Of a DNA stretch of 64,000 nt, positions 1 to 64,000 are shown in pieces. The translations under genes and the position numbers were made by a program. Position 1 is the first letter of the stretch. Every line of letters begins with the position of its first letter. The stretch covers positions 248,001 through 312,000 of the forward strand of contig NZ_JACYFG010000038.1 in NCBI RefSeq assembly GCF_014803405.1, given 5' to 3'. The notes below the pieces were generated by a model that did no database searches, was not told where the DNA came from, and worked only from the letters and a program-made list of their open reading frames with translations. This DNA comes from Pelagicoccus enzymogenes. GTDB taxonomy: Bacteria > Verrucomicrobiota > Verrucomicrobiia > Opitutales > Opitutaceae.

Positions 1-217
1 CTTCACATAACTACGCCAACCAGTCAGTCCTATTAAATAAACGAGGATAATTCTTAGTTTCTTTAAATCATTAGATATACAAGTCGTTATTGAGCTTGAC
101 CCCGAGTGAGCCGAATACCCCAAACTGGTCAGACCGTAATGTTTTAAGAGGGCAGACAAATCGCCATCTCTCCATCCACGCTTTCACATACGGACAGTGA
201 ATTGAGCCGACAGAGGA
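1..217. other. Intergenic leader, no gene seen
   Basis: AT-rich stretch at the window edge with stop codons in all frames. A purine-rich ribosome-binding site (cagagga) lies directly before the first gene at 218. Nothing else is recognisable; any upstream gene ends before the window. Confidence 0.5.
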
Positions 218-946
218 ATGGAATTCGAAAACCACATCACCCACTATTTCGAGCGCGAGGTCGGACCCTTTCTCAGTATCTGCGATTTGGACGAAGCCGC
301 GACCGAATCGATCATCGAACGCGAGAAAGACGCGGAGACCGGATTCAATCGCTACTTTTTCGGAAAGGACTTCTTCGACTACCGAAAAGCGGCCGACGAC
401 CTTCTCATAGAACTCTATGAAAAGAAGTTCCGGAAGAAAGCCGAGCGAAGGCCTTACTTCGCCGTGCTTGGCAACGCAGACGTGGTGGGTGGTTTGTACC
501 GGGATCCCTACAAGATCCGAATTCCGCTAGACTATTTTGCGGATTTTGAGCTTACCTTCATGTGCCCGGATCACTTTCCTCTGGTCCGCTTGAGCGACAC
601 AAAAGTGAAGCGCTATTTTGGATACCCGCTGCCAAAGGACTACACGGAGGAGAAGTATCCCTATTTTGGTAAGCTGCTCACCATCGACGAGCTAAGAGCG
701 CAGAGCGAAGCCCTCAAAATCGACCGCTACCTCGAGGAAAACCGGCGTACGAACCATTGGTACCGGTACATCGAAGCTCACATCTGGGCAGACCCTCAGG
801 ACATGCGAAAACGCTTTTCGGATTGGATCGAAGTGGATCCAGAGCCTTGGACTGCTGCAAACGTATCCCTCCTGCAAAACTACAAAGAGATCCGGAAATA
901 CAATAAGCTACCCAAACCGCCCACAAGCCGCGGCGTCGGAGCTTAG
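218..946 (+). CDS. Hypothetical protein, paralogue of the gene at 1402
   Basis: A 242-residue soluble protein of unknown function, with no signal peptide or membrane segment. Its layout matches the protein at 1402-1989: an N-terminal HYF...PFLSICDL motif (HYY...PFLSLSDL in the other), GFNRYF against GYNRRYG, an L..EKK segment, PYFAVLG against PYYFVLG, a late TIDEL/FIDEL motif, and a tryptophan-containing EAHIW/EVQVW strand. The two are therefore diverged copies of one family, about 450 bp apart. The PYYFVLG-type motif resembles a family of uncharacterised bacterial proteins, but I cannot assign a function. The ATG at 218 has a good purine-rich RBS. Coding potential is supported by length and by the paralogue; function is unknown. 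Confidence 0.75.
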   Translation: MEFENHITHYFEREVGPFLSICDLDEAATESIIEREKDAETGFNRYFFGKDFFDYRKAADDLLIELYEKKFRKKAERRPYFAVLGNADVVGGLYRDPYKIRIPLDYFADFELTFMCPDHFPLVRLSDTKVKRYFGYPLPKDYTEEKYPYFGKLLTIDELRAQSEALKIDRYLEENRRTNHWYRYIEAHIWADPQDMRKRFSDWIEVDPEPWTAANVSLLQNYKEIRKYNKLPKPPTSRGVGA

Positions 947-960
947 CATCGACCAGAACG

Positions 961-1281
961 ATGAAATCAAAAAATTCAGATCGCGACCTTTGGATCCCTA
1001 TCGAGGTTCTCGGTTTGATAGGCGTTTCGACGGTACTGTCTACCATCATCTACATGAAAATCGCCTCGAATTGGGGCCCGGTCATCGGAGGATTCATTGT
1101 TTGGTTCGGAACCCTAATCGCCTTCTTGGCCTACGCCGTATTCAGCTACAAGCGAATCATCAGCAAGGATACTGGATCCAGGGCTATAAAGTCTGTGGCT
1201 CTGGCTTTCCTCGTGGTGGTGATAAATTACCTCACTCCGATCTTCATTTATGGACCGTACCACTATGGGCCAGGACCTTAA
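961..1281 (+). CDS. Small membrane protein of unknown function
   Basis: A 106-residue protein with three predicted transmembrane helices (roughly residues 11-31, 38-60 and 76-97) joined by short charged loops, and a short Gly/Pro/Tyr-rich C-terminus (HYGPGP). It starts 14 bp after the stop of the 218-946 gene and sits between the two paralogous hypothetical genes, so co-transcription with them is likely. No family is recognised. The hydrophobic periodicity supports a real gene over the overlapping alternative frames. Confidence 0.6.
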   Translation: MKSKNSDRDLWIPIEVLGLIGVSTVLSTIIYMKIASNWGPVIGGFIVWFGTLIAFLAYAVFSYKRIISKDTGSRAIKSVALAFLVVVINYLTPIFIYGPYHYGPGP

Positions 1282-1401
1282 CGAATCGCTTAAGGACGCA
1301 GCAGAGCGGGAGTCCGGTAGTGGAGATGCTAAAGTTGGTATCGTCATCACACACCTTGTCAGATAAGCAACGAGGACTGCGATGGCTCTAGAACGTGAAC
1401 A

Positions 1402-1989
1402 ATGATCCCAGATTTCATCAGCCACTACTACCTCCCAGATCGGCAACCGTTTCTATCCCTATCCGATTTGAAGGGAGACCTCGAAAACCCAGTTTTCCTT
1501 GAGATGCTCAACAAGCACAAGACGACTCCCGGATACAATCGACGGTATGGAATGAGGTACCTCGAAATGAGGTCATCCGCCGAAAGCAAACTCAAGCGTT
1601 TGTTCGAAAAGAAAGGCGGAACGCCAAAATGGATGAGCCCTTACTACTTCGTACTCGGCACCTCCGAATGGTTCCGCCACATCAACTCAGGCCACAAGGA
1701 ACTTAGAGTAAACCTCAAGGACTTACCTCGCGACTCGGTTTCCGTGACCTTTCCCGACAGCTTTATCGCCATGACGGCGAAAGGTAAGGACTACTACGAA
1801 AAGGTTTACTTCATCGATGAACTAGAGGAGCTGGTAAACCTGCACGGCCTGCCAAGGAACGAACGACCAGAAACCTACGAGAAATACTGGCTCGGAGACT
1901 TCGAGGAGTACATCGAAGTGCAAGTCTGGGACGACGGCGTGGTCGAACCTTTCAAACGGCAATGGCTGCGCCAGCAAGGCACTCACTAG
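1402..1989 (+). CDS. Hypothetical protein, paralogue of the gene at 218
   Basis: A 195-residue soluble protein of the same unknown family as 218-946. Shared landmarks in order are HYY near the N-terminus, PFLSLSDL, GYNRRYG, a Y..MR.SAE helix, LFEKKGG, PYYFVLG near residue 80, YFIDEL near residue 135 and EVQVWDD near residue 175. It lacks the roughly 40-residue tail of the longer copy. The stop is 27 bp before the kptA ATG, so it probably shares a transcript with kptA. Whether the family acts in RNA metabolism is unknown; the link rests only on gene order. Confidence 0.72.
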   Translation: MIPDFISHYYLPDRQPFLSLSDLKGDLENPVFLEMLNKHKTTPGYNRRYGMRYLEMRSSAESKLKRLFEKKGGTPKWMSPYYFVLGTSEWFRHINSGHKELRVNLKDLPRDSVSVTFPDSFIAMTAKGKDYYEKVYFIDELEELVNLHGLPRNERPETYEKYWLGDFEEYIEVQVWDDGVVEPFKRQWLRQQGTH

Positions 1990-2016
1990 CAGCCGGATTT
2001 GCCTGCCTCATTACAA

Positions 2017-2568
2017 ATGAGAAAAGAACTAAAACCCAAATCCAAATTCCTCAGTCTAGTCCTGCGCCACAAACCGGCGGCAGCTGGCGTCACTCTAGAC
2101 GAAAACGGTTGGTGTCAGGTCCACGACCTTCTAAGGGGAGCGGAATCTGCCGGTGTTAGCATTTCCCTGCCCGAGCTAGAGGAAATCGTAGCAACCAACG
2201 AAAAGAAGAGATTCAGCCTCTGCGGCGACGGCATCAAGATACGTGCAAACCAAGGGCATTCCATCGAGTTAGAATTGGGTCTCACTGAAAAGGAGCCGCC
2301 AGAAGAGCTTTTTCACGGCACCACCATCAGGTTCGACGAACCAATCATGGAAAACGGGCTGATGAAAATGAAGAGACATCACGTTCACCTGTCCTCGGAC
2401 ATTGAGACTGCGAAATCCGTAGGGATGAGGCATGGAAAGGTTCTCATTCTGCGAGTCGATTCAGAGTCGATGGGAAAAGATGGATACAAATTCTATCTCT
2501 CCGAGAATGGGGTTTGGCTCGTTGATCACGTTCCAATCAAATACCTAAAGAAAATGAACCTTCGTTAG
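2017..2568 (+). CDS. kptA: RNA 2'-phosphotransferase (Tpt1/KptA family)
   Basis: KptA/Tpt1 transfers an internal RNA 2'-phosphate to NAD+, giving ADP-ribose 1'',2''-cyclic phosphate. In fungi it finishes tRNA splicing; its bacterial role is unsettled. This 183-residue protein shows the two-lobed family pattern: an N-terminal winged-helix lobe with FLSLVLRHKP (Arg17-His18) and DENGW, the IRANQGHS element (Arg76), then the ADP-ribosyltransferase-like lobe with LFHGTT (around 98-103), RHHVHLS (Arg120) and GVWLVDHVP. Arg17, His18, Arg76 and Arg120 match the conserved catalytic Arg-His-Arg-Arg set of the family. I chose the ATG at 2017 over the TTG at 1999 because family members begin just before the K.SKFLS motif. 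Confidence 0.93.
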   Translation: MRKELKPKSKFLSLVLRHKPAAAGVTLDENGWCQVHDLLRGAESAGVSISLPELEEIVATNEKKRFSLCGDGIKIRANQGHSIELELGLTEKEPPEELFHGTTIRFDEPIMENGLMKMKRHHVHLSSDIETAKSVGMRHGKVLILRVDSESMGKDGYKFYLSENGVWLVDHVPIKYLKKMNLR

Positions 2569-2713
2569 TTTGCTGGATAGAGCGCACGGCGCCCTCCAAA
2601 ATGAGCCGAAAACGCCTCCCGATCCGGGAAAGAGGAATCGAACTTGCTGTATCATGCGAGTCGCGCGGACGCTCCCTTTTGAGCGATACGACGGACACAA
2701 AAAAAGGACCAAG

Positions 2714-3106
2714 ATGAAGATCACCCTGACTAGTATTCCCGTTAACGACCAAGGGCAGGCGATCGCCTTCTATACCGATAAGCTTGGTTTCGTGAAGAAG
2801 GAGGACATAGCGATGGGCGAGCACCGCTGGCTTACCGTTACCGCGCCCGAAGGAGCCCCGGGAGTGGAGCTACTGCTTGAGCCCCTCGCCTTTCCTCCGG
2901 CCCAGGAGTATTACAAAACGCTTTTCGAGGCGGGCATACCCGCCGCCCAGTTCGAAACGGATGAGTTGGACCGTGAAGTTGAAAAAATGAAAACGCTCGG
3001 AGTCGTTTTCCGAGGCGAGCCACAAGAAATGGACGAAGTGAGATACGTCATCTTCGAAGACTCTTGCGGCAACATTATTTGCCTCACGCAAAAGGATCGT
3101 TCCTAG
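2714..3106 (+). CDS. VOC-family (glyoxalase/bleomycin-resistance fold) protein
   Basis: A 130-residue single-domain vicinal-oxygen-chelate protein. The N-terminus MKITLTSIPVND begins the first beta-alpha-beta unit, followed by AFYTDKLGF and a second half with YVIFEDSCGNIICLTQ, where FEDSCGN matches the usual F.DP.GN metal-ligand strand. Such proteins act as small isomerases, dioxygenases or drug-binding proteins, and the substrate cannot be told from sequence. The ATG at 2714 follows an RBS-like AAGGACC; an in-frame extension to 2570 adds a low-complexity leader unlike the family and is rejected. It is monocistronic as far as I can see. Confidence 0.85.
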   Translation: MKITLTSIPVNDQGQAIAFYTDKLGFVKKEDIAMGEHRWLTVTAPEGAPGVELLLEPLAFPPAQEYYKTLFEAGIPAAQFETDELDREVEKMKTLGVVFRGEPQEMDEVRYVIFEDSCGNIICLTQKDRS

Positions 3107-3218
3107 GGGACAACCGCCCTCATCTCATCTAAACTCTTTGCTTGGATTTTCGTTTCCTGAGGTTTAATTCAAGCACCACTATTTCGCCACCGGACATTGA
3201 AATAGGAAACGCAAGCCA

Positions 3219-3758
3219 ATGGTGCAGACAAAGACGACAAGCATGGCGTCTGAGCTCCACAATTCGGCCAAGCAGACACTGCGAGATCAGTCATCCATGA
3301 AATTAGCATCCTTCTCAGGCAAGGTAAGTCACGTCAACCGAACTTCGCACACCTATGGCGGCGGGTCTGGCGGCGAAGTTCAAACTTCACACAACACGAC
3401 ACTCCGCTTGGACGGCCGGCACGTCGAACTTCAGGGAAGCGCCACTTGGTTATCCGAAGACGACCTAGTGGTAATCGTTGCCGAAGAAAGCCAAGGGAGC
3501 ATCGAGCCCTTGGCGGTGCGCAACGAAACCACCGGCTACGAAAGCGTACAAGGTCACGCGTCCTACAAAATTGCTATCGTCTTGATTGTGATAGGCGTTT
3601 TCTCGGCACCCGTCGTAATCGGTTGGCCTATTATGGCTCTGGGCGCCTGGTTCTTGTCGGTGGGTATGAAGCGAAACAAGCTCATCAATGAAGCCGCCTC
3701 CACCTTACGAAAGATCCCTAGCCCATCCGGGGCTCAAGCCAGTAGCGGGGAGAAATAG
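3219..3758 (+). CDS. Hypothetical membrane protein
   Basis: A 179-residue protein with a soluble N-terminal region and two adjacent hydrophobic segments near residues 117-133 and 135-150, ending in a short basic and then Ser/Pro-rich tail. The soluble part has a Gly/Ser-rich turn (HTYGGGSGGEVQ) inside a beta-rich segment that could form a small OB- or SH3-like barrel, but no family is recognised. The ATG at 3219 is preceded by TAGGAAAC. The gene stands alone before repeat block A. Confidence 0.6.
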   Translation: MVQTKTTSMASELHNSAKQTLRDQSSMKLASFSGKVSHVNRTSHTYGGGSGGEVQTSHNTTLRLDGRHVELQGSATWLSEDDLVVIVAEESQGSIEPLAVRNETTGYESVQGHASYKIAIVLIVIGVFSAPVVIGWPIMALGAWFLSVGMKRNKLINEAASTLRKIPSPSGAQASSGEK

Positions 3759-4396
3759 AAGCAACCTGAGAGATCTCGGCAACCGATCAAGCACACATTG
3801 TATCTTTATCTTAAATACAAAAGTAAAAGTCATCTGTGTAAATCTGTGTCCATTGTTTCGTCGGTACCTCCTCAAATGTCGTCGCAAGCTTCTCGGTAGT
3901 GGTTGAAAACTTAGCTACGCCCCGATCATTGAACCAAGTCGTCTTAAGGACAAGCCGACCCACCACGAAGTAAGACCTTCTGCGGATAGGGTTAGAAAAC
4001 TAGCATCGGTATCAGTTGGACTGGAGATCAACTCCTGCAGCGCGGACCGGGTGGAACCGGTCCCTCCACTGTTTAGGAAGGACAAACCGTCGCGCTGAAC
4101 GCAAACGCTGGAAAACGTGTAGTTCGCAACTTCATTGATAGCAGTGCCCAAAACAAGTTCATTGCATTTGTATCTAACTCATCAATACAAATTCAAAATT
4201 GATCTGTGTAAATCCGTGTCCATCCGTGGTTAAAAAAACTCAGATGCGTCCCCTTCAAGACCCCCAATCGCCTTGAGCTCGCGCCGACCCATAAAAAACA
4301 TTCGCCCGCCAATCGTAGGGCTGCCGCTTGCGGCACGCCGCGTTGCAGGATCAAATCCCTGGGAACGATGCTTATCGATAAAACCAGCCCAAGTTC
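3759..4396. repeat. Mosaic repeat block A (intergenic)
   Basis: A 638-bp gene-free stretch made largely of modules that recur at 5.9-6.6 kb and 12.0-12.4 kb. In order: a copy of the dispersed 'atctgtgtaaatc.gtgtcca' element at about 3832-3851; a 59-bp module at 3851-3909 (3 differences from 5943-6001); the junction module beginning gtcgtctt at 3938-3966; a 107-bp module at 3967-4073 (about 10 differences from 6294-6400); a fuller copy of the 'ccgtgtccatccgtggttaa' element at 4201-4237; and a 43-bp module at 4312-4354 identical to 6083-6125. Open frames here are repeat artefacts. Confidence 0.8.
3967..4073. repeat. 107-bp repeat module, copy 1
   Basis: Same length as the copy at 6294-6400 with about 10 substitutions and no gaps. 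It contains a perfect 7-bp inverted repeat, GGACCGG/CCGGTCC, around a short spacer near its right end, and is preceded in both places by the gtcgtctt junction module. Confidence 0.85.
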
Positions 4397-5314
4397 TTAG
4401 CTGGCTTCCGACTCTTCTGATTTTCGTTGCTGGGCGAGCGCGGAAAGGCCACCGATCGCACCCAGATTCATGGAATCCAAGGCCGAGCTGGGTACCATTA
4501 TCAGCGATCCCTTTTCCTTGAGGCCTTCGAAGAGCATGTTCATGCCGCGCAGCTGCAGGGCCACTGGATTGTCCGCGTAGTTCTTGCTGGCCAGGGCGAA
4601 CTTTTCGGAGATCTCCGTTTCCGCCGTACCCAAGATGATACGAGCCTGGCGCTCCCGCTCGGCTTGCGCTTGCTTACTCATGGCATCGGCCAGGGTCTCG
4701 GGGATAATGATATCCTTGATTCCAACTGACTGGCAGGTGATCCCCCAAGGGCTCGTCTGGTCGTCCAAGGTTTTTTGCAAAGCCTCCGCGATCTCCTCTC
4801 GATGCTGCAAAAGCCCCGCCAAGTCATTCCGCCCAATGATATCACGCAAGCCGGTCTGGGCGACGTAGGATACCGCTTCCACATACTTCTCCACCTCCAA
4901 GGCCGCCTTCTCGACGTCCCAAACCATCCAATACACCACCGCATCCACGTTTACGGGAACGGTATCTTTGGTTAGCGTTTTCTCCGCATGAAAGTCCGTT
5001 ACGCGCACCCGTTGGTCGATGAACGTATTCACTTTGTCGATAACGGGTATGATGAAAAAGATGCCCGGTCCCCGCAAGCCGACGAACTTGCCCATGCGCA
5101 AGACCACGGCACGATCCCATTGGTTGGCGATTCTCACGGAAAAGGCCAAGAACAGGCCAATCGCTGCGAGAGGAAGTCCGACCGCAGTCGAGAGGATCTC
5201 GGCTGACATCAAGAAGATCACGGGAGCGATCGTGATCACTCCCACCGCCAGTGAAACGACGCTTAGGCCGTTTTCAGTTCTTACTCCCGCTCCGTTGGAT
5301 GCTCTTAGCTTCAT
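4397..5314 (-). CDS. Slipin / SPFH (band 7) domain membrane protein
   Basis: A 305-residue stomatin-like protein. Two hydrophobic stretches (about residues 17-61) are followed by the SPFH domain with VRIANQWDRAVVLRMGKF, GPGIFFIIPVIDKV, a D.R....D...E.TLTKD segment and the slipin helix ALEVEKY...AQTGLRDIIG. A short coiled coil follows (AMSKQAQAERERQARII). Slipins scaffold membrane microdomains and often influence membrane proteases; no NfeD partner is adjacent. The start codon overlaps the stop of the upstream GntR gene (ATGA at 5311-5314) and has a strong AAAGGAGG RBS, so the pair is translationally coupled and the slipin is probably the regulator's main target. Confidence 0.9.
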   Translation of the reverse strand: MKLRASNGAGVRTENGLSVVSLAVGVITIAPVIFLMSAEILSTAVGLPLAAIGLFLAFSVRIANQWDRAVVLRMGKFVGLRGPGIFFIIPVIDKVNTFIDQRVRVTDFHAEKTLTKDTVPVNVDAVVYWMVWDVEKAALEVEKYVEAVSYVAQTGLRDIIGRNDLAGLLQHREEIAEALQKTLDDQTSPWGITCQSVGIKDIIIPETLADAMSKQAQAERERQARIILGTAETEISEKFALASKNYADNPVALQLRGMNMLFEGLKEKGSLIMVPSSALDSMNLGAIGGLSALAQQRKSEESEAS

Positions 5315-5691
5315 TTTTTTCCTCCTTTGTATTGCTTCAATTCATCGGCTAGCTCGTGCGGGCTTATGCCGTACACAGCCGCGGCGTTCACGAATTCCTC
5401 GCAGAGGGACTTGAGCTTGGCGCGACGCTCCTTGGCGCTCACTTCCACTTTGACGGAACCGATAAAAGTCCCGGTCCCCTGCTGCGTTTCCAAAATCTTT
5501 TGGATTTCCAGCTCCTTGTAAGCCTTGGTCACCGTATTCAGGTTTACCTGAAGCTTCACCGCCAAGGCCCGAACGGTGGGAAGCTGCTCCCCTATCTTAA
5601 CCTGCCCCGTCGCCATGCCAAATCGGATTTGGTCGATGATCTGTCGGTAATACGGAACTCCACTCCGCGGATCTAAATAAAAATCAAGCAT
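5311..5691 (-). CDS. GntR-family (YtrA-type) transcriptional regulator
   Basis: A 126-residue regulator. Residues 1-70 form the GntR winged helix: GVPYYRQIIDQIRFGMATG, GEQLPTVRALA, the recognition helix VNLNTVTKAYKELE, and the wing GTGTFIG. The effector part is only about 50 helical residues, as in the short YtrA subfamily, which typically represses membrane-protein or transporter operons. It is the first gene of a two-gene operon with the slipin, sharing an ATGA overlap, so autoregulation of that operon is the simplest reading. The ligand is unknown. Confidence 0.9.
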   Translation of the reverse strand: MLDFYLDPRSGVPYYRQIIDQIRFGMATGQVKIGEQLPTVRALAVKLQVNLNTVTKAYKELEIQKILETQQGTGTFIGSVKVEVSAKERRAKLKSLCEEFVNAAAVYGISPHELADELKQYKGGKK

Positions 5692-6184
5692 AGCCTATCC
5701 TCCCACTAACTCGCTCTCTCAAACAGTGTTCTAGTTCTATAGTACATTGTTTCTCTAGCGAATCTGCGCAAAGGTCAACTCCTAATTTCTTGAGCTGGGT
5801 GAGAAGCGGGAGCCTGCCTGCCTGACTGTGCCGGCAACGCCAATCCTGGCAGAACGGGATTCGCAAGCTGCGAGGCCAGGGCGACGGAGCGAGTCTACGC
5901 TTGTATCTGCAGCACAAATACAGACGCAAAGTGATCTGCGTTCATTGTTTCGTCGGTACCTCCTCAAGTGTCGTCGCAAACTCCTCGGTAGTGGTTGAAA
6001 AGAACGCAGCAAAAATCTGATCACCGACCCCAGTCGTCTTGAGGACAAGCCGACCCACCGCGATTGGTTCACTCGTTTCAAGATCGTAGGGCTGCCGCTT
6101 GCGGCACGCCGCGTTGCAGGATCAACGCTGGGAGTTAGGTTCCGCGGTGGGTCGCAAGCGGCGGAGTATTCGAAAAGGTGGGAC

Positions 6185-6234
6185 GGGCGCTCCGCGCGCG
6201 TCAAAATCGCCCGGCGGAGCGGCCGATCCACCAC
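6185..6234. repeat. 50-bp GC-rich palindromic module, copy 1
   Basis: The sequence folds as GGCGCTCCGC...GCGGAGCGGC around a tcaaaat-containing loop. It is identical over 50 bp to 6406-6455 and has one difference from 12164-12213. Open frames through it encode the recurrent artefactual peptide VDRPLRRAIL. Confidence 0.85.
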
Positions 6235-6293
6235 GGAGTTCCGAGTGAGCGCCGGGGAACCCGTGTCGTCTTGAGGACCTGCCGAACCACCGC

Positions 6294-6400
6294 GAAGTAA
6301 GATCTTCTGCAGATTGGGTCAGCAAACTTGCATCGGTACCAGTTGGCCTGGAGATCAACTCCTGCAATGCGGACCGGGTGGAACCGGTCCCTCCACTGTT
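6294..6400. repeat. 107-bp repeat module, copy 2
   Basis: Partner of 3967-4073, about 91% identical by my count and without gaps, with the same internal GGACCGG/CCGGTCC inverted repeat. It is followed directly by a GC palindrome module here, whereas copy 1 is not, which shows that the modules shuffle independently. Confidence 0.85.
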
Positions 6401-6405
6401 GGGGC

Positions 6406-6455
6406 GGGCGCTCCGCGCGCGTCAAAATCGCCCGGCGGAGCGGCCGATCCACCAC
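6406..6455. repeat. 50-bp GC-rich palindromic module, copy 2
   Basis: Identical to 6185-6234. Similarity continues into the flanking cgccggggaacccgtgtc stretch and then the junction module, so the duplicated unit is longer than the palindrome. Confidence 0.85.
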
Positions 6456-6570
6456 GAAGCTCCGAGCGAGCGCCGGGGAACCCGTGTCGTCTTGAGGACA
6501 AGCCGAACCACCGCAATCGGTTCACTGTTTCTCCCAGCCTTCCGACTGGGAGGATCCAATCCTAGAACTC

Positions 6571-6604
6571 AAAAAAAACGCGTCCCGGGACGGGACGCGT
6601 TTTC
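6571..6604 (-). terminator. Rho-independent terminator of the 6714-11831 gene
   Basis: The stem AAAACGCGTCCC / GGGACGCGTTT has a short GGGAC loop; on the minus strand it is followed by a run of eight T. It lies about 110 bp downstream of the stop of the Fn3 gene. The hairpin is nearly the same as the one at 12387-12421. Confidence 0.85.
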
Positions 6605-6713
6605 TGGTAGGATATAATCTAGGTTTGGAAACGTTCGCAGTTTTCCTTCCACAGGCTCATTCGAATCGGCGAATGCTTGGAGGAGGTTAAGCGAAATGCT
6701 TTGCCCTCGCTTG

Positions 6714-9700
6714 CTATTCGGTGTCAGGGCGAATCTTAATGAATTCTGCTTCGTTTTCTTCGTCGTTCTCAAACTCAATTGAAAATGGATGTTCGGTCCA
6801 GTCGACCAGATTAGTGCTACGGTAGAGGATCCAACCGAAACTCATCAGGTCGCCCTTCATTTGAATGGGTCCGCTAGTGAGCTTGAAGTAGAGGTTTGAG
6901 ATGAATTCCTGCTGGTAAAGGCCGAATCCGCTAGGGTTTTGCCGCACGTCAAACTGCCCTTGCAAGCGAGACTGTTCGAGCTCAGTGGCACTGTAGAGCT
7001 GGTAGGTGTCTGGATCAGCCAGCACTTTTTCGACTCCCAACTGAACCGCTTCAGCGAGCTCATCGTCGGAGGTGGCAGCGTTTGAGAGCGTGGGCTCGGA
7101 GGCGCCAGCGCTATTGATTGCGCTGACGCGGTAGAGGGAGTCCTCATTGTAGGGAGATGGATCGTGATAGTAGGTCACGCCACTAACAGGCAGGCCCGTT
7201 TCTAGCCACGTTTCCCCACCGTTTACGCTGTGCTCGATGCGATAGGCGGTGGCGTGTTTTGAAGGTGTCCAAAATACGGATACGCCTCCGTCGGGAGCGG
7301 ATTTCGCTGCCACGGTGAGGGGCGATAGCGGAACGGGAGGTTCGGACTGGGTGATAACGATATTGTCGAAAAGGAAGCGATTCGCGTAAACGGGCGATTC
7401 GGAGTGATAGAAGATCACCGACGTCTCGTCGTCGCTGGTCCCGAAAGGAATGGACACGGAATAGCGTACCCATTGGCCGGCCAGTTGCGGAGTGGCAATG
7501 ATCCGAGCAATTTTTAGATTGGAATTCCCAACCCGTAGTTCGACCGACAGGAGGTTCGCGGCAAGATTTACAGAGGCGCCATCGAACTTCAGGTCGAAGC
7601 TAACGTTGCCGCCATCGGAGAGATCCAATGGGAGCGTGACGATACTCATGCGGGAGCTATTTAGGGCTAGATAAGTACCGATGCCGCTTTCTTGCGATGC
7701 AACCGTCGAACCGTAGACATGGGCGTATCTGGAGGGGTCTAGCCCATCGGTAAAATCATCTTGGAAGACGGCTTCTTGAGGAACGATTTTGACGATTACC
7801 GGGTCCGCGTAGGGGGAATCGCCAGCGGGGTTGCTCGCGGTGGCTGAGTAGACGTAGGTCTGGCCGGACTCGAGCTCGCTATCGATATACGTTTGGGAAT
7901 CAGGATCGTCGATATCCAGCTCCGTCCAGTCTTCCTCACCGGCTAGTCGACGTAGGATGTGGTAACTGACGTCGGTAGATATGTTGGACCAGTTGAGCAG
8001 AACGGAGTCATCGCTATGGAGTCCGGCACTGAGGAAAGGTTTTTCAGGTGGATAGCGTTTCTCAGTGGTCACGATACTGGACAGCTTGGCGACCGAGGAG
8101 CCTTCCGGATTGATAGCGATGATGCGGTATTGGTAGCGAGTTTCGGCTTCTGCCGATGAATCCACAAAATAGCGTGGCGATGTGGCGAGGGTGGCGAGGA
8201 CCGACCATTCATTGTCTCCATCGGGCTCCTTGCGTTCCAGTTGGTAGCTGGTCGCTCGTTGGGAGCCGTACCATTCGAGCGCGACGGTTCGGTAGTCGAG
8301 CGGGCTAGCGTTGAGCGATGAGGGTGGCGTGGGCTTGATCAAATCCTCGAAGAGGACGATCGGTTCGCTGAGCGCTTCCTGGCCATAAGAACCGACTGAT
8401 TTGATTCGGAAGCGGTAGATTTGATTCGACTGAATGGTGACTGTGAATTCCGGGGCGGTGAGCTTGCCGTCGGTGTTGTAGTTATTCCAATAGTCATCCC
8501 CGTTGAGGGCGTATTGTATTTGGTAGAAGAGAACGTTCTCTGACGGTTCCCATTGGAGACGGTGGGTGTACGCCCCGGTTGAGGTGGCCTCGAGGTCGGT
8601 CGCGGCCGTGGGGGGGGCGGAACGTAGCGAGAGAGTATCGGAATACGTGGAGGGCGTATCGCCGTTGATGCCGCGAAGGCGATAGGAGTAGCTATAGTCC
8701 GATGAGATATCTTCGTCGTGGTAGGAAGTCGTGTTCATCTCGAGCTCCGCGATCGTATCCCATGGTCCCGAACCTGTACGACGCTCGAGGATGTAGCCCG
8801 TCTCGCCACCGACGTCGCTCCACTTCAAAACAGTCCTATACGAGTAGGAGTCCTGAATGAGGAAAGCAGGCGGGGCGGCAATTGTATCAGGAGCGGCGAT
8901 CTCGAAATCCGCGTCGAGCACGGAAATCTCGGGACTTCCGTAATAGTCGCCTTGCACCAGCACGATACGACCGTCGGAGGTGGAGAGGAGGATGCGTCGG
9001 TCTTCCAGGATAGGGAGGGAGTCGGTTACTTCGAAAGTGGAAGCGTCTCGTTTCTGCAGCGATGATCCCGCGAGCGTAATGAGCTGATCCCCCAGCCAGA
9101 GGCCGTCTTCAAGATAGTCCTCGATGCTGTAGAGCTCTGCGTAGTTGCTTCTGGAATAGATATTGCCCGATTGGGACAGGAAGAGGGTGTGATCGTCGTT
9201 GCTGGCGACGAAGCGGTCGTTGTTTTCGATCGGGACGTAGCTAGATTCGAGAGTCCAGCCAGGGCCTACTTCGACTTCGTAGACACGGTAGGATTCGCTC
9301 CAGGAGTAAGTGCGTTGCTCCTCGTTCCAGACGACTAGTGCGTTGTAGTCGATCTCGCCGAGATAGGCGGAGCTCATAAGGTTTCCGAGAGGGTCGTAGA
9401 TGAAGTGCTGACTTGAGTAGGTGACGAGTACGAAATCCTCTGTCGCAAGTTGGACGTCACCGTAGTTGTAGTTGTCGAATTTCACGAAAAGCACTGGTAT
9501 TAAGGGGGAGCCGTTTAGGTTAACCTCCATGAGGTCTCCATCGTATCCTCTGAAGAAAAGAGAGTGGCGGGCTTCGCTGTAAGTGAGTCGGTTCGGTTCG
9601 GTAAGCGTCGCTATGGTTTCTAGCCACGTTTGCTTCTCCACGTCGTAGCGATAGATGCCTTTCCGATCGTCGATCGAGAGATAGAGGATGTTGTTTTTAT

Positions 9701-11831
9701 CCAACACCGCCGATCTCGCGTATCGAGAAATTTGAGACGGATCTCCCGCCTCAATAGGGAGAGGTTCGCGACTGGTATCGACCGCTATCACATTCGAGTA
9801 GTTTGATTCGATCGAGTCGTTGATGGCCTTCACTCGGTAGTAATAGGTTTCGCCGACTGCGATGTCTACGTCGGCGAAGGAGCCCGCGTCGAAGTCCAAG
9901 GCAGCTATTTGCTCCCAAGGTCCATCGCTAGCCTCGCTTCGTTCGATCAGGTAGCTCTCGGCTCCTGCGCTTGCAGTCCACTCCACGCTGAGGGCCCCTG
10001 CATTCATTTGACCAAAAGAAAGCTTCGGGTCCGGGATGCTTTCGAGCGCGATGATGTTGTAGCTTGTATCTAAAACGATGATACGAGGTTTCCCGTTGCC
10101 AGCGAGCGTCACTAGGACGAGGTCGCCTTCAGGCGAGTTGGAAATCGCGTAAGCGCGGTTTTGGAAAGAGATGCTGCTTCCTTCCGCGTAAGTCGGAAGG
10201 CTCCAGGTTTTGATGGAGCCATTGTGCAGGGTGTAGAGTTGTCCTTCGATCCAGGTCGCTCCCACGACGGACTCTGGTAGGACGCCCGCGGCTTCCTTTT
10301 CCAAAGCGTCATAGAGAATCCCGCTGCTGGTGAGCACGAGCTGCTGATCGGGATGCGGAAACAGCGGGCCGGATACACTTATGTCGTTAAAGGACTTCGA
10401 ACCGTAGGTCCCGGTGTTTCCGGATTCCTGCACCACGAAGTCGTGGAGGTAAGAGCTGTTTCCCCTGTTGGATACGACTCTCCCATTAGCCCAGACGGCG
10501 TCGAATGTGTCGTATCGGTGCTGGATATATCCGGTGACGTTGCCGTCCAGATCGTAGATCTTTATGCCACTCCATTCAATGTTGCTGATTGAAGTAAAGA
10601 CGAAGGAACCTGCAGCTACGAGGGAGTTGATTTGGCTCTCGGTATCGACAATGAGACTCTCCTTGTAGGTCGGGTCAGTGGGATCGATCTTGAAGATCTT
10701 GCCGTTGGAATAGGCGATGTAGATCAATTCAGTGTCGGGGGCGTAGCGGATGGCGACGGGCAGTCCTTCCAATTCGATGGTCGAGTCCCAGCTTTGGGTA
10801 GCGATGTCCCACGAGAAAAGTGTGCTGAGATCGTGGTGGGACAGAAATAGCTTTCCGTTGGAAGTGGCAAACACCTCGTCCGGTTCAAAGGCTAGTTTCG
10901 ATGGATCGATCGGTTCACTGGGATCGTCGATCGCTAAGTCGGCGAAAGGAATGCGCTGCAGCGTGAAGCCAGTACCTGACAGGACGTTCGGGTAAAAGAT
11001 GAATGCGGTTTCACCGTGAAGGAAGAGGTTTCCGTTTGCAGCATCGAGAGTCAGTCGGCCAGTTTCTTGAAGGCCCTTCGAATAGGTGATCAGCTCGTCA
11101 CCCGAAACGATCATCGGCAGTTCGCCCTCGATAAAGGCGATGCTGTCAACTGCGGCGATTTGTCCGATCGGCAGGAAAGATGAGCTGTCGTAAATCCAGC
11201 CGCTTTGTCCGAGAATGCGGCTCCTTTCGGGCCATCTAAGAAAATAGTCACCGGTGGTAGTGTTGTAGGCGGTATTTCCCTGTAAGCTGCCAACGAAGGT
11301 TCCGTTGTCGTCGTAGTTAATGGTGTAGCGCGAGTTGCTCGAACGGGCGTGGTAGAGTTGATTGAGAGAGGGTTCGACTACGGTGCTGGCTGCGAAAGCC
11401 TGGTAATTGGTAAAGGTATCCAAGCGTCCAAGTGTGTTCTGGTCATAGGAATCGAAGTAAGCATAGCTTCCACTGGAGTGGTTGACGAAGAGCAGGTCGC
11501 CGTCGGCGTGGAGTGAAATGATCGGATGAAGGAAGTTGCCGACATGCGTTTCATCGCTGCCATCGAGTTGGTAGCGATAGAGGATCTTGCCGTAGGCAAC
11601 GAACAGGAAGTCGTCGACGACCACGAAGCAACTGGCGGATTCACCGATGGCGATGGGATCAAGCCAGCTTTGGCTAGTGAGATCGTAGCGGCTGATTTGG
11701 TCGTCAGCGCTTTGCAGAAAATAGACCGAGTCTGCGATCCGCTGGGAGTTTTGTGAATTGGGGCCTGCAGCTATCAGAAACGTGGGGCAAAGGAGTAACA
11801 GGAGAGAGCGGAAAAAAGATCTGGCTTTCAT
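6714..11831 (-). CDS. Very large secreted protein with propeller-like and fibronectin-III domains
   Basis: About 1705 residues. I start at the ATG at 11831, which gives a clear signal peptide (MKARSFFRSLLLLLCPTFL then IAA), rather than 11 codons upstream. The order is: an N-terminal propeller-like region of short 'D....Y.YD' beta repeats (to about 610), one Fn3 domain (about 620-710), a second propeller-like region, at least four tandem Fn3 domains with 'Y.LER' and 'Y.YR..A.N' strands, a beta-sandwich beginning DDFTDGLDPSRY that resembles a carbohydrate-binding module, another Fn3, and a C-terminal segment with the verrucomicrobial RSTNLVDW tail. No catalytic motif is visible. It is probably an extracellular adhesin or polymer-binding protein; exact ligands are unknown. 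Confidence 0.82.
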   Translation of the reverse strand: MKARSFFRSLLLLLCPTFLIAAGPNSQNSQRIADSVYFLQSADDQISRYDLTSQSWLDPIAIGESASCFVVVDDFLFVAYGKILYRYQLDGSDETHVGNFLHPIISLHADGDLLFVNHSSGSYAYFDSYDQNTLGRLDTFTNYQAFAASTVVEPSLNQLYHARSSNSRYTINYDDNGTFVGSLQGNTAYNTTTGDYFLRWPERSRILGQSGWIYDSSSFLPIGQIAAVDSIAFIEGELPMIVSGDELITYSKGLQETGRLTLDAANGNLFLHGETAFIFYPNVLSGTGFTLQRIPFADLAIDDPSEPIDPSKLAFEPDEVFATSNGKLFLSHHDLSTLFSWDIATQSWDSTIELEGLPVAIRYAPDTELIYIAYSNGKIFKIDPTDPTYKESLIVDTESQINSLVAAGSFVFTSISNIEWSGIKIYDLDGNVTGYIQHRYDTFDAVWANGRVVSNRGNSSYLHDFVVQESGNTGTYGSKSFNDISVSGPLFPHPDQQLVLTSSGILYDALEKEAAGVLPESVVGATWIEGQLYTLHNGSIKTWSLPTYAEGSSISFQNRAYAISNSPEGDLVLVTLAGNGKPRIIVLDTSYNIIALESIPDPKLSFGQMNAGALSVEWTASAGAESYLIERSEASDGPWEQIAALDFDAGSFADVDIAVGETYYYRVKAINDSIESNYSNVIAVDTSREPLPIEAGDPSQISRYARSAVLDKNNILYLSIDDRKGIYRYDVEKQTWLETIATLTEPNRLTYSEARHSLFFRGYDGDLMEVNLNGSPLIPVLFVKFDNYNYGDVQLATEDFVLVTYSSQHFIYDPLGNLMSSAYLGEIDYNALVVWNEEQRTYSWSESYRVYEVEVGPGWTLESSYVPIENNDRFVASNDDHTLFLSQSGNIYSRSNYAELYSIEDYLEDGLWLGDQLITLAGSSLQKRDASTFEVTDSLPILEDRRILLSTSDGRIVLVQGDYYGSPEISVLDADFEIAAPDTIAAPPAFLIQDSYSYRTVLKWSDVGGETGYILERRTGSGPWDTIAELEMNTTSYHDEDISSDYSYSYRLRGINGDTPSTYSDTLSLRSAPPTAATDLEATSTGAYTHRLQWEPSENVLFYQIQYALNGDDYWNNYNTDGKLTAPEFTVTIQSNQIYRFRIKSVGSYGQEALSEPIVLFEDLIKPTPPSSLNASPLDYRTVALEWYGSQRATSYQLERKEPDGDNEWSVLATLATSPRYFVDSSAEAETRYQYRIIAINPEGSSVAKLSSIVTTEKRYPPEKPFLSAGLHSDDSVLLNWSNISTDVSYHILRRLAGEEDWTELDIDDPDSQTYIDSELESGQTYVYSATASNPAGDSPYADPVIVKIVPQEAVFQDDFTDGLDPSRYAHVYGSTVASQESGIGTYLALNSSRMSIVTLPLDLSDGGNVSFDLKFDGASVNLAANLLSVELRVGNSNLKIARIIATPQLAGQWVRYSVSIPFGTSDDETSVIFYHSESPVYANRFLFDNIVITQSEPPVPLSPLTVAAKSAPDGGVSVFWTPSKHATAYRIEHSVNGGETWLETGLPVSGVTYYHDPSPYNEDSLYRVSAINSAGASEPTLSNAATSDDELAEAVQLGVEKVLADPDTYQLYSATELEQSRLQGQFDVRQNPSGFGLYQQEFISNLYFKLTSGPIQMKGDLMSFGWILYRSTNLVDWTEHPFSIEFENDEENEAEFIKIRPDTE

Positions 11832-12386
11832 ATTAAGGGAGATCCCTATTGCCGTCTCTAACACGAAGTTTTGTCAAGTGTATGTAAGAGTAATTGCGTA
11901 TCCTTAAGGGGAAATCACTTAATTCCCAGGAAAATTGAAAACCGTTGTTTCGTGATGGATGTGGAAAACGGCATCCAAACTTAACGCGAAAGCCCTGATC
12001 AAAACCTCGTCTGTCCGTGTCCATCCGTGGTTAAAAAGAGACACAGCAAGGATCTGATCTTCAACCTGAGTCGTCTTGGGACAAGCCGACCCACCGCATT
12101 CGATTCACTCGTTTCCAGATCGTAGGGCTGCCGCTCGCGGCGGAGTATTCGAAAAGGTGGGACGGGCGCTCCGCTCGCGTCAAAATCGCCCGGCGGAGCG
12201 GCCGATCCACCACAGAGTTGACCCGAGAGCGGCGGAGTATTGGACACAACACGAATCGAGCTGTAGATCTGTGTGAATCCGTGTTCATCCGCGTTTAAAA
12301 AGAACGCAGCAAAAACCTGATCAACGAACCCGAGTCGTCTTGAGGACAAGCCGACCCACCGCAATAATTTCACTCTTTTCAGCTCA
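11832..12386. repeat. Mosaic repeat block C (intergenic)
   Basis: 11832-12000 should hold the promoter of the large minus-strand gene. From 12001 the sequence is repeat: 'gtccatccgtggttaaaaa' at about 12009-12037, the junction module at 12070-12097, a partial 43-bp module at 12119-12138, the gcggcggagtattcgaaaag element shared with block B, the GC palindrome at 12164-12213, a second 'gtgtgaatccgtgttcatcc' copy at 12266-12300, the 'agaacgcagcaaaaa' element, and another junction module at 12334-12362. No gene is supported. Confidence 0.82.
12164..12213. repeat. 50-bp GC-rich palindromic module, copy 3
   Basis: One substitution relative to the two identical copies at 6185 and 6406 (ccgctcgcg for ccgcgcgcg). 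The same stem-forming ends are kept. Confidence 0.85.
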
Positions 12387-12421
12387 ATAAAAAAACGCGC
12401 CCCGGGATGGGACGCGTTTGT
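12387..12421 (-). terminator. Terminator of the transaldolase gene
   Basis: The hairpin AAACGCGCCCC / GGGACGCGTTT with one mismatch lies about 30 bp after the transaldolase stop on the minus strand, with a T-run on that strand. It is nearly identical to 6571-6604, suggesting the terminator itself was duplicated. Confidence 0.8.
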
Positions 12422-12451
12422 TGCAAATATAAGAACTCGGGTCGGAAAAGC

Positions 12452-13423
12452 TTAGAGCTTTCCTTCGATCATCTGCTCGAGCTTGACGATGTCCTTGGCG
12501 AAGTTGCGGATACCTTCGGCAGTCTTTTCCACCGCCATGGCGTCTTCGTTGAACATCCAGCGGAAGGTGTTCTCGTCCATCTCGATCTTCTCGATATCCT
12601 TGGCCTTGGAAGCGGCTTCGCTGAGCTTTTCTTCGACTGGGTCGTTAGACTTGGCGAGCTCTTCAAGCAGGTTCGGAGAGATCGTCAGCAGGTCGCAACC
12701 GGCGAGCTCCAGGATTTCGCCCTTGTTGCGGAAGCTGGCGCCCATGACCTCGGTCTTGTATCCAAACTTCTTGTAGTAGTCGTAGATGGATTGAACGGAG
12801 AGTACGCCGGGATCTTCGGCGGGCTCGAAGCTGCGACCTTCCTTGGCCTTGTACCAATCCATGATACGGCCGACGAAGGGGGAGATGAGCGTGATGCCGC
12901 TTTCCGCGCAATGTACGGCTTGGGCCATGGAGAAAAGAAGTGTAAGGTTACAGTGGATACCTTCCTTCTCGAGCTCAGCGGCCGCGTTTATGCCTTCCCA
13001 AGTGGAGGCAATCTTGATGAGGATGCGGTCGCGGGAGATGCCCTTCTCTTCGTAGAGGTTGATGATGTCCTTGGCCTTGGCGATGGTGCCAGCAGTGTCG
13101 AAAGAGAGACGCGCGTCCACTTCGGTGGATACGCGGCCGGGAACGATATTCAAAATCTCGATACCGAAGAGCACGAGCAGCTCATCGATGATCGCTTCCA
13201 CCAGGGCGTTGCCCGAAAGCCCGGAGTCCTTCTTGGCGGCGACAGCCTTGTCAACCAGCTCCGCGTACTCCGCCTTTTCCGCAGCCTTAAGAATGAGGGT
13301 CGGGTTCGTGGTCGCGTCGCGCGGCTCGAACTCCTTCATGGTTTGGAAGTCGCCAGTGTCGGCTACGACAACGGTGAACTTCTTTAGTTGCTCGAGTTGG
13401 TTTTGTGTCAGTACTTCAGACAT
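12452..13423 (-). CDS. tal: Transaldolase
   Basis: Transfers a dihydroxyacetone unit between sedoheptulose-7-phosphate and glyceraldehyde-3-phosphate in the non-oxidative pentose phosphate pathway (cytosol). At 323 residues it has the length of the TalA/TalB type. Landmarks: [12 protein letters not shown] near residue 37, [15 protein letters not shown] near residue 97, the Schiff-base lysine in [11 protein letters not shown] (Lys137), [22 protein letters not shown] and GCDLLTISP. The gene is monocistronic with its own terminator. The ATG at 13423 fits the family N-terminus. Confidence 0.97.
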
Positions 13424-13664
13424 AATGGTTTAAAAGCTAGGTGTTCTAGTTGACGGAGATTCGCTCACTTCAGCGTTCCCTTCGGGTACGCCTCGGATCG
13501 CATTAAGGGTTTCTTCCTCCAAACAGAACGTTGTCCGCCTGGAAGCGACTCATTGCACAGTCTCCTACACGTATTTGGAACAATTAATCGCTTTCAGGTC
13601 CACCGCAAATGCCCTTGTTTCTTTACTGTTTAGCAACATTGTCCGGCACAGACGAATTTCATTC

Positions 13665-14387
13665 ATGCTCAAGGAGAACTATTTTAAGACCACGCAGGTC
13701 TTGCTCGAGCGAGTTTACCTGCAGAACCAAGCTGAGATCGAACGTCTCGCCCCCCTCGTCGCCCAGTCGATCGCGGACGGTGGGGTAATGCACACATTCG
13801 GCAGTGGCCACTCGGAGATCATCGGCCGCGAGATGGTGGGCCGGGCCGGTGGACTGGTTTGCGTGAGCGCCATCCTCGACATGACGGGCGGCTTCATCGA
13901 AAACCTGGAAGGCTACGGCCGGGAGCTAGCAGCTCGCTACGATCGCAACCATGGCCTGAAGGAAGGCGAGTTCATCATCGTCATCTCCAACTCCGGCAAG
14001 AACTGTTCCCCTATCGAGGTGGCCGAGTACGCCAAGGAGAAGGGGCTGAAGGTGATCGCCCTCACCTCCGTAGGCATGGCCCAAAAGGTAAAGACCACCC
14101 ACTCCGGCGGCAAGATGCTGCACGAGATCGCGGACTACGTCTTCGACAATTGCGGCAGCTTTGGCGACGCCATCGTGGAGCTGCACGAAAAAGGCAAATT
14201 CGCGGGGCCAACTTCCACCATGGCAGGCGCCTTGCTGATCAATCTCCTGCAGATGGAAATCCTGGACCAGCTCCACAAACTCGGGGTGGAAGCTCCGCTC
14301 TTGCGCAGCCAAAACACCGACGGCGCCATGGAGGCCAATCGCGAGCTGGCCCGCAGCTACAAGGGACGACTGAGCAAGCCGCTTTGA
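13665..14387 (+). CDS. SIS-domain sugar isomerase-like protein (UPF0309 type)
   Basis: A 240-residue protein with one SIS (phosphosugar-binding) domain. MHTFGSGHSEIIGREMVGRAGG near residues 43-64 is the first phosphosugar-binding loop, and FIIVISNSGKNCSPIEVA near 105 is the second, where SNSG.N.SPIE is typical of the UPF0309/AgaS-like group. A C-terminal helical part contains TMAGALLINLLQMEI. Such proteins bind or isomerise amino-sugar phosphates; the substrate is not predictable here. I begin at the ATG at 13665 since the in-frame TTG at 13575 adds 30 atypical residues. No adjacent sugar operon is present, so its pathway is unclear. Confidence 0.87.
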   Translation: MLKENYFKTTQVLLERVYLQNQAEIERLAPLVAQSIADGGVMHTFGSGHSEIIGREMVGRAGGLVCVSAILDMTGGFIENLEGYGRELAARYDRNHGLKEGEFIIVISNSGKNCSPIEVAEYAKEKGLKVIALTSVGMAQKVKTTHSGGKMLHEIADYVFDNCGSFGDAIVELHEKGKFAGPTSTMAGALLINLLQMEILDQLHKLGVEAPLLRSQNTDGAMEANRELARSYKGRLSKPL

Positions 14388-14506
14388 CAGCCAGCCGTTT
14401 CCGCACTAAACAATTACGTAAACCACCGCAGTGCTGCACGTTTGAGCATTGCGTTTCAGCTCCTATCTGCTGAATCCTTCAAGCAAACCATTCGGCAACC
14501 TACACC

Positions 14507-14857
14507 ATGTTTCAGGTAACTTTCAGCGATCAAGCTCTCAAGGAATTGGAAAAGCTCCCCACCATGAAGCAGCTCGCCGTGATCGATCCGCTCAGCAACT
14601 TAACCGAGTACCAGCTCAACCACCCGGAAGAGCCGCTCGGTTCCTTCAAGCGCCAAGGCAAGACCACCTACCGGCTGCGCTCGGGTGAGCACCGCATCTA
14701 CTTCCAACGGGAAGGCGGCGCCCTCAAGACCATTTGTATCCTGCACAAAAATACGCTTACCGACTTCATCTACCGGACCAAGCTTCCCATTTCCGAAGAG
14801 CAGCTTGCCGAGCAGCACTCCTCCTTCTGGAAGTACCTCGATACCCTCAAACACTAA
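14507..14857 (+). CDS. RelE/ParE-fold protein without adjacent antitoxin
   Basis: A 116-residue protein of the RelE/ParE superfamily: an FSDQALKELEKLP N-terminal helix, then the beta-sheet core GSFKRQGKTTYRLRSGEHRIYFQREGG and ICILHKNTLTDFIYR. In toxins this core binds the ribosome or gyrase. No antitoxin-like gene precedes or follows it: it starts about 120 bp after the SIS gene and ends 12 bp before pssA. That placement suggests a domesticated or housekeeping member co-transcribed with pssA rather than an addiction module. Its C-terminal extension (ISEEQLAEQHSSFWKYL) is longer than in classical RelE. Confidence 0.75.
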   Translation: MFQVTFSDQALKELEKLPTMKQLAVIDPLSNLTEYQLNHPEEPLGSFKRQGKTTYRLRSGEHRIYFQREGGALKTICILHKNTLTDFIYRTKLPISEEQLAEQHSSFWKYLDTLKH

Positions 14858-14869
14858 TCCCACACCCTT

Positions 14870-15739
14870 TTGGACGAAGAGCCTGAACTCGAACCCAAGG
14901 AAATCGTCAAACTCGACGCCTCCCAAGCCTCCAAGATCTACCTGCTCCCCAACCTATTCACCGCGGGTAACCTCTTCTTCGGCTTCCTTGCCATCAAGAA
15001 TTGTATCCAAGCCCGCTACGGCATGATGTTCGGGGACGAGGCCAGCGACCCCAACGCCCTCTTCCGCCAAGCCGTGCTCTTCATCCTCGGCGGCATGCTT
15101 TGCGACTCGCTGGACGGACGCGTGGCTCGCCTCGGCGGGCGCGAGTCCCTCTTCGGCAAGGAGTTCGACTCCATCGCCGATATCGTGACCTTCGGCATGG
15201 CCCCCGCCCTGATGGTGCTCTTCCTCATACTCAATCCGGAGCAAAACGAGGAATTCTACACCAAGGCAGGCTTCTTCCTCGCCTTTATTTACCTGCTTTG
15301 CGCCGGAGTGCGGCTGGCCCGCTTCAACGTCATCACCCACCCTGCGGTCAAGTCCCGCAAGCTGGAGGAGGCGGACGGCGACTTCCTAGGCCTGCCCGTC
15401 CCGGCGGCCGCGGGCATGATCGCCACCATCGTCCTCGTCATGACCAAGCACGACGCCCTGCGCGTCTACGCGCTCGGTTTGCCGGTGCTCATGCTGCTCA
15501 TCTCGGTGCTTATGATCAGTAACGTGCGCTACCCCTCCTTCAAGAAGATCGACTGGAACACGCAGATCAAGTTCACCTCCTTCGTGGCGGTACTGGTGAT
15601 CATAGGCCTCATCTACTTCTCCCGGGAGTACGCTCTGGTAGTCATTTTCTTCAGCTACCTCTTCTTTGGTCTCGGGCGCCATTTGCTGCGCTTGAAGCGG
15701 GTTTCCGCCCGCAAATCAAAGGCCGCTAAACAGGTGTAA
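14870..15739 (+). CDS. pssA: CDP-diacylglycerol-serine O-phosphatidyltransferase
   Basis: Makes phosphatidylserine, precursor of phosphatidylethanolamine, from CDP-diacylglycerol and serine at the inner membrane. The CDP-alcohol phosphatidyltransferase signature D..DG..AR...G...D...D is present near residues 84-106 (DSLDGRVAR, then GKEFDSIAD), within a polytopic protein of 289 residues with about eight hydrophobic segments. NLFTAGNLFFGFLAI near residue 28 is typical of PssA. The start is a TTG at 14870; no ATG lies between the upstream stop and the first helix. A Lys/Arg-rich C-terminus follows the last helix. The 12-bp gap to the RelE-fold gene implies a shared transcript. Confidence 0.93.
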   Translation: MDEEPELEPKEIVKLDASQASKIYLLPNLFTAGNLFFGFLAIKNCIQARYGMMFGDEASDPNALFRQAVLFILGGMLCDSLDGRVARLGGRESLFGKEFDSIADIVTFGMAPALMVLFLILNPEQNEEFYTKAGFFLAFIYLLCAGVRLARFNVITHPAVKSRKLEEADGDFLGLPVPAAAGMIATIVLVMTKHDALRVYALGLPVLMLLISVLMISNVRYPSFKKIDWNTQIKFTSFVAVLVIIGLIYFSREYALVVIFFSYLFFGLGRHLLRLKRVSARKSKAAKQV

Positions 15740-15998
15740 ATCCTTTGCTAACAACTTGGGCAAAACCGACCAATAAGCTGGAGATATTCGTTTTTTTTTA
15801 ACATGTCCTTTTCTGGAAACAAACTATCCCCCTAGGCTTGAACATTTTCAAACCCTCCTTACTCCTTAGTTTTCAGGCATTTATGTCGCTTATGGCCAAT
15901 ATTCACAGGCTATAAGAATACGAATGATTTATTTATTTAATTAACTAACTATCCATTGGAATTGTCAGAAACTCCAAAAACTAGCTAACTCCTCCCCA
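15740..15998. other. AT-rich region upstream of dnaN
   Basis: About 260 bp of unusually AT-rich DNA holding the dnaN promoter. It contains one DnaA-box-like sequence (atattcaca near 15899) but no cluster of boxes, and dnaA is not nearby, so I do not call an origin. I could not fix a promoter confidently. Confidence 0.4.
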
Positions 15999-17141
15999 AT
16001 GAAGTTCAAAATCCACCGTGACCATTTCAGCAACGGCCTCCAGCAAGTCCTCAACGTCGTTGGATCGAAGGCAACGATGCCCATCCTGAGCAATGTGCTC
16101 ATCGAAGCTGAAGGTGACACGATTTCGCTCACGACTACCAACCTCGACCTCGGCATCTGCGCTCGCATCAAGGCGACCGTCGAAGAAGAAGGTGCGGTAA
16201 CCCTGCCCGTTAAGCGTCTTGCCACTATCGTTAAAGAGTTGCCTAACAGCGATGTAAGCGTGAAGGCCTCGCCCAACAACCAGGTCAAGATCGCCTCCGG
16301 CGGATCCAACTTCAAGATCATGGGCATCAGCCGCGACGAGTTCCCAGCCCTGCCGGAATTTAGCGACGACCGCTCCTTCACCATCGAGCAGAGCACCCTT
16401 GCGGGCATGATCAAGAGCGTCTCCTACGCTCAGTCCAGCGACGAGACCCGTTACATGCTCAACGGCGTTTTCTTCAACTTCCTCGAGCCGGAAGAAGGCG
16501 CCTCGGGTCGCCTCAGCCTCGTGGCCACCGATGGCCGTCGCCTCGCCAAGACCGACCACGAAATGGAAGTGGGCGAAGGCATGTCCGGCAGCCTCATCCT
16601 GCCTGCTAAGACTGTTTCCGAGCTGGTTCGTCTCCTCGACAAGGGCGAGAACCTCAAGATCGCTTTCAACGACCGCCGCGTCGCTTTCCAGATCCACACC
16701 AAGGACGACTCCAACGGATTTGTAGGTGACATCCACCTCGTATCCAAGGTCGTGGAAGGCAATTACCCGAATTACCAACAGGTTATTCCCAAGGAAACCC
16801 ACCAGCGCATCAAGGTCGAGCGCGAGCTCTTCCTGCAGTCGATCCACCGCGCTGCCCTCGTCACCACCGACAAGTCGAACCAGGTCAAGATCCAGATCTC
16901 CAACAACTTGATGGAGCTCTCCGCTTCCAGCCCCGACTTCGGCGAATCGCACGAGTCGCTGGCCATCGACTACAGCGGTCCCGACCTGCAAGTCGCCTTC
17001 AACCCGCAGTTCCTCATGGACCCGCTGAAGGCCCTCAGCAAGGACGAGCTCTTCTTCGAGCTGAAGGATGAAGTCAGCCCCGGCGTCTTCAAGACCTTGG
17101 AAAGCTTCCTCTGCGTGATCATGCCGGTCCGCTTGACCTAA
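15999..17141 (+). CDS. dnaN: DNA polymerase III beta subunit (sliding clamp)
   Basis: The ring-shaped processivity clamp of DNA polymerase III, 380 residues, three clamp domains. Landmarks: [17 protein letters not shown] and [14 protein letters not shown] at the N-terminus, [25 protein letters not shown] near residue 107, the middle-domain [14 protein letters not shown] and [10 protein letters not shown], and the C-terminal IMPVRLT that ends the protein as in other clamps. In many bacteria dnaN follows dnaA; here it stands alone behind an AT-rich leader and carries its own terminator. Confidence 0.97.
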
Positions 17142-17163
17142 GCACTCGCCAAACCAATTTAGC

Positions 17164-17198
17164 AAAAGGCCCGCCTCGTTGAAGGCGGGCCTTTTTTT
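17164..17198 (+). terminator. Rho-independent terminator of dnaN
   Basis: The stem AAGGCCCGCCTC / GAAGGCGGGCCTT is followed by seven T, beginning about 20 bp after the dnaN stop. Confidence 0.92.
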
Positions 17199-17201
17199 GT
17201 G

Positions 17202-17262
17202 GGTAGGAGCGAGCTTGCTCGCGAATGCTCCGAGATGGTTCGCGAGCAAGCTCGCTCCTACC
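17202..17262. repeat. REPIN-like inverted pair of REP elements
   Basis: Two 24-bp arms, 17202-17225 and 17239-17262, are perfectly complementary around a 13-bp loop. Each arm itself contains the small palindrome GCGAGCTTGCTCGC. The arm sequence gtaggagcgagcttgctcgc closely matches REP elements known from Pseudomonas and other bacteria, which RAYT (Y1 transposase) proteins mobilise as inverted pairs. It sits 4 bp behind the dnaN terminator. A RAYT remnant lies at 20672-20880. Confidence 0.88.
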
Positions 17263-17324
17263 TAACCTTTTTTGGTTGTCCCCTCTGCCTTCCGGGATCT
17301 ACTACCTGCCTCTCGTACGTTACC

Positions 17325-18212
17325 ATGCCGGAACAAAGCCTATCCCTTTTTGCCGAGATCTTCGTTTTCAGCTGCGTTGGACTTTCGATCCTGTTCGGAG
17401 TGCTCAACACGCGTGTGACCTCGCTCAAGGTTTCCGTGCTCAACCGCTGGGCACGTTGGTTGGGAGTGGCGTTCGGGGCAGCTTACCTGGTCTATGACGC
17501 CGGCTGGCTGAATCGGCCTTTTTGGGTGATCGGAGCCATCTTTTTTCTAGGCTGGCTGCTGATCGAAACGGTTTATACCTGGCTGGCCATCAGCGCTCTG
17601 AGCAAAAGCAGCATCTCGCTCTTCCCGCGCTTTTCCGAAAATACCACTGGCGAGGAGTGGCCGGCCCAGAAGAAGCTGATCGAGATCAAGGATTGGCTCA
17701 AAAGCAAAGGCTTCACCCGTTCCAAGGCCTTGCTGGCGGACGTCGGCCATGGGCTCAACATTCGCTCCACTGTCTTTCAGAGCGAGGACCAGAAAACCCG
17801 CTTCCAAATACTCTTCGTGCCGCAGCACAACGGCGACATTGGATTCTGCTTCTCCTTCTCCTCGGAAACGCAGTCCGGCGACCGTTTCGTAACCGACAAT
17901 CTCTACATGCCTTACGGCGGCTACTATCCCGATAACTGGGCGGTCGCGCGCAAGCCATGGACGCGTGATGCGGCCAAGCTCTACAAGCTGCACCTCAGTC
18001 GGATCGCCAAGCTGGAGTTGGCTGCATTCGAGTTCGATCCCTTGGACGACCTCAACCAGCAGCAAAGAGAGCTGGAGCAGATCAACTTGAAGCAAGGCTT
18101 CCTCTTCGCTCCGCAGTACCAAGAAGAGCACGGTCGCATCACTTGGGAAGGCCGCTACCGGGTCTGGAAAGAAGTCTGGTTGCTCAACTATTTCGGCATC
18201 TCAATGGTCTAA
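17325..18212 (+). CDS. Membrane-anchored protein of unknown function
   Basis: 295 residues from the ATG at 17325; the in-frame extension to 17199 reads through the REP palindrome and is rejected. Three hydrophobic segments (about 8-27, 45-62 and 68-88) are followed by a cytosolic domain of about 200 residues with LFPRFSENTTGEEWPAQ, FVPQHNGDIGFCFSFSS, YMPYGGYYPDNW and GRYRVWKEVWLL. No family is recognised. Its last 116 bp recur with a single mismatch at 20894-21009. Confidence 0.7.
   Translation: MPEQSLSLFAEIFVFSCVGLSILFGVLNTRVTSLKVSVLNRWARWLGVAFGAAYLVYDAGWLNRPFWVIGAIFFLGWLLIETVYTWLAISALSKSSISLFPRFSENTTGEEWPAQKKLIEIKDWLKSKGFTRSKALLADVGHGLNIRSTVFQSEDQKTRFQILFVPQHNGDIGFCFSFSSETQSGDRFVTDNLYMPYGGYYPDNWAVARKPWTRDAAKLYKLHLSRIAKLELAAFEFDPLDDLNQQQRELEQINLKQGFLFAPQYQEEHGRITWEGRYRVWKEVWLLNYFGISMV
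18092..18207 (+). repeat. 116-bp direct repeat, left copy
   Basis: Matches 20894-21009 with one substitution (tctggttg against tcgggttg) and no gap. It covers the last 38 codons of the membrane-protein gene up to just before its stop. The pair brackets about 2.7 kb. Confidence 0.97.
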
Positions 18213-18461
18213 GCCCCGAGACGCCGATTTAAGTGCCGAATCGCCCGTTTCTCAGCGTCGAGTCTAGGTAGCCGACACGACTTTGGGCATAAAGAGCTCA
18301 AATAAGCGATCCCTCAGGAATGCTTCTGATCACCAAACAAATTTGCTCGTGAATCACACTTAGAATTTTGCCTCACGACGAGTCGTAGACTCGGAAGGTA
18401 ATCAAGATTCCCCTCGATCTGTGAACTTGCTATACGCGTATTGCGTGCTATTCTCGAAGAC
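18213..18461. other. Gene-free leader of the toxin-antitoxin pair
   Basis: A 249-bp stretch inside the direct-repeat-bracketed segment with no recognisable gene. It should carry the promoter of the downstream pair, but no clear operator palindrome stands out. Confidence 0.4.
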
Positions 18462-18668
18462 ATGCTAGCAATCAGACTTCAACCGGACATCGAGAAGCGA
18501 CTCGAACGACTCGCCAAGAAGACTGGACGCACCAAGACCTTTTACGCTCGCGAGGCCATCCTTCAGCACCTCGAGGATATGGAGGACTATTACCTTGCCG
18601 CCGACGCCGCAAGGAACCCGGGCCGCGTGTTCACCAGCGAAGAAGCCAAGCGTGAGCTGGGACTATAG
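18462..18668 (+). CDS. RelB/RHH-type antitoxin
   Basis: A 68-residue antitoxin. The N-terminus MLAIRLQPDIEKRLERLAKKTGRTKTFYAREAI has the ribbon-helix-helix pattern: a beta strand with alternating residues, helix A with R..RL..LA, then a GRT turn and helix B. The acidic C-terminus (HLEDMEDYYLAADA...FTSEEAKRELGL) would wrap the toxin. ATG at 18462 chosen over the TTG at 18441. It overlaps the toxin start by 17 bp, the usual arrangement for coupled translation and autorepression by the complex. Confidence 0.88.
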   Translation: MLAIRLQPDIEKRLERLAKKTGRTKTFYAREAILQHLEDMEDYYLAADAARNPGRVFTSEEAKRELGL

Positions 18669-18918
18669 GATCACCGACTGGGCAATCAAACAGCTGCGCA
18701 AGCTAGGCCCCGAAGCCAGCCGTCGCGTAATCGCCTTTCTCGACGAACGCATTAAGGACAGTGCGGACCCTCGCCAGTTTGGCAAAGCTCTCCGAGGCGA
18801 ACTCGGAGAGTTTTGGCGTTACAGGGTAGGCGACTACCGAGTCCTCTGCCGGATAGAGGACGGCGAGTTCGTCGTCTTGGTCGTCAAAGTCGGACACCGA
18901 AGCGACGTCTACGACTGA
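18652..18918 (+). CDS. RelE/ParE-family toxin
   Basis: 88 residues from a GTG at 18652, giving (V/M)SWDYRITDWAIKQLRKLG, the typical RelE N-terminal helix. The core strands follow: DPRQFGKALRGELGEFWRYRVGDYRVLCRI and VVLVVKVGHRSDVYD, where YRVGDYRV and the GHR.DVY end are hallmarks of ribosome-dependent RelE mRNA interferases. The longer frame from 18595 lies inside the antitoxin and is not used. Together with the overlapping antitoxin it forms a RelBE-type module. Confidence 0.9.
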   Translation: MSWDYRITDWAIKQLRKLGPEASRRVIAFLDERIKDSADPRQFGKALRGELGEFWRYRVGDYRVLCRIEDGEFVVLVVKVGHRSDVYD

Positions 18919-19044
18919 TCTTCCTTTTTCGCTTCCCTAACAGGGTTGTGCCACTGCCTGAAGGCGCAGCTACCTTTTTGCGAAAAATTCCGGGCACTAA
19001 CTTACAGTCTGACTCTCTCGGGATAAATATCAGATCATAGAATC

Positions 19045-20232
19045 TTACTCTCCTTGTGTCTCGGTAGTTTTTGCTTCTTTTTTCCCTAGCGTATTTCTCA
19101 AGTCAGTACCGACTCTAAAAATGTTTTCCCATCCACCAGCAGGTTTACAGAGCTCAACACGAGATTGGACTTCTTTCAGGAAAGGGTACTCCTTTTCTAA
19201 CACGCTCCTATCGCGTGCCCAGTAGTCGTTCACGTAGAACTCAACTTCTTGTGGTTGTGGAACCCCAAGAAACCGTTCCTGCAATACATTTGCAAAGTAT
19301 TCTCCTATATAGACAACTTCCCCAGCTTGCACGCTGAAGGTGGCGTCGGCTTCTACGATGCTGTATATATAGCTCCCATCGGTTAGAGTAACGTGGAATC
19401 CTGAGATATTGTAATCGCCAGGTGGTGCTAGCACAGCTGCGACCTTCCCCTGAGAATACTTGTCGAGTTTTTGATGATTCTGCCAAGGCCAACCTGAATT
19501 ATCCAAGCTTCCGACCAGAAGTCGATCACTGCTTGTAAAATCTATTGTGAATGAGTCAACAGGAGCTTTTTTCAGTCCTAGGGTGAGTCCAGAAGCCACT
19601 CCCGCAAGCAGGGAGTTTGTCCTCTTATTAACAGTAATCATTGCGACAATTAACCCACTGCCCTCTAGATCTTGCGGTGAAAACGTTTTGTCGGGAACCT
19701 TTAGTTTTCGAACCGTCTCGTCGGAGATCTTCTTTTGGTGAGTGGCGGTACTCACAAGGGCATAGCCTTTTTTAGTGAATTCAGATGATGGGAGCTCGTC
19801 GCTTTTGTCTTTGATAGAAAAAGCTTCGACTTTCCAATCCGCCGCGTAGCGGAGTTTCGTCATGAAATTTATATCACCAATATATACTACTTGTTTCGGG
19901 GTGACTGTGAAATTTACGGGATCAGGAAAGTTGTATGAATATTGTAGCGTATAAAAATCCTGTGCAACGTAATCTCCGGCAGGCATCACAAAGTAGGTAA
20001 GTTCTCCTTTTCTTTTAGGAGCCACAGTATAAAACGTTAGTTTGTCCTTTTCCTTAAATCGAATTCGAAGCTTATTCCCGATTATATTTGGGTAGTTCGA
20101 ATCGACGCGAAAGACGAGTATACCTTCGTTTTGATTTGTTGTCGGGAGTTTTATGTTGGGGAAAGCTAGCGCGGGAATCGCTAAGTATACAATCGATACA
20201 ATAGATATTATAAATGGCCGAATAGTTGACAT
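19045..20232 (-). CDS. Secreted protein with an internal domain duplication
   Basis: 395 residues with a signal peptide (STIRPFIISIVSIVYLAIPALA). Two halves repeat a pattern: VMPAGDYVAQDF...VTPKQVVYIGDINF near residues 81-126 and LAPPGDYNISGF...VQAGEVVYIGEYF near 265-313. This 'PAG.Y' then 'G.VvYIG' arrangement resembles DUF2846-like lipoprotein domains, so a tandem of such domains is likely. Function is unknown. The gene is clearly more AT-rich than its neighbours, suggesting recent arrival, and lies between the 116-bp direct repeats. Confidence 0.7.
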   Translation of the reverse strand: MSTIRPFIISIVSIVYLAIPALAFPNIKLPTTNQNEGILVFRVDSNYPNIIGNKLRIRFKEKDKLTFYTVAPKRKGELTYFVMPAGDYVAQDFYTLQYSYNFPDPVNFTVTPKQVVYIGDINFMTKLRYAADWKVEAFSIKDKSDELPSSEFTKKGYALVSTATHQKKISDETVRKLKVPDKTFSPQDLEGSGLIVAMITVNKRTNSLLAGVASGLTLGLKKAPVDSFTIDFTSSDRLLVGSLDNSGWPWQNHQKLDKYSQGKVAAVLAPPGDYNISGFHVTLTDGSYIYSIVEADATFSVQAGEVVYIGEYFANVLQERFLGVPQPQEVEFYVNDYWARDRSVLEKEYPFLKEVQSRVELCKPAGGWENIFRVGTDLRNTLGKKEAKTTETQGE

Positions 20233-20671
20233 CGAAGCTTTAGTTGAGAGGAGGATTTGGATTAGACAGTTGAGAAAGCCCTACGCCTTCGGCGTTTCAA
20301 AATCAAGGCTGGGTTTATTGGAACTAGCTCATTGAGATTCGATCCACCTTATGTATGGGGTTCGGATGAAAAGGGACCAATATTCATTCCGGCACGAGGC
20401 CGCTTCGAAACGAGAATAGTTTACGCTAGGGAACAGAGCATCGCCTAAAGGAGAAAGGTTTAAGCATGGGTCGGATCTTGTTCTATCGTTCAAAGAGCCA
20501 CAGAATCTGGAAGCCGAGTTTGCGCCTCAAGTAGACACAGATTGGGACAGCCCACTCGGCGGACTTAGTGTCGCCGTCGCAATGCCCCTTGCGTCTTGCC
20601 TAGGGCATCTAAGCAAAGTTCGAGCTCCTTTCTTCAAAGCAAACGTAGACTCTACGTCAACCTCCCCTTCG
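20233..20671. other. Gene-poor stretch, possible unidentified remnant
   Basis: No intact gene. Short open stretches exist on both strands but are broken by stops and match no family I recognise. The part next to 20233 must hold the promoter of the AT-rich minus-strand gene. Confidence 0.4.
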
Positions 20672-20880
20672 ACCATCAACCGAGCAGCTTCTCGAAACGT
20701 CGCTGATGCGGGCTCTCATTAAATTTCAATTGGTACTCGTTTTCAACGATGACACTCTTGAAGCGACCTTGGAAGAGATGTCCGTGCTCTCTGTGAAGCC
20801 GGTTATGCTGCATTGCGAATGTCGATTGTAGCCACCGCACGCCTACGCTCAAATTTGCCTCCGGAGTTTCCAAAGTAAAA
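20672..20880 (-). pseudogene. REP-associated tyrosine transposase (RAYT) remnant
   Basis: On the minus strand the frame encodes TLETPEANLSVGVRWLQSTF, followed by HNRLHREHGHLFQGRF and KSVIVENE. This is the central part of Y1-type RAYT proteins (ETPE.NLS..M.WLQ.....N..H...GHLFQGR.K). The N-terminal HUH region and the catalytic-tyrosine helix context are missing, and the frame runs into a non-homologous tail with a stop. Upstream on the same strand the frame continues into the antisense of the 20894-21009 repeat, so the gene was cut at that junction. Confidence 0.8.
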
Positions 20881-20893
20881 AGTGATAGTGGTC

Positions 20894-21009
20894 GCAAGGC
20901 TTCCTCTTCGCTCCGCAGTACCAAGAAGAGCACGGTCGCATCACTTGGGAAGGCCGCTACCGGGTCTGGAAAGAAGTCGGGTTGCTCAACTATTTCGGCA
21001 TCTCAATGG
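20894..21009 (+). repeat. 116-bp direct repeat, right copy
   Basis: Second copy of the 3' end of the 17325-18212 gene, 2802 bp away with one mismatch. It abuts the RAYT remnant on the left and ends about 90 bp before the dabA stop. Here it is non-functional gene debris. Confidence 0.97.
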
Positions 21010-21101
21010 CATAGAGAGCGAAGCTGGCGCCGCTCGGATCCCTCGCTAGATCCGCTACTTTTTCGGTAGCGGAAATTGCCGGAATTACGAGCTGTTTGAC
21101 T

Positions 21102-23546
21102 CTAAACTTGAGCCTCCTCTTCAATCTCTCGCTGCGAGTCGGTCCATGTTCCGTTCGCTTGGAGCTTGAGCCACTGGGATCCGTCCTCGCCAAGAGATAT
21201 CATGTGTATCCACCCATTGGTTACTAGGTCCTTTAAGTGGGGTTGCTGTTCGAGGATCTTGTCGAGGGTCGCCGGATTTGCTGCGATACAGGCGTGCAAG
21301 CGGCAGGGCGTATGCACGAGGTGAGTACCGTCTGAGACCGACTGCAGCGGCAAGCCGGGACGTAGGTCGTATTCATTGCCGAGGGCTACCCCGATTCCGC
21401 CAACTACATTGTGGATCGCCTTATGACCGCTGCCGTAAACATTGTTGTCGGTGGAGGAAGCGTAGTACTGCAGGTTGATCCAGCTACCCACTACGAGCGG
21501 GCCGCCGAGGATACCGTTAAGGAGCGCTCCCTCAGGGTCGGCTTGCGGATCGTATTCGTGGAGAAACGCTTTTCCGGAGAGGTTGCTTTGCTGTGTCCAT
21601 GAGCGAGGTGCCACGATGAAGGCTGCGTTTCCAGCGAGCCCCCACTCCGGCCGCACTTGCGACCAGTCGCGACTCTTTGCCCTGATTTTGCTCAACGACG
21701 GTTTTTTCACGCTCGTATCCAAGTCTGCGACACGCTGCAGCAGGCAAATGTCACCGGCTTGGGCTAAGGCCTTCTCCAAGTCCAAGGTTGGTTTCGTTTC
21801 CGCATCGAAAAGAGTTACCTCATCCGTAGTGGTATTGTGGAGACCGGCGATGAAGGTAGTATCCTCTGGGATGTTGATTCCCCGTGCTTCAAGTCCCTGA
21901 CGGACGCTGTTTTGATTTAGGAGGTTCGCTGCGAGACGCGCGTTTACGTCGCCGGCATGGCCGCCACAAGCTCCACAGTCGAGGCTGGAAGCGTAGGGAT
22001 TGTTAGCGCACTCACCTCCGTGGCCGCAGATCAGTACTCTCTTTGCGAAGTTTTGAGTCAGGTTGATGCCACGCAAAATGCTTTCGGCCAGATTGACCCG
22101 ATCGGCCGGCTGCATCGCTTGGGCGAAATGGGGAAGTGCCGTTGCTGGCTTCCTTTGCGAAACTGCCATGCCAAACGCGTCCTTGATTATCTTGTACGCG
22201 TAGCTCAAGCCGAACGTCTCCACAAAAGTGAAGCAGGACGATGCTGATTCGCGGAACCCTTTCCAGGCGCGCTTTCGATCGATGGCGGCGGTTTGCTCGA
22301 ATTCCAGACGTTGCCATTTTTCCCCGGTTAGGTCGCTTAGGGAGCGAGCCGTTTTTACGGGGGGTGCCAGAAGAGCGGGACAGAGCGCTTGAGCGCTGGG
22401 TTTGCCAGGGATGTGATGCTCGGCAGGAATTCCGAAGAATCCAGCGAAGCCTATGGTTTGAGCCTTGGGCATCACCGACTCGAGGGCTCTGCGAAAACGC
22501 TCGGAACGTACGTCGATGCAGAATACAGCCTGCAGTGTAGGCCTGTCGTTGCTGTCCGGGATCGCCGGCTGAATCGCTTGTTGGAACGACTTTTCGATAG
22601 AACGTTCGAGGCTCTCCTGCCAGAGGAGGCGGAGAGCAAGATCGAACGGGATGCTGGTCTCGCCAGTATCGCTTAGGTCCTCTTGCAAGCTGCGTTGCCA
22701 GCCGAGCATTCTGTCGTGATCGGATTTCAGGTTATGGTGCAGGATAACCTCGTAGCTGAGGAGCACCGCGAGCAATTGCAGCCCGTAGTCGCTATCGTTG
22801 CCGCGCAGCTCGTTTTCCCGATCAAGGTATCTTAGGTAGCCACCCCAGCCCGTCAGTTTCAGCAGGGTACGCTCCAAGATGTCGGCGACGCGCTCTTGGG
22901 GGATCTGCAAGACATCCATGGCATAAGCGATGGCTTGCAGGGGTTCGTGCGGTATCTTCGCTAGGACTTTCCGCGTATCATAAATTTCGCTACAATCGAG
23001 GGACTTGTCGATTTTGACGGACTTTCTCCATGCTTCGAAGAAGCTGAGATGACACCAAGGAGATCGCCAAGACGATTGACCTTTGTCGAAATGGGCAGCG
23101 CACCACTTAGCAGCTTCTTGCTTCAACAAGTGGTTCCATTGGCTTCCCTCCCGCTTGTCGACATATGAAGAGAAGGTCTCCAGTTGATACGGAACCTCTT
23201 CTTCGAGAAAAGGTTCAATGCTCTCTTGCAGGAACGTTTCGAGCTTCAGTTCGACTTCCTTGTTCGCGAAGGCACGGCGAATCTCATCGCTTGCGTGAGC
23301 GATGGCTTCTACGATCTTGGAAGTTTCGATCTTGTTTTCTCTGTATTGCTCTAGGAACCAGCTGATCTTTGGGAGCGGATAGTCACCGTGTACTTGCTTC
23401 AGGTGTTCGGAAGTCTCGCTGAAGGGACGATCCGCGTATCCGACAAATGGATTCACTGCGACGAAGTGCTTCAGTGGCCACAAGGGAGCGATAGCTCGGC
23501 AAGCTTGGTCGATTTGGGAAGAAAGTTTATCTATTGTATTCATCAT
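21102..23546 (-). CDS. dabA: DabA-type inorganic carbon uptake subunit (DUF2309)
   Basis: DabA is the cytoplasmic, zinc-dependent, beta-carbonic-anhydrase-like subunit of the DabAB complex, which couples CO2 hydration to the cation gradient and accumulates bicarbonate. At 814 residues this has full length. The active-site ligands are visible: Cys343 and Asp345 in FCIDVRSE, His509 in CGHGGEC and Cys524 in DCGACGG; the His-Cys spacing of 15 equals that of the characterised Halothiobacillus protein. The N-terminal PLKHFVAVNPFVGY is also diagnostic. It lies 19 bp behind dabB in one operon. An adjacent ATG (MMNT) makes the start uncertain by one codon. Confidence 0.95.
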   Translation of the reverse strand: MMNTIDKLSSQIDQACRAIAPLWPLKHFVAVNPFVGYADRPFSETSEHLKQVHGDYPLPKISWFLEQYRENKIETSKIVEAIAHASDEIRRAFANKEVELKLETFLQESIEPFLEEEVPYQLETFSSYVDKREGSQWNHLLKQEAAKWCAAHFDKGQSSWRSPWCHLSFFEAWRKSVKIDKSLDCSEIYDTRKVLAKIPHEPLQAIAYAMDVLQIPQERVADILERTLLKLTGWGGYLRYLDRENELRGNDSDYGLQLLAVLLSYEVILHHNLKSDHDRMLGWQRSLQEDLSDTGETSIPFDLALRLLWQESLERSIEKSFQQAIQPAIPDSNDRPTLQAVFCIDVRSERFRRALESVMPKAQTIGFAGFFGIPAEHHIPGKPSAQALCPALLAPPVKTARSLSDLTGEKWQRLEFEQTAAIDRKRAWKGFRESASSCFTFVETFGLSYAYKIIKDAFGMAVSQRKPATALPHFAQAMQPADRVNLAESILRGINLTQNFAKRVLICGHGGECANNPYASSLDCGACGGHAGDVNARLAANLLNQNSVRQGLEARGINIPEDTTFIAGLHNTTTDEVTLFDAETKPTLDLEKALAQAGDICLLQRVADLDTSVKKPSLSKIRAKSRDWSQVRPEWGLAGNAAFIVAPRSWTQQSNLSGKAFLHEYDPQADPEGALLNGILGGPLVVGSWINLQYYASSTDNNVYGSGHKAIHNVVGGIGVALGNEYDLRPGLPLQSVSDGTHLVHTPCRLHACIAANPATLDKILEQQPHLKDLVTNGWIHMISLGEDGSQWLKLQANGTWTDSQREIEEEAQV

Positions 23547-23565
23547 GATGTTACGTCGAGGAGGC

Positions 23566-25134
23566 TTAGGCGCGTTTTGGCTGAAGCTTTACGAGCTTAA
23601 GGATTCGGTTGGCCAATATGTTGATGTAGAAACCGTTGAGTGCGTGTACGTAGAGGGCGTCTCGGAGGCGGAGCGGGATGAGAATGCGACTGCCGATCTG
23701 CAGTTGCAGCGTAGTAGCGAGAGCGAGGAACATGATTCCAGCCACGGTGAGCTCGAATCCCTTGCTCGTTAGCGGGGCAGGCGTTAGCGACGGCTCCATC
23801 CACCAGGCTGCTAGCGATGCGAGAACGAGGTATACGGTAGCGACCGAAAAGGCTACCGCAGTTACGCGAAGGATGCATGCGGGACTCACGTCGCGACGGA
23901 GTTGACGTAGGAGCAGCTGGGTGGTTGCCATGGCGACCACAACTCCGAGAGCGATCATTCCGGGCTTTTGGCTCGGGTTGATTCCAAACGCCCAGGCTAG
24001 TCCGAAGACGATGATGAAGGAGATGGCGACAGCAGCGAAGAGCGGAAGGTGTACCTCGCGCTTCGCTTTAGAGTCGGTCGACAAGGTATCAATAGTGTGA
24101 ACGGTCGATCCGGAAGAGAGAAAGGAGTGCGCTTTATAGAGAGAGTGGGCGAGAATGTGCAGCAAGGCTAAGTGAAAGGCTCCAAGTCCGCATTGCATGA
24201 GCATGAAGCCCATTTGGGCGATTGTCGAATAAGCCAGTCCGCGTTTCACGCTGGTTTGCGAGAGCATCACAAAGGAGGCGAAGACTGCGGTGAGGGCTCC
24301 TACGACAGCGACCGCGTAGAGCGGGCCGGGAGCCGCCACGAAAACGGGAGCGAAACGGATCAGCAGCACGCCGCCTGCGTTGATGATGCCCGCGTGCATG
24401 AGTGCGGAGACGGGAGTGGGAGTTCCCATGGTGTCGGGAAGCCAGGTGTGGAATGGGAATTGGGCTGATTTCAAGACGGCTGCCAAAGCGATGAGCGAAC
24501 CGATCCACAGCAGCCGCTCGGACTCTGCCGACATTTGGGCGAAGATAGCGCTGAAATTTTGACTGCCGATGGTTTGGTAGAGGCCTACGAAGGCGGCGAT
24601 CACTGCGATGTCGGCGATGCGGCTCAAGAGGAATTTCTTGCGGGCCGAGAACAAAGTACCGGGCCGGTTGGGAAAATAGACCAGCAGGCGATGCAAGCTA
24701 AGGCTGGTGCCGATCCATGCGGCGGCGAACTGGATCAGCCCGGGAGCCAAGATCAGGGCCAGTACGCAACCAAGCGTGGCACAGATCCACTTCACGAACT
24801 CTCCTTTGCGAGGATCACCTGCCATGTAGTTGCGCGAAAAGCGAAGGATGATGGCTGCCAGGAAACACACCAGAACTAGCAAAGGGGTGGAAAGCGCGTC
24901 GAAGCGAATCCCAAGGAAACTTTCGAAGCCCAGTCCCCAAGTTGAGGGAGCCCGGCCGTTTGCCATCCAGAGCGCCACGCTGGCGCCGGCTGCGAGCAGC
25001 GTTCCCCAGGCGATTCGCTCCGCCCAGACAGCGGAACGGGCTCCGCGTCTGTTCAGCGAACGAGACGGAAAAAAGAGCCAGACAAGGTAGGCGAGAGGGA
25101 TTGAGAGCAAGGTGAATGCGATGAGCGTGTTCAT
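23566..25134 (-). CDS. dabB: DabB-type membrane subunit (NuoL/MrpA-like)
   Basis: A 522-residue polytopic protein of the proton-conducting NADH dehydrogenase subunit 5 family. It shows the signature KSAQFPFHTWLPDTMGTPTP and VSALMHAGIINAGG near residues 233-262, a lysine in a broken helix, and LAHSLYKAHSFL. Next to dabA, these single NuoL-like proteins form the membrane half of the DabAB bicarbonate system. It is the first gene of the operon, divergent from the LysR gene with 75 bp between. Confidence 0.93.
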   Translation of the reverse strand: MNTLIAFTLLSIPLAYLVWLFFPSRSLNRRGARSAVWAERIAWGTLLAAGASVALWMANGRAPSTWGLGFESFLGIRFDALSTPLLVLVCFLAAIILRFSRNYMAGDPRKGEFVKWICATLGCVLALILAPGLIQFAAAWIGTSLSLHRLLVYFPNRPGTLFSARKKFLLSRIADIAVIAAFVGLYQTIGSQNFSAIFAQMSAESERLLWIGSLIALAAVLKSAQFPFHTWLPDTMGTPTPVSALMHAGIINAGGVLLIRFAPVFVAAPGPLYAVAVVGALTAVFASFVMLSQTSVKRGLAYSTIAQMGFMLMQCGLGAFHLALLHILAHSLYKAHSFLSSGSTVHTIDTLSTDSKAKREVHLPLFAAVAISFIIVFGLAWAFGINPSQKPGMIALGVVVAMATTQLLLRQLRRDVSPACILRVTAVAFSVATVYLVLASLAAWWMEPSLTPAPLTSKGFELTVAGIMFLALATTLQLQIGSRILIPLRLRDALYVHALNGFYINILANRILKLVKLQPKRA

Positions 25135-25209
25135 TCCCTCTAGTCTATCATAAGCACTTGCATTGATCCAATATAAGTATATTTAAAAATCGTTCTATAT
25201 TTTATATCG
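25135..25209. promoter_or_regulatory. Divergent dabBA / LysR control region
   Basis: 75 bp, strongly AT-rich, separating two divergent start codons. It includes a TTGCAT-16-TATTTA arrangement that could serve the LysR gene, and A/T half-sites of the T-N11-A kind preferred by LysR proteins, though no perfect dyad. Assignment as the regulator's operator is an inference from the divergent layout. Confidence 0.5.
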
Positions 25210-26103
25210 ATGAGTCAGCTCAACTATCACCACTTGCGCTACTTTTTGGCGATCGCCCGCGAAGGGAATCTCACGCGAGCGGCCCGGCGGCTTAAGGTTT
25301 CGCAGTCGGCATTGAGTATTCAGCTGAAGAAACTGGAGGAGAGTTTGGATTGCTCCTTGTTCGAGCGAGAACACAAGTCGCTAATGCTGACCGAAGAGGG
25401 ACGCATGGTGATGAGCTATGCGGACTCGATCTTTCGATCTGGGGAGGAAATGCTGGCCACCCTACGCAATCGAGGCGGTCGGTTTCGCAAAGTGTTACGG
25501 GTGGGGGCTGTGGCGACGCTCTCCAAGAACTTCCAGATAGGATTTCTTAAGGAAGCGCTTGATGACCAAGAGCTTGAAGTTGTGATCTACTCGGCGAGCA
25601 TTCGAGAGTTAATCAGTCAACTGAAAGCCCACACTATCGACTTGGTGCTTTCCAATAGTTCGGTTCCCAGAGAAATCGAACCGACCACCCGCAGCATCCT
25701 GCTGGCGGAACAGAGTGTTAGCTTGGTGGCGGGAGGAGAGTTGGCTCTGCCGGCGAAATTCAAGTTTCCTGATGATCTGGAGAACGTCCCGGTGGTGCTG
25801 CCCAGCTTGGAAAGCGGTATTCGCTCAAGTTTCGACTTGTTGATGGAACGGGCCGGCATGTCTCCCTTGATCGCTGCCGAAGCGAACGACATGGCGATGT
25901 TGCGTTTGATGGCCAAGGAAGCCAAAGCGGTCTCGCTGGTACCTCCCATCGTCGTGCAAGACGAGCTGCAGTCGGGTGAGTTGATCGAAATCTGCAAGAT
26001 CCCTTCAGTACGCGAACGGTTTTACGCGATCACAACCAAGAGACGTTTTCCTAACCCTTACCTCGCTCGTCTGTTGGGGAACAACGAGGATGTCGACGGG
26101 TGA
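25210..26103 (+). CDS. LysR-family regulator, probably of dabBA
   Basis: 297 residues. The winged helix-turn-helix is at the N-terminus (NYHHLRYFLAIAREGNLTRAA, then RRLKVSQSALSIQLKKLEE and LFERE), followed by a linker helix and a periplasmic-binding-like effector domain from about residue 95. The opening NYHHLRYF resembles the NhaR/YnfL-type subgroup. LysR genes divergent from dab operons are common and thought to respond to inorganic carbon or related metabolites, so control of dabBA is likely. It ends 18 bp from the convergent moaA stop. Confidence 0.88.
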   Translation: MSQLNYHHLRYFLAIAREGNLTRAARRLKVSQSALSIQLKKLEESLDCSLFEREHKSLMLTEEGRMVMSYADSIFRSGEEMLATLRNRGGRFRKVLRVGAVATLSKNFQIGFLKEALDDQELEVVIYSASIRELISQLKAHTIDLVLSNSSVPREIEPTTRSILLAEQSVSLVAGGELALPAKFKFPDDLENVPVVLPSLESGIRSSFDLLMERAGMSPLIAAEANDMAMLRLMAKEAKAVSLVPPIVVQDELQSGELIEICKIPSVRERFYAITTKRRFPNPYLARLLGNNEDVDG

Positions 26104-26121
26104 TATTAAAAGGACGGCTGT

Positions 26122-27135
26122 TCAGCCTCCGATGTAGGACATCTCGACTTTCTTGTTGCTCTTGAGGGGACGGCCTTTGCTGCGGTCTTCCGAATATTGG
26201 TCTTCGCGGATGCTCCAGAGTTTGGATACAAGCTGTGTAAAGTCTGCTTGGCTGATGCCGGAACGGATGTGCTGCTTCAAGTCGGTGCCAGCGGTGGCGA
26301 AGAGGCAGGTGTAGAGCTTGCCCTCTGCGGAAAGCCGTGCTCGGTTGCAGTCGCCGCAAAATGGATTTGTAATGGAATTGATGATACCGAATTCGCTGCC
26401 AGTGTCCTTGAAGCGATAGCGTGAGGCGACCTCCCCTCGGTAGCTAGGCTCAAGCGCTTCGAATTCGTAGTGTCTTCCGATGGTTTCCAATATCTGTTTA
26501 GCCGGCACCACTTGGTCCATCTTCCAGGCGTTGGTCTCCCCTACGTCCATGAACTCGATGAAGCGCAGCGTGATCTTTCGTTCACGGAAGTAGCTCGCCA
26601 TGGGAAGGATGTCTTGCTCGTTAACGCCGAGCTTGGCCACCATGTTTACCTTGATGGGAAGCCCCGCTGCTTCCGCGGCGTCGATGCCGCGAATCACCGC
26701 TTCCGGAGAAGAGCGACCCCCGCTCATGAGGGCGAAGCGTTCCTTGTCCAGGCTGTCGAGACTGATGTTGATGCGCTTTAATCCAGCCTCCTTCAGCTTT
26801 GTTGCGTACCGAGGCAGCAGGGACGCGTTGGTGGTGAGCGAGATATCCTCGATTCCGGTTTCCGCCATCAAGCTTGAAATCAATTCGCTCAAGTCGGGCC
26901 GCAGCAAAGGCTCACCACCGGTGAGGCGAAGCTTCTTTACTCCTAGGGCTGCGAAGCTTCTGGCTGCAAAAACGATTTCCTCGTTGGAGAGCACGAGCTC
27001 TTTGGGGAGGAAGGCGTAGTCGGGACCGAAGATCTCTTTCGGCATGCAGTAGGAACAACGAAAGTTGCACTGATCAGTGACCGAGATTCTCAGGTCCCGC
27101 AGTGGGCGATCCAATTTGTCCGTGGTACGATTCAT
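26122..27135 (-). CDS. moaA: GTP 3',8-cyclase (molybdenum cofactor biosynthesis)
   Basis: A radical-SAM enzyme that converts GTP to 3',8-cyclo-GTP, the first step of molybdopterin synthesis. 337 residues with the SAM cluster motif CNFRCSYC near 23-30, KLRLTGGEPLLRPD near 67-80, the second cluster region PFCGDCNRARLSAEGKLYTC, and the essential C-terminal Gly-Gly that ends the chain. It follows cinA with a 60-bp gap on the same strand, so the two are probably one transcript. No other moa gene is in the window. Confidence 0.96.
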   Translation of the reverse strand: MNRTTDKLDRPLRDLRISVTDQCNFRCSYCMPKEIFGPDYAFLPKELVLSNEEIVFAARSFAALGVKKLRLTGGEPLLRPDLSELISSLMAETGIEDISLTTNASLLPRYATKLKEAGLKRINISLDSLDKERFALMSGGRSSPEAVIRGIDAAEAAGLPIKVNMVAKLGVNEQDILPMASYFRERKITLRFIEFMDVGETNAWKMDQVVPAKQILETIGRHYEFEALEPSYRGEVASRYRFKDTGSEFGIINSITNPFCGDCNRARLSAEGKLYTCLFATAGTDLKQHIRSGISQADFTQLVSKLWSIREDQYSEDRSKGRPLKSNKKVEMSYIGG

Positions 27136-27195
27136 GCCTCAGAGCAGTAAGGGTGCTGAAGATGGAAAGGTAAAGAGCGCTTTCCGGTGGGGCTG

Positions 27196-28437
27196 CTAGA
27201 TCAGCTCTCGGCGCAGGAGGTCCATAGCAGCATTGAAGGCGCGGCGCTTTTGGGCGATGCGCGGACCTCGAAAACTGAACCTGCGGGCGAATGCTCCAGA
27301 TGGACTATGCAAACCGATATAGACGGTTCCTACTGGATCCTTTTCGGTTCCGCCCCCGGGACCAATGTAGCCAGTGGCGCTGATGGCGTAGTCAGCCTCC
27401 AGTCGCTCCGCGACGCCGGTAGCCATGGCGACTGCTACTTCCTCGCTTACGGCAGTATGCTGTTGTATCAGTTCAAAGGGTACGCTGATTAGATCTTCTT
27501 TCGCTCCGGTGCTGTAGGTAGCTAGGCCGCCGACAAAATACTCGGAAGAACCAGAAATGTTTGTGATCTCGTTGGCGATATACCCTCCGGTGCAGCTTTC
27601 GACGGTAGCAAGCTTCAGTTTCTTGCGTCTTAGTATTTTGGATACGATGTCTAGGAGGGTGTCGTTTCCAATCGTGAGGAAGCTCTCGCCGAGTAGTTTC
27701 TTGCACTCTTCCGCAAGTTCAGCGAGTCGATCGAAGGGATTGACCTGATCTGGGAAACTCATGCGGAAGTCCACCATGCCTGGGTGGGCGCAGTAGGCGA
27801 GTTCGAGTCCTGACTCGCGTTCGGCGATAGGTTGCAGCAGCGTTTCTAGATTCGATTCTCCGATTCCTGTAGTGCGGATTTGGATATAGTTCTCACTGTC
27901 CTGTACGAGCCCCTTGTCCTGCAGGCGTGGAAGTACCTGGTCCTTGAACATGGGTTGCAATTCGTGGGGCGGGCCTGGGAGCATGACCAAGATCTTTCCA
28001 AACTTCTCGAGCCAGAGTCCTGGAGCGGTCCCGTTTGGATTGTGCAGCACCTCGGCGTTTTCGAAATGGTAGGCTTGCTTGCGGTTGTTGGGATTGAGTT
28101 CGAGTCCGAGGGCTTCGAAGCGAGCTTCTATCGCCTGCATGACCGTAGGGTCGTACACCAGCTTTTCTCCGAGGCACTCCCCTATCACCTCCTTCGTTCG
28201 ATCGTCGACCGTGGGGCCAAGCCCACCGGTGGTTATGAGCACGTCTGCCTTCTTCCAATAATCCTCGAAGTAGGATTCGATATCCTCAGGCGCGTCGGAG
28301 ATAGTGACGTTCGCGTGCATGGGCGTCCCTACCTGCCGCAGCTGGTCGCCGATATAGGTGAGGTGTCCGTTGGGGGTCAGTCCGAGGAGGAGTTCCTCTC
28401 CGAGGGTGAGGAGGATGATCTTTGGTTTTCCAGGCAT
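27196..28437 (-). CDS. cinA: CinA-family protein (NMN amidohydrolase / competence-damage protein)
   Basis: 413 residues with both CinA domains. The N-terminal MoaB/COG1058-like domain has LLTLGEELLLGLTPN, then TTGGLGPTVDDRTKE and VMLPGPPHEL; the C-terminal domain (from about 255) has LATVESCTGGYIANEITNI and GVAERLEADYAISATGYIGPGGG, the nicotinamide-mononucleotide deamidase region. CinA recycles NMN and is sometimes linked to DNA damage and competence. I start at the ATG at 28437; the extension to 28512 reads into the divergent promoter. The upstream position next to moaA fits the MoaB-like fold but is not proof of a shared pathway. Confidence 0.94.
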   Translation of the reverse strand: MPGKPKIILLTLGEELLLGLTPNGHLTYIGDQLRQVGTPMHANVTISDAPEDIESYFEDYWKKADVLITTGGLGPTVDDRTKEVIGECLGEKLVYDPTVMQAIEARFEALGLELNPNNRKQAYHFENAEVLHNPNGTAPGLWLEKFGKILVMLPGPPHELQPMFKDQVLPRLQDKGLVQDSENYIQIRTTGIGESNLETLLQPIAERESGLELAYCAHPGMVDFRMSFPDQVNPFDRLAELAEECKKLLGESFLTIGNDTLLDIVSKILRRKKLKLATVESCTGGYIANEITNISGSSEYFVGGLATYSTGAKEDLISVPFELIQQHTAVSEEVAVAMATGVAERLEADYAISATGYIGPGGGTEKDPVGTVYIGLHSPSGAFARRFSFRGPRIAQKRRAFNAAMDLLRRELI

Positions 28438-28589
28438 TTGAGCGTGAACGAATAAGTGGGGAATCGGATTGGCTGCTTGGTCGAAAGTCTTGCGACTTTC
28501 GCTACTTTTCAAAGTCTAGCGTACCGAGGTGCTTGCTCCGACAGCGAAGCGATTACAATTCGCCAGCGTTTCTATTCGATCAATCAAAA

Positions 28590-30068
28590 ATGCCTGAATC
28601 CATTTCCAGTGACTTGAAAGAGAAGGTGCGTCGTCTCCCGGACAAACCGGGCGTCTACCTCATGAAAGACCGGCTCGGTTCAGTGATCTACGTGGGAAAG
28701 GCCAAGAACTTGAAGAAACGGGTGTCTTCCTACTTTCAAGCGTCCAAGCGGTTTACGCACCAACCTAAGATTCGAGCCTTGGTGCAGATGATTCGCGACT
28801 TCGAGTACATCGAGGTGAAGTCCGAACCGGAAGCCCTGCTATTGGAAGGGAAGCTCATCAAAAAGTGGAAGCCGAAGTACAATACGGACTTTGTGGACGA
28901 CAAGCGCTTCCTCTTGGTAAGGGTGGACGTCACGCGTGAACTTCCCCGTTTCGCCTTGGCTCGCTTCAAAAAGGAAGATGGAGCTCGCTACTTTGGTCCC
29001 TTCGCGCACGCCAACCATATTCGCAAGACCCTGACGGAAATGCGCCGCCGCTTTGGCATTTTACTGGGCGATGCCTCGCCTAAGAAGGAAGACGAGAATC
29101 GGTTTCGTTTGTACGACGACGTTCGCTCGGAAATCTACGGTCATGAGAATTTGGTGACGCTAGAGGAATACCAAGAACGGGTGGAGCAGGCTTGCGAGTT
29201 CCTGCAAGGTAAGTCGAAGGAGTGGCTGGACGAGCTGAAACAGGAGATGGTGAAGGAAGCCGCGGAGCGAAACTACGAGAAAGCGGCCGCCTTGAGGGAT
29301 ATCGTTTTTGCCTTGGAAGCTTCTTTGAAGAAAACGCGGAAATTCGAGCGAGATCTTCCGGTAAGGGAGAGTGCCGACGAGACCTTGGAGTCGCTGCAGA
29401 AAGAGCTGTCCATGAGGAATCCGCCCAACGTCATCGAATGCTTCGATATCTCCCACATCTCGGGGACTTTTGTAGTTGCTTCGATGGTACAATTCGTTGG
29501 CGGGAAGCCGAACAAAGCGGGTTATCGACGCTTCAAGATAAAGAGCTTCGAAGGAAACGACGATTTTCGCTCCATGGAAGAAGTGGTAGGCCGGCGCTAC
29601 CGAAGGCTGCACAAGGAAGGCAAACCTTTCCCCGACCTGATCGTCATCGACGGTGGCATGGGCCAAGTAGGAGCCGCCATCAAATCGTTCCTATTACAGG
29701 ACTTGGATCCTCCTGAATTGATCGGCTTGGCGAAGAAGCACGAGACGATCATCTTTCCTGACGAACGCCCTCCCCTTCGCCTTCCGCTGAAGCACTCAGG
29801 GCTTCAGCTACTGCAACGTTGCCGCGACGAGGCTCACCGCTTCGCCAATACCTTCAACGCCGACCTTCGCAGCAAACGTATCCGTGAAAGCATACTAGAT
29901 GACTTCACTGGATTAGGTCCGAAAAAGAAGAATGCCTTGTTGGACGAGTTTGGAAGTATCGAACGACTCAAGTCTGCTTCCCTAACCGAGCTACGATCGG
30001 TAGATGGGATCGGCCTAGAAACAGCGACTCGCTTGAAGGCGTTCCTGGAGGAGCATTATAGAGGTTGA
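28590..30068 (+). CDS. uvrC: Excinuclease ABC subunit C, compact form without FeS cysteines
   Basis: Makes the two incisions in nucleotide excision repair. From the ATG at 28590 it has 492 residues, against about 600 in most UvrC. Present: the GIY-YIG nuclease (GVYLMKDRLGSVIYVGKAKNL), a UvrB-binding helix pair (ERNYEKAAALRDIVFAL), the RNase H-like nuclease (IECFDISHISG, DLIVIDGGMGQ, RDEAHRFA) and two C-terminal helix-hairpin-helix motifs (LGPKKKNALL, VDGIGLETATRL). Absent: the four cysteines that normally bind a 4Fe-4S cluster before the UvrBC region, and most of the segment of about 90 residues between the UvrBC and RNase H parts. Both nuclease cores look intact. Confidence 0.94.
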   Translation: MPESISSDLKEKVRRLPDKPGVYLMKDRLGSVIYVGKAKNLKKRVSSYFQASKRFTHQPKIRALVQMIRDFEYIEVKSEPEALLLEGKLIKKWKPKYNTDFVDDKRFLLVRVDVTRELPRFALARFKKEDGARYFGPFAHANHIRKTLTEMRRRFGILLGDASPKKEDENRFRLYDDVRSEIYGHENLVTLEEYQERVEQACEFLQGKSKEWLDELKQEMVKEAAERNYEKAAALRDIVFALEASLKKTRKFERDLPVRESADETLESLQKELSMRNPPNVIECFDISHISGTFVVASMVQFVGGKPNKAGYRRFKIKSFEGNDDFRSMEEVVGRRYRRLHKEGKPFPDLIVIDGGMGQVGAAIKSFLLQDLDPPELIGLAKKHETIIFPDERPPLRLPLKHSGLQLLQRCRDEAHRFANTFNADLRSKRIRESILDDFTGLGPKKKNALLDEFGSIERLKSASLTELRSVDGIGLETATRLKAFLEEHYRG

Positions 30069-30086
30069 GCTCGTGTACTAATCTAT

Positions 30087-33000
30087 TCAATACAGTTGGT
30101 CGCTAATCTTAAGAAAGACTGGACCACTCGACTGTAGGTCGACTGGAGCTCCGTCCCAAGGAGACCAGTGTATTAAGTCTGTAGACATGAGAATTGGAAG
30201 GTCTCCGTAGGCACTTGATCCAAACACATCCAGAAACAGGTATCCCGAACTATATAACCATCCAAGTGAAGCCTTGGAGATCTTGCTTGCGGGATCAGTC
30301 TGGAAAAGAAATTCGATGTAGTTGGAATGCCCGTCCTGATCGAAATCCGAGTTCTTTTTGTCGTCGAGCCCGTCGATCTGCTCCCCGCTTAGGTAGATGG
30401 GAAGCCAAGCGTCGAATGCACTGCCTGTGCGAAGTTCGATCTCTACTGTATCCGAGGAGGTATTGCCGAAAAAGTCGGTCACTGTGAGCGTAGCCGTGTA
30501 GATTCCGACGTTCAGGTAGACCTCCGTTAAAGCTGAATTGATCTGGTACCCGTTGAGGTCCCATTGCCACTTCTCGATGGCCCAATCGTCTTGGGACAAG
30601 GTTCCGTCCAGTGTGACGTGACCGTAGTCATGCGTCGCGTAAAATACGCGGTCGCTTCCGGCATTGGCGATAGGGCTGGCGTTTCCTTGAGGTTTTGAAT
30701 CTGAGGATAGAGGATGCCAAGTCGAAGAGTAATTGGTGGAGGAGTCGTTGTAGCCGAAGTCGCCTTTCGCGGTTGAGTAGATGGATCCGTCGTCGGTGAG
30801 CACTACAGTCGCGTCGTTGCTGAGGCTGAAGTCCCGGATGCCACTTCTGAAAAGCGCAAGAGGGTCCTTTATGGCCGTATACCCGTCAGTGTATCCCAGC
30901 CCCAGGAGCCGGTTGTAACTTGATCCGACACCCCACAAGCTGCCATCCTCCATGAGCCAGATTGTTCTGTTACCGATGGTACGAGCTTTGGTTACAGGGC
31001 CGTTTGATAGTTTTACGAACTGGTTGCTTCGATGAACGTTGAGTGGAAGTCCCAGCTTTGAAGAGTCGTTCGACCCGGCTCCCCAGAGAGATCCGTCTTG
31101 CTTAACCACCAGAATGACCCTGTTGGAGGATAAGATTTCTTTGGCGTCACTTTCCAGTATTTGTATTGGGGATACAACGATAGAGTTGTATGGCAAAGAG
31201 CTTGAGTCGAACGTTCGGTTTCTACCGAACATCCAAACCGATCCATTTTCCTTCATGATGTAGACAGTGCTGCCATCGGTCTCTACTTGGGATACGCCGG
31301 ATTCTATGATTTGTAACCATTCGTCGCTGGACACTATGGATTCGCTTGCGAACTGGCTGTCGCGGTTCAGGCCAGTTGCCCAGAGGGATCCATCTGACAA
31401 GCAGGCGAAGCTCGCGTCATTGGAAAGCGAAAAGTCGACTACATTCTCGGGGATAACTTTGCGGAATGGTTCGAGTAAGCTTTTGTACCCGATTCCCATC
31501 TCACCGCTGGTGTTGTTGCCCGTTAGCCAGAGAGCACCCTCGTTGTCTATCAGGCCAGTAGTATTCCAAGCGTTGTCGAGTTGATCAATGTTACCGAGCG
31601 TTAGTTGGTGGCCGTAAACACGGCTTTGATTGGAGTGGGCTCGCCCAATCGCAGTGCCAGTGGTGTGACCTTGCAGTAGGGCGTGACCGTTGCGGTAGAG
31701 GATCGCGTTGGCTGATGGTGACCCAACAAGGCCCGCTATTTCAGTATTCTCCTCGACGGTCACGGTCACGCTCTCGGTGTGGAAGATACCCTCTGAGTCC
31801 GTTACAGTAAGAGTGACCTCGGTGGTTCCGACGTCGAAGTATTCTGAAAGAATGGGTCGGTTGGCGGTATTGTTGTCCCAGGACCAACGCCAGCTCTTTA
31901 TGAATTTGTCGTCGGTAGAGCCGCTGCCATCCAGAGTAACCATCTTGCTGGGCGTTCCCGGCAAGACGTATGTTTTCTCAGGATAGGCTACCTTAGCTAT
32001 GGGGGCTGTGTTTTGGCTGGTTTCGAATGGCTCGCTGATGAGAGAAGGGGTCGTGTTTCTCGCTACGTCTTGACCGAAACGGTAGTTGACGGTCGACAGC
32101 CAAACTGATCCATCCTCAAGAAGGAAAACTGCCAAGTCGTCGTAGGCCGACGCTTGTTCAACGGATGAGAAGAAGAAGAAGTCTTTTTGATAATTTGGAA
32201 GTGGTAGGTAGTTGTTTCTAGGATACGATTGGCCCAGAGTATAGCATGCTCCGATTGCATCCAAAATTAGAGGGGATTGGGTTCGTAGTTGAATATCCGT
32301 TACGCCCTCTTGGATGATCTTCGTAAAAGAGAAGTCTGGTTCCAAGAGGTAGTTTCCGAAATAGGGTGTGTATGAACCGAGGCTTCTGTGAGAAATGTGG
32401 CCTTCTTGGTCGATGTATAGAAGGAGGTTAGAGTTGACGGCTTCGAGGTGCTTGGCTCCCTCGCTCACGATTTCGATGAAAGGTTCCGTTCTTTCATCCG
32501 TTGAGCGCTGTAGTTGTATGATCCTTCCATCTTCGAGAAGCAGGATAGAATTGTATCCACTGGTTGCTAGCTCTCTGATTCCCTCAAGAGGCAGGCGATG
32601 AGGACTGTGCACTATATCCGCTGCCGAGTCAGCAATCTGACCTTGGTAGTTTTGGCCCATTCCGTAGGCGGTACCGTCGTCGAGCAGGATCAAGCTCATG
32701 TGTGCCGCAGCCGCAATATCTGTCGCACCGCTAGGCCAGATTTCGACGAAGCCTTTGCTCGATGGCTGTTCTCCGAGACCGAGTTGGCCTTGGTTGTTCG
32801 ACCCGGTTCCCCAAACGCTGCCATCGGTTTTTAGGACAAGGCAATGGTTGGAACCATCGACGACTTTTACGACGCCGCTCGCCATGACGGGGGTAGGCTT
32901 CTGGAAAAAATACTCTGTGTAGTCGGAGCCGAAAAGCTGACCGTCTGCCTCCCCAGCGCACCAGAGCGATCCGTCCTCCTTAATTATGAAAAACCGGTCG

Positions 33001-35384
33001 TGGCCGGCGTACACAGATTTAGGACGAGTGTAGGGCTGCACCTCGACGATGAAGTCTTGGCTATGTTGGAGGCCTTGATCGTCGAAAACGGTTAGGGTTA
33101 AGCTTGATTCTCCAACTGGGAGTAGAACGGTTGGTTTTTGCTCGTTGCTTGGGCCGTCCGGCAGGGTCCAAAGGTAACTCTCTATTCTCCAATCGTCGCT
33201 GGAGTTGCTGGCGTCGAGGTTGACTGTTGCGAAGCCATCTCCGTCGTCGTCGATTGGATACCCGAGGACTTTTCCCCGAGCAGTGGGAGCTCCGTTGGGC
33301 TGGCTGAGGTCGGTTACAGGAGTGGTTTGCAGGAGCGGGCTCATCTGGTGGCTCGTATAGCCCAGCCCCAATTGTCCGTAGTCATTGCGGCCCCCTACCC
33401 AGACGGAGCCATCTTTGAGGAGCACTGCGAGCAGATTGTTGCTCGCGGAAATTTTTTGTACCCGCGAAGTAAAAATTGGCTGAAGCTCATAGGCATTTTC
33501 TGAGCGAAAGGTTTGAGGGCTTATCAGGCCGTAGCCTGTTCCCCAGATAGTTCCGTCATTCATTGTGACGTAGGTGTTGTTGGATCCTGCTTCGACGCTC
33601 GCGGCCCCTGTATCCACTATCTTTTGCGCTTGATCGACTTTCCGATTTTGGTCGCCCGTTCCCAATTGTCCTTCCCGGTTGTATCCAGTGGTCCATACAC
33701 TACCGTCTTCCTTCAGGTAGACGATGTGTTCGTCGCCGGAATCGAAGGCGACAACACCGCTCTGTTCGATTTTGGTGAAACTCCGATAGTCCGAGTACTC
33801 TACACCAGGGAAGGAGTCGTAGCGTACTTTACCGCTCACCAGAAGGGAGCCGTCAGTCCCGATTATCGAGGAGAACGTTTGACCTGCACTGATGGCCTTG
33901 GCTCCGGAATCGAATATGACGGATAGTTCGGTCGAATTAGAACTCTCGGGCCCGCCACCGAGTTGGCCGTCGTAATTGGATCCAGCTCCCCAGACTTTTC
34001 CTTCGTCGTCGAGGAATAGCGAGTGAGAGGATCCGCTCGCGACCGAGACAATACCTCCGTCGAAGATTTTGGTAAAGCCATCCACTGTTTTATCGGGGAA
34101 GTTCTGATTCCAGTAGTAGCCAGTTCCATAGACGGACCCGTCTTTTAGAAGAAAGAGCGTTTGGCCTCCTTTGCCGCTGACTTGATGGAGGTTGTCGAAC
34201 TTTATCCTCGTAAGGATCGTGATGGAGGACTGGTTCGTTTCTACTCCCATCAGCTTATCGCTATTGTATCCTGCCGCGGAGGTACGGCCGTCCGCCTTTT
34301 GCAGAAACAGTCCGTGTTGGGTTGTGAATATGTTTTCGATGGGCGAGAAGCCGTGCACGGTCACTTGGATGGACGCGCTGTCTTTGAGTCCGCCGACCCC
34401 TGTGACGTTGAGTGTCACGGTATTGGTGCCGAGTGGTAGCTTTGCCTCCACGGTCTCGCCGCTGGCGCTTCCGCCCGGCCACGACCACTGCCAAGCTTCT
34501 ATGCCGGGCCAGCCGCGGCTTCCGCTTCCGTCGAGGGTGACCGTCTCGTATCCGTCATTGTCGGTGTCTTCAATCCATTCTGAGTCGTCGTAGTCTGCAA
34601 CAGCTGTTGGTTTGCTAGGTTTGAAGCTGCGGTAGCCGGCGACGGTGGAAGCGGTTTGGCGAAGCGTGCGAGCGTTGTCGCGTTGGGCGGTACCGGTGGC
34701 GACGCCCTCGTATCGAACGTTGGGGCTGGAGAAGTAGTTGACTTCCCATCCCGGTGAATAGGCCATGACTGAGCGATAGGTACTTGAGAATACGGTGAAG
34801 CGATGCCCGTAAGAATAGGAATAGAGGCCGCCGTTTTTGGCATTGTCTGGATCGTGGGCGGCTCCGAGGTTGTGTCCTATCTCGTGTTGCAGCACGAGAT
34901 CGCTGAGAGCGTACTGACCGCTGAGCACTCCGTAGGCGTAGCTTTCCTCTCCGTTTTCGTCGTCTAGCAGCCACGCTTTTCCGATGTGGTCGATGCCATA
35001 GGAATCGCTGCGAAACAGGTAGATAACGTCCGCTCCCACCTCGTTGCGCCAGGTACGCGTCTCGTCGATGACACCGTCTAGATTTCGCAGATGATCGAGG
35101 TCCACCCCCATGTCGTCTGGGTCCTCGGTATAATCGACCTTCCTCAATCCCACGAGGCGGAGCTCCAAGTCGATATTGCTGTTCTGGAAGCTCAAGTTCG
35201 AGCTCTCAACGCTGGCGCGAACCAAAGCTTCGACGCCGTCGTAGCCTCCATAGTCCTGTTCCAAGCTAGGGGTGTAAACCACGAGCAGGTCTATGGTGGC
35301 GGCGTAGGCTCGGGGGAGAAATCCGAGATTCAGCACGAGTAAGGCGGCGATGGTGCCGGCGTTTAGCCAACGGAAACTATTCAT
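30087..35384 (-). CDS. Secreted reprolysin-like metalloprotease with RCC1 and PKD repeats
   Basis: 1765 residues. A signal peptide (TIAALLVLNLGFLPRAYA) leads into a metzincin catalytic domain with the zinc site HEIGHNLGAAHD (His167, Glu168, His171, His177) and a Met-turn SVMAYSPG. Then alternate four PKD-like domains (each with a VTLDGSGS or VNLDASNS start and LTVTD-like end) and runs of RCC1/seven-bladed-propeller repeats of the form 'LFLDDEGKVWGAGSN..GQLG'. The C-terminus has FDQDGHSNYIEFLFQTDP and a STDLIHWSPW tail. No canonical N-terminal prodomain precedes the catalytic domain. It overlaps the upstream gene by 8 bp. Likely an extracellular or surface protease; its substrate is unknown. 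Confidence 0.88.
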   Translation of the reverse strand: MNSFRWLNAGTIAALLVLNLGFLPRAYAATIDLLVVYTPSLEQDYGGYDGVEALVRASVESSNLSFQNSNIDLELRLVGLRKVDYTEDPDDMGVDLDHLRNLDGVIDETRTWRNEVGADVIYLFRSDSYGIDHIGKAWLLDDENGEESYAYGVLSGQYALSDLVLQHEIGHNLGAAHDPDNAKNGGLYSYSYGHRFTVFSSTYRSVMAYSPGWEVNYFSSPNVRYEGVATGTAQRDNARTLRQTASTVAGYRSFKPSKPTAVADYDDSEWIEDTDNDGYETVTLDGSGSRGWPGIEAWQWSWPGGSASGETVEAKLPLGTNTVTLNVTGVGGLKDSASIQVTVHGFSPIENIFTTQHGLFLQKADGRTSAAGYNSDKLMGVETNQSSITILTRIKFDNLHQVSGKGGQTLFLLKDGSVYGTGYYWNQNFPDKTVDGFTKIFDGGIVSVASGSSHSLFLDDEGKVWGAGSNYDGQLGGGPESSNSTELSVIFDSGAKAISAGQTFSSIIGTDGSLLVSGKVRYDSFPGVEYSDYRSFTKIEQSGVVAFDSGDEHIVYLKEDGSVWTTGYNREGQLGTGDQNRKVDQAQKIVDTGAASVEAGSNNTYVTMNDGTIWGTGYGLISPQTFRSENAYELQPIFTSRVQKISASNNLLAVLLKDGSVWVGGRNDYGQLGLGYTSHQMSPLLQTTPVTDLSQPNGAPTARGKVLGYPIDDDGDGFATVNLDASNSSDDWRIESYLWTLPDGPSNEQKPTVLLPVGESSLTLTVFDDQGLQHSQDFIVEVQPYTRPKSVYAGHDRFFIIKEDGSLWCAGEADGQLFGSDYTEYFFQKPTPVMASGVVKVVDGSNHCLVLKTDGSVWGTGSNNQGQLGLGEQPSSKGFVEIWPSGATDIAAAAHMSLILLDDGTAYGMGQNYQGQIADSAADIVHSPHRLPLEGIRELATSGYNSILLLEDGRIIQLQRSTDERTEPFIEIVSEGAKHLEAVNSNLLLYIDQEGHISHRSLGSYTPYFGNYLLEPDFSFTKIIQEGVTDIQLRTQSPLILDAIGACYTLGQSYPRNNYLPLPNYQKDFFFFSSVEQASAYDDLAVFLLEDGSVWLSTVNYRFGQDVARNTTPSLISEPFETSQNTAPIAKVAYPEKTYVLPGTPSKMVTLDGSGSTDDKFIKSWRWSWDNNTANRPILSEYFDVGTTEVTLTVTDSEGIFHTESVTVTVEENTEIAGLVGSPSANAILYRNGHALLQGHTTGTAIGRAHSNQSRVYGHQLTLGNIDQLDNAWNTTGLIDNEGALWLTGNNTSGEMGIGYKSLLEPFRKVIPENVVDFSLSNDASFACLSDGSLWATGLNRDSQFASESIVSSDEWLQIIESGVSQVETDGSTVYIMKENGSVWMFGRNRTFDSSSLPYNSIVVSPIQILESDAKEILSSNRVILVVKQDGSLWGAGSNDSSKLGLPLNVHRSNQFVKLSNGPVTKARTIGNRTIWLMEDGSLWGVGSSYNRLLGLGYTDGYTAIKDPLALFRSGIRDFSLSNDATVVLTDDGSIYSTAKGDFGYNDSSTNYSSTWHPLSSDSKPQGNASPIANAGSDRVFYATHDYGHVTLDGTLSQDDWAIEKWQWDLNGYQINSALTEVYLNVGIYTATLTVTDFFGNTSSDTVEIELRTGSAFDAWLPIYLSGEQIDGLDDKKNSDFDQDGHSNYIEFLFQTDPASKISKASLGWLYSSGYLFLDVFGSSAYGDLPILMSTDLIHWSPWDGAPVDLQSSGPVFLKISDQLY

Positions 35385-36045
35385 GGCGGCAGGCGGCGCA
35401 CCCAGGGAGCTTGCTAAGGTCGACCTTTTCGAAGGCCTGAACGCCCGGGGCGCGATTGCGGATTTCCCAAGCGATCCCTTCGCTTGGAATTCTCAGAGTA
35501 CCAACGACTGCCTCCCCAACGAAGCTAATCAAGGCGTCGGAAAAGGGCTGGTCCTTGAGAGAGCCGGAGTAGATGCCTTTGCTTTCGCCGAACTTGTTGT
35601 AGCGTTCGAATGTGATCTGGTGGCTGACCCCGTCCGGAGTGCTCAGCTTCAGTTTAACGGTAGGAGCTTCGGCAGATGCAAAGTTCTGCCAGCTGCGAGG
35701 ATGCGGCTCGAAGGATCCGAGCCAGGTACCGAGATTGTGGTCGTGTTGATCGGGAGGGAGCTTCTCGAGGGCAAGAATCTCCAATGCCTCGAAGCCGCTT
35801 TCGGGTTCCTCGTTGTCGACTTCTAGGGACTCGCGGGAAAAGGCAGTTTGGTGCTCCACTTCCTGCGACGGTTCGGGACGCTCTTCCGCCCCGGTCGCAG
35901 CCGCGTGTTCGACGACTTTGTTCTCCCCGGTCTTGTTGTTGGGCGCATCAGAGTCAGCCTTTCGCCAGAAAACGAAGCTTACGAGGACCGCGAGGACGGG
36001 AATCAGTAACAGGAGCGTCTTCGGTTTTGGATTCAAGGAGGCCAT
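35377..36045 (-). CDS. Membrane-anchored protein, candidate separate prodomain of the protease
   Basis: 222 residues. One N-terminal hydrophobic anchor (LLLLIPVLAVLVSFVFW), a charged low-complexity linker to about residue 95, then a compact beta-rich domain with KLKLSTPDGVSHQITFERY, SFVGEAVVGTLRIPSEGIAWEIRNR and a C-terminal LSKLPGCAACRHE. The domain order and the terminal cysteines resemble metzincin prodomains, where a 'g.i.g....y.I' strand pair precedes a cysteine-switch. The coding end overlaps the protease start by 8 bp, so the two are translated together. A role as inhibitor, chaperone or anchor of the protease is an inference. The gene lies about 150 bp after the gltB stop and terminator. 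Confidence 0.68.
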   Translation of the reverse strand: MASLNPKPKTLLLLIPVLAVLVSFVFWRKADSDAPNNKTGENKVVEHAAATGAEERPEPSQEVEHQTAFSRESLEVDNEEPESGFEALEILALEKLPPDQHDHNLGTWLGSFEPHPRSWQNFASAEAPTVKLKLSTPDGVSHQITFERYNKFGESKGIYSGSLKDQPFSDALISFVGEAVVGTLRIPSEGIAWEIRNRAPGVQAFEKVDLSKLPGCAACRHE

Positions 36046-36158
36046 CGTGGTAGATTTACTTAGCTAACGCAAGGCATTGCGGTCCCGCTGGAATCGCAGC
36101 GTGCGCATTCCCCGAGGTGGTGAAACGAGGTCGAAGATATTCGCTCACATCTGGGCAC

Positions 36159-36192
36159 AAAAAGGCCTCTCCCTTTTTCGGGGAGAGGCCTA
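36159..36192 (-). terminator. Terminator of gltB
   Basis: An 11-bp stem, AGGCCTCTCCC / GGGAGAGGCCT, with a loop of six or seven bases. On the minus strand a T-run follows. It begins within 10 bp of the gltB stop. Confidence 0.92.
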
Positions 36193-36197
36193 AGTGT

Positions 36198-39100
36198 TCA
36201 AACGTTTACGACGGGCTCGCTCAATGTGGGGATCGAGAGCTCTTCGATTCTCAACACATTCTTGGGCATGTCCGGAACGGATGGCTTGGGCACGACTTTC
36301 CAGAACTTGCTGGTGGTCTTTTGCCAATCGTCCAAGAGGGCTTTGGCGTGCGGGCTTTGCGTGTTCTCGAAGTGGGCTTTGACCACTTTCCTGAGGGCGT
36401 CGATCTCACCGTTGTCGCCAATGCGCTCGATGTCTACCATGGCGGGATTGTAGTAGTGCTCGAAAACGTTGTCGGCGTCGTAGACGAAGGCGAGTCCGCC
36501 GCTCATCCCTGCTCCGAAGTTTGTACCCGTTTTTCCAAGACAGACGACAAGGCCCCCAGTCATGTACTCGCAAGCGTGGTCCCCTACTCCCTCGACGACT
36601 GCTACCGCTCCGGAGTTTCTGACTCCGAAACGCTCGCCGGCGAGTCCTGCGGCGAAGAGGTTTCCGCCAGTGGCGCCGTAGAGACAAGTGTTCCCGAGCA
36701 GCGTGTTCTGGGTCCAGTCGTAGGTTTGCTCTTCACCCGGGCGGATGATGATTTCTCCGCCGCTCATGACTTTGCCGACGTAGTCGTTGGCTTCGCCGAG
36801 CAAGGTGACCTTGATGCCGTGGGTGAGCAAGGTGCAGAAGCTTTGCCCGGCGGTACCCTTGAAAACGAGGTCGATGGAGCCGGGAGGCAAGTGGTTGTTG
36901 CCGCGTACGTAGGCAACTTCGCCGGAGAGCTTGGTGCCGAGGCAACGGTCCGTATTTCCGACGCGGTACTTGCCGGAGAAGGAGGCGGCCCGTCCGACGA
37001 CGACGTCGTGCGACTCTTGGATAATAGTATTGTCGAGGCTGCCGTCGAAGCCGAGACGCTCGTTGCGAGGCCGCGTATGGATACGAGGCGCTTCGCCGCT
37101 GGGGTCTGGATTATGCAGCAGACCGCTGAGGTTGACCGTGGCGGTTTTGGCGTTTTCCGGATCGTCGATTTGCTCCAGGAACTCGGTGCGACCCACAAGG
37201 TGATCGAGTTTGCGTACCCCTAGCTTGGCCAGGTAGTAGCGCACGTCCTCGGCGACCGCATTGAAGAAGTTGATAACGTTTTCGGCGGTGCCCTTGTACT
37301 TGGCCCGCAGGTCGTCGCGTTGCGTGGCGACACCCACTGGACATGTATTCAGATGACAAACACGGAACATAGCGCAGCTCGCAGCAATCATGGCGGAAGT
37401 TCCGAAGTTGAATTCCTCCGCTCCGAGAATCGCGGCGATGATGATGTCCCGACCTGTTTTCATGCCCCCGTCGGTACGGAGGGTGACACGATTGCGTAGG
37501 CCGTTCATCATTAGCACTTGATGCGTTTCGGCGATGCCGATTTCCCAGGATGAGCCGGCGTACTTGACGGAGGAAAGTGGCGAAGCGGCAGTACCGCCGT
37601 CGTGCCCTGACACTAGAATTACGTCGGCGTATGCTTTGGCGACGCCGGCGGCTACGGTGCCGACTCCGGAGCTGGAGACGAGCTTCACGCAAACCTTGGC
37701 TCGCGGGTTCACTTCCTTGAGGTCGAAGATGAGCTGGGCCAAGTCCTCGATAGAATAGATGTCGTGGTGAGGCGGCGGAGAGATGAGCGTAACGCCGGGC
37801 ACGCTGAAGCGGAGCTTGGCGATGAGCGGCGAGACCTTGTGGCCCGGGAGCTGGCCGCCCTCCCCTGGCTTGGCCCCTTGGGCGATCTTGATTTCGATTT
37901 CCTTGGCGGAAGCCAAGTACTCCGCGGTGACGCCGAAGCGCCCGGAGGCGACTTGCTTGATGGCGGATGCGGCGTTGTCACCGTTTTCGAGCAGGGAGTA
38001 GCGACGCGGTTCCTCGCCGCCTTCCCCTGAATTCGACTTGCCGCCGATGCGGTTCATGGCGATGGCCAAGGTTTCGTGGCACTCGGGAGACAAGGCTCCG
38101 AGCGACATGCCAGCGGTACAGAAGCGACGACGAATGTCCTCGATCTCTTCCACTTGGCTGATGTCGACTCCAGAATCTGGATACTTGATCCGAAGGAGGT
38201 CCTTGATGGCGTAAGGCTGGTGCTCGTCGGATTGCTGGCGGTAGTTGTCGTAGTCTTCCTTCTTTCGCGTTTTGAGGAAGCGATGCATGCCGCCCACGAC
38301 CTTGGGGTTCCAAGCGTGAAATTCCCCGCCTTTGCGAATGACCTTGTAGTACCCTTCGCTCTCCAGCTCCGCGGTGAGTTCCGGATCGTAGGCGCGTTTG
38401 TGGCGAGCCAAGGCTTCCTCGGCGATGAGTTCGTAGCCAATACCTCCGATGGGACTGGGGGTACCGGTGAAACATTCGTCAATGACGGTTTGCGAAATGC
38501 CGATGGCTTCGAACATTTGCGAGCGGCAGTAGGAGAAGAGCGTGCTGATCCCCATCTTGCCCATGATCTTGAGCAAGCCTTTGTCGATAGCGGTACGGTA
38601 GTTCTTGGCAGCGGTCGTGGCGTCGACGCCTTCTAGCTCTCCGCGATCGGCGAAGTTCGTCATGATGGCGAGGGCGATGTAAGGGTTGACCGCGTTCGCC
38701 CCGAAGCCGAGAAGACAGGCGATGTGGTGTACGTCGCGCGCTTCGCCGGACTCGGCAACGATGTCGCACTTCATCCGGTAGCCTGTTTTCACGAGGTGCT
38801 GGTGAACGGCCCCGACAGCGAGCAGCATAGGGATCGCAATCCGGTTTTTGGATACGTTGCGGTCGGAGAGTACGATAAGTTTTGCAGCTTTGCTCTCCAC
38901 TGCATCTTGGGCTCGAGAAATGAGGTCCTTGATGGCGGCTTCCAATCCCGCGGCACCCGATGATACGTCGTAGGTCGCGTCCAAACGAATGACGCGGTCC
39001 TTGAGGAACTTGACGTCGAAAAGCGCGGATAGCTCGTTGTTGAACAAGACCGGACTGTTGGTCTTGATGAAGCCGGCGGATTGCGGGAGGTCCTCGAAGA

Positions 39101-40748
39101 GTCCGAGCCGTCCACCGAGGAACATGTTGAGCGACATCACGGAGCGCTCGCGAATGGAGTCGATGGGCGGATTGGTGACCTGGGCGAAGAGCTGGCGGAA
39201 GTAGGTGTAGAGCAAACGGGGCTTGCGGGAGAGGAATGCCAGCGGCGTGTCGTCGCCCATCGAACCGATGGCTTCCATGGCGGATTCAGCCATGGGCTTG
39301 AAGATGATGTCGTATTCATCTTTTTCATACCCGAAGGCGAGCTGACGGTGGATCTCTTCGTCGTCAGGGTTCGAGATGCTCGTTTTCGATTCAGCCGAGT
39401 AGCTTTGGATGTCGACCAGGTGTTCGTGGCACCAATTGTGGAATCGCTCGTCGCTGCCGATTTGGGCTTTGATTTCCGCGTCGTCGAGGAACTTGTGTTC
39501 CTGCATGTCGATGGCGAGCATCTTGCCTGGGCCGAGCCTGCCGGAACGCAGGGTCTTCATGTCGGTCTCGTCGATGAGGCCGAGTTCGGAGGCGAGCATG
39601 AAGGTGCCGTCCTCGTAGATTTTGTAACGGGCGGGACGCAAACCGTTGCGGTCGAGGGAGGCGGCCACGTAGCGTCCGTCGGTGAAGGCGATGGCGGCGG
39701 GGCCGTCCCAGGGCTCGAGCATGCAGGCGTGATACTCGTAGAAGCCGCGCATGGAATCGTCGAGCAGGCTGTTGTTTTCCCAAGCAGGGGGCATCATCAT
39801 GGTGACGGCTTGCAAGGCGGACCGTCCACCGAGTGTGAGAAGCTCGAGGGTGTTGTCGAAGCTGGCGGAGTCGGACATGTCCGGCTGCAGCATGGGCCTG
39901 AGGTCGGCGAAGCGTTCTCCCCAGATGCCGTGCACGTTTGAGTTTTCGCGGGCTCGCATCAAGTTGCGGTTGCCGCGAATGGTATTGATTTCCCCGTTGT
40001 GGGCCATCATCCGGAACGGCTGGGCCAGGTGCCACTGCGGGAAGGTGTTGGTGGAGTAGCGCTGGTGGAAGATGACGAAGTTGGTGGTGTAGGAGGGATC
40101 GCGCAGGTCGGGGAAGTATTTCCGTACCTGAGGAGAATTGAGCATGCCCTTGTATATTATAGTGCGGCAGGAAAAGCTGCAGATGTAGAAATCTTGCAGC
40201 TCCGCCTTCTCGGCTTCCCGCTCCGCTGTCTTGCGGGCGAGGAAAAGTTTGCGCTCGTACTCTTCGGGGCTCAGCTCGCCAGTCTTGGCGATGAGGGCTT
40301 GCACCATGTGGGGCTGGGTGCGGTCGGCCTTGCGACCGAGGCAATTGGGGTCGACCGGGATGTAGCGCCAAGCCAGCAGGCTGAGGCCTTCGGCTTCGAC
40401 CGCGTTTTCGATGATCTTGCGGCCGTGGGCTTGGGCGTAGTCGTCGTTGCGAGGGAGGAAGATGACGCCGACGCCGAGGTCGTCGTCGTTGAAGAGCTGC
40501 TTGCCTTGGTCTTCAAGGAATTCCCGGAAGAGCTGGTGTGGAATTTGCGTGAGGATGCCGGCTCCGTCTCCCGTGATAGCGTCGGCGTCGACGGCTCCGC
40601 GGTGAGCGAGGTTCTTGAGGGCTTGCAGCGATTTTTGCAGCAGGGCGTGGGAGCGTTCGCCGTTGATGTTGGCGAGCAGTCCGACGCCGCAAGCGTCATG
40701 CTCGAAGTCTTTTCTATAGAGAAGTGGAGAGGCTTGAATCTTGTCCAT
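36198..40748 (-). CDS. gltB: Glutamate synthase, large subunit
   Basis: Forms two glutamates from glutamine and 2-oxoglutarate in the GS-GOGAT ammonia-assimilation route. 1516 residues with all four domains: an N-terminal class-II glutaminase (nucleophile Cys in HDACGVGLL, probably exposed after a short propeptide is removed), a central domain, the FMN-binding synthase domain (GGKSNSGEGGEE, SGHDGGTAASP, LRTDGGMKTGRD), the iron-sulphur cysteines CHLNTCPVG, and the C-terminal GXGXG beta-helix (GDHACEYMTGG, NFGAGMSGG). The small subunit gltD is not in this window. A terminator separates it from the upstream glutaredoxin gene. Confidence 0.97.
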   Translation of the reverse strand: MDKIQASPLLYRKDFEHDACGVGLLANINGERSHALLQKSLQALKNLAHRGAVDADAITGDGAGILTQIPHQLFREFLEDQGKQLFNDDDLGVGVIFLPRNDDYAQAHGRKIIENAVEAEGLSLLAWRYIPVDPNCLGRKADRTQPHMVQALIAKTGELSPEEYERKLFLARKTAEREAEKAELQDFYICSFSCRTIIYKGMLNSPQVRKYFPDLRDPSYTTNFVIFHQRYSTNTFPQWHLAQPFRMMAHNGEINTIRGNRNLMRARENSNVHGIWGERFADLRPMLQPDMSDSASFDNTLELLTLGGRSALQAVTMMMPPAWENNSLLDDSMRGFYEYHACMLEPWDGPAAIAFTDGRYVAASLDRNGLRPARYKIYEDGTFMLASELGLIDETDMKTLRSGRLGPGKMLAIDMQEHKFLDDAEIKAQIGSDERFHNWCHEHLVDIQSYSAESKTSISNPDDEEIHRQLAFGYEKDEYDIIFKPMAESAMEAIGSMGDDTPLAFLSRKPRLLYTYFRQLFAQVTNPPIDSIRERSVMSLNMFLGGRLGLFEDLPQSAGFIKTNSPVLFNNELSALFDVKFLKDRVIRLDATYDVSSGAAGLEAAIKDLISRAQDAVESKAAKLIVLSDRNVSKNRIAIPMLLAVGAVHQHLVKTGYRMKCDIVAESGEARDVHHIACLLGFGANAVNPYIALAIMTNFADRGELEGVDATTAAKNYRTAIDKGLLKIMGKMGISTLFSYCRSQMFEAIGISQTVIDECFTGTPSPIGGIGYELIAEEALARHKRAYDPELTAELESEGYYKVIRKGGEFHAWNPKVVGGMHRFLKTRKKEDYDNYRQQSDEHQPYAIKDLLRIKYPDSGVDISQVEEIEDIRRRFCTAGMSLGALSPECHETLAIAMNRIGGKSNSGEGGEEPRRYSLLENGDNAASAIKQVASGRFGVTAEYLASAKEIEIKIAQGAKPGEGGQLPGHKVSPLIAKLRFSVPGVTLISPPPHHDIYSIEDLAQLIFDLKEVNPRAKVCVKLVSSSGVGTVAAGVAKAYADVILVSGHDGGTAASPLSSVKYAGSSWEIGIAETHQVLMMNGLRNRVTLRTDGGMKTGRDIIIAAILGAEEFNFGTSAMIAASCAMFRVCHLNTCPVGVATQRDDLRAKYKGTAENVINFFNAVAEDVRYYLAKLGVRKLDHLVGRTEFLEQIDDPENAKTATVNLSGLLHNPDPSGEAPRIHTRPRNERLGFDGSLDNTIIQESHDVVVGRAASFSGKYRVGNTDRCLGTKLSGEVAYVRGNNHLPPGSIDLVFKGTAGQSFCTLLTHGIKVTLLGEANDYVGKVMSGGEIIIRPGEEQTYDWTQNTLLGNTCLYGATGGNLFAAGLAGERFGVRNSGAVAVVEGVGDHACEYMTGGLVVCLGKTGTNFGAGMSGGLAFVYDADNVFEHYYNPAMVDIERIGDNGEIDALRKVVKAHFENTQSPHAKALLDDWQKTTSKFWKVVPKPSVPDMPKNVLRIEELSIPTLSEPVVNV

Positions 40749-40790
40749 GGTTTGAGAGTGGTGGGAGCTCGAAATCTGAAAGCTGGAGGC

Positions 40791-40819
40791 AAAAAAAGGC
40801 CGGATGTTCTCTCCGGCCC
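40791..40819 (-). terminator. Terminator of the glutaredoxin gene
   Basis: GGCCGGA / TCCGGCC stem with a seven-base loop and, on the minus strand, seven T. It separates the glutaredoxin gene from gltB. Confidence 0.88.
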
Positions 40820-40856
40820 TTGCTTTGTTGGTGTCGCAACGGATTGCGATCGCCCT

Positions 40857-41198
40857 TTAGAAGAATCGGATGGGCTTGGAAGCGGAGCGCATCTTTTCGT
40901 GCTCCTCGTCCGTGCAGCCTCGGTCCGTCGGAGCCGCGGCTTCCGCGTCGGTCGCTTTCACGAGATCGTTGGCGAGCATGTACTGCTCGACCTCTTCGCC
41001 GGAAACGTCGGCCAGCATGACGCCGTCGATTTCCACGCAGGGAGAAAGGGGTTGTCCGGACTTGGCCACCATTTCGGCGTAGTTGTCGGGATTGTTGATG
41101 ATGTCGATGTCTTCGTACTCGAGCTGGTGCTTCTGCATGATGGCGCGCACGCCCATGCTCCAGCCGCAAGTAGGTTTCAGGTAAGCTTTGATCTTCAT
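40857..41198 (-). CDS. Glutaredoxin-family protein, C-x-x-S type
   Basis: 113 residues. The thioredoxin-fold start MKIKAYLKPTCGWSMGVRAI places a CGWS active site at residues 11-14, so only the first cysteine of the usual CxxC is present, as in monothiol glutaredoxins. The cis-proline region is SPCVEIDGVML, followed by SGEEVEQYM. A roughly 30-residue tail with another cysteine (RGCTDEE) extends beyond the core. It may act in disulphide exchange or FeS handling. It lies upstream of gltB but has its own terminator. Confidence 0.85.
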   Translation of the reverse strand: MKIKAYLKPTCGWSMGVRAIMQKHQLEYEDIDIINNPDNYAEMVAKSGQPLSPCVEIDGVMLADVSGEEVEQYMLANDLVKATDAEAAAPTDRGCTDEEHEKMRSASKPIRFF

Positions 41199-41506
41199 GA
41201 CGTCAGTTAGGTGTAAGGTTGTTGTGCAATATTCGCGCCGTGCAGTGCGAATGTAGACGACGAAGCCGCACTTTCAAGCGGGCGCCCGTTTTTCTGCAAG
41301 AAGAATAAGGTTATCACAAGTGGAGCCCCACCTTGATTGCGGATTGTGAAAATTTTCGATCGCCCTTTTGGCATAGGACAGGATATGTCCGAGGCGGTCT
41401 GGTATATTTGGCGGAAGAACTGTACTTCGAATCTTGCCAGTGCAGATGGGCGAAAGCAGATTTGGCTCAAACACAACGTAAACCCTAATACTTTTGGAAT
41501 TAACAC
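41199..41506. other. Divergent region between the glutaredoxin gene and recA
   Basis: A 308-bp intergenic region that must contain both divergent promoters. It includes an A/T-rich tract and a ctggtatatttgg segment, but I see no convincing LexA-type operator dyad. No gene is supported here. Confidence 0.4.
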
Positions 41507-42568
<1,062 letters not shown>

Positions 42569-42602
42569 TCGCGGCAGACCCTTCTCTCTCCCAGTTTATC
42601 AA

Positions 42603-42628
42603 AGGCCGCTTGTCAAAGCGGCCTTTTT
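42603..42628 (+). terminator. Terminator of recA
   Basis: GGCCGCTT / AAGCGGCC stem followed by five T, about 35 bp after the recA stop. Confidence 0.92.
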
Positions 42629-42699
42629 GTTGGATGGGTTAAAACCGACCGAGGGGAAGCGGGACATGGTCAAGACCCGTCCCGCAATTATTTTTGTGT

Positions 42700-44058
42700 A
42701 TGGAAAATACAGATACGATAGCAGCATTGGCGACACCAAGCGGCGAGTCCGCGATTGCCTTGATCCGCGTAACGGGAGCTTTGTGCGAAAAAATCGCCAT
42801 GGAAGCTTTCACCTTGGCGAAGTCCCCTGCCCCACGGCATGCGTCTTACGGAAGCTATCGCGATTTGTCGGGAGAAATTCTCGACGACGTGGTTTACATT
42901 CTGTTTCGCGGTCCCAAGTCCTACACCGGCGAGGATGTGCTAGAGGTCAGCTGCCATGGGAATCCTTTGATTGCGACGCGATTGCTGGAAGATTTATTGG
43001 CTCGCGGCTGTCGCCAATCCGATCCCGGAGAGTTCACGCGTCGAGCTTTTCTCAATGGCCGCATGGATCTCACTCAAGCGGAAGCGGTGATGGAGCTCAT
43101 TCAAGCTCGCAGTGATCGGGCTATCCGCGTCGCCAACAAACAATTACGTGGAAACTTTGGTCGCCAGCTCGACGAATTGAAGATGCGTCTGCTCGCTACG
43201 GTGGCGACAATCGAAGCCTACATCGACTTTCCCGACGAAGACCTTCCTCCAGAACAAAAGAAAGCTGAAATCGAGGCCATCCGCTCGGTGCTCGCATTCT
43301 GCGGACGCATCATCGACAGCGGGAAGTACGCGGCCTTTTTGAGAGATGGCGTGAAGACTTTGATTCTTGGCGAGCCGAACGCAGGAAAAAGCTCTCTGCT
43401 GAATTGCTTGCTCGGTTTCGAGAGAGCCATTGTAAGCGACGAGCCCGGCACCACGAGGGACTTTATCAGGGAACGCATCATGTTGGATGGGTATTGTATC
43501 CAGGTAATGGATACGGCAGGGTTGCGAGAAGCTGCCAACGGTATCGAGCAGCAAGGCATTCGCAAGACGGTTGAATTGACGGAAGAAGCAGACCTTTTTC
43601 TTTTGGTGATAGACGGTACCCTCCCCGCCCCTACGCTTCCGGAGGAAGTATCGAGACAGATTACTGCCGATAACTGCATTTTGGTTCAGAACAAGGCGGA
43701 TTTGGGCGCGTTGCAGCCCCTCCCCTCCCCGCTCGACGGATTGAGGCGAGTCACTATGTCTGCTCTTTCGGGAACTGGGCTTGAGTCGTTGAAGTCTGCC
43801 GCTGTCGAAATGATTGACGCTCACCTGGCTCAAGACCAGGACGACTTGATTTTGGTAAATGCGCGGCACAGTGCCGCTCTCAAGGAATTGTCGGAGTGCC
43901 TGGAGTCTGCTATTCGCAATTTCGAAGCGGGAGAACCCGCTGAGTTTGTGGCGAGCGAACTTAGGGGGGCCGTTGAGGCCATTGGACGGGTATTGGGCCG
44001 CATCGACAACGAGGACATGCTCGACGTGCTCTTTTCGAGCTTTTGCATCGGTAAATAG
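42700..44058 (+). CDS. mnmE: tRNA-5-carboxymethylaminomethyl-2-thiouridine synthase GTPase MnmE
   Basis: With MnmG it builds the 5-carboxymethylaminomethyl group on wobble uridine 34 of certain tRNAs. 452 residues from the ATG at 42700, which is preferred to the TTG at 42694. The N-terminal folate-binding TrmE domain contains TIAALATPSGESAIALIRV and SCHGNPLIA; the inserted G domain has GEPNAGKSSLLN (P-loop), the G2/K-loop EPGTTRDFI, DTAGLRE and NKAD; the protein ends in the invariant FCIGK, whose cysteine is conserved. It is 63 bp upstream of mnmG, forming the common mnmE-mnmG pair. Confidence 0.97.
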   Translation: MENTDTIAALATPSGESAIALIRVTGALCEKIAMEAFTLAKSPAPRHASYGSYRDLSGEILDDVVYILFRGPKSYTGEDVLEVSCHGNPLIATRLLEDLLARGCRQSDPGEFTRRAFLNGRMDLTQAEAVMELIQARSDRAIRVANKQLRGNFGRQLDELKMRLLATVATIEAYIDFPDEDLPPEQKKAEIEAIRSVLAFCGRIIDSGKYAAFLRDGVKTLILGEPNAGKSSLLNCLLGFERAIVSDEPGTTRDFIRERIMLDGYCIQVMDTAGLREAANGIEQQGIRKTVELTEEADLFLLVIDGTLPAPTLPEEVSRQITADNCILVQNKADLGALQPLPSPLDGLRRVTMSALSGTGLESLKSAAVEMIDAHLAQDQDDLILVNARHSAALKELSECLESAIRNFEAGEPAEFVASELRGAVEAIGRVLGRIDNEDMLDVLFSSFCIGK

Positions 44059-44121
44059 GCCTTTTCGAGGGGGCTACGAACCTGCTTGAGCTTGGAGCCC
44101 CCTCTCCTATCGTCCCCGTCC

Positions 44122-45972
44122 ATGAGCGGAATGCTGGATGAGTACGATGTGATAGTTTGTGGTGCGGGACACGCTGGATGCGAGGCCGCTTTGGCTGCTG
44201 CCCGCATGGGGGCCAGGACGCTCGTGTTGAGCGGCAATATCGACACGATTGCGGCCATGAGTTGCAATCCGGCCATTGGTGGAGTTGCCAAAGGCCAGAT
44301 TGTGAGAGAAATCGATGCCCTCGGCGGCGAAATGGCGGTCAATGCGGACGTCTCAGGCATTCAGTTCCGCTTGCTCAACGCTTCCAAGGGGCCCGCCGTG
44401 CAATCGCCGCGAGCCCAGTGCGACAAGAAAGTCTATGCCTTGCGAATGAAGCATGTCCTAGAATTGCAGGAAAACCTGTCCATCTTTCAAGCTACCGTGA
44501 CGGGCCTCATTTTCAAGAACGGCAAGGTTGTCGGTTGTCGCACGAATCTTGACGTTGAGTTCTTCGGCAAAACATTGGTCGTGACCACGGGGACGTTTCT
44601 TCGCGGATTGATGCATGTGGGAAAAAACAAGACCGAAGGCGGTCGCATGGGCGATTATTCGGCAAAAACGCTTTCCGGAAGCTTTCTGGAGGCCGGAATC
44701 GAGCTCGAACGCCTGAAGACAGGAACGCCGCCGCGGCTTCTGGGGCGAACCATCGACTTTTCCGGGCTCGAGGAACAAAAGGGCGACGAAACGCCCGCCT
44801 TGTTTGGGTTCTACGATACGCGAGGCGAAAAGGACTTGTTCCACGTGGAACAACGCGGAGAACAGTTCGCGGGTTGGAAGCCAGGGACGGACCAGGTTTC
44901 GTGTTGGATCACTTACACTTCGCCGGAGACGCAAAAGATCGTGAACGATAACTTGCACCTGTCTGCCATGTACGGGGGCGAGATAGAAGGCACAGGGCCG
45001 CGTTATTGTCCGAGTATCGAAGACAAGTTCGTGCGTTTCGCCGACAAGACGCGTCACATGCTGTTCCTGGAGCCGGAGGGGCGAAATACGAACGAGTATT
45101 ACGTGAACGGTCTCTCGACTAGCTTGCCGTTCGCGGCCCAGTTGGAGATGTTGCGATCGATCGATGGCTTGCAGGATGTGCATCTGTTGCGGCCGGCTTA
45201 CGCGGTGGAATACGATTTCGCCCCGCCGACGCAACTTTTTGCCCACTTGGAGTCCAAGAAGGTGGAAAACCTTTTCTTTGCGGGGCAAATCAACGGAACC
45301 TCTGGGTACGAGGAGGCTGCCTGTCAGGGGTTGGTCGCGGGCGTCAACGCGGTGTTGAAGGCGAGGGGGGAGGAGCCGATGGTGCTGAAGCGGCACGATG
45401 GCTACATCGGGGTCTTGATCGACGATCTCGTGACCAAGGGCACTAAGGAGCCGTACCGCATGTTCACGAGTAGGGCGGAGTACCGGCTTTTGTTCAATCA
45501 TGGCAGCGCGGAATTGCGCATGCTGGAGCACACGTCGGCCCATGGGCTCGTCTCTGGGGAGCGTTTGCGCCGCATGAAAGAAAAGAAAGCGAACGTCGAG
45601 AAGTGGGTGGATTGGCTCGAGAAGAACCGACGTGACACGTCGACTTGGGCGACGCACATTCGTCGTGGGCTAGGGAAGGGGGAGCTTCCTCCTGAGCTTG
45701 ATTCGCTAGAGGAGGGAACGCTAGAGCAGGTCCTCTATCGCACCAAGTACGCGGGGTATCTCGAACGCGAAACCCGTCAGATCGCCAAGTTGAAGGATGT
45801 CGAAAAGATTAAGATTCCGGCAGATTTTGACTACTCCAAGCTCAACGGCTTACGGCTTGAGTCGATCGCCAAACTTAGCGAAACGAGGCCGGCAACCCTC
45901 GCGCAAGCGGGGCGAATCAGTGGTGTCAATCCATCGGATATCAGTATCTTGATGATTGCCTTGAAGAAGTAA
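44122..45972 (+). CDS. mnmG: tRNA uridine 5-carboxymethylaminomethyl modification enzyme MnmG
   Basis: The FAD-dependent partner of MnmE. 616 residues from the ATG at 44122; another ATG at 44131 is also possible, and the TTG at 44086 adds an atypical leader. Landmarks: the Rossmann motif DVIVCGAGHAGCEAALAA near the N-terminus, MSCNPAIGGVAKGQIVREIDALGG, KGPAVQSPRAQCDK (with a redox cysteine), LKTGTPPRL, CWITYT, GPRYCPSIEDK, FFAGQINGTSGYEEA, and a helical C-terminal MnmE-binding domain. Length and motifs are standard. Confidence 0.97.
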   Translation: MSGMLDEYDVIVCGAGHAGCEAALAAARMGARTLVLSGNIDTIAAMSCNPAIGGVAKGQIVREIDALGGEMAVNADVSGIQFRLLNASKGPAVQSPRAQCDKKVYALRMKHVLELQENLSIFQATVTGLIFKNGKVVGCRTNLDVEFFGKTLVVTTGTFLRGLMHVGKNKTEGGRMGDYSAKTLSGSFLEAGIELERLKTGTPPRLLGRTIDFSGLEEQKGDETPALFGFYDTRGEKDLFHVEQRGEQFAGWKPGTDQVSCWITYTSPETQKIVNDNLHLSAMYGGEIEGTGPRYCPSIEDKFVRFADKTRHMLFLEPEGRNTNEYYVNGLSTSLPFAAQLEMLRSIDGLQDVHLLRPAYAVEYDFAPPTQLFAHLESKKVENLFFAGQINGTSGYEEAACQGLVAGVNAVLKARGEEPMVLKRHDGYIGVLIDDLVTKGTKEPYRMFTSRAEYRLLFNHGSAELRMLEHTSAHGLVSGERLRRMKEKKANVEKWVDWLEKNRRDTSTWATHIRRGLGKGELPPELDSLEEGTLEQVLYRTKYAGYLERETRQIAKLKDVEKIKIPADFDYSKLNGLRLESIAKLSETRPATLAQAGRISGVNPSDISILMIALKK

Positions 45973-46116
45973 GGTGTTGTTAGATAGAGGTTTATGTTGT
46001 ATTAGGGGGTGTCTTTCCCTCTTCTTCTTCGAATATTCACGTCACTGAATTGTAACGCTAGGGCAGTTGCGCTCTGACTTTGTCTCGTAACAATCGGGCT
46101 CTTACTTATTACGCTT

Positions 46117-46815
46117 ATGGTAGCTATGGATGACTCGAAGAGAATTTTGGTGGTAGACGACGAAGTCGACGTGACTGAGTTGTTGAGCTACCATTTGCGG
46201 CAACGCGGCTATGAAGTCCGAACCCTTAATGACTCTCGCTTGGCGTTGGAGACGGCACGGCAATTCCGGCCGGAACTGGTCGTTCTGGATATAATGATGC
46301 CGGATTTCAGCGGCTTGCAGGTCTGCAGGCTGATGCGTGCCGATTCGTCGTTGAAGGAGATTCCGATCATTTTTCTCAGCGCCAAGACGGAAGAGGGGGA
46401 TCGTATTGACGGTTTCGAGAGCGGGGCGGACGACTATGTCTGCAAGCCTTTCAGTCCGAAGGAGCTGATGCTCAGGGTGGCTGCCGTGTTGAAGCGGAGA
46501 GGGGAGACCGAGGAAGCCAAGATCCTGGAGGTGAATGGAATTCGCATGGACGTGGAACATCACCGCGTCGAAGTGGAGTCCGAAGGCGTCGAGTTGACCG
46601 CTACCGAGTTTCGTTTGCTCAAACTGCTCTTAGAAGAGCGGGGCAAGGTGCAGACGCGGGAAACGCTGCTCCACAAGGTGTGGAACTACGAGAACGATAT
46701 CGAAACCCGCACCGTAGATACCCATATGCGTCGATTGCGTGAAAAGCTCGGCAATGAAGCCTCTTGGCTTGAGACCGTGCGTGGGGTGGGCTACCGCTTA
46801 GTTGAGAGCCGGTAG
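46117..46815 (+). CDS. OmpR/PhoB-family response regulator
   Basis: 232 residues. The receiver domain has the acidic pair VVDDEVD, the phosphoacceptor Asp58 in VVLDIMMPD, FLSAKTEEGD (switch Ser/Ala) and KPFSPKEL; the C-terminal winged helix has LTATEFRLLKLLL and the recognition helix near ETRTVDTHMRRLREKLG, then VRGVGYRL. It lies 6 bp before a sensor kinase gene, forming a PhoB/PhoR-like pair. Phosphate sensing is a plausible role by resemblance, but no pst genes or Pho box are seen, so the signal is not established. Confidence 0.92.
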   Translation: MVAMDDSKRILVVDDEVDVTELLSYHLRQRGYEVRTLNDSRLALETARQFRPELVVLDIMMPDFSGLQVCRLMRADSSLKEIPIIFLSAKTEEGDRIDGFESGADDYVCKPFSPKELMLRVAAVLKRRGETEEAKILEVNGIRMDVEHHRVEVESEGVELTATEFRLLKLLLEERGKVQTRETLLHKVWNYENDIETRTVDTHMRRLREKLGNEASWLETVRGVGYRLVESR

Positions 46816-46821
46816 TTCCCT

Positions 46822-48153
46822 ATGACCATATTTTTTGCCTGCGTTGCCTTGGGTGTCGCTATCTTCTTCGCTAACAAGTACTTCAAGCAGAAGGTGGCGA
46901 TTCGATTGCTCGCTGAATCGCTCACGAGCCGCACCACGATTTTGACTCACTCGAGCGATTTTCGTGGGGTGAATGAAAACTGGGGCTTGCTTCTCGACGA
47001 GTTGAATCGACTCATCGAGGACAACAACAGCCTTAGTCGTAAAAGCAGCGGCCAGCTTAACCAGATCGAGACCACTCTTGGCAGTTTGCAGGAAGGAGTG
47101 CTGATCATTGATAGGGATAATTATATCCTGTTGGTTAACAACGCTTTGAAAAAAATGTTCCCTTCCATGAGCGAAGGGGTGGGGCAGCGAATCGAGAGCG
47201 GAATGGGCAGCTCTGATTTCCTGGATTTCGTTTGGGACGTCAAGAAGGGCAGGGGGCCGGCAAAGAGGGAGATCGCCTTCCGCAACGGTCAATCGGAGAT
47301 TTGGCTGGACGTCACCGCTGCCCGCCTTTCCGAAGCTTTGGAAGGCAATGGCCCGTGGTACCTTTTCGTATTGCACGATACCACGCGGCAGAAGGTTCTG
47401 GCTCAGGCCCGCAAGAATTTCGTGGCGAACGCTTCCCACGAGTTGAAGACTCCCGTCGCGGTCATCAAGGGCTATTCCGAAACCTTGGTCACGGATCACG
47501 AGACCATGCCGCTTCAGGATCGGGAGCAGTTTATTTCGACGATTCATCGTCACTCAGAACGCTTGGCCCTGTTGATCAACGACTTGCTGAGTCTGTCCCG
47601 GCTCGAGAGCGACTCGCCGAGCTTCGATTGGTCGGAATCGGACGTGTTGTCTTGGATTCGGGAAATAGCGATCGACTATGGGTCGAATCCCAAGAAATCG
47701 GGTTTGAAGGTTCAGACTGCCTTTCCGGACGACATGCGGGCGCGAGTTCGCTACGATGTGCTCAAACTTCGCCAGGTTTTCGATAATCTCGTGGAAAACG
47801 CCTGCAAGTACTCGCCGGAGGGCGGATCCGTTTGGATCGGGGCCAGAATCCGCGGTGGCGAGGTGCTCCTTTGGGTGGAGGACGAAGGAGCTGGAGTGCC
47901 GAAGGAAGACCTGAACAAGATCTTCGAGCGTTTTTACCGGGTGGACAAGGGACGCTCTCGCGAAACGGGCGGAACAGGGCTCGGATTGAGCATCGTCAAG
48001 CACATCATCGAGTGGCACGAAGGCCAAGTTTGGGCTGAGTTGGCGGACAAGGGCGGGTTGCGAGTGGTATTTAGTCTACCGCTTTTGCCGGATTCGGTGG
48101 AGAAGGGTAGCCCAGGAGCCGTTTCGATTGAGACGGAAACTGAGCGAGCCTAG
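46822..48153 (+). CDS. PhoR-like sensor histidine kinase
   Basis: 443 residues. One N-terminal membrane helix (FFACVALGVAIFF) without a periplasmic domain, a HAMP-less linker, a PAS-like region near 85-190 (LGSLQEGVLIIDRDNYILLVNNAL), then HisKA with FVANASHELKTPVAVIKGY (phospho-His near residue 205) and HATPase_c with DNLVENACKYSPEGG (N box), EDEGAGVPKEDL and GGTGLGLSIVKHI. It is co-transcribed with the regulator 6 bp upstream. Lack of an extracytoplasmic sensor fits PhoR-type kinases, which sense through partner proteins or internal PAS domains. Confidence 0.92.
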   Translation: MTIFFACVALGVAIFFANKYFKQKVAIRLLAESLTSRTTILTHSSDFRGVNENWGLLLDELNRLIEDNNSLSRKSSGQLNQIETTLGSLQEGVLIIDRDNYILLVNNALKKMFPSMSEGVGQRIESGMGSSDFLDFVWDVKKGRGPAKREIAFRNGQSEIWLDVTAARLSEALEGNGPWYLFVLHDTTRQKVLAQARKNFVANASHELKTPVAVIKGYSETLVTDHETMPLQDREQFISTIHRHSERLALLINDLLSLSRLESDSPSFDWSESDVLSWIREIAIDYGSNPKKSGLKVQTAFPDDMRARVRYDVLKLRQVFDNLVENACKYSPEGGSVWIGARIRGGEVLLWVEDEGAGVPKEDLNKIFERFYRVDKGRSRETGGTGLGLSIVKHIIEWHEGQVWAELADKGGLRVVFSLPLLPDSVEKGSPGAVSIETETERA

Positions 48154-48201
48154 GAAATACGGGTTGAAAGCTTTCCGGTTTCAGCGCTTAAACCCGCTGC
48201 C

Positions 48202-48792
48202 ATGAACACCGGTTACGAACAGCACCTCGAATGGGTAAAGAAGCGACGCGCTGAGTTGCGGCAGAAGCTGGCGAAGCTGTTTCCGGAGCCTGCGGATCTC
48301 AGCCTGGAAATTGGCTGTGGCCACGGGCATTGGATGGCTGACTTCGCTGCAGCTTTTCCGGAGAAGCAATGCCTCGGTGTCGACTTGATCGGCGATCGTA
48401 TCGAGCGGGCTGAGAAGAAGGTGGCTCGCGCGGGGACGAGCAACGCTCGCTTTTTGAGAGGCGAAGCCTTCGAGGTTCTCGACCTCATGCCGGATCACGT
48501 GCGATTGAACGAAGTGTTTATCCTTTTCCCTGATCCTTGGCCGAAGAAGCGTCACTGGAAGAATCGGCTCTTCAGCCAGAAATTCCTATCCGAGTTGGCG
48601 AAGCGTTGCCGCCCAGGAGTGCGGTGCTATTTTCGAACGGACCATGATCCGTATTTCGAGTGGGCAGAGGAAGTCGTTGCTGAACAGGATCTTTGGAGCA
48701 GAGAACACGAATTCGTTTGGCCCTTCGAGCGGGAAACGGTCTTCCAGAACAGGGCTGAGAGTTACCAGTCGCTGGTTGTTGTTAAACTATAG
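48202..48792 (+). CDS. trmB: tRNA (guanine46-N7)-methyltransferase
   Basis: An SAM-dependent enzyme methylating G46 in the tRNA variable loop. 196 residues; SAM motif LEIGCGHGHWMADFA near 34-48, acidic LGVDLIGDRIERAEKK, the catalytic-region motif FILFPDPWPKKRHWKNRL near 113-130 and the TDHDPYFEW motif that is diagnostic for TrmB. It follows the kinase by about 50 bp and may be on the same transcript. Confidence 0.95.
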   Translation: MNTGYEQHLEWVKKRRAELRQKLAKLFPEPADLSLEIGCGHGHWMADFAAAFPEKQCLGVDLIGDRIERAEKKVARAGTSNARFLRGEAFEVLDLMPDHVRLNEVFILFPDPWPKKRHWKNRLFSQKFLSELAKRCRPGVRCYFRTDHDPYFEWAEEVVAEQDLWSREHEFVWPFERETVFQNRAESYQSLVVVKL

Positions 48793-48867
48793 GCTTTCGC
48801 CTTTAACAACGCTTTCTCGGCTAAAGGGCGCAACACTATTATATAGTCCAACAACTTCCGCAGCGCA

Positions 48868-49065
48868 CTAACCGTAGACAGCGATGGCTACGAGTTGCAG
48901 CCCGATAGCCAGTACTGCGAGGAGGGTGCAAAGCAAATAGAAGGGGTCGAAGGCTTTGGGCCGACCGCGTTTGGCGGGACGCTTTTTCGCCGACTTGTGG
49001 GGCGACCGCTTTTTCTCGATTTCCTTCAATCCGCTCAGGGCGCTGGTGAGATTGTCCTTTGCCAT
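48868..49065 (-). CDS. Small tail-anchored membrane protein, unknown
   Basis: 65 residues: an N-terminal helical segment (NLTSALSGLKEIEKKR), a very basic Lys/Arg/Pro-rich linker and a single C-terminal membrane helix (FYLLCTLLAVLAIGLQLVAIAV). Convergent with trmB and divergent from the ATP synthase operon. No family is recognised. It occupies the place where an atpI/atpZ gene might sit but is on the opposite strand and looks unrelated. Confidence 0.55.
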   Translation of the reverse strand: MAKDNLTSALSGLKEIEKKRSPHKSAKKRPAKRGRPKAFDPFYLLCTLLAVLAIGLQLVAIAVYG

Positions 49066-49237
49066 TTGTACCCTAAATTTCAGATCGTATCAGCGAAGCC
49101 AAGAACTTACGCTCAGTATTAGATTTCTTACTGGGTATGAAATGGATTGCTTACAATCTGCCCTAATAGACCCAAAAAGTCTTTCCAGAGTTGACGGCTC
49201 CCCGAGCGTCGTCCAACTAATCCTCCTTCTTTCACCT

Positions 49238-50083
49238 ATGGCGGGCAAAAAGACACTTCTCCTCTCATCACTAGCGCTACTTCTTCCGGTAGCTGATGCA
49301 TCTGCTGCAGTTAGCCCCGCAGCGAATGAACTTTTCAACGTATTCGGGCTGCCGGTCACCAACTCGATGGTGACAAGCTGGGTGATCTCGATCCTGCTCA
49401 TCATCGGAATTCGCATGATGGTAGGGCGCCCGAAGATGGTCCCTTCGAAAGGCCAAGCCCTCGTCGAATCGCTTCTCTGCTTCGTCCGCGACACGACCTC
49501 TCCCATCGTCGGCAAGAAGGCGTTCCGCATGACCTTGCCGGTCATCCTCGGTCTCTTTTTCTACATCCTAATCCAGAACTGGAGCGGATTGCTTCCTGGA
49601 GTCGGAAGCGTAGGGATGGGGTACGCCGGCGAGGACGGTCACTTTCACGTGACTGAGCCATGGATCCGCCCAGCCAACGCTGACTGGAACGGCACTATCG
49701 CTCTGGCGGCGGTTACCATGATTGCTTGGCTGTTCATCGTTCTGAAGTCCGACGGTCCAGCTGTTCTCATCAAAGACCTTTTCGGCAACAAGGCCGACAA
49801 GAAGGAAGTGGGTAAGACCATGTGGATGGCGCTTTGGCCAATCTTCCTGATCGTCGGCGTGATCGAAGTGGTCTCCATCTTGATTCGTCCTTTGACACTC
49901 TCCGTTCGCTTGTTCGGCAACATCTACGGTGGCGAAAGCTTGCTCCACCAAACGGGCTTCATTTTCCCATTCTACTTTCTCGAGCTCATCGTTGGCTTCG
50001 TCCAGCCGCTGGTATTCATCCTGTTGTTCAGCGTGTACGTTGGTCTCATCTGCAACCACGGTGACGGAGAAGAGCACCACTAG
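49238..50083 (+). CDS. atpB: F-type ATP synthase subunit a
   Basis: The static proton-channel subunit of Fo. 281 residues from the ATG at 49238. The start yields a signal-like leader (KKTLLLSSLALLLPVADASA), then FNVFGLPVTNSMVTSW and helices with NWSGLLPGVG, the essential-arginine helix RPLTLSVRLFGNIYGGESL, and the C-terminal FVQPLVFILLFSVYVGLI that lines the exit channel. An upstream in-frame ATG near 49141 cannot be excluded. First gene of an eight-gene operon in the order a-c-b-delta-alpha-gamma-beta-epsilon. Confidence 0.94.
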   Translation: MAGKKTLLLSSLALLLPVADASAAVSPAANELFNVFGLPVTNSMVTSWVISILLIIGIRMMVGRPKMVPSKGQALVESLLCFVRDTTSPIVGKKAFRMTLPVILGLFFYILIQNWSGLLPGVGSVGMGYAGEDGHFHVTEPWIRPANADWNGTIALAAVTMIAWLFIVLKSDGPAVLIKDLFGNKADKKEVGKTMWMALWPIFLIVGVIEVVSILIRPLTLSVRLFGNIYGGESLLHQTGFIFPFYFLELIVGFVQPLVFILLFSVYVGLICNHGDGEEHH

Positions 50084-50161
50084 AGATAACAATCTGTTGT
50101 CGGGACCATGTGCAAAAAATGTGGGCGGCAATATAATAGCTAACAAAAAAACATACGTATA

Positions 50162-50368
50162 ATGAACATCCTCGCGGAACTCACAGGTAACATTGGTGCA
50201 GGTATCGGCGCTCTCGGAGCGGCGATTGGCGTAGGCCTCATCGGTCTCAAGGCTGCTGAAGCAGTTGGTCGCAACCCAGGCGCTTCTGGTAAGATCCTCG
50301 TACAAGCGATCCTCGGTATGGCTCTCGCTGAAGGTCTCGGCATTCTCGCCATCTTCTTCATCCAGTAG
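50162..50368 (+). CDS. atpE: F-type ATP synthase subunit c
   Basis: A 68-residue two-helix proteolipid that forms the rotor ring. Helix 1 is glycine-rich (GAGIGALGAAIGVGLIGL), the polar loop is GRNPGA and helix 2 carries the ion-binding Glu57 in MALAEGLGI. Helix 1 lacks the glutamine, and helix 2 lacks the Ser/Thr after Glu, that mark sodium-coordinating rings, so proton coupling is more likely. Confidence 0.96.
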   Translation: MNILAELTGNIGAGIGALGAAIGVGLIGLKAAEAVGRNPGASGKILVQAILGMALAEGLGILAIFFIQ

Positions 50369-50386
50369 TTCACTACTTGATACTTT

Positions 50387-50417
50387 TGGCACCACCTGCG
50401 AAACAGCGGTGGTGCCA
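50387..50417 (+). promoter_or_regulatory. Intercistronic hairpin between atpE and atpF
   Basis: A perfect 10-bp stem TGGCACCACC / GGTGGTGCCA with an 11-base loop begins about 18 bp after the atpE stop. No T-run follows, so it is not a classical terminator. A stable stem after atpE could protect the upstream transcript or attenuate, helping the higher c-subunit stoichiometry; that role is inferred. Confidence 0.7.
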
Positions 50418-50455
50418 TAATACTTTCTCGAACACTCTCGTATCTCCTTACGAAC

Positions 50456-51004
50456 ATGATTGACCTCATCCAAGTCCTCGCGGCGGCAGACCCACAAGCA
50501 GCTGATTCGGCGAACCTCGTCGAAACCTTTGGTATCCACGGTAGCCACATCATCATGCAAGCGATCAGCTTCACGATCCTCGCTGGAGTGCTCTGGAAGT
50601 TCGCGTTCAAGCCAGTGATGGCGACAATGGAAGAACGCGAAGCGAAGATCGACTCCGGTCTCCGGTACGCAGAAGAGATGAAGGTTAAGCTTGCCGAAGC
50701 CGAAGCTGAAAAGAAGAAGATCCTTCAGGAAGCGTCAGCCGAAGCGAAGTCTATCGTTACCGAAGCTCGTCAGACCGCTGAAGCTCGTATCGAAAAGTCT
50801 GCTCAAGACGCGATCAAGGCTGCGGAAGACATCACTAAGAAGGCTGAGCTGCAGATCGAAAACGACCGCAAGCAGATGCTCGCCGAAGCTCGCAGCGAAA
50901 TCTCCCGTCTCGTCGTAGCTACCGCTGGCAAGGTTCTCTCCAAGGAACTCACAGCAGAAGAAAAGGCCCGCTACTCCGAGAGCGCGTCCTCAACACTCGT
51001 TTAA
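50456..51004 (+). CDS. atpF: F-type ATP synthase subunit b
   Basis: 182 residues: a membrane helix after a short N-terminus (IIMQAISFTILAGVLWKFAF), KPVMATMEEREAKI as in other b subunits, then a long charged coiled coil (about 60-150) forming the peripheral stalk and a C-terminal segment that would contact delta. Standard position between c and delta. Confidence 0.94.
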   Translation: MIDLIQVLAAADPQAADSANLVETFGIHGSHIIMQAISFTILAGVLWKFAFKPVMATMEEREAKIDSGLRYAEEMKVKLAEAEAEKKKILQEASAEAKSIVTEARQTAEARIEKSAQDAIKAAEDITKKAELQIENDRKQMLAEARSEISRLVVATAGKVLSKELTAEEKARYSESASSTLV

Positions 51005-51028
51005 TCCGCGAGCTGTACTTAAGTTTCA

Positions 51029-51424
51029 ATGACACGCGACAAGCAAATCATCAATTACGCGAAGGGCTTGCTAAAGGTCTCTCTGGAAGACGGCCAGTTT
51101 TCCGAAGAGCGTGCCGCAGCGGTTTTACAGTCCCTGGAAAAGAATCCACCGCGTAACTACGCTTCGGTCCTCAAGGAGTACTTGAAGCTCGTGCAGCGCG
51201 AAGTCGCGAACAGCACTGCCGCTGTAGAGCACGCCGGCGACCTCAGCCCAGCCGCCACCGAGGCGATCAAGGCTAAGTTCACCGCTCACTACGGTCGCGC
51301 CATTTCCGTAACCACTAGGCAAAACGACTCCCTTATCGCGGGCATTCGCGTGCGAGTCGGCTGCGACGTTTACGACTCCTCGGTTGCCGGAGCTCTCAAA
51401 GAGCTAGAGGCGACGCTCTCCTAA
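51029..51424 (+). CDS. atpH: F-type ATP synthase subunit delta, short form
   Basis: 131 residues, against about 175-180 usually. The C-terminal half is typical: VANSTAAVEHAGDLSPAATE, then NDSLIAGIRVRVGCDVYDSSVAGALKEL, matching the usual 'D.sLIGGi.v+vGd.v.D.S'. The N-terminal helical domain that binds the top of alpha begins normally (INYAKGLLKVSLEDG) but is missing roughly 45 residues. The reading frame is intact and in operon order, so this is a shortened form rather than a pseudogene. Confidence 0.9.
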   Translation: MTRDKQIINYAKGLLKVSLEDGQFSEERAAAVLQSLEKNPPRNYASVLKEYLKLVQREVANSTAAVEHAGDLSPAATEAIKAKFTAHYGRAISVTTRQNDSLIAGIRVRVGCDVYDSSVAGALKELEATLS

Positions 51425-51471
51425 ATCACCCTCCTTTCAGAATACGCATCCTTTCAAAACGCTAGAACACT

Positions 51472-53004
51472 ATGAGTTCCGTCATCGAGCAAATCGAACA
51501 ACAGATCGCTAACCTTCAGGCCAAGACGGTCCAGAGCAACACAGGCAAGATCGTCACCATCGCGGACGGCGTTGCCAAGATCGACGGCCTTTCCCAGGCC
51601 ATGTACAACGAAATGATCGAGTTCCCAGGCGGGTCGATCGGCATCGCCCTGAACCTCGAAGAAGATTCCGTTGGTGTTGTTATCCTCGGTGAATCCACTC
51701 ACCTCAAGGCAGGTGACGAAGCTAAGTGCACGGGCCAGCTTCTCTCCGTTCCTGTTGGCAAGGGCCTCCTCGGCCGCGTTGTTAACGCTCTCGGCCAGCC
51801 AGTAGACGGCAAGGGTCCAATCGAAAGCACCGAGAAGTACCCAGTTGAAAAGATCGCTCCTGGTATCATCGAGCGAAAGTCCGTCGACCAGCCGCTCGCG
51901 ACTGGCATCATGGCGATCGACTCCATGATTCCAATCGGCCGTGGTCAGCGCGAGCTCATCATCGGTGACCGCGGTACCGGCAAGACCACCATCGCGATCG
52001 ACACCATCATCAACCAAGCGAAGATCAACGACGTTGGCCTCGCTTCCGGTGATCCAAATTTCCGCCCTGTATACTCTATTTACGTAGCGGTTGGTCAGAA
52101 GAACTCCAACATCGCACGTACGCTCGGCGTTCTCGAAGCAGCAGACGCTCTCAAGTACACCATCCTCGTCGTCGCTGGAGCGGCGGACGCCGCGGCAGAC
52201 CAGTACCTCGCTCCTTACTCGGGTGTTGCGATGGCCGAATGGTTCATGTCCAACGGCATGGACGCGCTCATCGTTTACGATGACCTTTCCAAGCACGCTG
52301 CGGCTTACCGCCAAATGTCCCTCGTACTCAAGCGTCCATCCGGTCGTGAAGCGTACCCAGGTGACGTATTCTACCTCCACTCCCGCTTGCTCGAGCGTTC
52401 CGCACGCGTTAACGAGGACAACGGTAACGGTTCCATCACGGCGCTTCCTATCATCGAAACGCTCGCAGGTGACCTTTCTGCCTACATCCCAACCAACGTG
52501 ATCTCCATCACCGATGGTCAGATCTTCCTCGAAACCGACCTCTTCAACCAAGGCATCCGCCCAGCGGTATCGGTGGGTCTCTCAGTATCCCGTGTTGGTT
52601 CTGCGGCGCAGATCAAGGCGACCAAGCAGGTTGCCGGCAAGATCAAGCTCGAGCTCGCCCAGTTCCGCGAACTCGCGGCCTTCGCCCAGTTTGGCTCCGA
52701 CCTCGATGCCAAGACGAAGGCTCAGCTCGACCGCGGCGCTCGTATCGTTGAGCTCTTCAAGCAACCCGCTTTCAACCCGCTCCCAATCGAAGAGCAGGTG
52801 GCCGTTCTCTGGGGTATCCAGAATAACTACTACGACGACATCGACGTTTCCAAGATCGTTGCCGCTGCCGGTTCCATCCGTGAATTCTTCACCACTCGCA
52901 AGGAGTCTCTCCTCGTGAGCATCCGTGAAAAGGCGAAGATCGACGACGCGTTGCAAGCCGAGCTCAAGAAGGCTTACGACGAGTGGAAGCCAAGCTTCGC
53001 TTAA
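51472..53004 (+). CDS. atpA: F-type ATP synthase subunit alpha
   Basis: The non-catalytic nucleotide-binding F1 subunit. 510 residues with the N-terminal beta barrel, the P-loop [15 protein letters not shown] near 165-179, the [19 protein letters not shown] segment, [20 protein letters not shown], and the C-terminal helical bundle. The '[13 protein letters not shown]' segment after [13 protein letters not shown] is diagnostic for alpha. Confidence 0.98.
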
Positions 53005-53043
53005 TCTCGTTCGCTTATAAATCCTCGCGAACCTCTTCCATAG

Positions 53044-53922
53044 ATGCCTAGCACTAAAGAAATCCGAGGCCGAATAAAGTCGGTCAAGAACACTCGCCAG
53101 ATTACTAAGGCGATGGAGCTTGTCGCGGCTTCGAAGATGAAGAAGGCGCAGCAAAACGCGTCTTCGGGCCAGCCTTACGCAGCGTTGCTCGCGGAAGTTT
53201 TGGCGAACGTCTCCGGTCGTATCGACGGAATCGAGCATCCCTTTTTCGAGGAACGCGAAGTTAAGAAACGCGGCATCCTCGTTGTATCCACAGACCGAGG
53301 ACTTTGCGGACCGCTTAACAGCAACGTTTTCCGTGAACTCATGAAGGTGAAGAACGACGCGAAGTTCGTCACCATTGGTCGCAAGGCAGTTCAGTTCGTT
53401 AGCCGTAACAAGCTCGACCTGCTCGCTGAGTTTTCCGTACCCGACGAAGTGCCTTACCTTCAGGTAAAGCAGATCGTCGAGTTCATGATCGAGAAGTACG
53501 AAGCTGGGGAGATCGACACCGTCGAAATCCTTTATCCCCGTTTTGTGAATACGTTGGTTCAGGAGGCTTCCTTCGGAAAGCTGCTCCCGATCAGCAACCT
53601 CGACGACATGATCAACGGACTTCGCGGGAAAGACGCAAAGCCGTATCAAGAAAGCTTGGACGACCGCATGATGAAGTTCGAGCCGGATCCCAAGGCCATC
53701 CTCTCCTCCTTGCTTCCGCTCTTCGTCAACCGCGAGGCGCATCAAGCCATTCTCTCCGCGCGCGCTTCCGAGCACAGCGCCCGAATGGTTGCGATGAAGA
53801 CAGCGAAGGACAACGCGAGCAACTTGCTCGACTCCCTCACGCTTCAGTACAACAAGGCCCGTCAGGCCGCCATCACACAAGAAATCCTCGAAATTGCCGC
53901 GGCAACAGCGTCCAACGGCTAA
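53044..53922 (+). CDS. atpG: F-type ATP synthase subunit gamma
   Basis: The central rotor shaft. 292 residues: an N-terminal coiled-coil helix with STKEIRGRIKSVKNTRQITKAMELVAASKMKKAQ, the middle Rossmann-like domain (LVVSTDRGLCGPLNSNVF), and the C-terminal helix ending DSLTLQYNKARQAAITQEILEI, which pairs with the first. All hallmarks of gamma are present. Confidence 0.97.
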   Translation: MPSTKEIRGRIKSVKNTRQITKAMELVAASKMKKAQQNASSGQPYAALLAEVLANVSGRIDGIEHPFFEEREVKKRGILVVSTDRGLCGPLNSNVFRELMKVKNDAKFVTIGRKAVQFVSRNKLDLLAEFSVPDEVPYLQVKQIVEFMIEKYEAGEIDTVEILYPRFVNTLVQEASFGKLLPISNLDDMINGLRGKDAKPYQESLDDRMMKFEPDPKAILSSLLPLFVNREAHQAILSARASEHSARMVAMKTAKDNASNLLDSLTLQYNKARQAAITQEILEIAAATASNG

Positions 53923-53934
53923 CCCTACTTTTAG

Positions 53935-55380
<1,446 letters not shown>

Positions 55381-55401
55381 GCCCGAGCAACCCGGTAGGA
55401 A

Positions 55402-55806
55402 ATGTCACTCCAACTAGAAATAGTAACGCCGCACGGCAAGGTTTACGACGAGGAGATCGATTCCGTCGTGATGCCTACCACTTCGGGTGAAGTCGGCATC
55501 ATGCCGGGTCACATTCCGCTCCTCACCGAAATCCAAGCCGGTGAGATCGCGGTCAGCAAGTCTGGTACGGTAGACCACCTCGCGGTGAGCAAGGGCTTTG
55601 CCCAGTGCATTGGCGACAAGGTTTCCATCCTGGCGGAAAATGCCATCAGCGAATCCGACATCGACGAAAGCGAAGTCGAAGCCGCTATGGCCCGCGCTCA
55701 GGAAGCCCTCAAGAATGCCAAGGAAATGAGCGCGGAGGAGTTGGCTCAGCTCGAGACCACCATCCAGTACGCGAACATCCAGCAGCTGCTTAAGAAAAAG
55801 AAGTAG
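55402..55806 (+). CDS. atpC: F-type ATP synthase subunit epsilon
   Basis: 134 residues: an N-terminal beta sandwich ([40 protein letters not shown]) and a two-helix C-terminal domain ([15 protein letters not shown]) that can act as an intrinsic inhibitor. Last gene of the operon; a terminator follows within 30 bp. Confidence 0.95.
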
Positions 55807-55830
55807 TCGCCCAAAGCATCTTACTTTACG

Positions 55831-55867
55831 AAAACACCCATCTCGAATGAGTTGGGTGTTTTTTTGT
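55831..55867 (+). terminator. Terminator of the ATP synthase operon
   Basis: AAAACACCCA / TGGGTGTTTT hairpin with a CTC-GAAT-GAG inner stem, followed by seven T, about 25 bp after the atpC stop. Confidence 0.93.
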
Positions 55868-55978
55868 CTTCCTTGGGCAAGAGGGCGAAGAGCTTTGCTT
55901 ACTTCCCGTATCCAGGCATTCGAGGAACCCCACAAAGTGGATTACAGGTTTACTGGTAGGTAGTTCCTGAAGTGTGAC

Positions 55979-56007
55979 TTGACTGTTCTCAATTGTAGAA
56001 TAATTAT
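55979..56007 (+). promoter_or_regulatory. Possible sigma-70 promoter for the PspA-flotillin operon
   Basis: TTGACT and AATTAT separated by 17 bp, in AT-rich DNA about 100 bp before the first gene of the four-gene cluster. The -35 box is good and the -10 box is moderate; no sigma-54 motif (TGGCAC-N5-TTGC) was found in the interval. Confidence 0.4.
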
Positions 56008-56105
56008 ACGTAACCTCGGATTCTTATTCCGGGTATCCTCTCTTGTTAGTGGGTTCGCGAATCGCGTGAACCGTCGATTTTGCCTTAGCCCAGACCCCAA
56101 ACCCA

Positions 56106-56612
56106 GTGAACGACAACAAAGCGACTGTTCCGATCAGCGGACGCGTTTCTGAAGACGACTACAACTTCTTGATGGAGTACCCAGTCGAAGGAAAAGTAAC
56201 CGCGAGCGAAAAGTTGCGTTACGTGATGTCGTTCTTTCGAAGCTACCATGAAAGCTTGAACGATTACTCCGACTGTTTGGCGGAGTTGAACCGGTTGCTC
56301 GAGCCTTCCCGCAAAGACATCAAAAAGGCTGAGTTGGAGGCAGAGGTGTCTTCAGAATTGTTAGACCGACTGTTACAAGTTTTACCTGAGATGCTTGCTC
56401 TGTGCATTACTGCGAATGTACCCAAAAAGTCTGACAAGAAGCTACCAGCTCTGCTCGCCTTGGAAGAACGCCAACTGAAGTTGGCGATGGGGCTTATCGA
56501 AAGCGTTCTCCGAATGGGGCTTACACAAAAGTCTCCCACTTATAACCCAACTGTCCTCAGGGACAAGATGAAGACGATCAGCGAATTGGTTGAGCTGAGC
56601 CGTCAGACATAA
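56106..56612 (+). CDS. RHH-like protein heading the PspA-flotillin operon
   Basis: 168 residues, starting with a GTG. The first 55 residues (VPISGRVSEDDYNFLMEYPV, GKVTASEKLRYVMSFFRSYHE) look like a ribbon-helix-helix fold: a short strand, helix A, a polar turn and helix B, with the R.SEDDY pattern of CopG/Arc-type proteins. The remainder is helical and charged, with LLDRLLQVLPEMLAL and ERQLKLAMGLIESVLRMG segments that could dimerise or bind a coiled-coil partner. It lies 23 bp before pspA. A regulator or PspA-binding partner is the natural guess from position; no family is named with confidence. Confidence 0.7.
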   Translation: MNDNKATVPISGRVSEDDYNFLMEYPVEGKVTASEKLRYVMSFFRSYHESLNDYSDCLAELNRLLEPSRKDIKKAELEAEVSSELLDRLLQVLPEMLALCITANVPKKSDKKLPALLALEERQLKLAMGLIESVLRMGLTQKSPTYNPTVLRDKMKTISELVELSRQT

Positions 56613-56635
56613 CAACAGCCTTAACCCGCATAATT

Positions 56636-57337
56636 ATGAATGATAGCATCTCCACACGTATTGGACGAATCATTACTGGAACCGCATATTCTATAGTCTC
56701 CAAAATTGAGGGCCTTGCTCCAGAGGCGGTACTAGAGCAGGCGATTTCTGAAGTAGATCAAGTCTTGGATGAAGTGCGAGCAGCTCTAGGAGGAATCACG
56801 GCTCAAAAGCATCACGTATCCAAAACGATGGCACGCCTTAATCATGAACATGCCGAGTTAGAAGACCAAGTCGTTGTGGCATACACGCAGGGGCGGAAGG
56901 ACTTAGTAGAATCTGCTTTAGCCCGTCAAACTGATATCGAGGATCAGCTCCCTGCCTTGGAAGCTCAGCTCGGACGCTTGTCTCGCCAAGAGGCTGACCA
57001 CAATCAAGCATTGACCGGTTTGATTGCCAAGCGAAACGAAATGGAAGATGAACTTCAGGAGTTCATTCGTAGCCGCAAGCAGGAGGTTGTTGTCACGGAT
57101 TCCGATGTTGAAGATTTCGCGAGTCCAGATTCAGCGCTTTGGAAAGCGGAAAAGGCGGAAAGCGCGTTTTCCCGCGTGATGCAGCGTACTACTGGAATAA
57201 ATCGTAGCTCGCTCACTACGAACAGCCGGGAGAGCGCCAAGCTGGTCGAGTTGGCGAACTTGAGCCGCAACGCCAAGATCGAAGCCAAACTGAAGGCTTT
57301 GGAAGAGAGGATAGAAAGGGAATCCGCCCATGATTGA
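56636..57337 (+). CDS. PspA/IM30 (Vipp1) family protein
   Basis: 233 residues dominated by a long helical hairpin: RIGRIITGTAYSIVSKIEG (amphipathic N-terminal helix), LEQAISEVDQVLDEVRAALG, LEDQVVVAYTQGRKDLVESALARQ, and LARQTDIEDQLPALEAQLGRL. PspA/IM30 proteins form ESCRT-III-like oligomers on the inner membrane and stabilise it under stress. The helical layout and lengths fit the family. Its stop overlaps the next gene's start by 8 bp, so translation is coupled. Confidence 0.9.
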   Translation: MNDSISTRIGRIITGTAYSIVSKIEGLAPEAVLEQAISEVDQVLDEVRAALGGITAQKHHVSKTMARLNHEHAELEDQVVVAYTQGRKDLVESALARQTDIEDQLPALEAQLGRLSRQEADHNQALTGLIAKRNEMEDELQEFIRSRKQEVVVTDSDVEDFASPDSALWKAEKAESAFSRVMQRTTGINRSSLTTNSRESAKLVELANLSRNAKIEAKLKALEERIERESAHD

Positions 57338-58004
57338 AAACCTACTTGCTCCAGAAAACGGAGTGTTTCTGGTTTCCCTTTGCTTGTTCCTCCTGATCTT
57401 CGTGATTCAGGCGGTCAGCGTGGTCGTCGGTATGGAGCCTTTCGGTTTCCTGGACAGCTTGTTGCCGGACGTCGACATCGATCTGGATTCTGATCTTAAC
57501 CTAGCGGATACGACGCCTGGCTTCATCGACAGCGTAATGTCCATGCTGAAGCTGGGCCGCGTACCTTTTGTATTCACTTTTATACTTTTTCTTTTCCTGT
57601 TCTCGGTCGTTGGCCTCTATGGTCAGATGGCTTTGTTCGAGCTGAGTGGATCTCGCTTACACTGGTTCCTAGCTTCGGGAGGAGCCTTTGTAGTTACGCT
57701 TCCACTACTACGATTTGGAAACGGGATTCTCGAAAAAGTACTCCCCAAGGATGAAACGGCTGCCATTTCGGCGAGCACCTTCATTGGCAGGATGGCTACC
57801 ATCGTAATCGGTTCCGCCACGCATGAGCGGGCAGCTGAGGCGAAGGTGGTCGGACCTGACGGGAAAACGCATTACGTCAACGTTGTCGCAGACAACGAGG
57901 GCAAAGTCTTCACGCAAGGTGACCACCTGCTCATCGTAGGCCGCCGGACGGAGGGCATCTTTACAGTTATCGAAAACAAAAACCCACTCTTGGAAGAACA
58001 ATAA
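57330..58004 (+). CDS. YqiJ/OB-fold (NfeD-like) membrane protein
   Basis: 224 residues. Membrane helices near 12-35, 73-96 and 103-125 flank a short acidic loop (DSLLPDVDIDLDSDLN), and the C-terminal 80 residues form an OB-fold domain (AKVVGPDGKTHYVNVVADN, then GDHLLIVGRRTEGIFTVIEN). This is the YqiJ/YuaF arrangement that accompanies flotillins; the OB domain is thought to dock onto the SPFH protein. It lies between pspA (8-bp overlap) and the flotillin (7-bp gap). Confidence 0.88.
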   Translation: MIENLLAPENGVFLVSLCLFLLIFVIQAVSVVVGMEPFGFLDSLLPDVDIDLDSDLNLADTTPGFIDSVMSMLKLGRVPFVFTFILFLFLFSVVGLYGQMALFELSGSRLHWFLASGGAFVVTLPLLRFGNGILEKVLPKDETAAISASTFIGRMATIVIGSATHERAAEAKVVGPDGKTHYVNVVADNEGKVFTQGDHLLIVGRRTEGIFTVIENKNPLLEEQ

Positions 58005-58010
58005 AAAACT

Positions 58011-59735
58011 ATGTTTGATCTATCATCACTAGCCGGAGTCGTCGGCTTGGGCGTCATCCTCGTCCTCACCATCCTTTTCATCCTGTCGCGCTTCTATCGA
58101 CGGGCCAGCAAGGAGGTTGCGTTTGTCCGTACCGGTATGGGCGGCGAAAAAGTTATCTTGGACGGAGGCGGCCTAAAGTGGCCGGTTTTCCACGAAATCA
58201 TCCTCGTGAACATGCGCACCCTGCGCTTGCAGGTGGATCGCAAGAATGAAGAAGGATTGATTACGGCAGACCGGATGCGCGTCGATGTGACGGCTGAGTT
58301 TTATCTTCGGGTGAAGCCTGAGAAGGAATCCATCGCCAAGGCTGCCCAGACTTTGGGTGAACGGACATTGGAACCCGAACGCTTGAAGGAGCTGCTCCAG
58401 GGTAAGTTCGTCGATGCGCTGCGCTCTGTTGCAGCGGGTTTATCCATGGAACAACTACACGAGCAACGCGCGGAGTTTATCCAGTCCGTGCAAGTGTCGC
58501 TCAGCGAGGACCTGCTGAAGAATGGTTTAGAGCTCGAGTCTGTTTCCTTGACCGCTCTCGACCAAACCGGCCGCGAGTATTTCAAGGAAGACAATGCCTT
58601 CGACGCTCAAGGTCTCGCCAAGCTTACTTTGATCACCGAATCGAAGCGTGAAGAGCGGAATCGCATCGAGCAAGAAACACGTATCAAGATCGAGAACCAA
58701 AACTTGGACGCTGCGAAACAGAGCTTCGAGATCAAGCGGGCAGAGGAGTTCGCTCGCCTCGACCAGCAGCGCGAAGTCGAGATGGCCACAGCTCAGCAAT
58801 CGGCTCGTATCAAGACGGAGGATGCCATTCGCAAGCGGGAAGCGGAAGAAGCCCGTATCTCCGCGGAGCAGGCTGTGAAAGAAGCGGACATCCTCTCTCG
58901 CCAGGCGGTAGACGAAAGAGACATCGAAGCAAAGCGTCGTATCGAAGAAGCGGATATCCAGCGTCGCCGCTCCGTAGACGTAAGCGGGCAGGAAGCCGCG
59001 ATCATCGTGGCGAAGAAGTCTGAAGAAAAGTCCCAGGCGGAAGCGGAAGCGGCCAAAGCGCGTTCGAATTTCGTGAGGGAAGAAGAGCAAGTCGTCACTG
59101 TTCGCGAAACTGCGATCGCCAATCGTAAGAAGGAGATCGAGCTGATCAAGGCGCGTGAGGACGCGGAGAAGCAAGCGATCGATGTTACGGTTGCCGCTGA
59201 AGCGGACAAGCAAGCGGCGCTCGACAAAGCGGAGGCGGTGCTCACCGAATCCAAGGCAGCGGCTGAGAAGATTCGCATCATCGCGGAAGCGGACCAGAAG
59301 CGATTCGAGGTCGAGGCTTACGGCGAGAAGGCGATCAACGAAGCCAAGAATATCCTCAGTTCCGAGCTCATCGGCTTCGAATTGCGCAAGATCTTGGCTC
59401 AAGTGGCCCCGAAAATCATGGAAGCCAGCGTAAAGCCAATGGAGAAGATCGACAGCATCAAGATCCTGCAGGCGAATGGCTTTGGCGGTACGACTGGAGG
59501 GGCAAACGGAAGCAACGGTACGTCAAACGCGGGGGGCGGCAGCTTGCCGAACCAGCTCGTGGATGCGGCTCTTGGCTACCGCATGAACCTGCCGCTGGTC
59601 GACAAGATGTTGGAAGAGCTCGGACTGGATCCGAAGTCAGCAGAAGGTCTCAGTGCCTTGCTTAAGGAGAAAGGCGACCTGAAAATCGACACCGAGACGG
59701 AGGAGAAAACGGTTAAAGCCAAAAGCAAATCCTAG
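58011..59735 (+). CDS. Flotillin (YqiK-type SPFH protein)
   Basis: 574 residues. An N-terminal membrane helix (GVVGLGVILVLTILFILSRF), the SPFH domain (EVAFVRTGMGGEKVILDGGG, ITADRMRVDVTAEFYLRV, SLTALDQTGREYF), a long charged coiled coil rich in EAE and AEA repeats from about 215 to 440 (the flotillin domain), then a Gly/Asn/Ser-rich linker (TTGGANGSNGTSNAGGG) and a short C-terminal segment. Flotillins organise membrane microdomains. Paired with the OB-fold protein and PspA here, it points to a membrane-integrity complex. Confidence 0.93.
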   Translation: MFDLSSLAGVVGLGVILVLTILFILSRFYRRASKEVAFVRTGMGGEKVILDGGGLKWPVFHEIILVNMRTLRLQVDRKNEEGLITADRMRVDVTAEFYLRVKPEKESIAKAAQTLGERTLEPERLKELLQGKFVDALRSVAAGLSMEQLHEQRAEFIQSVQVSLSEDLLKNGLELESVSLTALDQTGREYFKEDNAFDAQGLAKLTLITESKREERNRIEQETRIKIENQNLDAAKQSFEIKRAEEFARLDQQREVEMATAQQSARIKTEDAIRKREAEEARISAEQAVKEADILSRQAVDERDIEAKRRIEEADIQRRRSVDVSGQEAAIIVAKKSEEKSQAEAEAAKARSNFVREEEQVVTVRETAIANRKKEIELIKAREDAEKQAIDVTVAAEADKQAALDKAEAVLTESKAAAEKIRIIAEADQKRFEVEAYGEKAINEAKNILSSELIGFELRKILAQVAPKIMEASVKPMEKIDSIKILQANGFGGTTGGANGSNGTSNAGGGSLPNQLVDAALGYRMNLPLVDKMLEELGLDPKSAEGLSALLKEKGDLKIDTETEEKTVKAKSKS

Positions 59736-59761
59736 CGTAGTTTAATAGCGTATACAAGTTT

Positions 59762-59789
59762 GGGCGAAGGGTAACCTTCGCCCTCTTCT
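59762..59789 (+). terminator. Probable terminator of the flotillin operon
   Basis: A 9-bp stem GGGCGAAGG / CCTTCGCCC with a GTAA loop, followed by a pyrimidine-rich, T-interrupted tract. It lies 26 bp after the flotillin stop. Confidence 0.7.
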
Positions 59790-59824
59790 TGTTCTTCACT
59801 TTCCCATTCCCAGATTCTTGGACC

Positions 59825-60769
59825 ATGAAAAAAAGATCACTCTCGAATTTCGTTATCCTTCTTGCTTCGATCATTTTGGCGACGGGCCTCTATGGGAAGA
59901 AGCACAAGGGAATCGAGTTACCCAAGTCTATCGGCTCGTTCCTGTATCAGGACTTTCACGACTACGAGAAGGAGAATCCCGGATTGGGGAGGGGTTTCGC
60001 TTACCACACTTCGGACGGAGTTACTGCGACGATTTACGTGTACGACCTGAATCGCAGGGACATCGAAAATGGGGCAGATGGAGTTGTCGTAGTCGAGTCG
60101 GCCCGTTTGACGGCTCGCGAGATAGAGATGATGGCCAAACAGCAAGGCTATGCGGAGCTAAGCGTTTCGAACTTTCGCAAGGTGTCGGTTGGGGCAGTCA
60201 AGATGTGGTTTTCGAGGATTTCGTTCCAGGAAGAGAATGGGGTAGAGAGAAATTCCTTGGCATTGCTAACTGGATACAAATCTCAAATTTTTAAGGTTCG
60301 CATCACAGGGGGTAGTGATGCGGAACGCTTCGATGCGGTGGTGGAATTCTTCCTAAAGGACTTGGGGAACAAGGTTCTTAAAGGGGGAAAGAAAAAGAAG
60401 CGGGACATTGTTCTAAGCTCGGAAATCATGAACAGCGCGAATGGGGCGTTGCATGTGGTCTATACGGCGATCAAGCAAACCTTGGGCGATCCATATTCGT
60501 TTGAGACGGAACGGGCCGCGATGGAATTGGTAGCTCTTGCCTTGGAAAAGGAAGGCAACGAGAAGGACGAGACTTTCAATCGGGACGACAAGAGCTTGAT
60601 GGAGTTTCACAAGGCCTTCCGAGCAGGATTCTTGAACGAGTACGTTTGGTTCTTTGCTCGGAATTATGTGTGGGAGAGGCCGGAGGGCTTGCGGCTTAAA
60701 GCATTCCAGCAGTGGATTTCAGAGGAGATGCCGGACCATGAGCTGCCCTTGGTTTTCTCGGTCGGATGA
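59825..60769 (+). CDS. Secreted or periplasmic hypothetical protein
   Basis: 314 residues from the ATG at 59825; the in-frame start at 59789 adds 12 residues that spoil the signal peptide. The N-terminus MKKRSLSNFVILLASIILATGLYG is a clear signal sequence. The mature part has an alpha/beta region (ATIYVYDLNRRDIENG, VKMWFSRISFQEE, FDAVVEFFLKDL) and then a basic KGGKKKKRD stretch before a helical C-terminus. No family is recognised. It lies behind the flotillin operon terminator and is probably separate from it. Confidence 0.65.
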   Translation: MKKRSLSNFVILLASIILATGLYGKKHKGIELPKSIGSFLYQDFHDYEKENPGLGRGFAYHTSDGVTATIYVYDLNRRDIENGADGVVVVESARLTAREIEMMAKQQGYAELSVSNFRKVSVGAVKMWFSRISFQEENGVERNSLALLTGYKSQIFKVRITGGSDAERFDAVVEFFLKDLGNKVLKGGKKKKRDIVLSSEIMNSANGALHVVYTAIKQTLGDPYSFETERAAMELVALALEKEGNEKDETFNRDDKSLMEFHKAFRAGFLNEYVWFFARNYVWERPEGLRLKAFQQWISEEMPDHELPLVFSVG

Positions 60770-60846
60770 GGCTGAAAATCGCGTGACAAGCACGCTCCCA
60801 CAAGTAGTTGGGTAGATGCGAGGGGGGTATTCGGAGAAGCCACGCT

Positions 60847-62439
60847 CTATTCTTCGGGAATTGAGAGATTGCTACTTCGTAGGTTGTTTTCGGGAATTGT
60901 ATCAGGTTCGGAACTACGCGTTTCGACGTTAGCGGAAATTTCGAGTCCGAGGGATAGCTCGCTGACATTGGCGGGCAGACTTTGGCTCGCGGATTGGCCT
61001 GGTTCGAGGGAGCCGAGGTAGATTTCTTGGGTGATGCCGTTTGGGAGCGTGTAGCTGAGCACGGCTGCGGGGATGGTTTTGGTGCCGCGGTTCTGGGCGG
61101 TTAGGTGAATGGTGTATTGGTCCTCTGGGCCGTCGGTGTGCGCGAGGTAAATGTCGGCGAGAGCAAGGTCTGTGTAGATTGTATTGGATTTGTAACTACG
61201 AGTTAAGTCGACGTAGCCACGGCCGAGTTGGACGTCGACTCCAGGGAGCCCGCTGTCGTTGGCGTTGGCGAGCAGGAGTTCGGCGGCTTCGCTGGCGGTG
61301 ATGTCGAGGGCGGAACTGAGGGAGGCGATTGCTCCGGAGACGTAGGGCGCGGCGGCGGAGGTGCCGGTGAAGCTGGTCCAATTTTCGTCGTCCCAGGCGG
61401 CGTAGACGCCGACTCCGGGGGCGGCGATGTCTACGGAGGCGCTCTGGTTTGAGAAAGAGGTGGGGTGTCCTTCCGCGTCGATGGCGGACACGGCGATGAC
61501 GGATTCGTAGGCTGCGGGATAGGGGAGGGCAGCGACGCTTTCGTTGCCGGCGGAGGCGACGAGCACCACGCCTTGAGAGTCGGCGTAGGCGACGGCGTTG
61601 CTGAGGGCTTGGTTGCTACCGTAGCTGCCGAGGCTCATGTTTATGATGTTTGCGCCCTCGTCAACGGCTTGGACGATGGCCTTGGCCAAGGTGAAGGCGT
61701 CGCCTATTCCGTCTGTATCGAGAACTTGGATGCCGATGAGCTCAGCTTGGGGGGCGATGCCGACCCCTTCTTGGCCGGCGATGAGGGAGGCGACAGCGGT
61801 GCCGTGGGAAAGGTAGTCGTGGGGGGCGGAGAAGCCGATCTGCGTGAGTTTGTCGGAGTCGAGCGTCGTGTGATTGCGGATACCGGTGTCGAGCACTGCG
61901 ATCTTGACGCCTTGGCCGCCAGCGTTGTTTGGGTCGAGGGCTCCCATGAATCTGAGGGCGGAGCTGCCGAAGGCCCGATCGGCAGCGAGGGTGTCGGTGG
62001 CGACAGGGAGTGGGGTGAGCAGGGTGTAGTTGGGGTCGTCTTGGGCGTTCGGGGGAAGCTGGCTGGGGTCGAATCGCTCGGGCACTTTTATGCGGACTGA
62101 CAGGAGTCGCTGGTTGGAGGCGACGACATGGACGTCGTCGGGCAGGTTCGCCAAAAAGGCGCGATAGTCGGACTCGGCGGCGAAGGAGAGTACGCGTTCG
62201 TTTGGGATGGAGTGCCCGGGAGCCGCGTCTTTGGGGTCGGCGGATTCCGTGGTCGGTGCGACGGCTTCTGTTGTCTTGGAGACGAGCCTGCGCGGATTTG
62301 CGTGCTCGAAATTCTGAGAGATGGCAGCTGGTTTTTTGCTCTCTTCGAGGTATTGGCGTAGCCAGAGCCCCGCGGTCGCTGCAACGATCAGCAGACTGAG
62401 CGTGACGGCGATGTAGGGTGGTAGTGGGCGGCGTGGCAT
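60847..62439 (-). CDS. Subtilisin-like serine protease (S8), membrane-anchored or secreted
   Basis: 530 residues. A hydrophobic N-terminal segment (PYIAVTLSLLIVAATAGLWL) acts as a signal or anchor, followed by an I9-like propeptide region to about 165. The catalytic triad is Asp184 in VKIAVLDTGI, His212 in SHGTAVASLIAG and Ser361 in GTSAAAPYVSG, with an oxyanion asparagine in VASAGNES. A beta-rich C-terminal domain (VLSYTLPNGITQEIYLGSLEPG) resembles CARDB-like Ig domains. Extracellular protein degradation or maturation is likely; the target is unknown. Confidence 0.9.
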   Translation of the reverse strand: MPRRPLPPYIAVTLSLLIVAATAGLWLRQYLEESKKPAAISQNFEHANPRRLVSKTTEAVAPTTESADPKDAAPGHSIPNERVLSFAAESDYRAFLANLPDDVHVVASNQRLLSVRIKVPERFDPSQLPPNAQDDPNYTLLTPLPVATDTLAADRAFGSSALRFMGALDPNNAGGQGVKIAVLDTGIRNHTTLDSDKLTQIGFSAPHDYLSHGTAVASLIAGQEGVGIAPQAELIGIQVLDTDGIGDAFTLAKAIVQAVDEGANIINMSLGSYGSNQALSNAVAYADSQGVVLVASAGNESVAALPYPAAYESVIAVSAIDAEGHPTSFSNQSASVDIAAPGVGVYAAWDDENWTSFTGTSAAAPYVSGAIASLSSALDITASEAAELLLANANDSGLPGVDVQLGRGYVDLTRSYKSNTIYTDLALADIYLAHTDGPEDQYTIHLTAQNRGTKTIPAAVLSYTLPNGITQEIYLGSLEPGQSASQSLPANVSELSLGLEISANVETRSSEPDTIPENNLRSSNLSIPEE

Positions 62440-62535
62440 GGAAGCGAGCTTAGCCGAAATCTTGGCGGAGCCTCCCCTAGGACACTAGCTTGGATTTTGG
62501 GTTCGCCCGAAACGGCGCATGGTTGCTTCGCGGGG

Positions 62536-64000
62536 CTAAAAGAGGTCGATGTTATCGCAGCTTAGGGTTTTGGAGCTGTTGGCGCGGTCGCTTAGGCGGG
62601 TGCTGATGCCGAGGTCGAAGGCTTGCGATTGTTGGTCGTTGTGGATGCGGGTGTGCATGGCTCCGCGTTTTTCGGAGAGCAGTGTTTCGACTTCGGCGTC
62701 GATGGCTTGGCGGGCGGCGGTCTTGAGCTTGTCGATCTTGGCTTGTTGGCGGAGTTCCTGGGCAAATTGATCGAGCGTGTCGGCTTGGAGGCTGAGCTTG
62801 TGGAGGCGTTCCGCATCGTCGTTCGAAAATCCGGTTACCATTTCGCTGAGGCTGGCCACGATTTGGAGGGAGTTAAGGGTGCTGTCGCGCAGGGCGTGCA
62901 GCTCGGCCTCGAGCTCGGGGCCCTGTTCTTCGATCGTGGCGAGGTGTTCTTTGCCTGCGTCCCATTCGCTGTCGATGGTTTGCACGAGTTCTTCGACGGC
63001 GGCGTGCAGGGTGTCGATCTGGGTGGCGGTGCTGTCGCCGAGGGCTCTGAGTTCGGAAGAGATCTCGGCGGTGCGGGCGGCGAGGACTTCGAGTCCGCTT
63101 CCTTCTCCGACTTGGATGGAGCGAACTTGGGCGTTGAGGGCGATGAATTGTATTTTTATGGAGACTTCGAAGACGACGGCGGAGAGTTCCTTGGTGAGCT
63201 CGCGTACGGGTTGGATGGCTTCGCGGGAGCCTTGGGAGAGGGCGGTGCTTTGCGCGAGCATGGTGCGGATGGACTCGAGGGATTCGAGCAGCATTTGAAC
63301 CATGCCGTCAGCGGAGGCAGTGATATGCTCGAACTGGTCCATGGTGGTGGCGGCGCGGTAGAGTTCCTTGGCCTGGCTGGATATGGCGTTGAGGCCGGAG
63401 TTGAGCTCGTGGGAGGACTGGCGGATTTCTTCGGCGGCGGTTTCGACTTGGGTGGCTTGGAAGATGAGCCAGCTGGTTTGGGAAATTCCTTCGGGCTTTT
63501 GCTCGAGGTCCTTGAGGATGCTTTCGCAGCGTTGGCGGATGATGTCCTCGTACTGGAGCGACATGACGAGCCGGCCGATGGCGTTCTCGAAGTTGTTGGC
63601 GTGGATGTCGAGGTGGGCGGACTTCTTTGAGTTGGTGTTGATTTGGGTTTTGAAGGCTTGGATGGCGTCGGAAATTTCAGCCTGCTTTTGGGAGATGAGC
63701 TGGGATTGGTGCTCTCGCTCGGTCTTGGTGCGCTTTTCGGCGGTGAGGATGGCGGAGCGGGCGTCTTGCAGGTTCTTGATGTTTTTCTGGAAGGTTTCGT
63801 CGACAAGGATGTGGAGGTGGGAGATTTCCTCGGATACGGAGTGAAAGGTCTGGCGATTTTCTTCGGAGAGCTGGGAGGCTTCTATCTTGAAGAAGACGAG
63901 CATGAATTTGAGGGGCTCGAGGGAGGAGACCATGTCGTTCTGCATCTGCAGCAAGTCGCCGGCGCTTTTTTGGCTGTCCAGCATGAGCTGGTGGTTTTTG
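62536..64000 (-). CDS. Chemoreceptor-like helical protein (partial, 5' end outside window)
   Basis: About 488 residues visible; the frame stays open to the window edge (KNHQL precedes the first Met at 63984), so the start may lie further on. The protein is almost entirely coiled coil, with no membrane helix seen. The segment KIQFIALNAQVRSIQVGEGSGLEVLAARTAEIS near residues 275-310 matches the methyl-accepting signalling hairpin (usually I..IA.QTNLLALNA...ARAGE.G.GFAVVA.EV), but its tip is altered. It is therefore a cytoplasmic MCP-like protein. Neighbouring chemotaxis genes may lie beyond the window. Confidence 0.75.
   Translation of the reverse strand, partial: KNHQLMLDSQKSAGDLLQMQNDMVSSLEPLKFMLVFFKIEASQLSEENRQTFHSVSEEISHLHILVDETFQKNIKNLQDARSAILTAEKRTKTEREHQSQLISQKQAEISDAIQAFKTQINTNSKKSAHLDIHANNFENAIGRLVMSLQYEDIIRQRCESILKDLEQKPEGISQTSWLIFQATQVETAAEEIRQSSHELNSGLNAISSQAKELYRAATTMDQFEHITASADGMVQMLLESLESIRTMLAQSTALSQGSREAIQPVRELTKELSAVVFEVSIKIQFIALNAQVRSIQVGEGSGLEVLAARTAEISSELRALGDSTATQIDTLHAAVEELVQTIDSEWDAGKEHLATIEEQGPELEAELHALRDSTLNSLQIVASLSEMVTGFSNDDAERLHKLSLQADTLDQFAQELRQQAKIDKLKTAARQAIDAEVETLLSEKRGAMHTRIHNDQQSQAFDLGISTRLSDRANSSKTLSCDNIDLF

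What the first reader, a model, noticed from the sequence alone, without database searches (positions are those of the whole stretch)
56106..59735. Four-gene envelope module: RHH-like protein, PspA, YqiJ-like OB-fold protein and flotillin
Four genes sit on one strand with gaps or overlaps of 23 bp or less, so they should be made together. PspA-family, NfeD/YqiJ-like and flotillin proteins are each known in membrane maintenance, but the first gene is an unassigned protein with an N-terminal ribbon-helix-helix-like half and a helical C-terminal half. It could be a DNA-binding switch whose helical part is titrated by PspA, replacing the usual PspF logic; no sigma-54 promoter motif is seen. The co-occurrence and overlaps are visible; the regulatory loop is inferred.
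Basis: partly seen in the sequence, partly recalled or inferred. Interest (0 to 1): 0.62.

Follow-up and report, generated by a model that had tools for sequence, protein, structure and literature searches.

The report
PspA–flotillin operon with own putative switch
A four-gene bacterial membrane-protection operon begins with a previously unnamed protein that looks like a small DNA-binding switch, and a mirror-image DNA site lies on the operon's own promoter, suggesting that the operon regulates itself without the classical control system.

Summary
The four-gene operon is real: gene 1 (168 aa, no Pfam family), PspA, YqiJ, flotillin, in a Pelagicoccus-like genome (Opitutales). Gene 1 is tied to this PspA type: of 17 genomes with it among 372 of the order, 15 have a recognisable gene 1 upstream and two a divergent homologue there. 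The same cassette sits on a Vitreoscilla plasmid (Betaproteobacteria). [quoted passage not shown] Pfam and Foldseek find nothing, and some comparisons failed. New here: an inverted repeat, GTATAA-N3-TTATAC, overlaps the promoter's -10 in the window and recurs upstream of gene 1 in 14 of 16 Opitutales loci. In the window's genome the near-exact pattern occurs only at this promoter. It is absent from the four gene-1 loci whose strand motif differs and from two yqiJ-flotillin operons without gene 1. Best reading: gene 1 is a dedicated RHH-type autoregulator, probably a repressor, with a helical sensing half. Titration by PspA is plausible but untested. Related operons with a CesT/Tir protein in first place are published, so this is a new variant of a known kind.

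The parts
55833..55865 (+). terminator-like inverted repeat plus T run after atpC, separating the operon from the atp genes
   Evidence: read by eye; position; not found by the scan because its loop exceeds 8 bases
55979..56007 (+). promoter-like pair TTGACT-17-AATTAT
   Evidence: 9 of 12 matches; promoter-like pairs as such at chance frequency, 2 found, 2.1 expected; the TTGACT is kept in L025, L026 and L033
55993..56011 (+). candidate operator, TTGTAGAATAATTATACGT (core GTATAA-N3-TTATAC with one mismatch in the left arm)
   Evidence: 14 of 16 gene-1 loci of the order; single near-exact copy in the genome, no exact symmetric core
56106..56612 (+). gene 1: putative RHH-type autoregulator with a helical C-terminal half (168 aa, GTG start)
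56124..56249 (+). RHH-like N-terminal domain of gene 1, residues 7-48
56636..57337 (+). pspA (PspA/IM30 family, 233 aa)
   Evidence: PF04012 E 5.1e-14
57330..58004 (+). yqiJ (YqiJ_N and OB-fold, 224 aa)
   Evidence: PF21001 E 2.6e-25 and PF07290 E 4.1e-16
58011..59735 (+). flotillin (Band_7 and Flot, 574 aa)
   Evidence: PF01145 E 4.5e-19 and PF15975 E 4.1e-38
59762..59783 (+). terminator-like hairpin at the end of the operon

Best explanation
The four genes form one envelope-maintenance operon controlled by its own first gene. Gene 1 dimerises through an N-terminal ribbon-helix-helix and binds the inverted repeat that overlaps the -10 of the operon's promoter, holding down synthesis of itself, PspA, YqiJ and flotillin. 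Its helical C-terminal half is the input: membrane stress, sensed most likely through a partner encoded in the same operon (PspA is the first candidate), releases it from DNA. Shown by sequence: the operon, the gene 1-pspA linkage, the conserved site and its single near-exact copy in the genome. Supported but not proven: the RHH fold. Inferred: DNA binding by gene 1, the negative sign of control, the signal and the partner.
For: Linkage: 15 of the 17 genomes with this PspA (of 372) have a gene-1 hit and the other two a divergent homologue upstream of pspA; same cassette on a Betaproteobacteria plasmid. RHH: 38-column ungapped profile alignment E 0.0019, 0 of 400 permutations; with the diverse alignment 40 columns, E 2.1e-4, 0 of 500 permutations; predicted extended strand, helix 16-23, helix 33-52; TraM and MazE-mt1 rank first in VIA-align. 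Operator: 14 of 16 loci; arms mostly complementary, one site with a paired change; single near-exact copy in the genome. The site goes with the strand motif: 14 of 15 loci with [IL]SGR against 0 of 4 with another motif (Fisher p 0.0013, post hoc, relatedness not corrected). The site is absent before two yqiJ-flotillin operons without gene 1.
Against: No RHH family in Pfam for any of 13 members or for the two divergent ones. Foldseek finds no RHH and nothing under E 1. The first mixed hhalign and the NikR-like subset failed, as did the two divergent members alone. VIA Z of about 4 can be chance (note). The full-length model is poor (pLDDT 65.5). The consensus used to score the 11 first sites was drawn from those sites; two of five held-out loci lack it, one of them (L018) with the usual strand motif. 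The window's own site has an imperfect left arm. No binding data.
Confidence: 0.58

Rival explanations
1. Gene 1 is not a DNA-binding switch but a helical adaptor or chaperone for PspA, filling the place that CesT/Tir-like proteins hold in other PspA operons. The RHH-like N-terminus would only be a dimerisation module, and the palindrome would be read by another regulator.
For: CesT/Tir-PspA pairs with YqiJ and flotillin are published (PMC11237479 section 19). BacA of Pseudomonas, first in its pspA-containing operon and CesT-like in its crystal structure, lowers the other operon proteins without being an RHH protein: 6.1- to 13.5-fold accumulation in the mutant (PMC10948618, section 3.4; abstract). 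Gene 1 always pairs with pspA, the expected partner of a chaperone. The C-terminal half is most of the protein.
Against: Gene 1 does not match DUF2170 or any other Pfam family, and its model shows helices and no beta sheet (low confidence). The co-conserved promoter site and its loss with the changed strand motif need a second explanation.
Confidence: 0.25
2. Gene 1 is an RHH-type activator, or a two-way regulator responding to a small ligand bound by its helical half, with no role for PspA in its control.
For: Overlap with the -10 does not prove repression; in several loci the TTG element stands at another distance from the site, so the geometry varies. The C-terminal half has its own invariant residues (E120, E132, L135, R136, T140, P144, Y146, N147 in 13 sequences), which could form a pocket.
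Against: A site over the -10 usually means blocking of the polymerase (recalled). No invariant Cys and only one nearly invariant His (H48) are seen, so a metal site is not suggested. pspA, not flotillin, is the neighbour that always accompanies gene 1.
Confidence: 0.12
3. The inverted repeat is only the -10 region of a conserved promoter type, AT-rich and symmetric by accident.
For: TATAAT-like halves are expected at a -10; promoter-like pairs as such are at chance level here.
Against: Arm positions 3, 4, 5, 7 and 8 are complementary in 13 or 14 of 14 sites, and L013 changed both arms together. The -10 appears to fall on different arms in different loci (reading).
Confidence: 0.15

Closest known systems
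CesT/Tir-PspA-YqiJ/YuaF-flotillin operons (Ravi et al. 2024, PMC11237479; passages and section 19 read)
   Different: The PspA partner here is an RHH-like plus helical protein without a DUF2170 match; no AAA+ gene directly after flotillin. The paper names an RHH factor only as the final gene of another operon group.
PspA-band 7/FloT-NfeD operons of Acidobacteriota with HTH regulators (Popp et al. 2022, PMC9239133; passages)
   Same: PspA with flotillin-type and NfeD proteins and DNA-binding regulators encoded nearby
   Different: The regulators named in the passages seen are helix-turn-helix; 'ribbon' occurs there only for a zinc ribbon
bacABCDEF of Pseudomonas aeruginosa (PMC10948618; abstract, passages, section 3.4)
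   Same: A small protein encoded just before a PspA homologue; its loss raises the other operon proteins
   Different: BacA is DUF2170/CesT-like and the authors propose a sigma-54 site; gene 1 has neither
TraM of F plasmid (4qpo) and its homologue in 4qpq
   Same: RHH DNA-binding protein that regulates its own promoter (PMC5675868 passages); best structural alignments of gene 1 residues 7-52 (Z 4.0 and 3.6)
   Different: Conjugation factor; no sequence relation found
E. coli pspF-pspABCDE
   Same: A PspA-family operon; PspA inhibits the regulator (recalled)
   Different: No sigma-54-type site at this promoter; the candidate regulator is inside the operon

Membership tests
Ribbon-helix-helix superfamily | sequence match to an RHH family model | tested here: not met
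   Pfam: none for gene 1, 13 members or two divergent members
Ribbon-helix-helix superfamily | strand-helix-helix order in register with known RHH domains | tested here: inconclusive
   hhalign E 0.0019 and 2.1e-4 with 0 of 400 and 0 of 500 permutations, but failures, for the NikR-like subset and for the divergent pair; model helices 16-23 and 33-52; VIA Z up to 4.0
Ribbon-helix-helix superfamily | dimer through an intertwined beta ribbon | not testable with these tools
   only single chains can be predicted
Ribbon-helix-helix superfamily | binds a specific DNA site | not testable with these tools
   a candidate site exists; no binding assay
PspA/IM30 | PF04012 over gathering score | tested here: met
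   52.9 against 33.9 bits
YqiJ family | YqiJ_N and YqiJ_OB over gathering score | tested here: met
   89.3 against 23 and 59.2 against 25.4 bits
Flotillin | Band_7 and Flot over gathering score | tested here: met
   69.6 against 23.6 and 130.7 against 27 bits
CesT/Tir-PspA-YqiJ-flotillin operon | CesT/Tir or DUF2170 protein paired with PspA | tested here: inconclusive
   no DUF2170 or other family in Pfam up to E 1 or in 13 members up to E 10; no profile of the wider CesT/Tir group was compared
CesT/Tir-PspA-YqiJ-flotillin operon | PspA, YqiJ and flotillin in one operon | tested here: met
PspF/sigma-54-controlled Psp system | -24/-12 promoter before the operon | tested here: not met
   no match with up to 2 mismatches between 55604 and 60473 (consensus recalled)

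The most novel reading that the evidence does not exclude
A self-contained membrane-stress circuit carried as one cassette in two phyla. An RHH repressor made from the first gene shuts the promoter; PspA, made from the next, pulls it off DNA or gives it back according to how much PspA is engaged on damaged membrane. A one-operon titration switch would here stand in for PspF and sigma-54.
Probability: 0.27. Interest if true: 0.75.

Novelty: new variant of a known kind. Interest (0 to 1): 0.55.

Why it matters
How PspA operons are controlled outside the well-studied models is largely open. Here is a candidate regulator with a candidate operator on the same operon, tied to one PspA type in the Opitutales and present with the same neighbours on a betaproteobacterial plasmid. 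A gel shift and a reporter test would decide it. If PspA is the release signal, the negative PspA-regulator loop known from PspF (recalled) would have arisen a second time with an unrelated DNA-binding fold.

Tried and rejected
Solved-structure sequence searches gave mostly designed helical proteins and chance rows, and one unrelated row for a divergent homologue. NCBIfam and PHROGs: only chance-level rows for gene 1. Full-length model: Foldseek best E 2.0, not interpretable. N-terminal model: Foldseek best E 1.3, bHLH proteins first, no RHH among its 14 rows; the RHH chains appear only in the VIA re-alignment of 23 lower-ranked Foldseek candidates.

The first hhalign against a mixed alignment of 20 RHH domains (20 of the 30 printed; near-duplicates left out) matched the wrong part of gene 1 (E 0.063). 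I then split the set by eye into NikR-like (7) and CopG-like (12; one dropped), so the positive result comes from one of two subsets chosen after a failure. The mixed set gives E 0.00076 once the diverse N-terminal alignment is used.

I first took two genomes (G020, G376) to have this PspA without gene 1; reading the DNA upstream showed a divergent gene 1 in both. The region upstream of that gene in G020 was tested only on re-check.

BacA was considered as the family of gene 1 and rejected: it is DUF2170, which no scanned member matches. Hits in two genomes outside the order (E 0.009, inside 337-codon frames) were treated as chance and not followed. The three divergent gene-1 loci L098, L116 and L088 each have another 6-bp inverted repeat within 100 bases of gene 1, but 147 to 274 of 1000 shuffles do too: a lead only. 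A leader hairpin is in Noticed in passing. A second plasmid search, with a divergent member, found nothing.

Literature: the listings showed no paper on gene 1 or on an RHH gene first in a pspA-yqiJ-flotillin operon; only titles and abstract starts were seen for papers not cited. Supplementary tables of PMC11237479 could not be read, so it may be listed there.
Full report
What is there. Between the atp genes and a terminator-like hairpin at 59762-59783 lie four + strand genes: gene 1 (56106-56612), pspA (56636-57337), yqiJ (57330-58004) and flotillin (58011-59735), with junctions of +23, -8 and +6 bp. The last three match Pfam over cut-off; gene 1 does not match any family over cut-off.

Gene 1 goes with this PspA. 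With a five-row profile, 16 of 372 genomes of the order have it; one more, G015, came from the first search, where 5 of 38 had it. In the phylum sample 6 of 387 have it with a 13-row profile, all in the same order; with an 11-row profile that includes divergent members 8 of 387 pass, the two outside the order at E about 0.009 and probably chance. The one named-genome scan gave 10 loci; in 9 of them all four genes follow in order, and the tenth contig ends inside pspA.

Conversely, this PspA type (E up to 1e-15) is in 17 of 372 genomes of the order. Fifteen of them have a gene-1 hit, lying upstream of pspA on the same strand. The other two, G020 and G376, have a divergent protein of 162 and 183 aa upstream of pspA; these two align with the gene-1 family over 158 columns (E 1.1e-5, score 39.7; best of 200 column permutations 22.5). 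The sixteenth gene-1 genome, G070, has a gene-1 fragment beside a PspA fragment. Among 13 loci measured, the gap from gene 1 to pspA is 21-50 bp in seven, 144 and 198 bp in two, and 424-450 bp in four, which hold one further small open frame.

Flotillin is less strict. At E up to 1e-60 it was found in 12 of 177 genomes, all gene-1 genomes. But in the set of 38 relatives, 9 have a flotillin at E up to 1e-10, and two of these, G002 and G006 of the same genus, have yqiJ-flotillin with no pspA or gene 1 beside it.

Outside the phylum, plasmid pVF1 of Vitreoscilla filiformis carries a 26% identical gene 1 followed by PspA, YqiJ and flotillin, annotated as hypothetical protein, PspA/IM30 family, YqiJ family and flotillin domain-containing protein. 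It was the only one of 72,556 plasmid records with a match.

Is the N-terminus an RHH? In five sequences residues 10-13 (ISGR) and 29-38 (GKVTASEKLR) are invariant, and the layout is strand, helix, turn, helix. Against CopG-like RHH_1 domains taken from genomes of the same family, hhalign gives an ungapped 38-column alignment at E 0.0019, probability 14% (0 of 400 column permutations reach its score). With the diverse 11-row alignment it gives 40 columns at E 2.1e-4 and 45.6% probability (0 of 500 permutations; other tiles of the protein at most 2.8%). Against this, the first mixed comparison and the NikR-like subset failed, as did the two divergent members alone, and Pfam lists no RHH family for 13 members or for the divergent pair.

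AlphaFold2 on 11 sequences is weak for the whole protein (pLDDT 65.5; six helices) and better for residues 1-55 (75.7; no strand assigned, helices 16-23 and 33-52). A lone chain cannot form the ribbon. Foldseek gives nothing under E 1. VIA-align on 23 of Foldseek's chains ranks TraM (4qpo, Z 4.0), MazE-mt1 (6kyt, Z 3.9) and TraM (4qpq, Z 3.6) first, then bHLH proteins at Z 3.1 and below. TraM is described as containing an RHH motif and as regulating its own promoter (PMC5675868, passages); that MazE-mt1 is RHH is recalled. Such Z values can arise by chance. Taken together the RHH reading is likely, not certain.

The candidate operator. All 11 loci first examined (window, L025-L034) hold a 19-bp near-palindrome upstream of gene 1 at 15-17 of 19 matches to TTGTATAATAATTATACAA. 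Each exceeds the best of 300 dinucleotide shuffles of its own upstream stretch, though the consensus was drawn from these same loci. Of five held-out loci three have it (7, 0 and 2 of 1000 shuffles as good, for L013, L017 and L020) and two, L018 and L023, do not (423 and 65 of 1000): 14 of 16 in all. The loci are related, so these are not 14 independent events. The distance to the start codon varies from 16 to 123 bases, which speaks for a DNA site.

Over the 14 sites, arm positions 1 to 9 are complementary in 1, 8, 14, 13, 14, 10, 13, 13 and 6; one site (L013) has changed both arms together, GCATAA/TTATGC. The window's left arm has one mismatch in the core. The site overlaps the -10 of the promoter-like pair TTGACT-17-AATTAT (the promoter match alone is at chance frequency). 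In the window's genome the 17-base pattern at up to one mismatch occurs once, here, and the exact symmetric core occurs nowhere.

Across gene-1 loci the site goes with the strand motif. Of 15 loci with [IL]SGR, 14 have it (L018 does not). None of the four with VAGR (L023), LSAR (L088), VNAR (L098) or VNTR (L116) has it. Fisher p is 0.0013, post hoc and not corrected for relatedness. It is also absent before two yqiJ-flotillin operons without gene 1. In RHH proteins the strand reads the DNA (recalled), so this is what a cognate pair would look like. Three of the divergent loci have other short inverted repeats near gene 1, not above chance one by one.

Mechanism. Most likely gene 1 autoregulates the operon, as a repressor because the site covers the -10, and is released through its helical half. 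PspA is the best candidate partner because it is the neighbour that accompanied gene 1 at each locus checked; in E. coli PspA inhibits its regulator PspF (recalled). No sigma-54-type site is at this promoter. The contact with PspA is inference. The main rival is a chaperone-like partner, as for the CesT/Tir proteins paired with PspA in related operons (PMC11237479, section 19). BacA of Pseudomonas shows that such a first gene can lower the rest of its operon without being RHH (PMC10948618, section 3.4).

Novelty. The pspA-yqiJ-flotillin core is published, and DNA-binding regulators in pspA operons have been noted (PMC9239133, passages). The RHH-like first gene, its pairing with this PspA, its operator and the cross-phylum cassette were not found in the listings; supplementary tables were not readable. 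I file it as a new variant of a known kind.

Noticed in passing
L027 9537-9944; similar open frames in the gaps of L018, L030 and L031: In four relatives a further small gene lies between gene 1 and pspA. The one tested matches TerB below cut-off (E 7.6e-4, 20.2 against 24.4 bits; frames). A five-gene variant of the cassette.
   Followed up: partly
own genome G000: C5:834293-834937, C37:235481-236158, C2:393076-393663, C37:304654-305307: The genome has four PspA-family genes; the one in this operon is the weakest match to the family model (52 bits against 148, 147 and 57). One strong match lies about 12 kb before the window on the same contig.
   Followed up: no
window 56012-56105: The leaders of the window, L025 and L026 fold into hairpins whose sequences differ; the energies are only slightly better than shuffles (z -1.65, -1.87, -1.81), and L033 shows none (z 0.47).
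   Followed up: partly
L096 and L097: Two genomes of the same genus keep yqiJ-flotillin without gene 1 or pspA beside it: the gene 1-pspA pair may behave as one removable unit.
   Followed up: partly
L098 around 6163, L116 around 2746, L088 around 6937: Each divergent gene-1 locus has a different 6-bp inverted repeat close to gene 1; not above chance one by one, but worth testing as changed operators.
   Followed up: partly
59825-60769: The next gene downstream (314 aa from an ATG) has no Pfam or NCBIfam match up to E 1.
   Followed up: no
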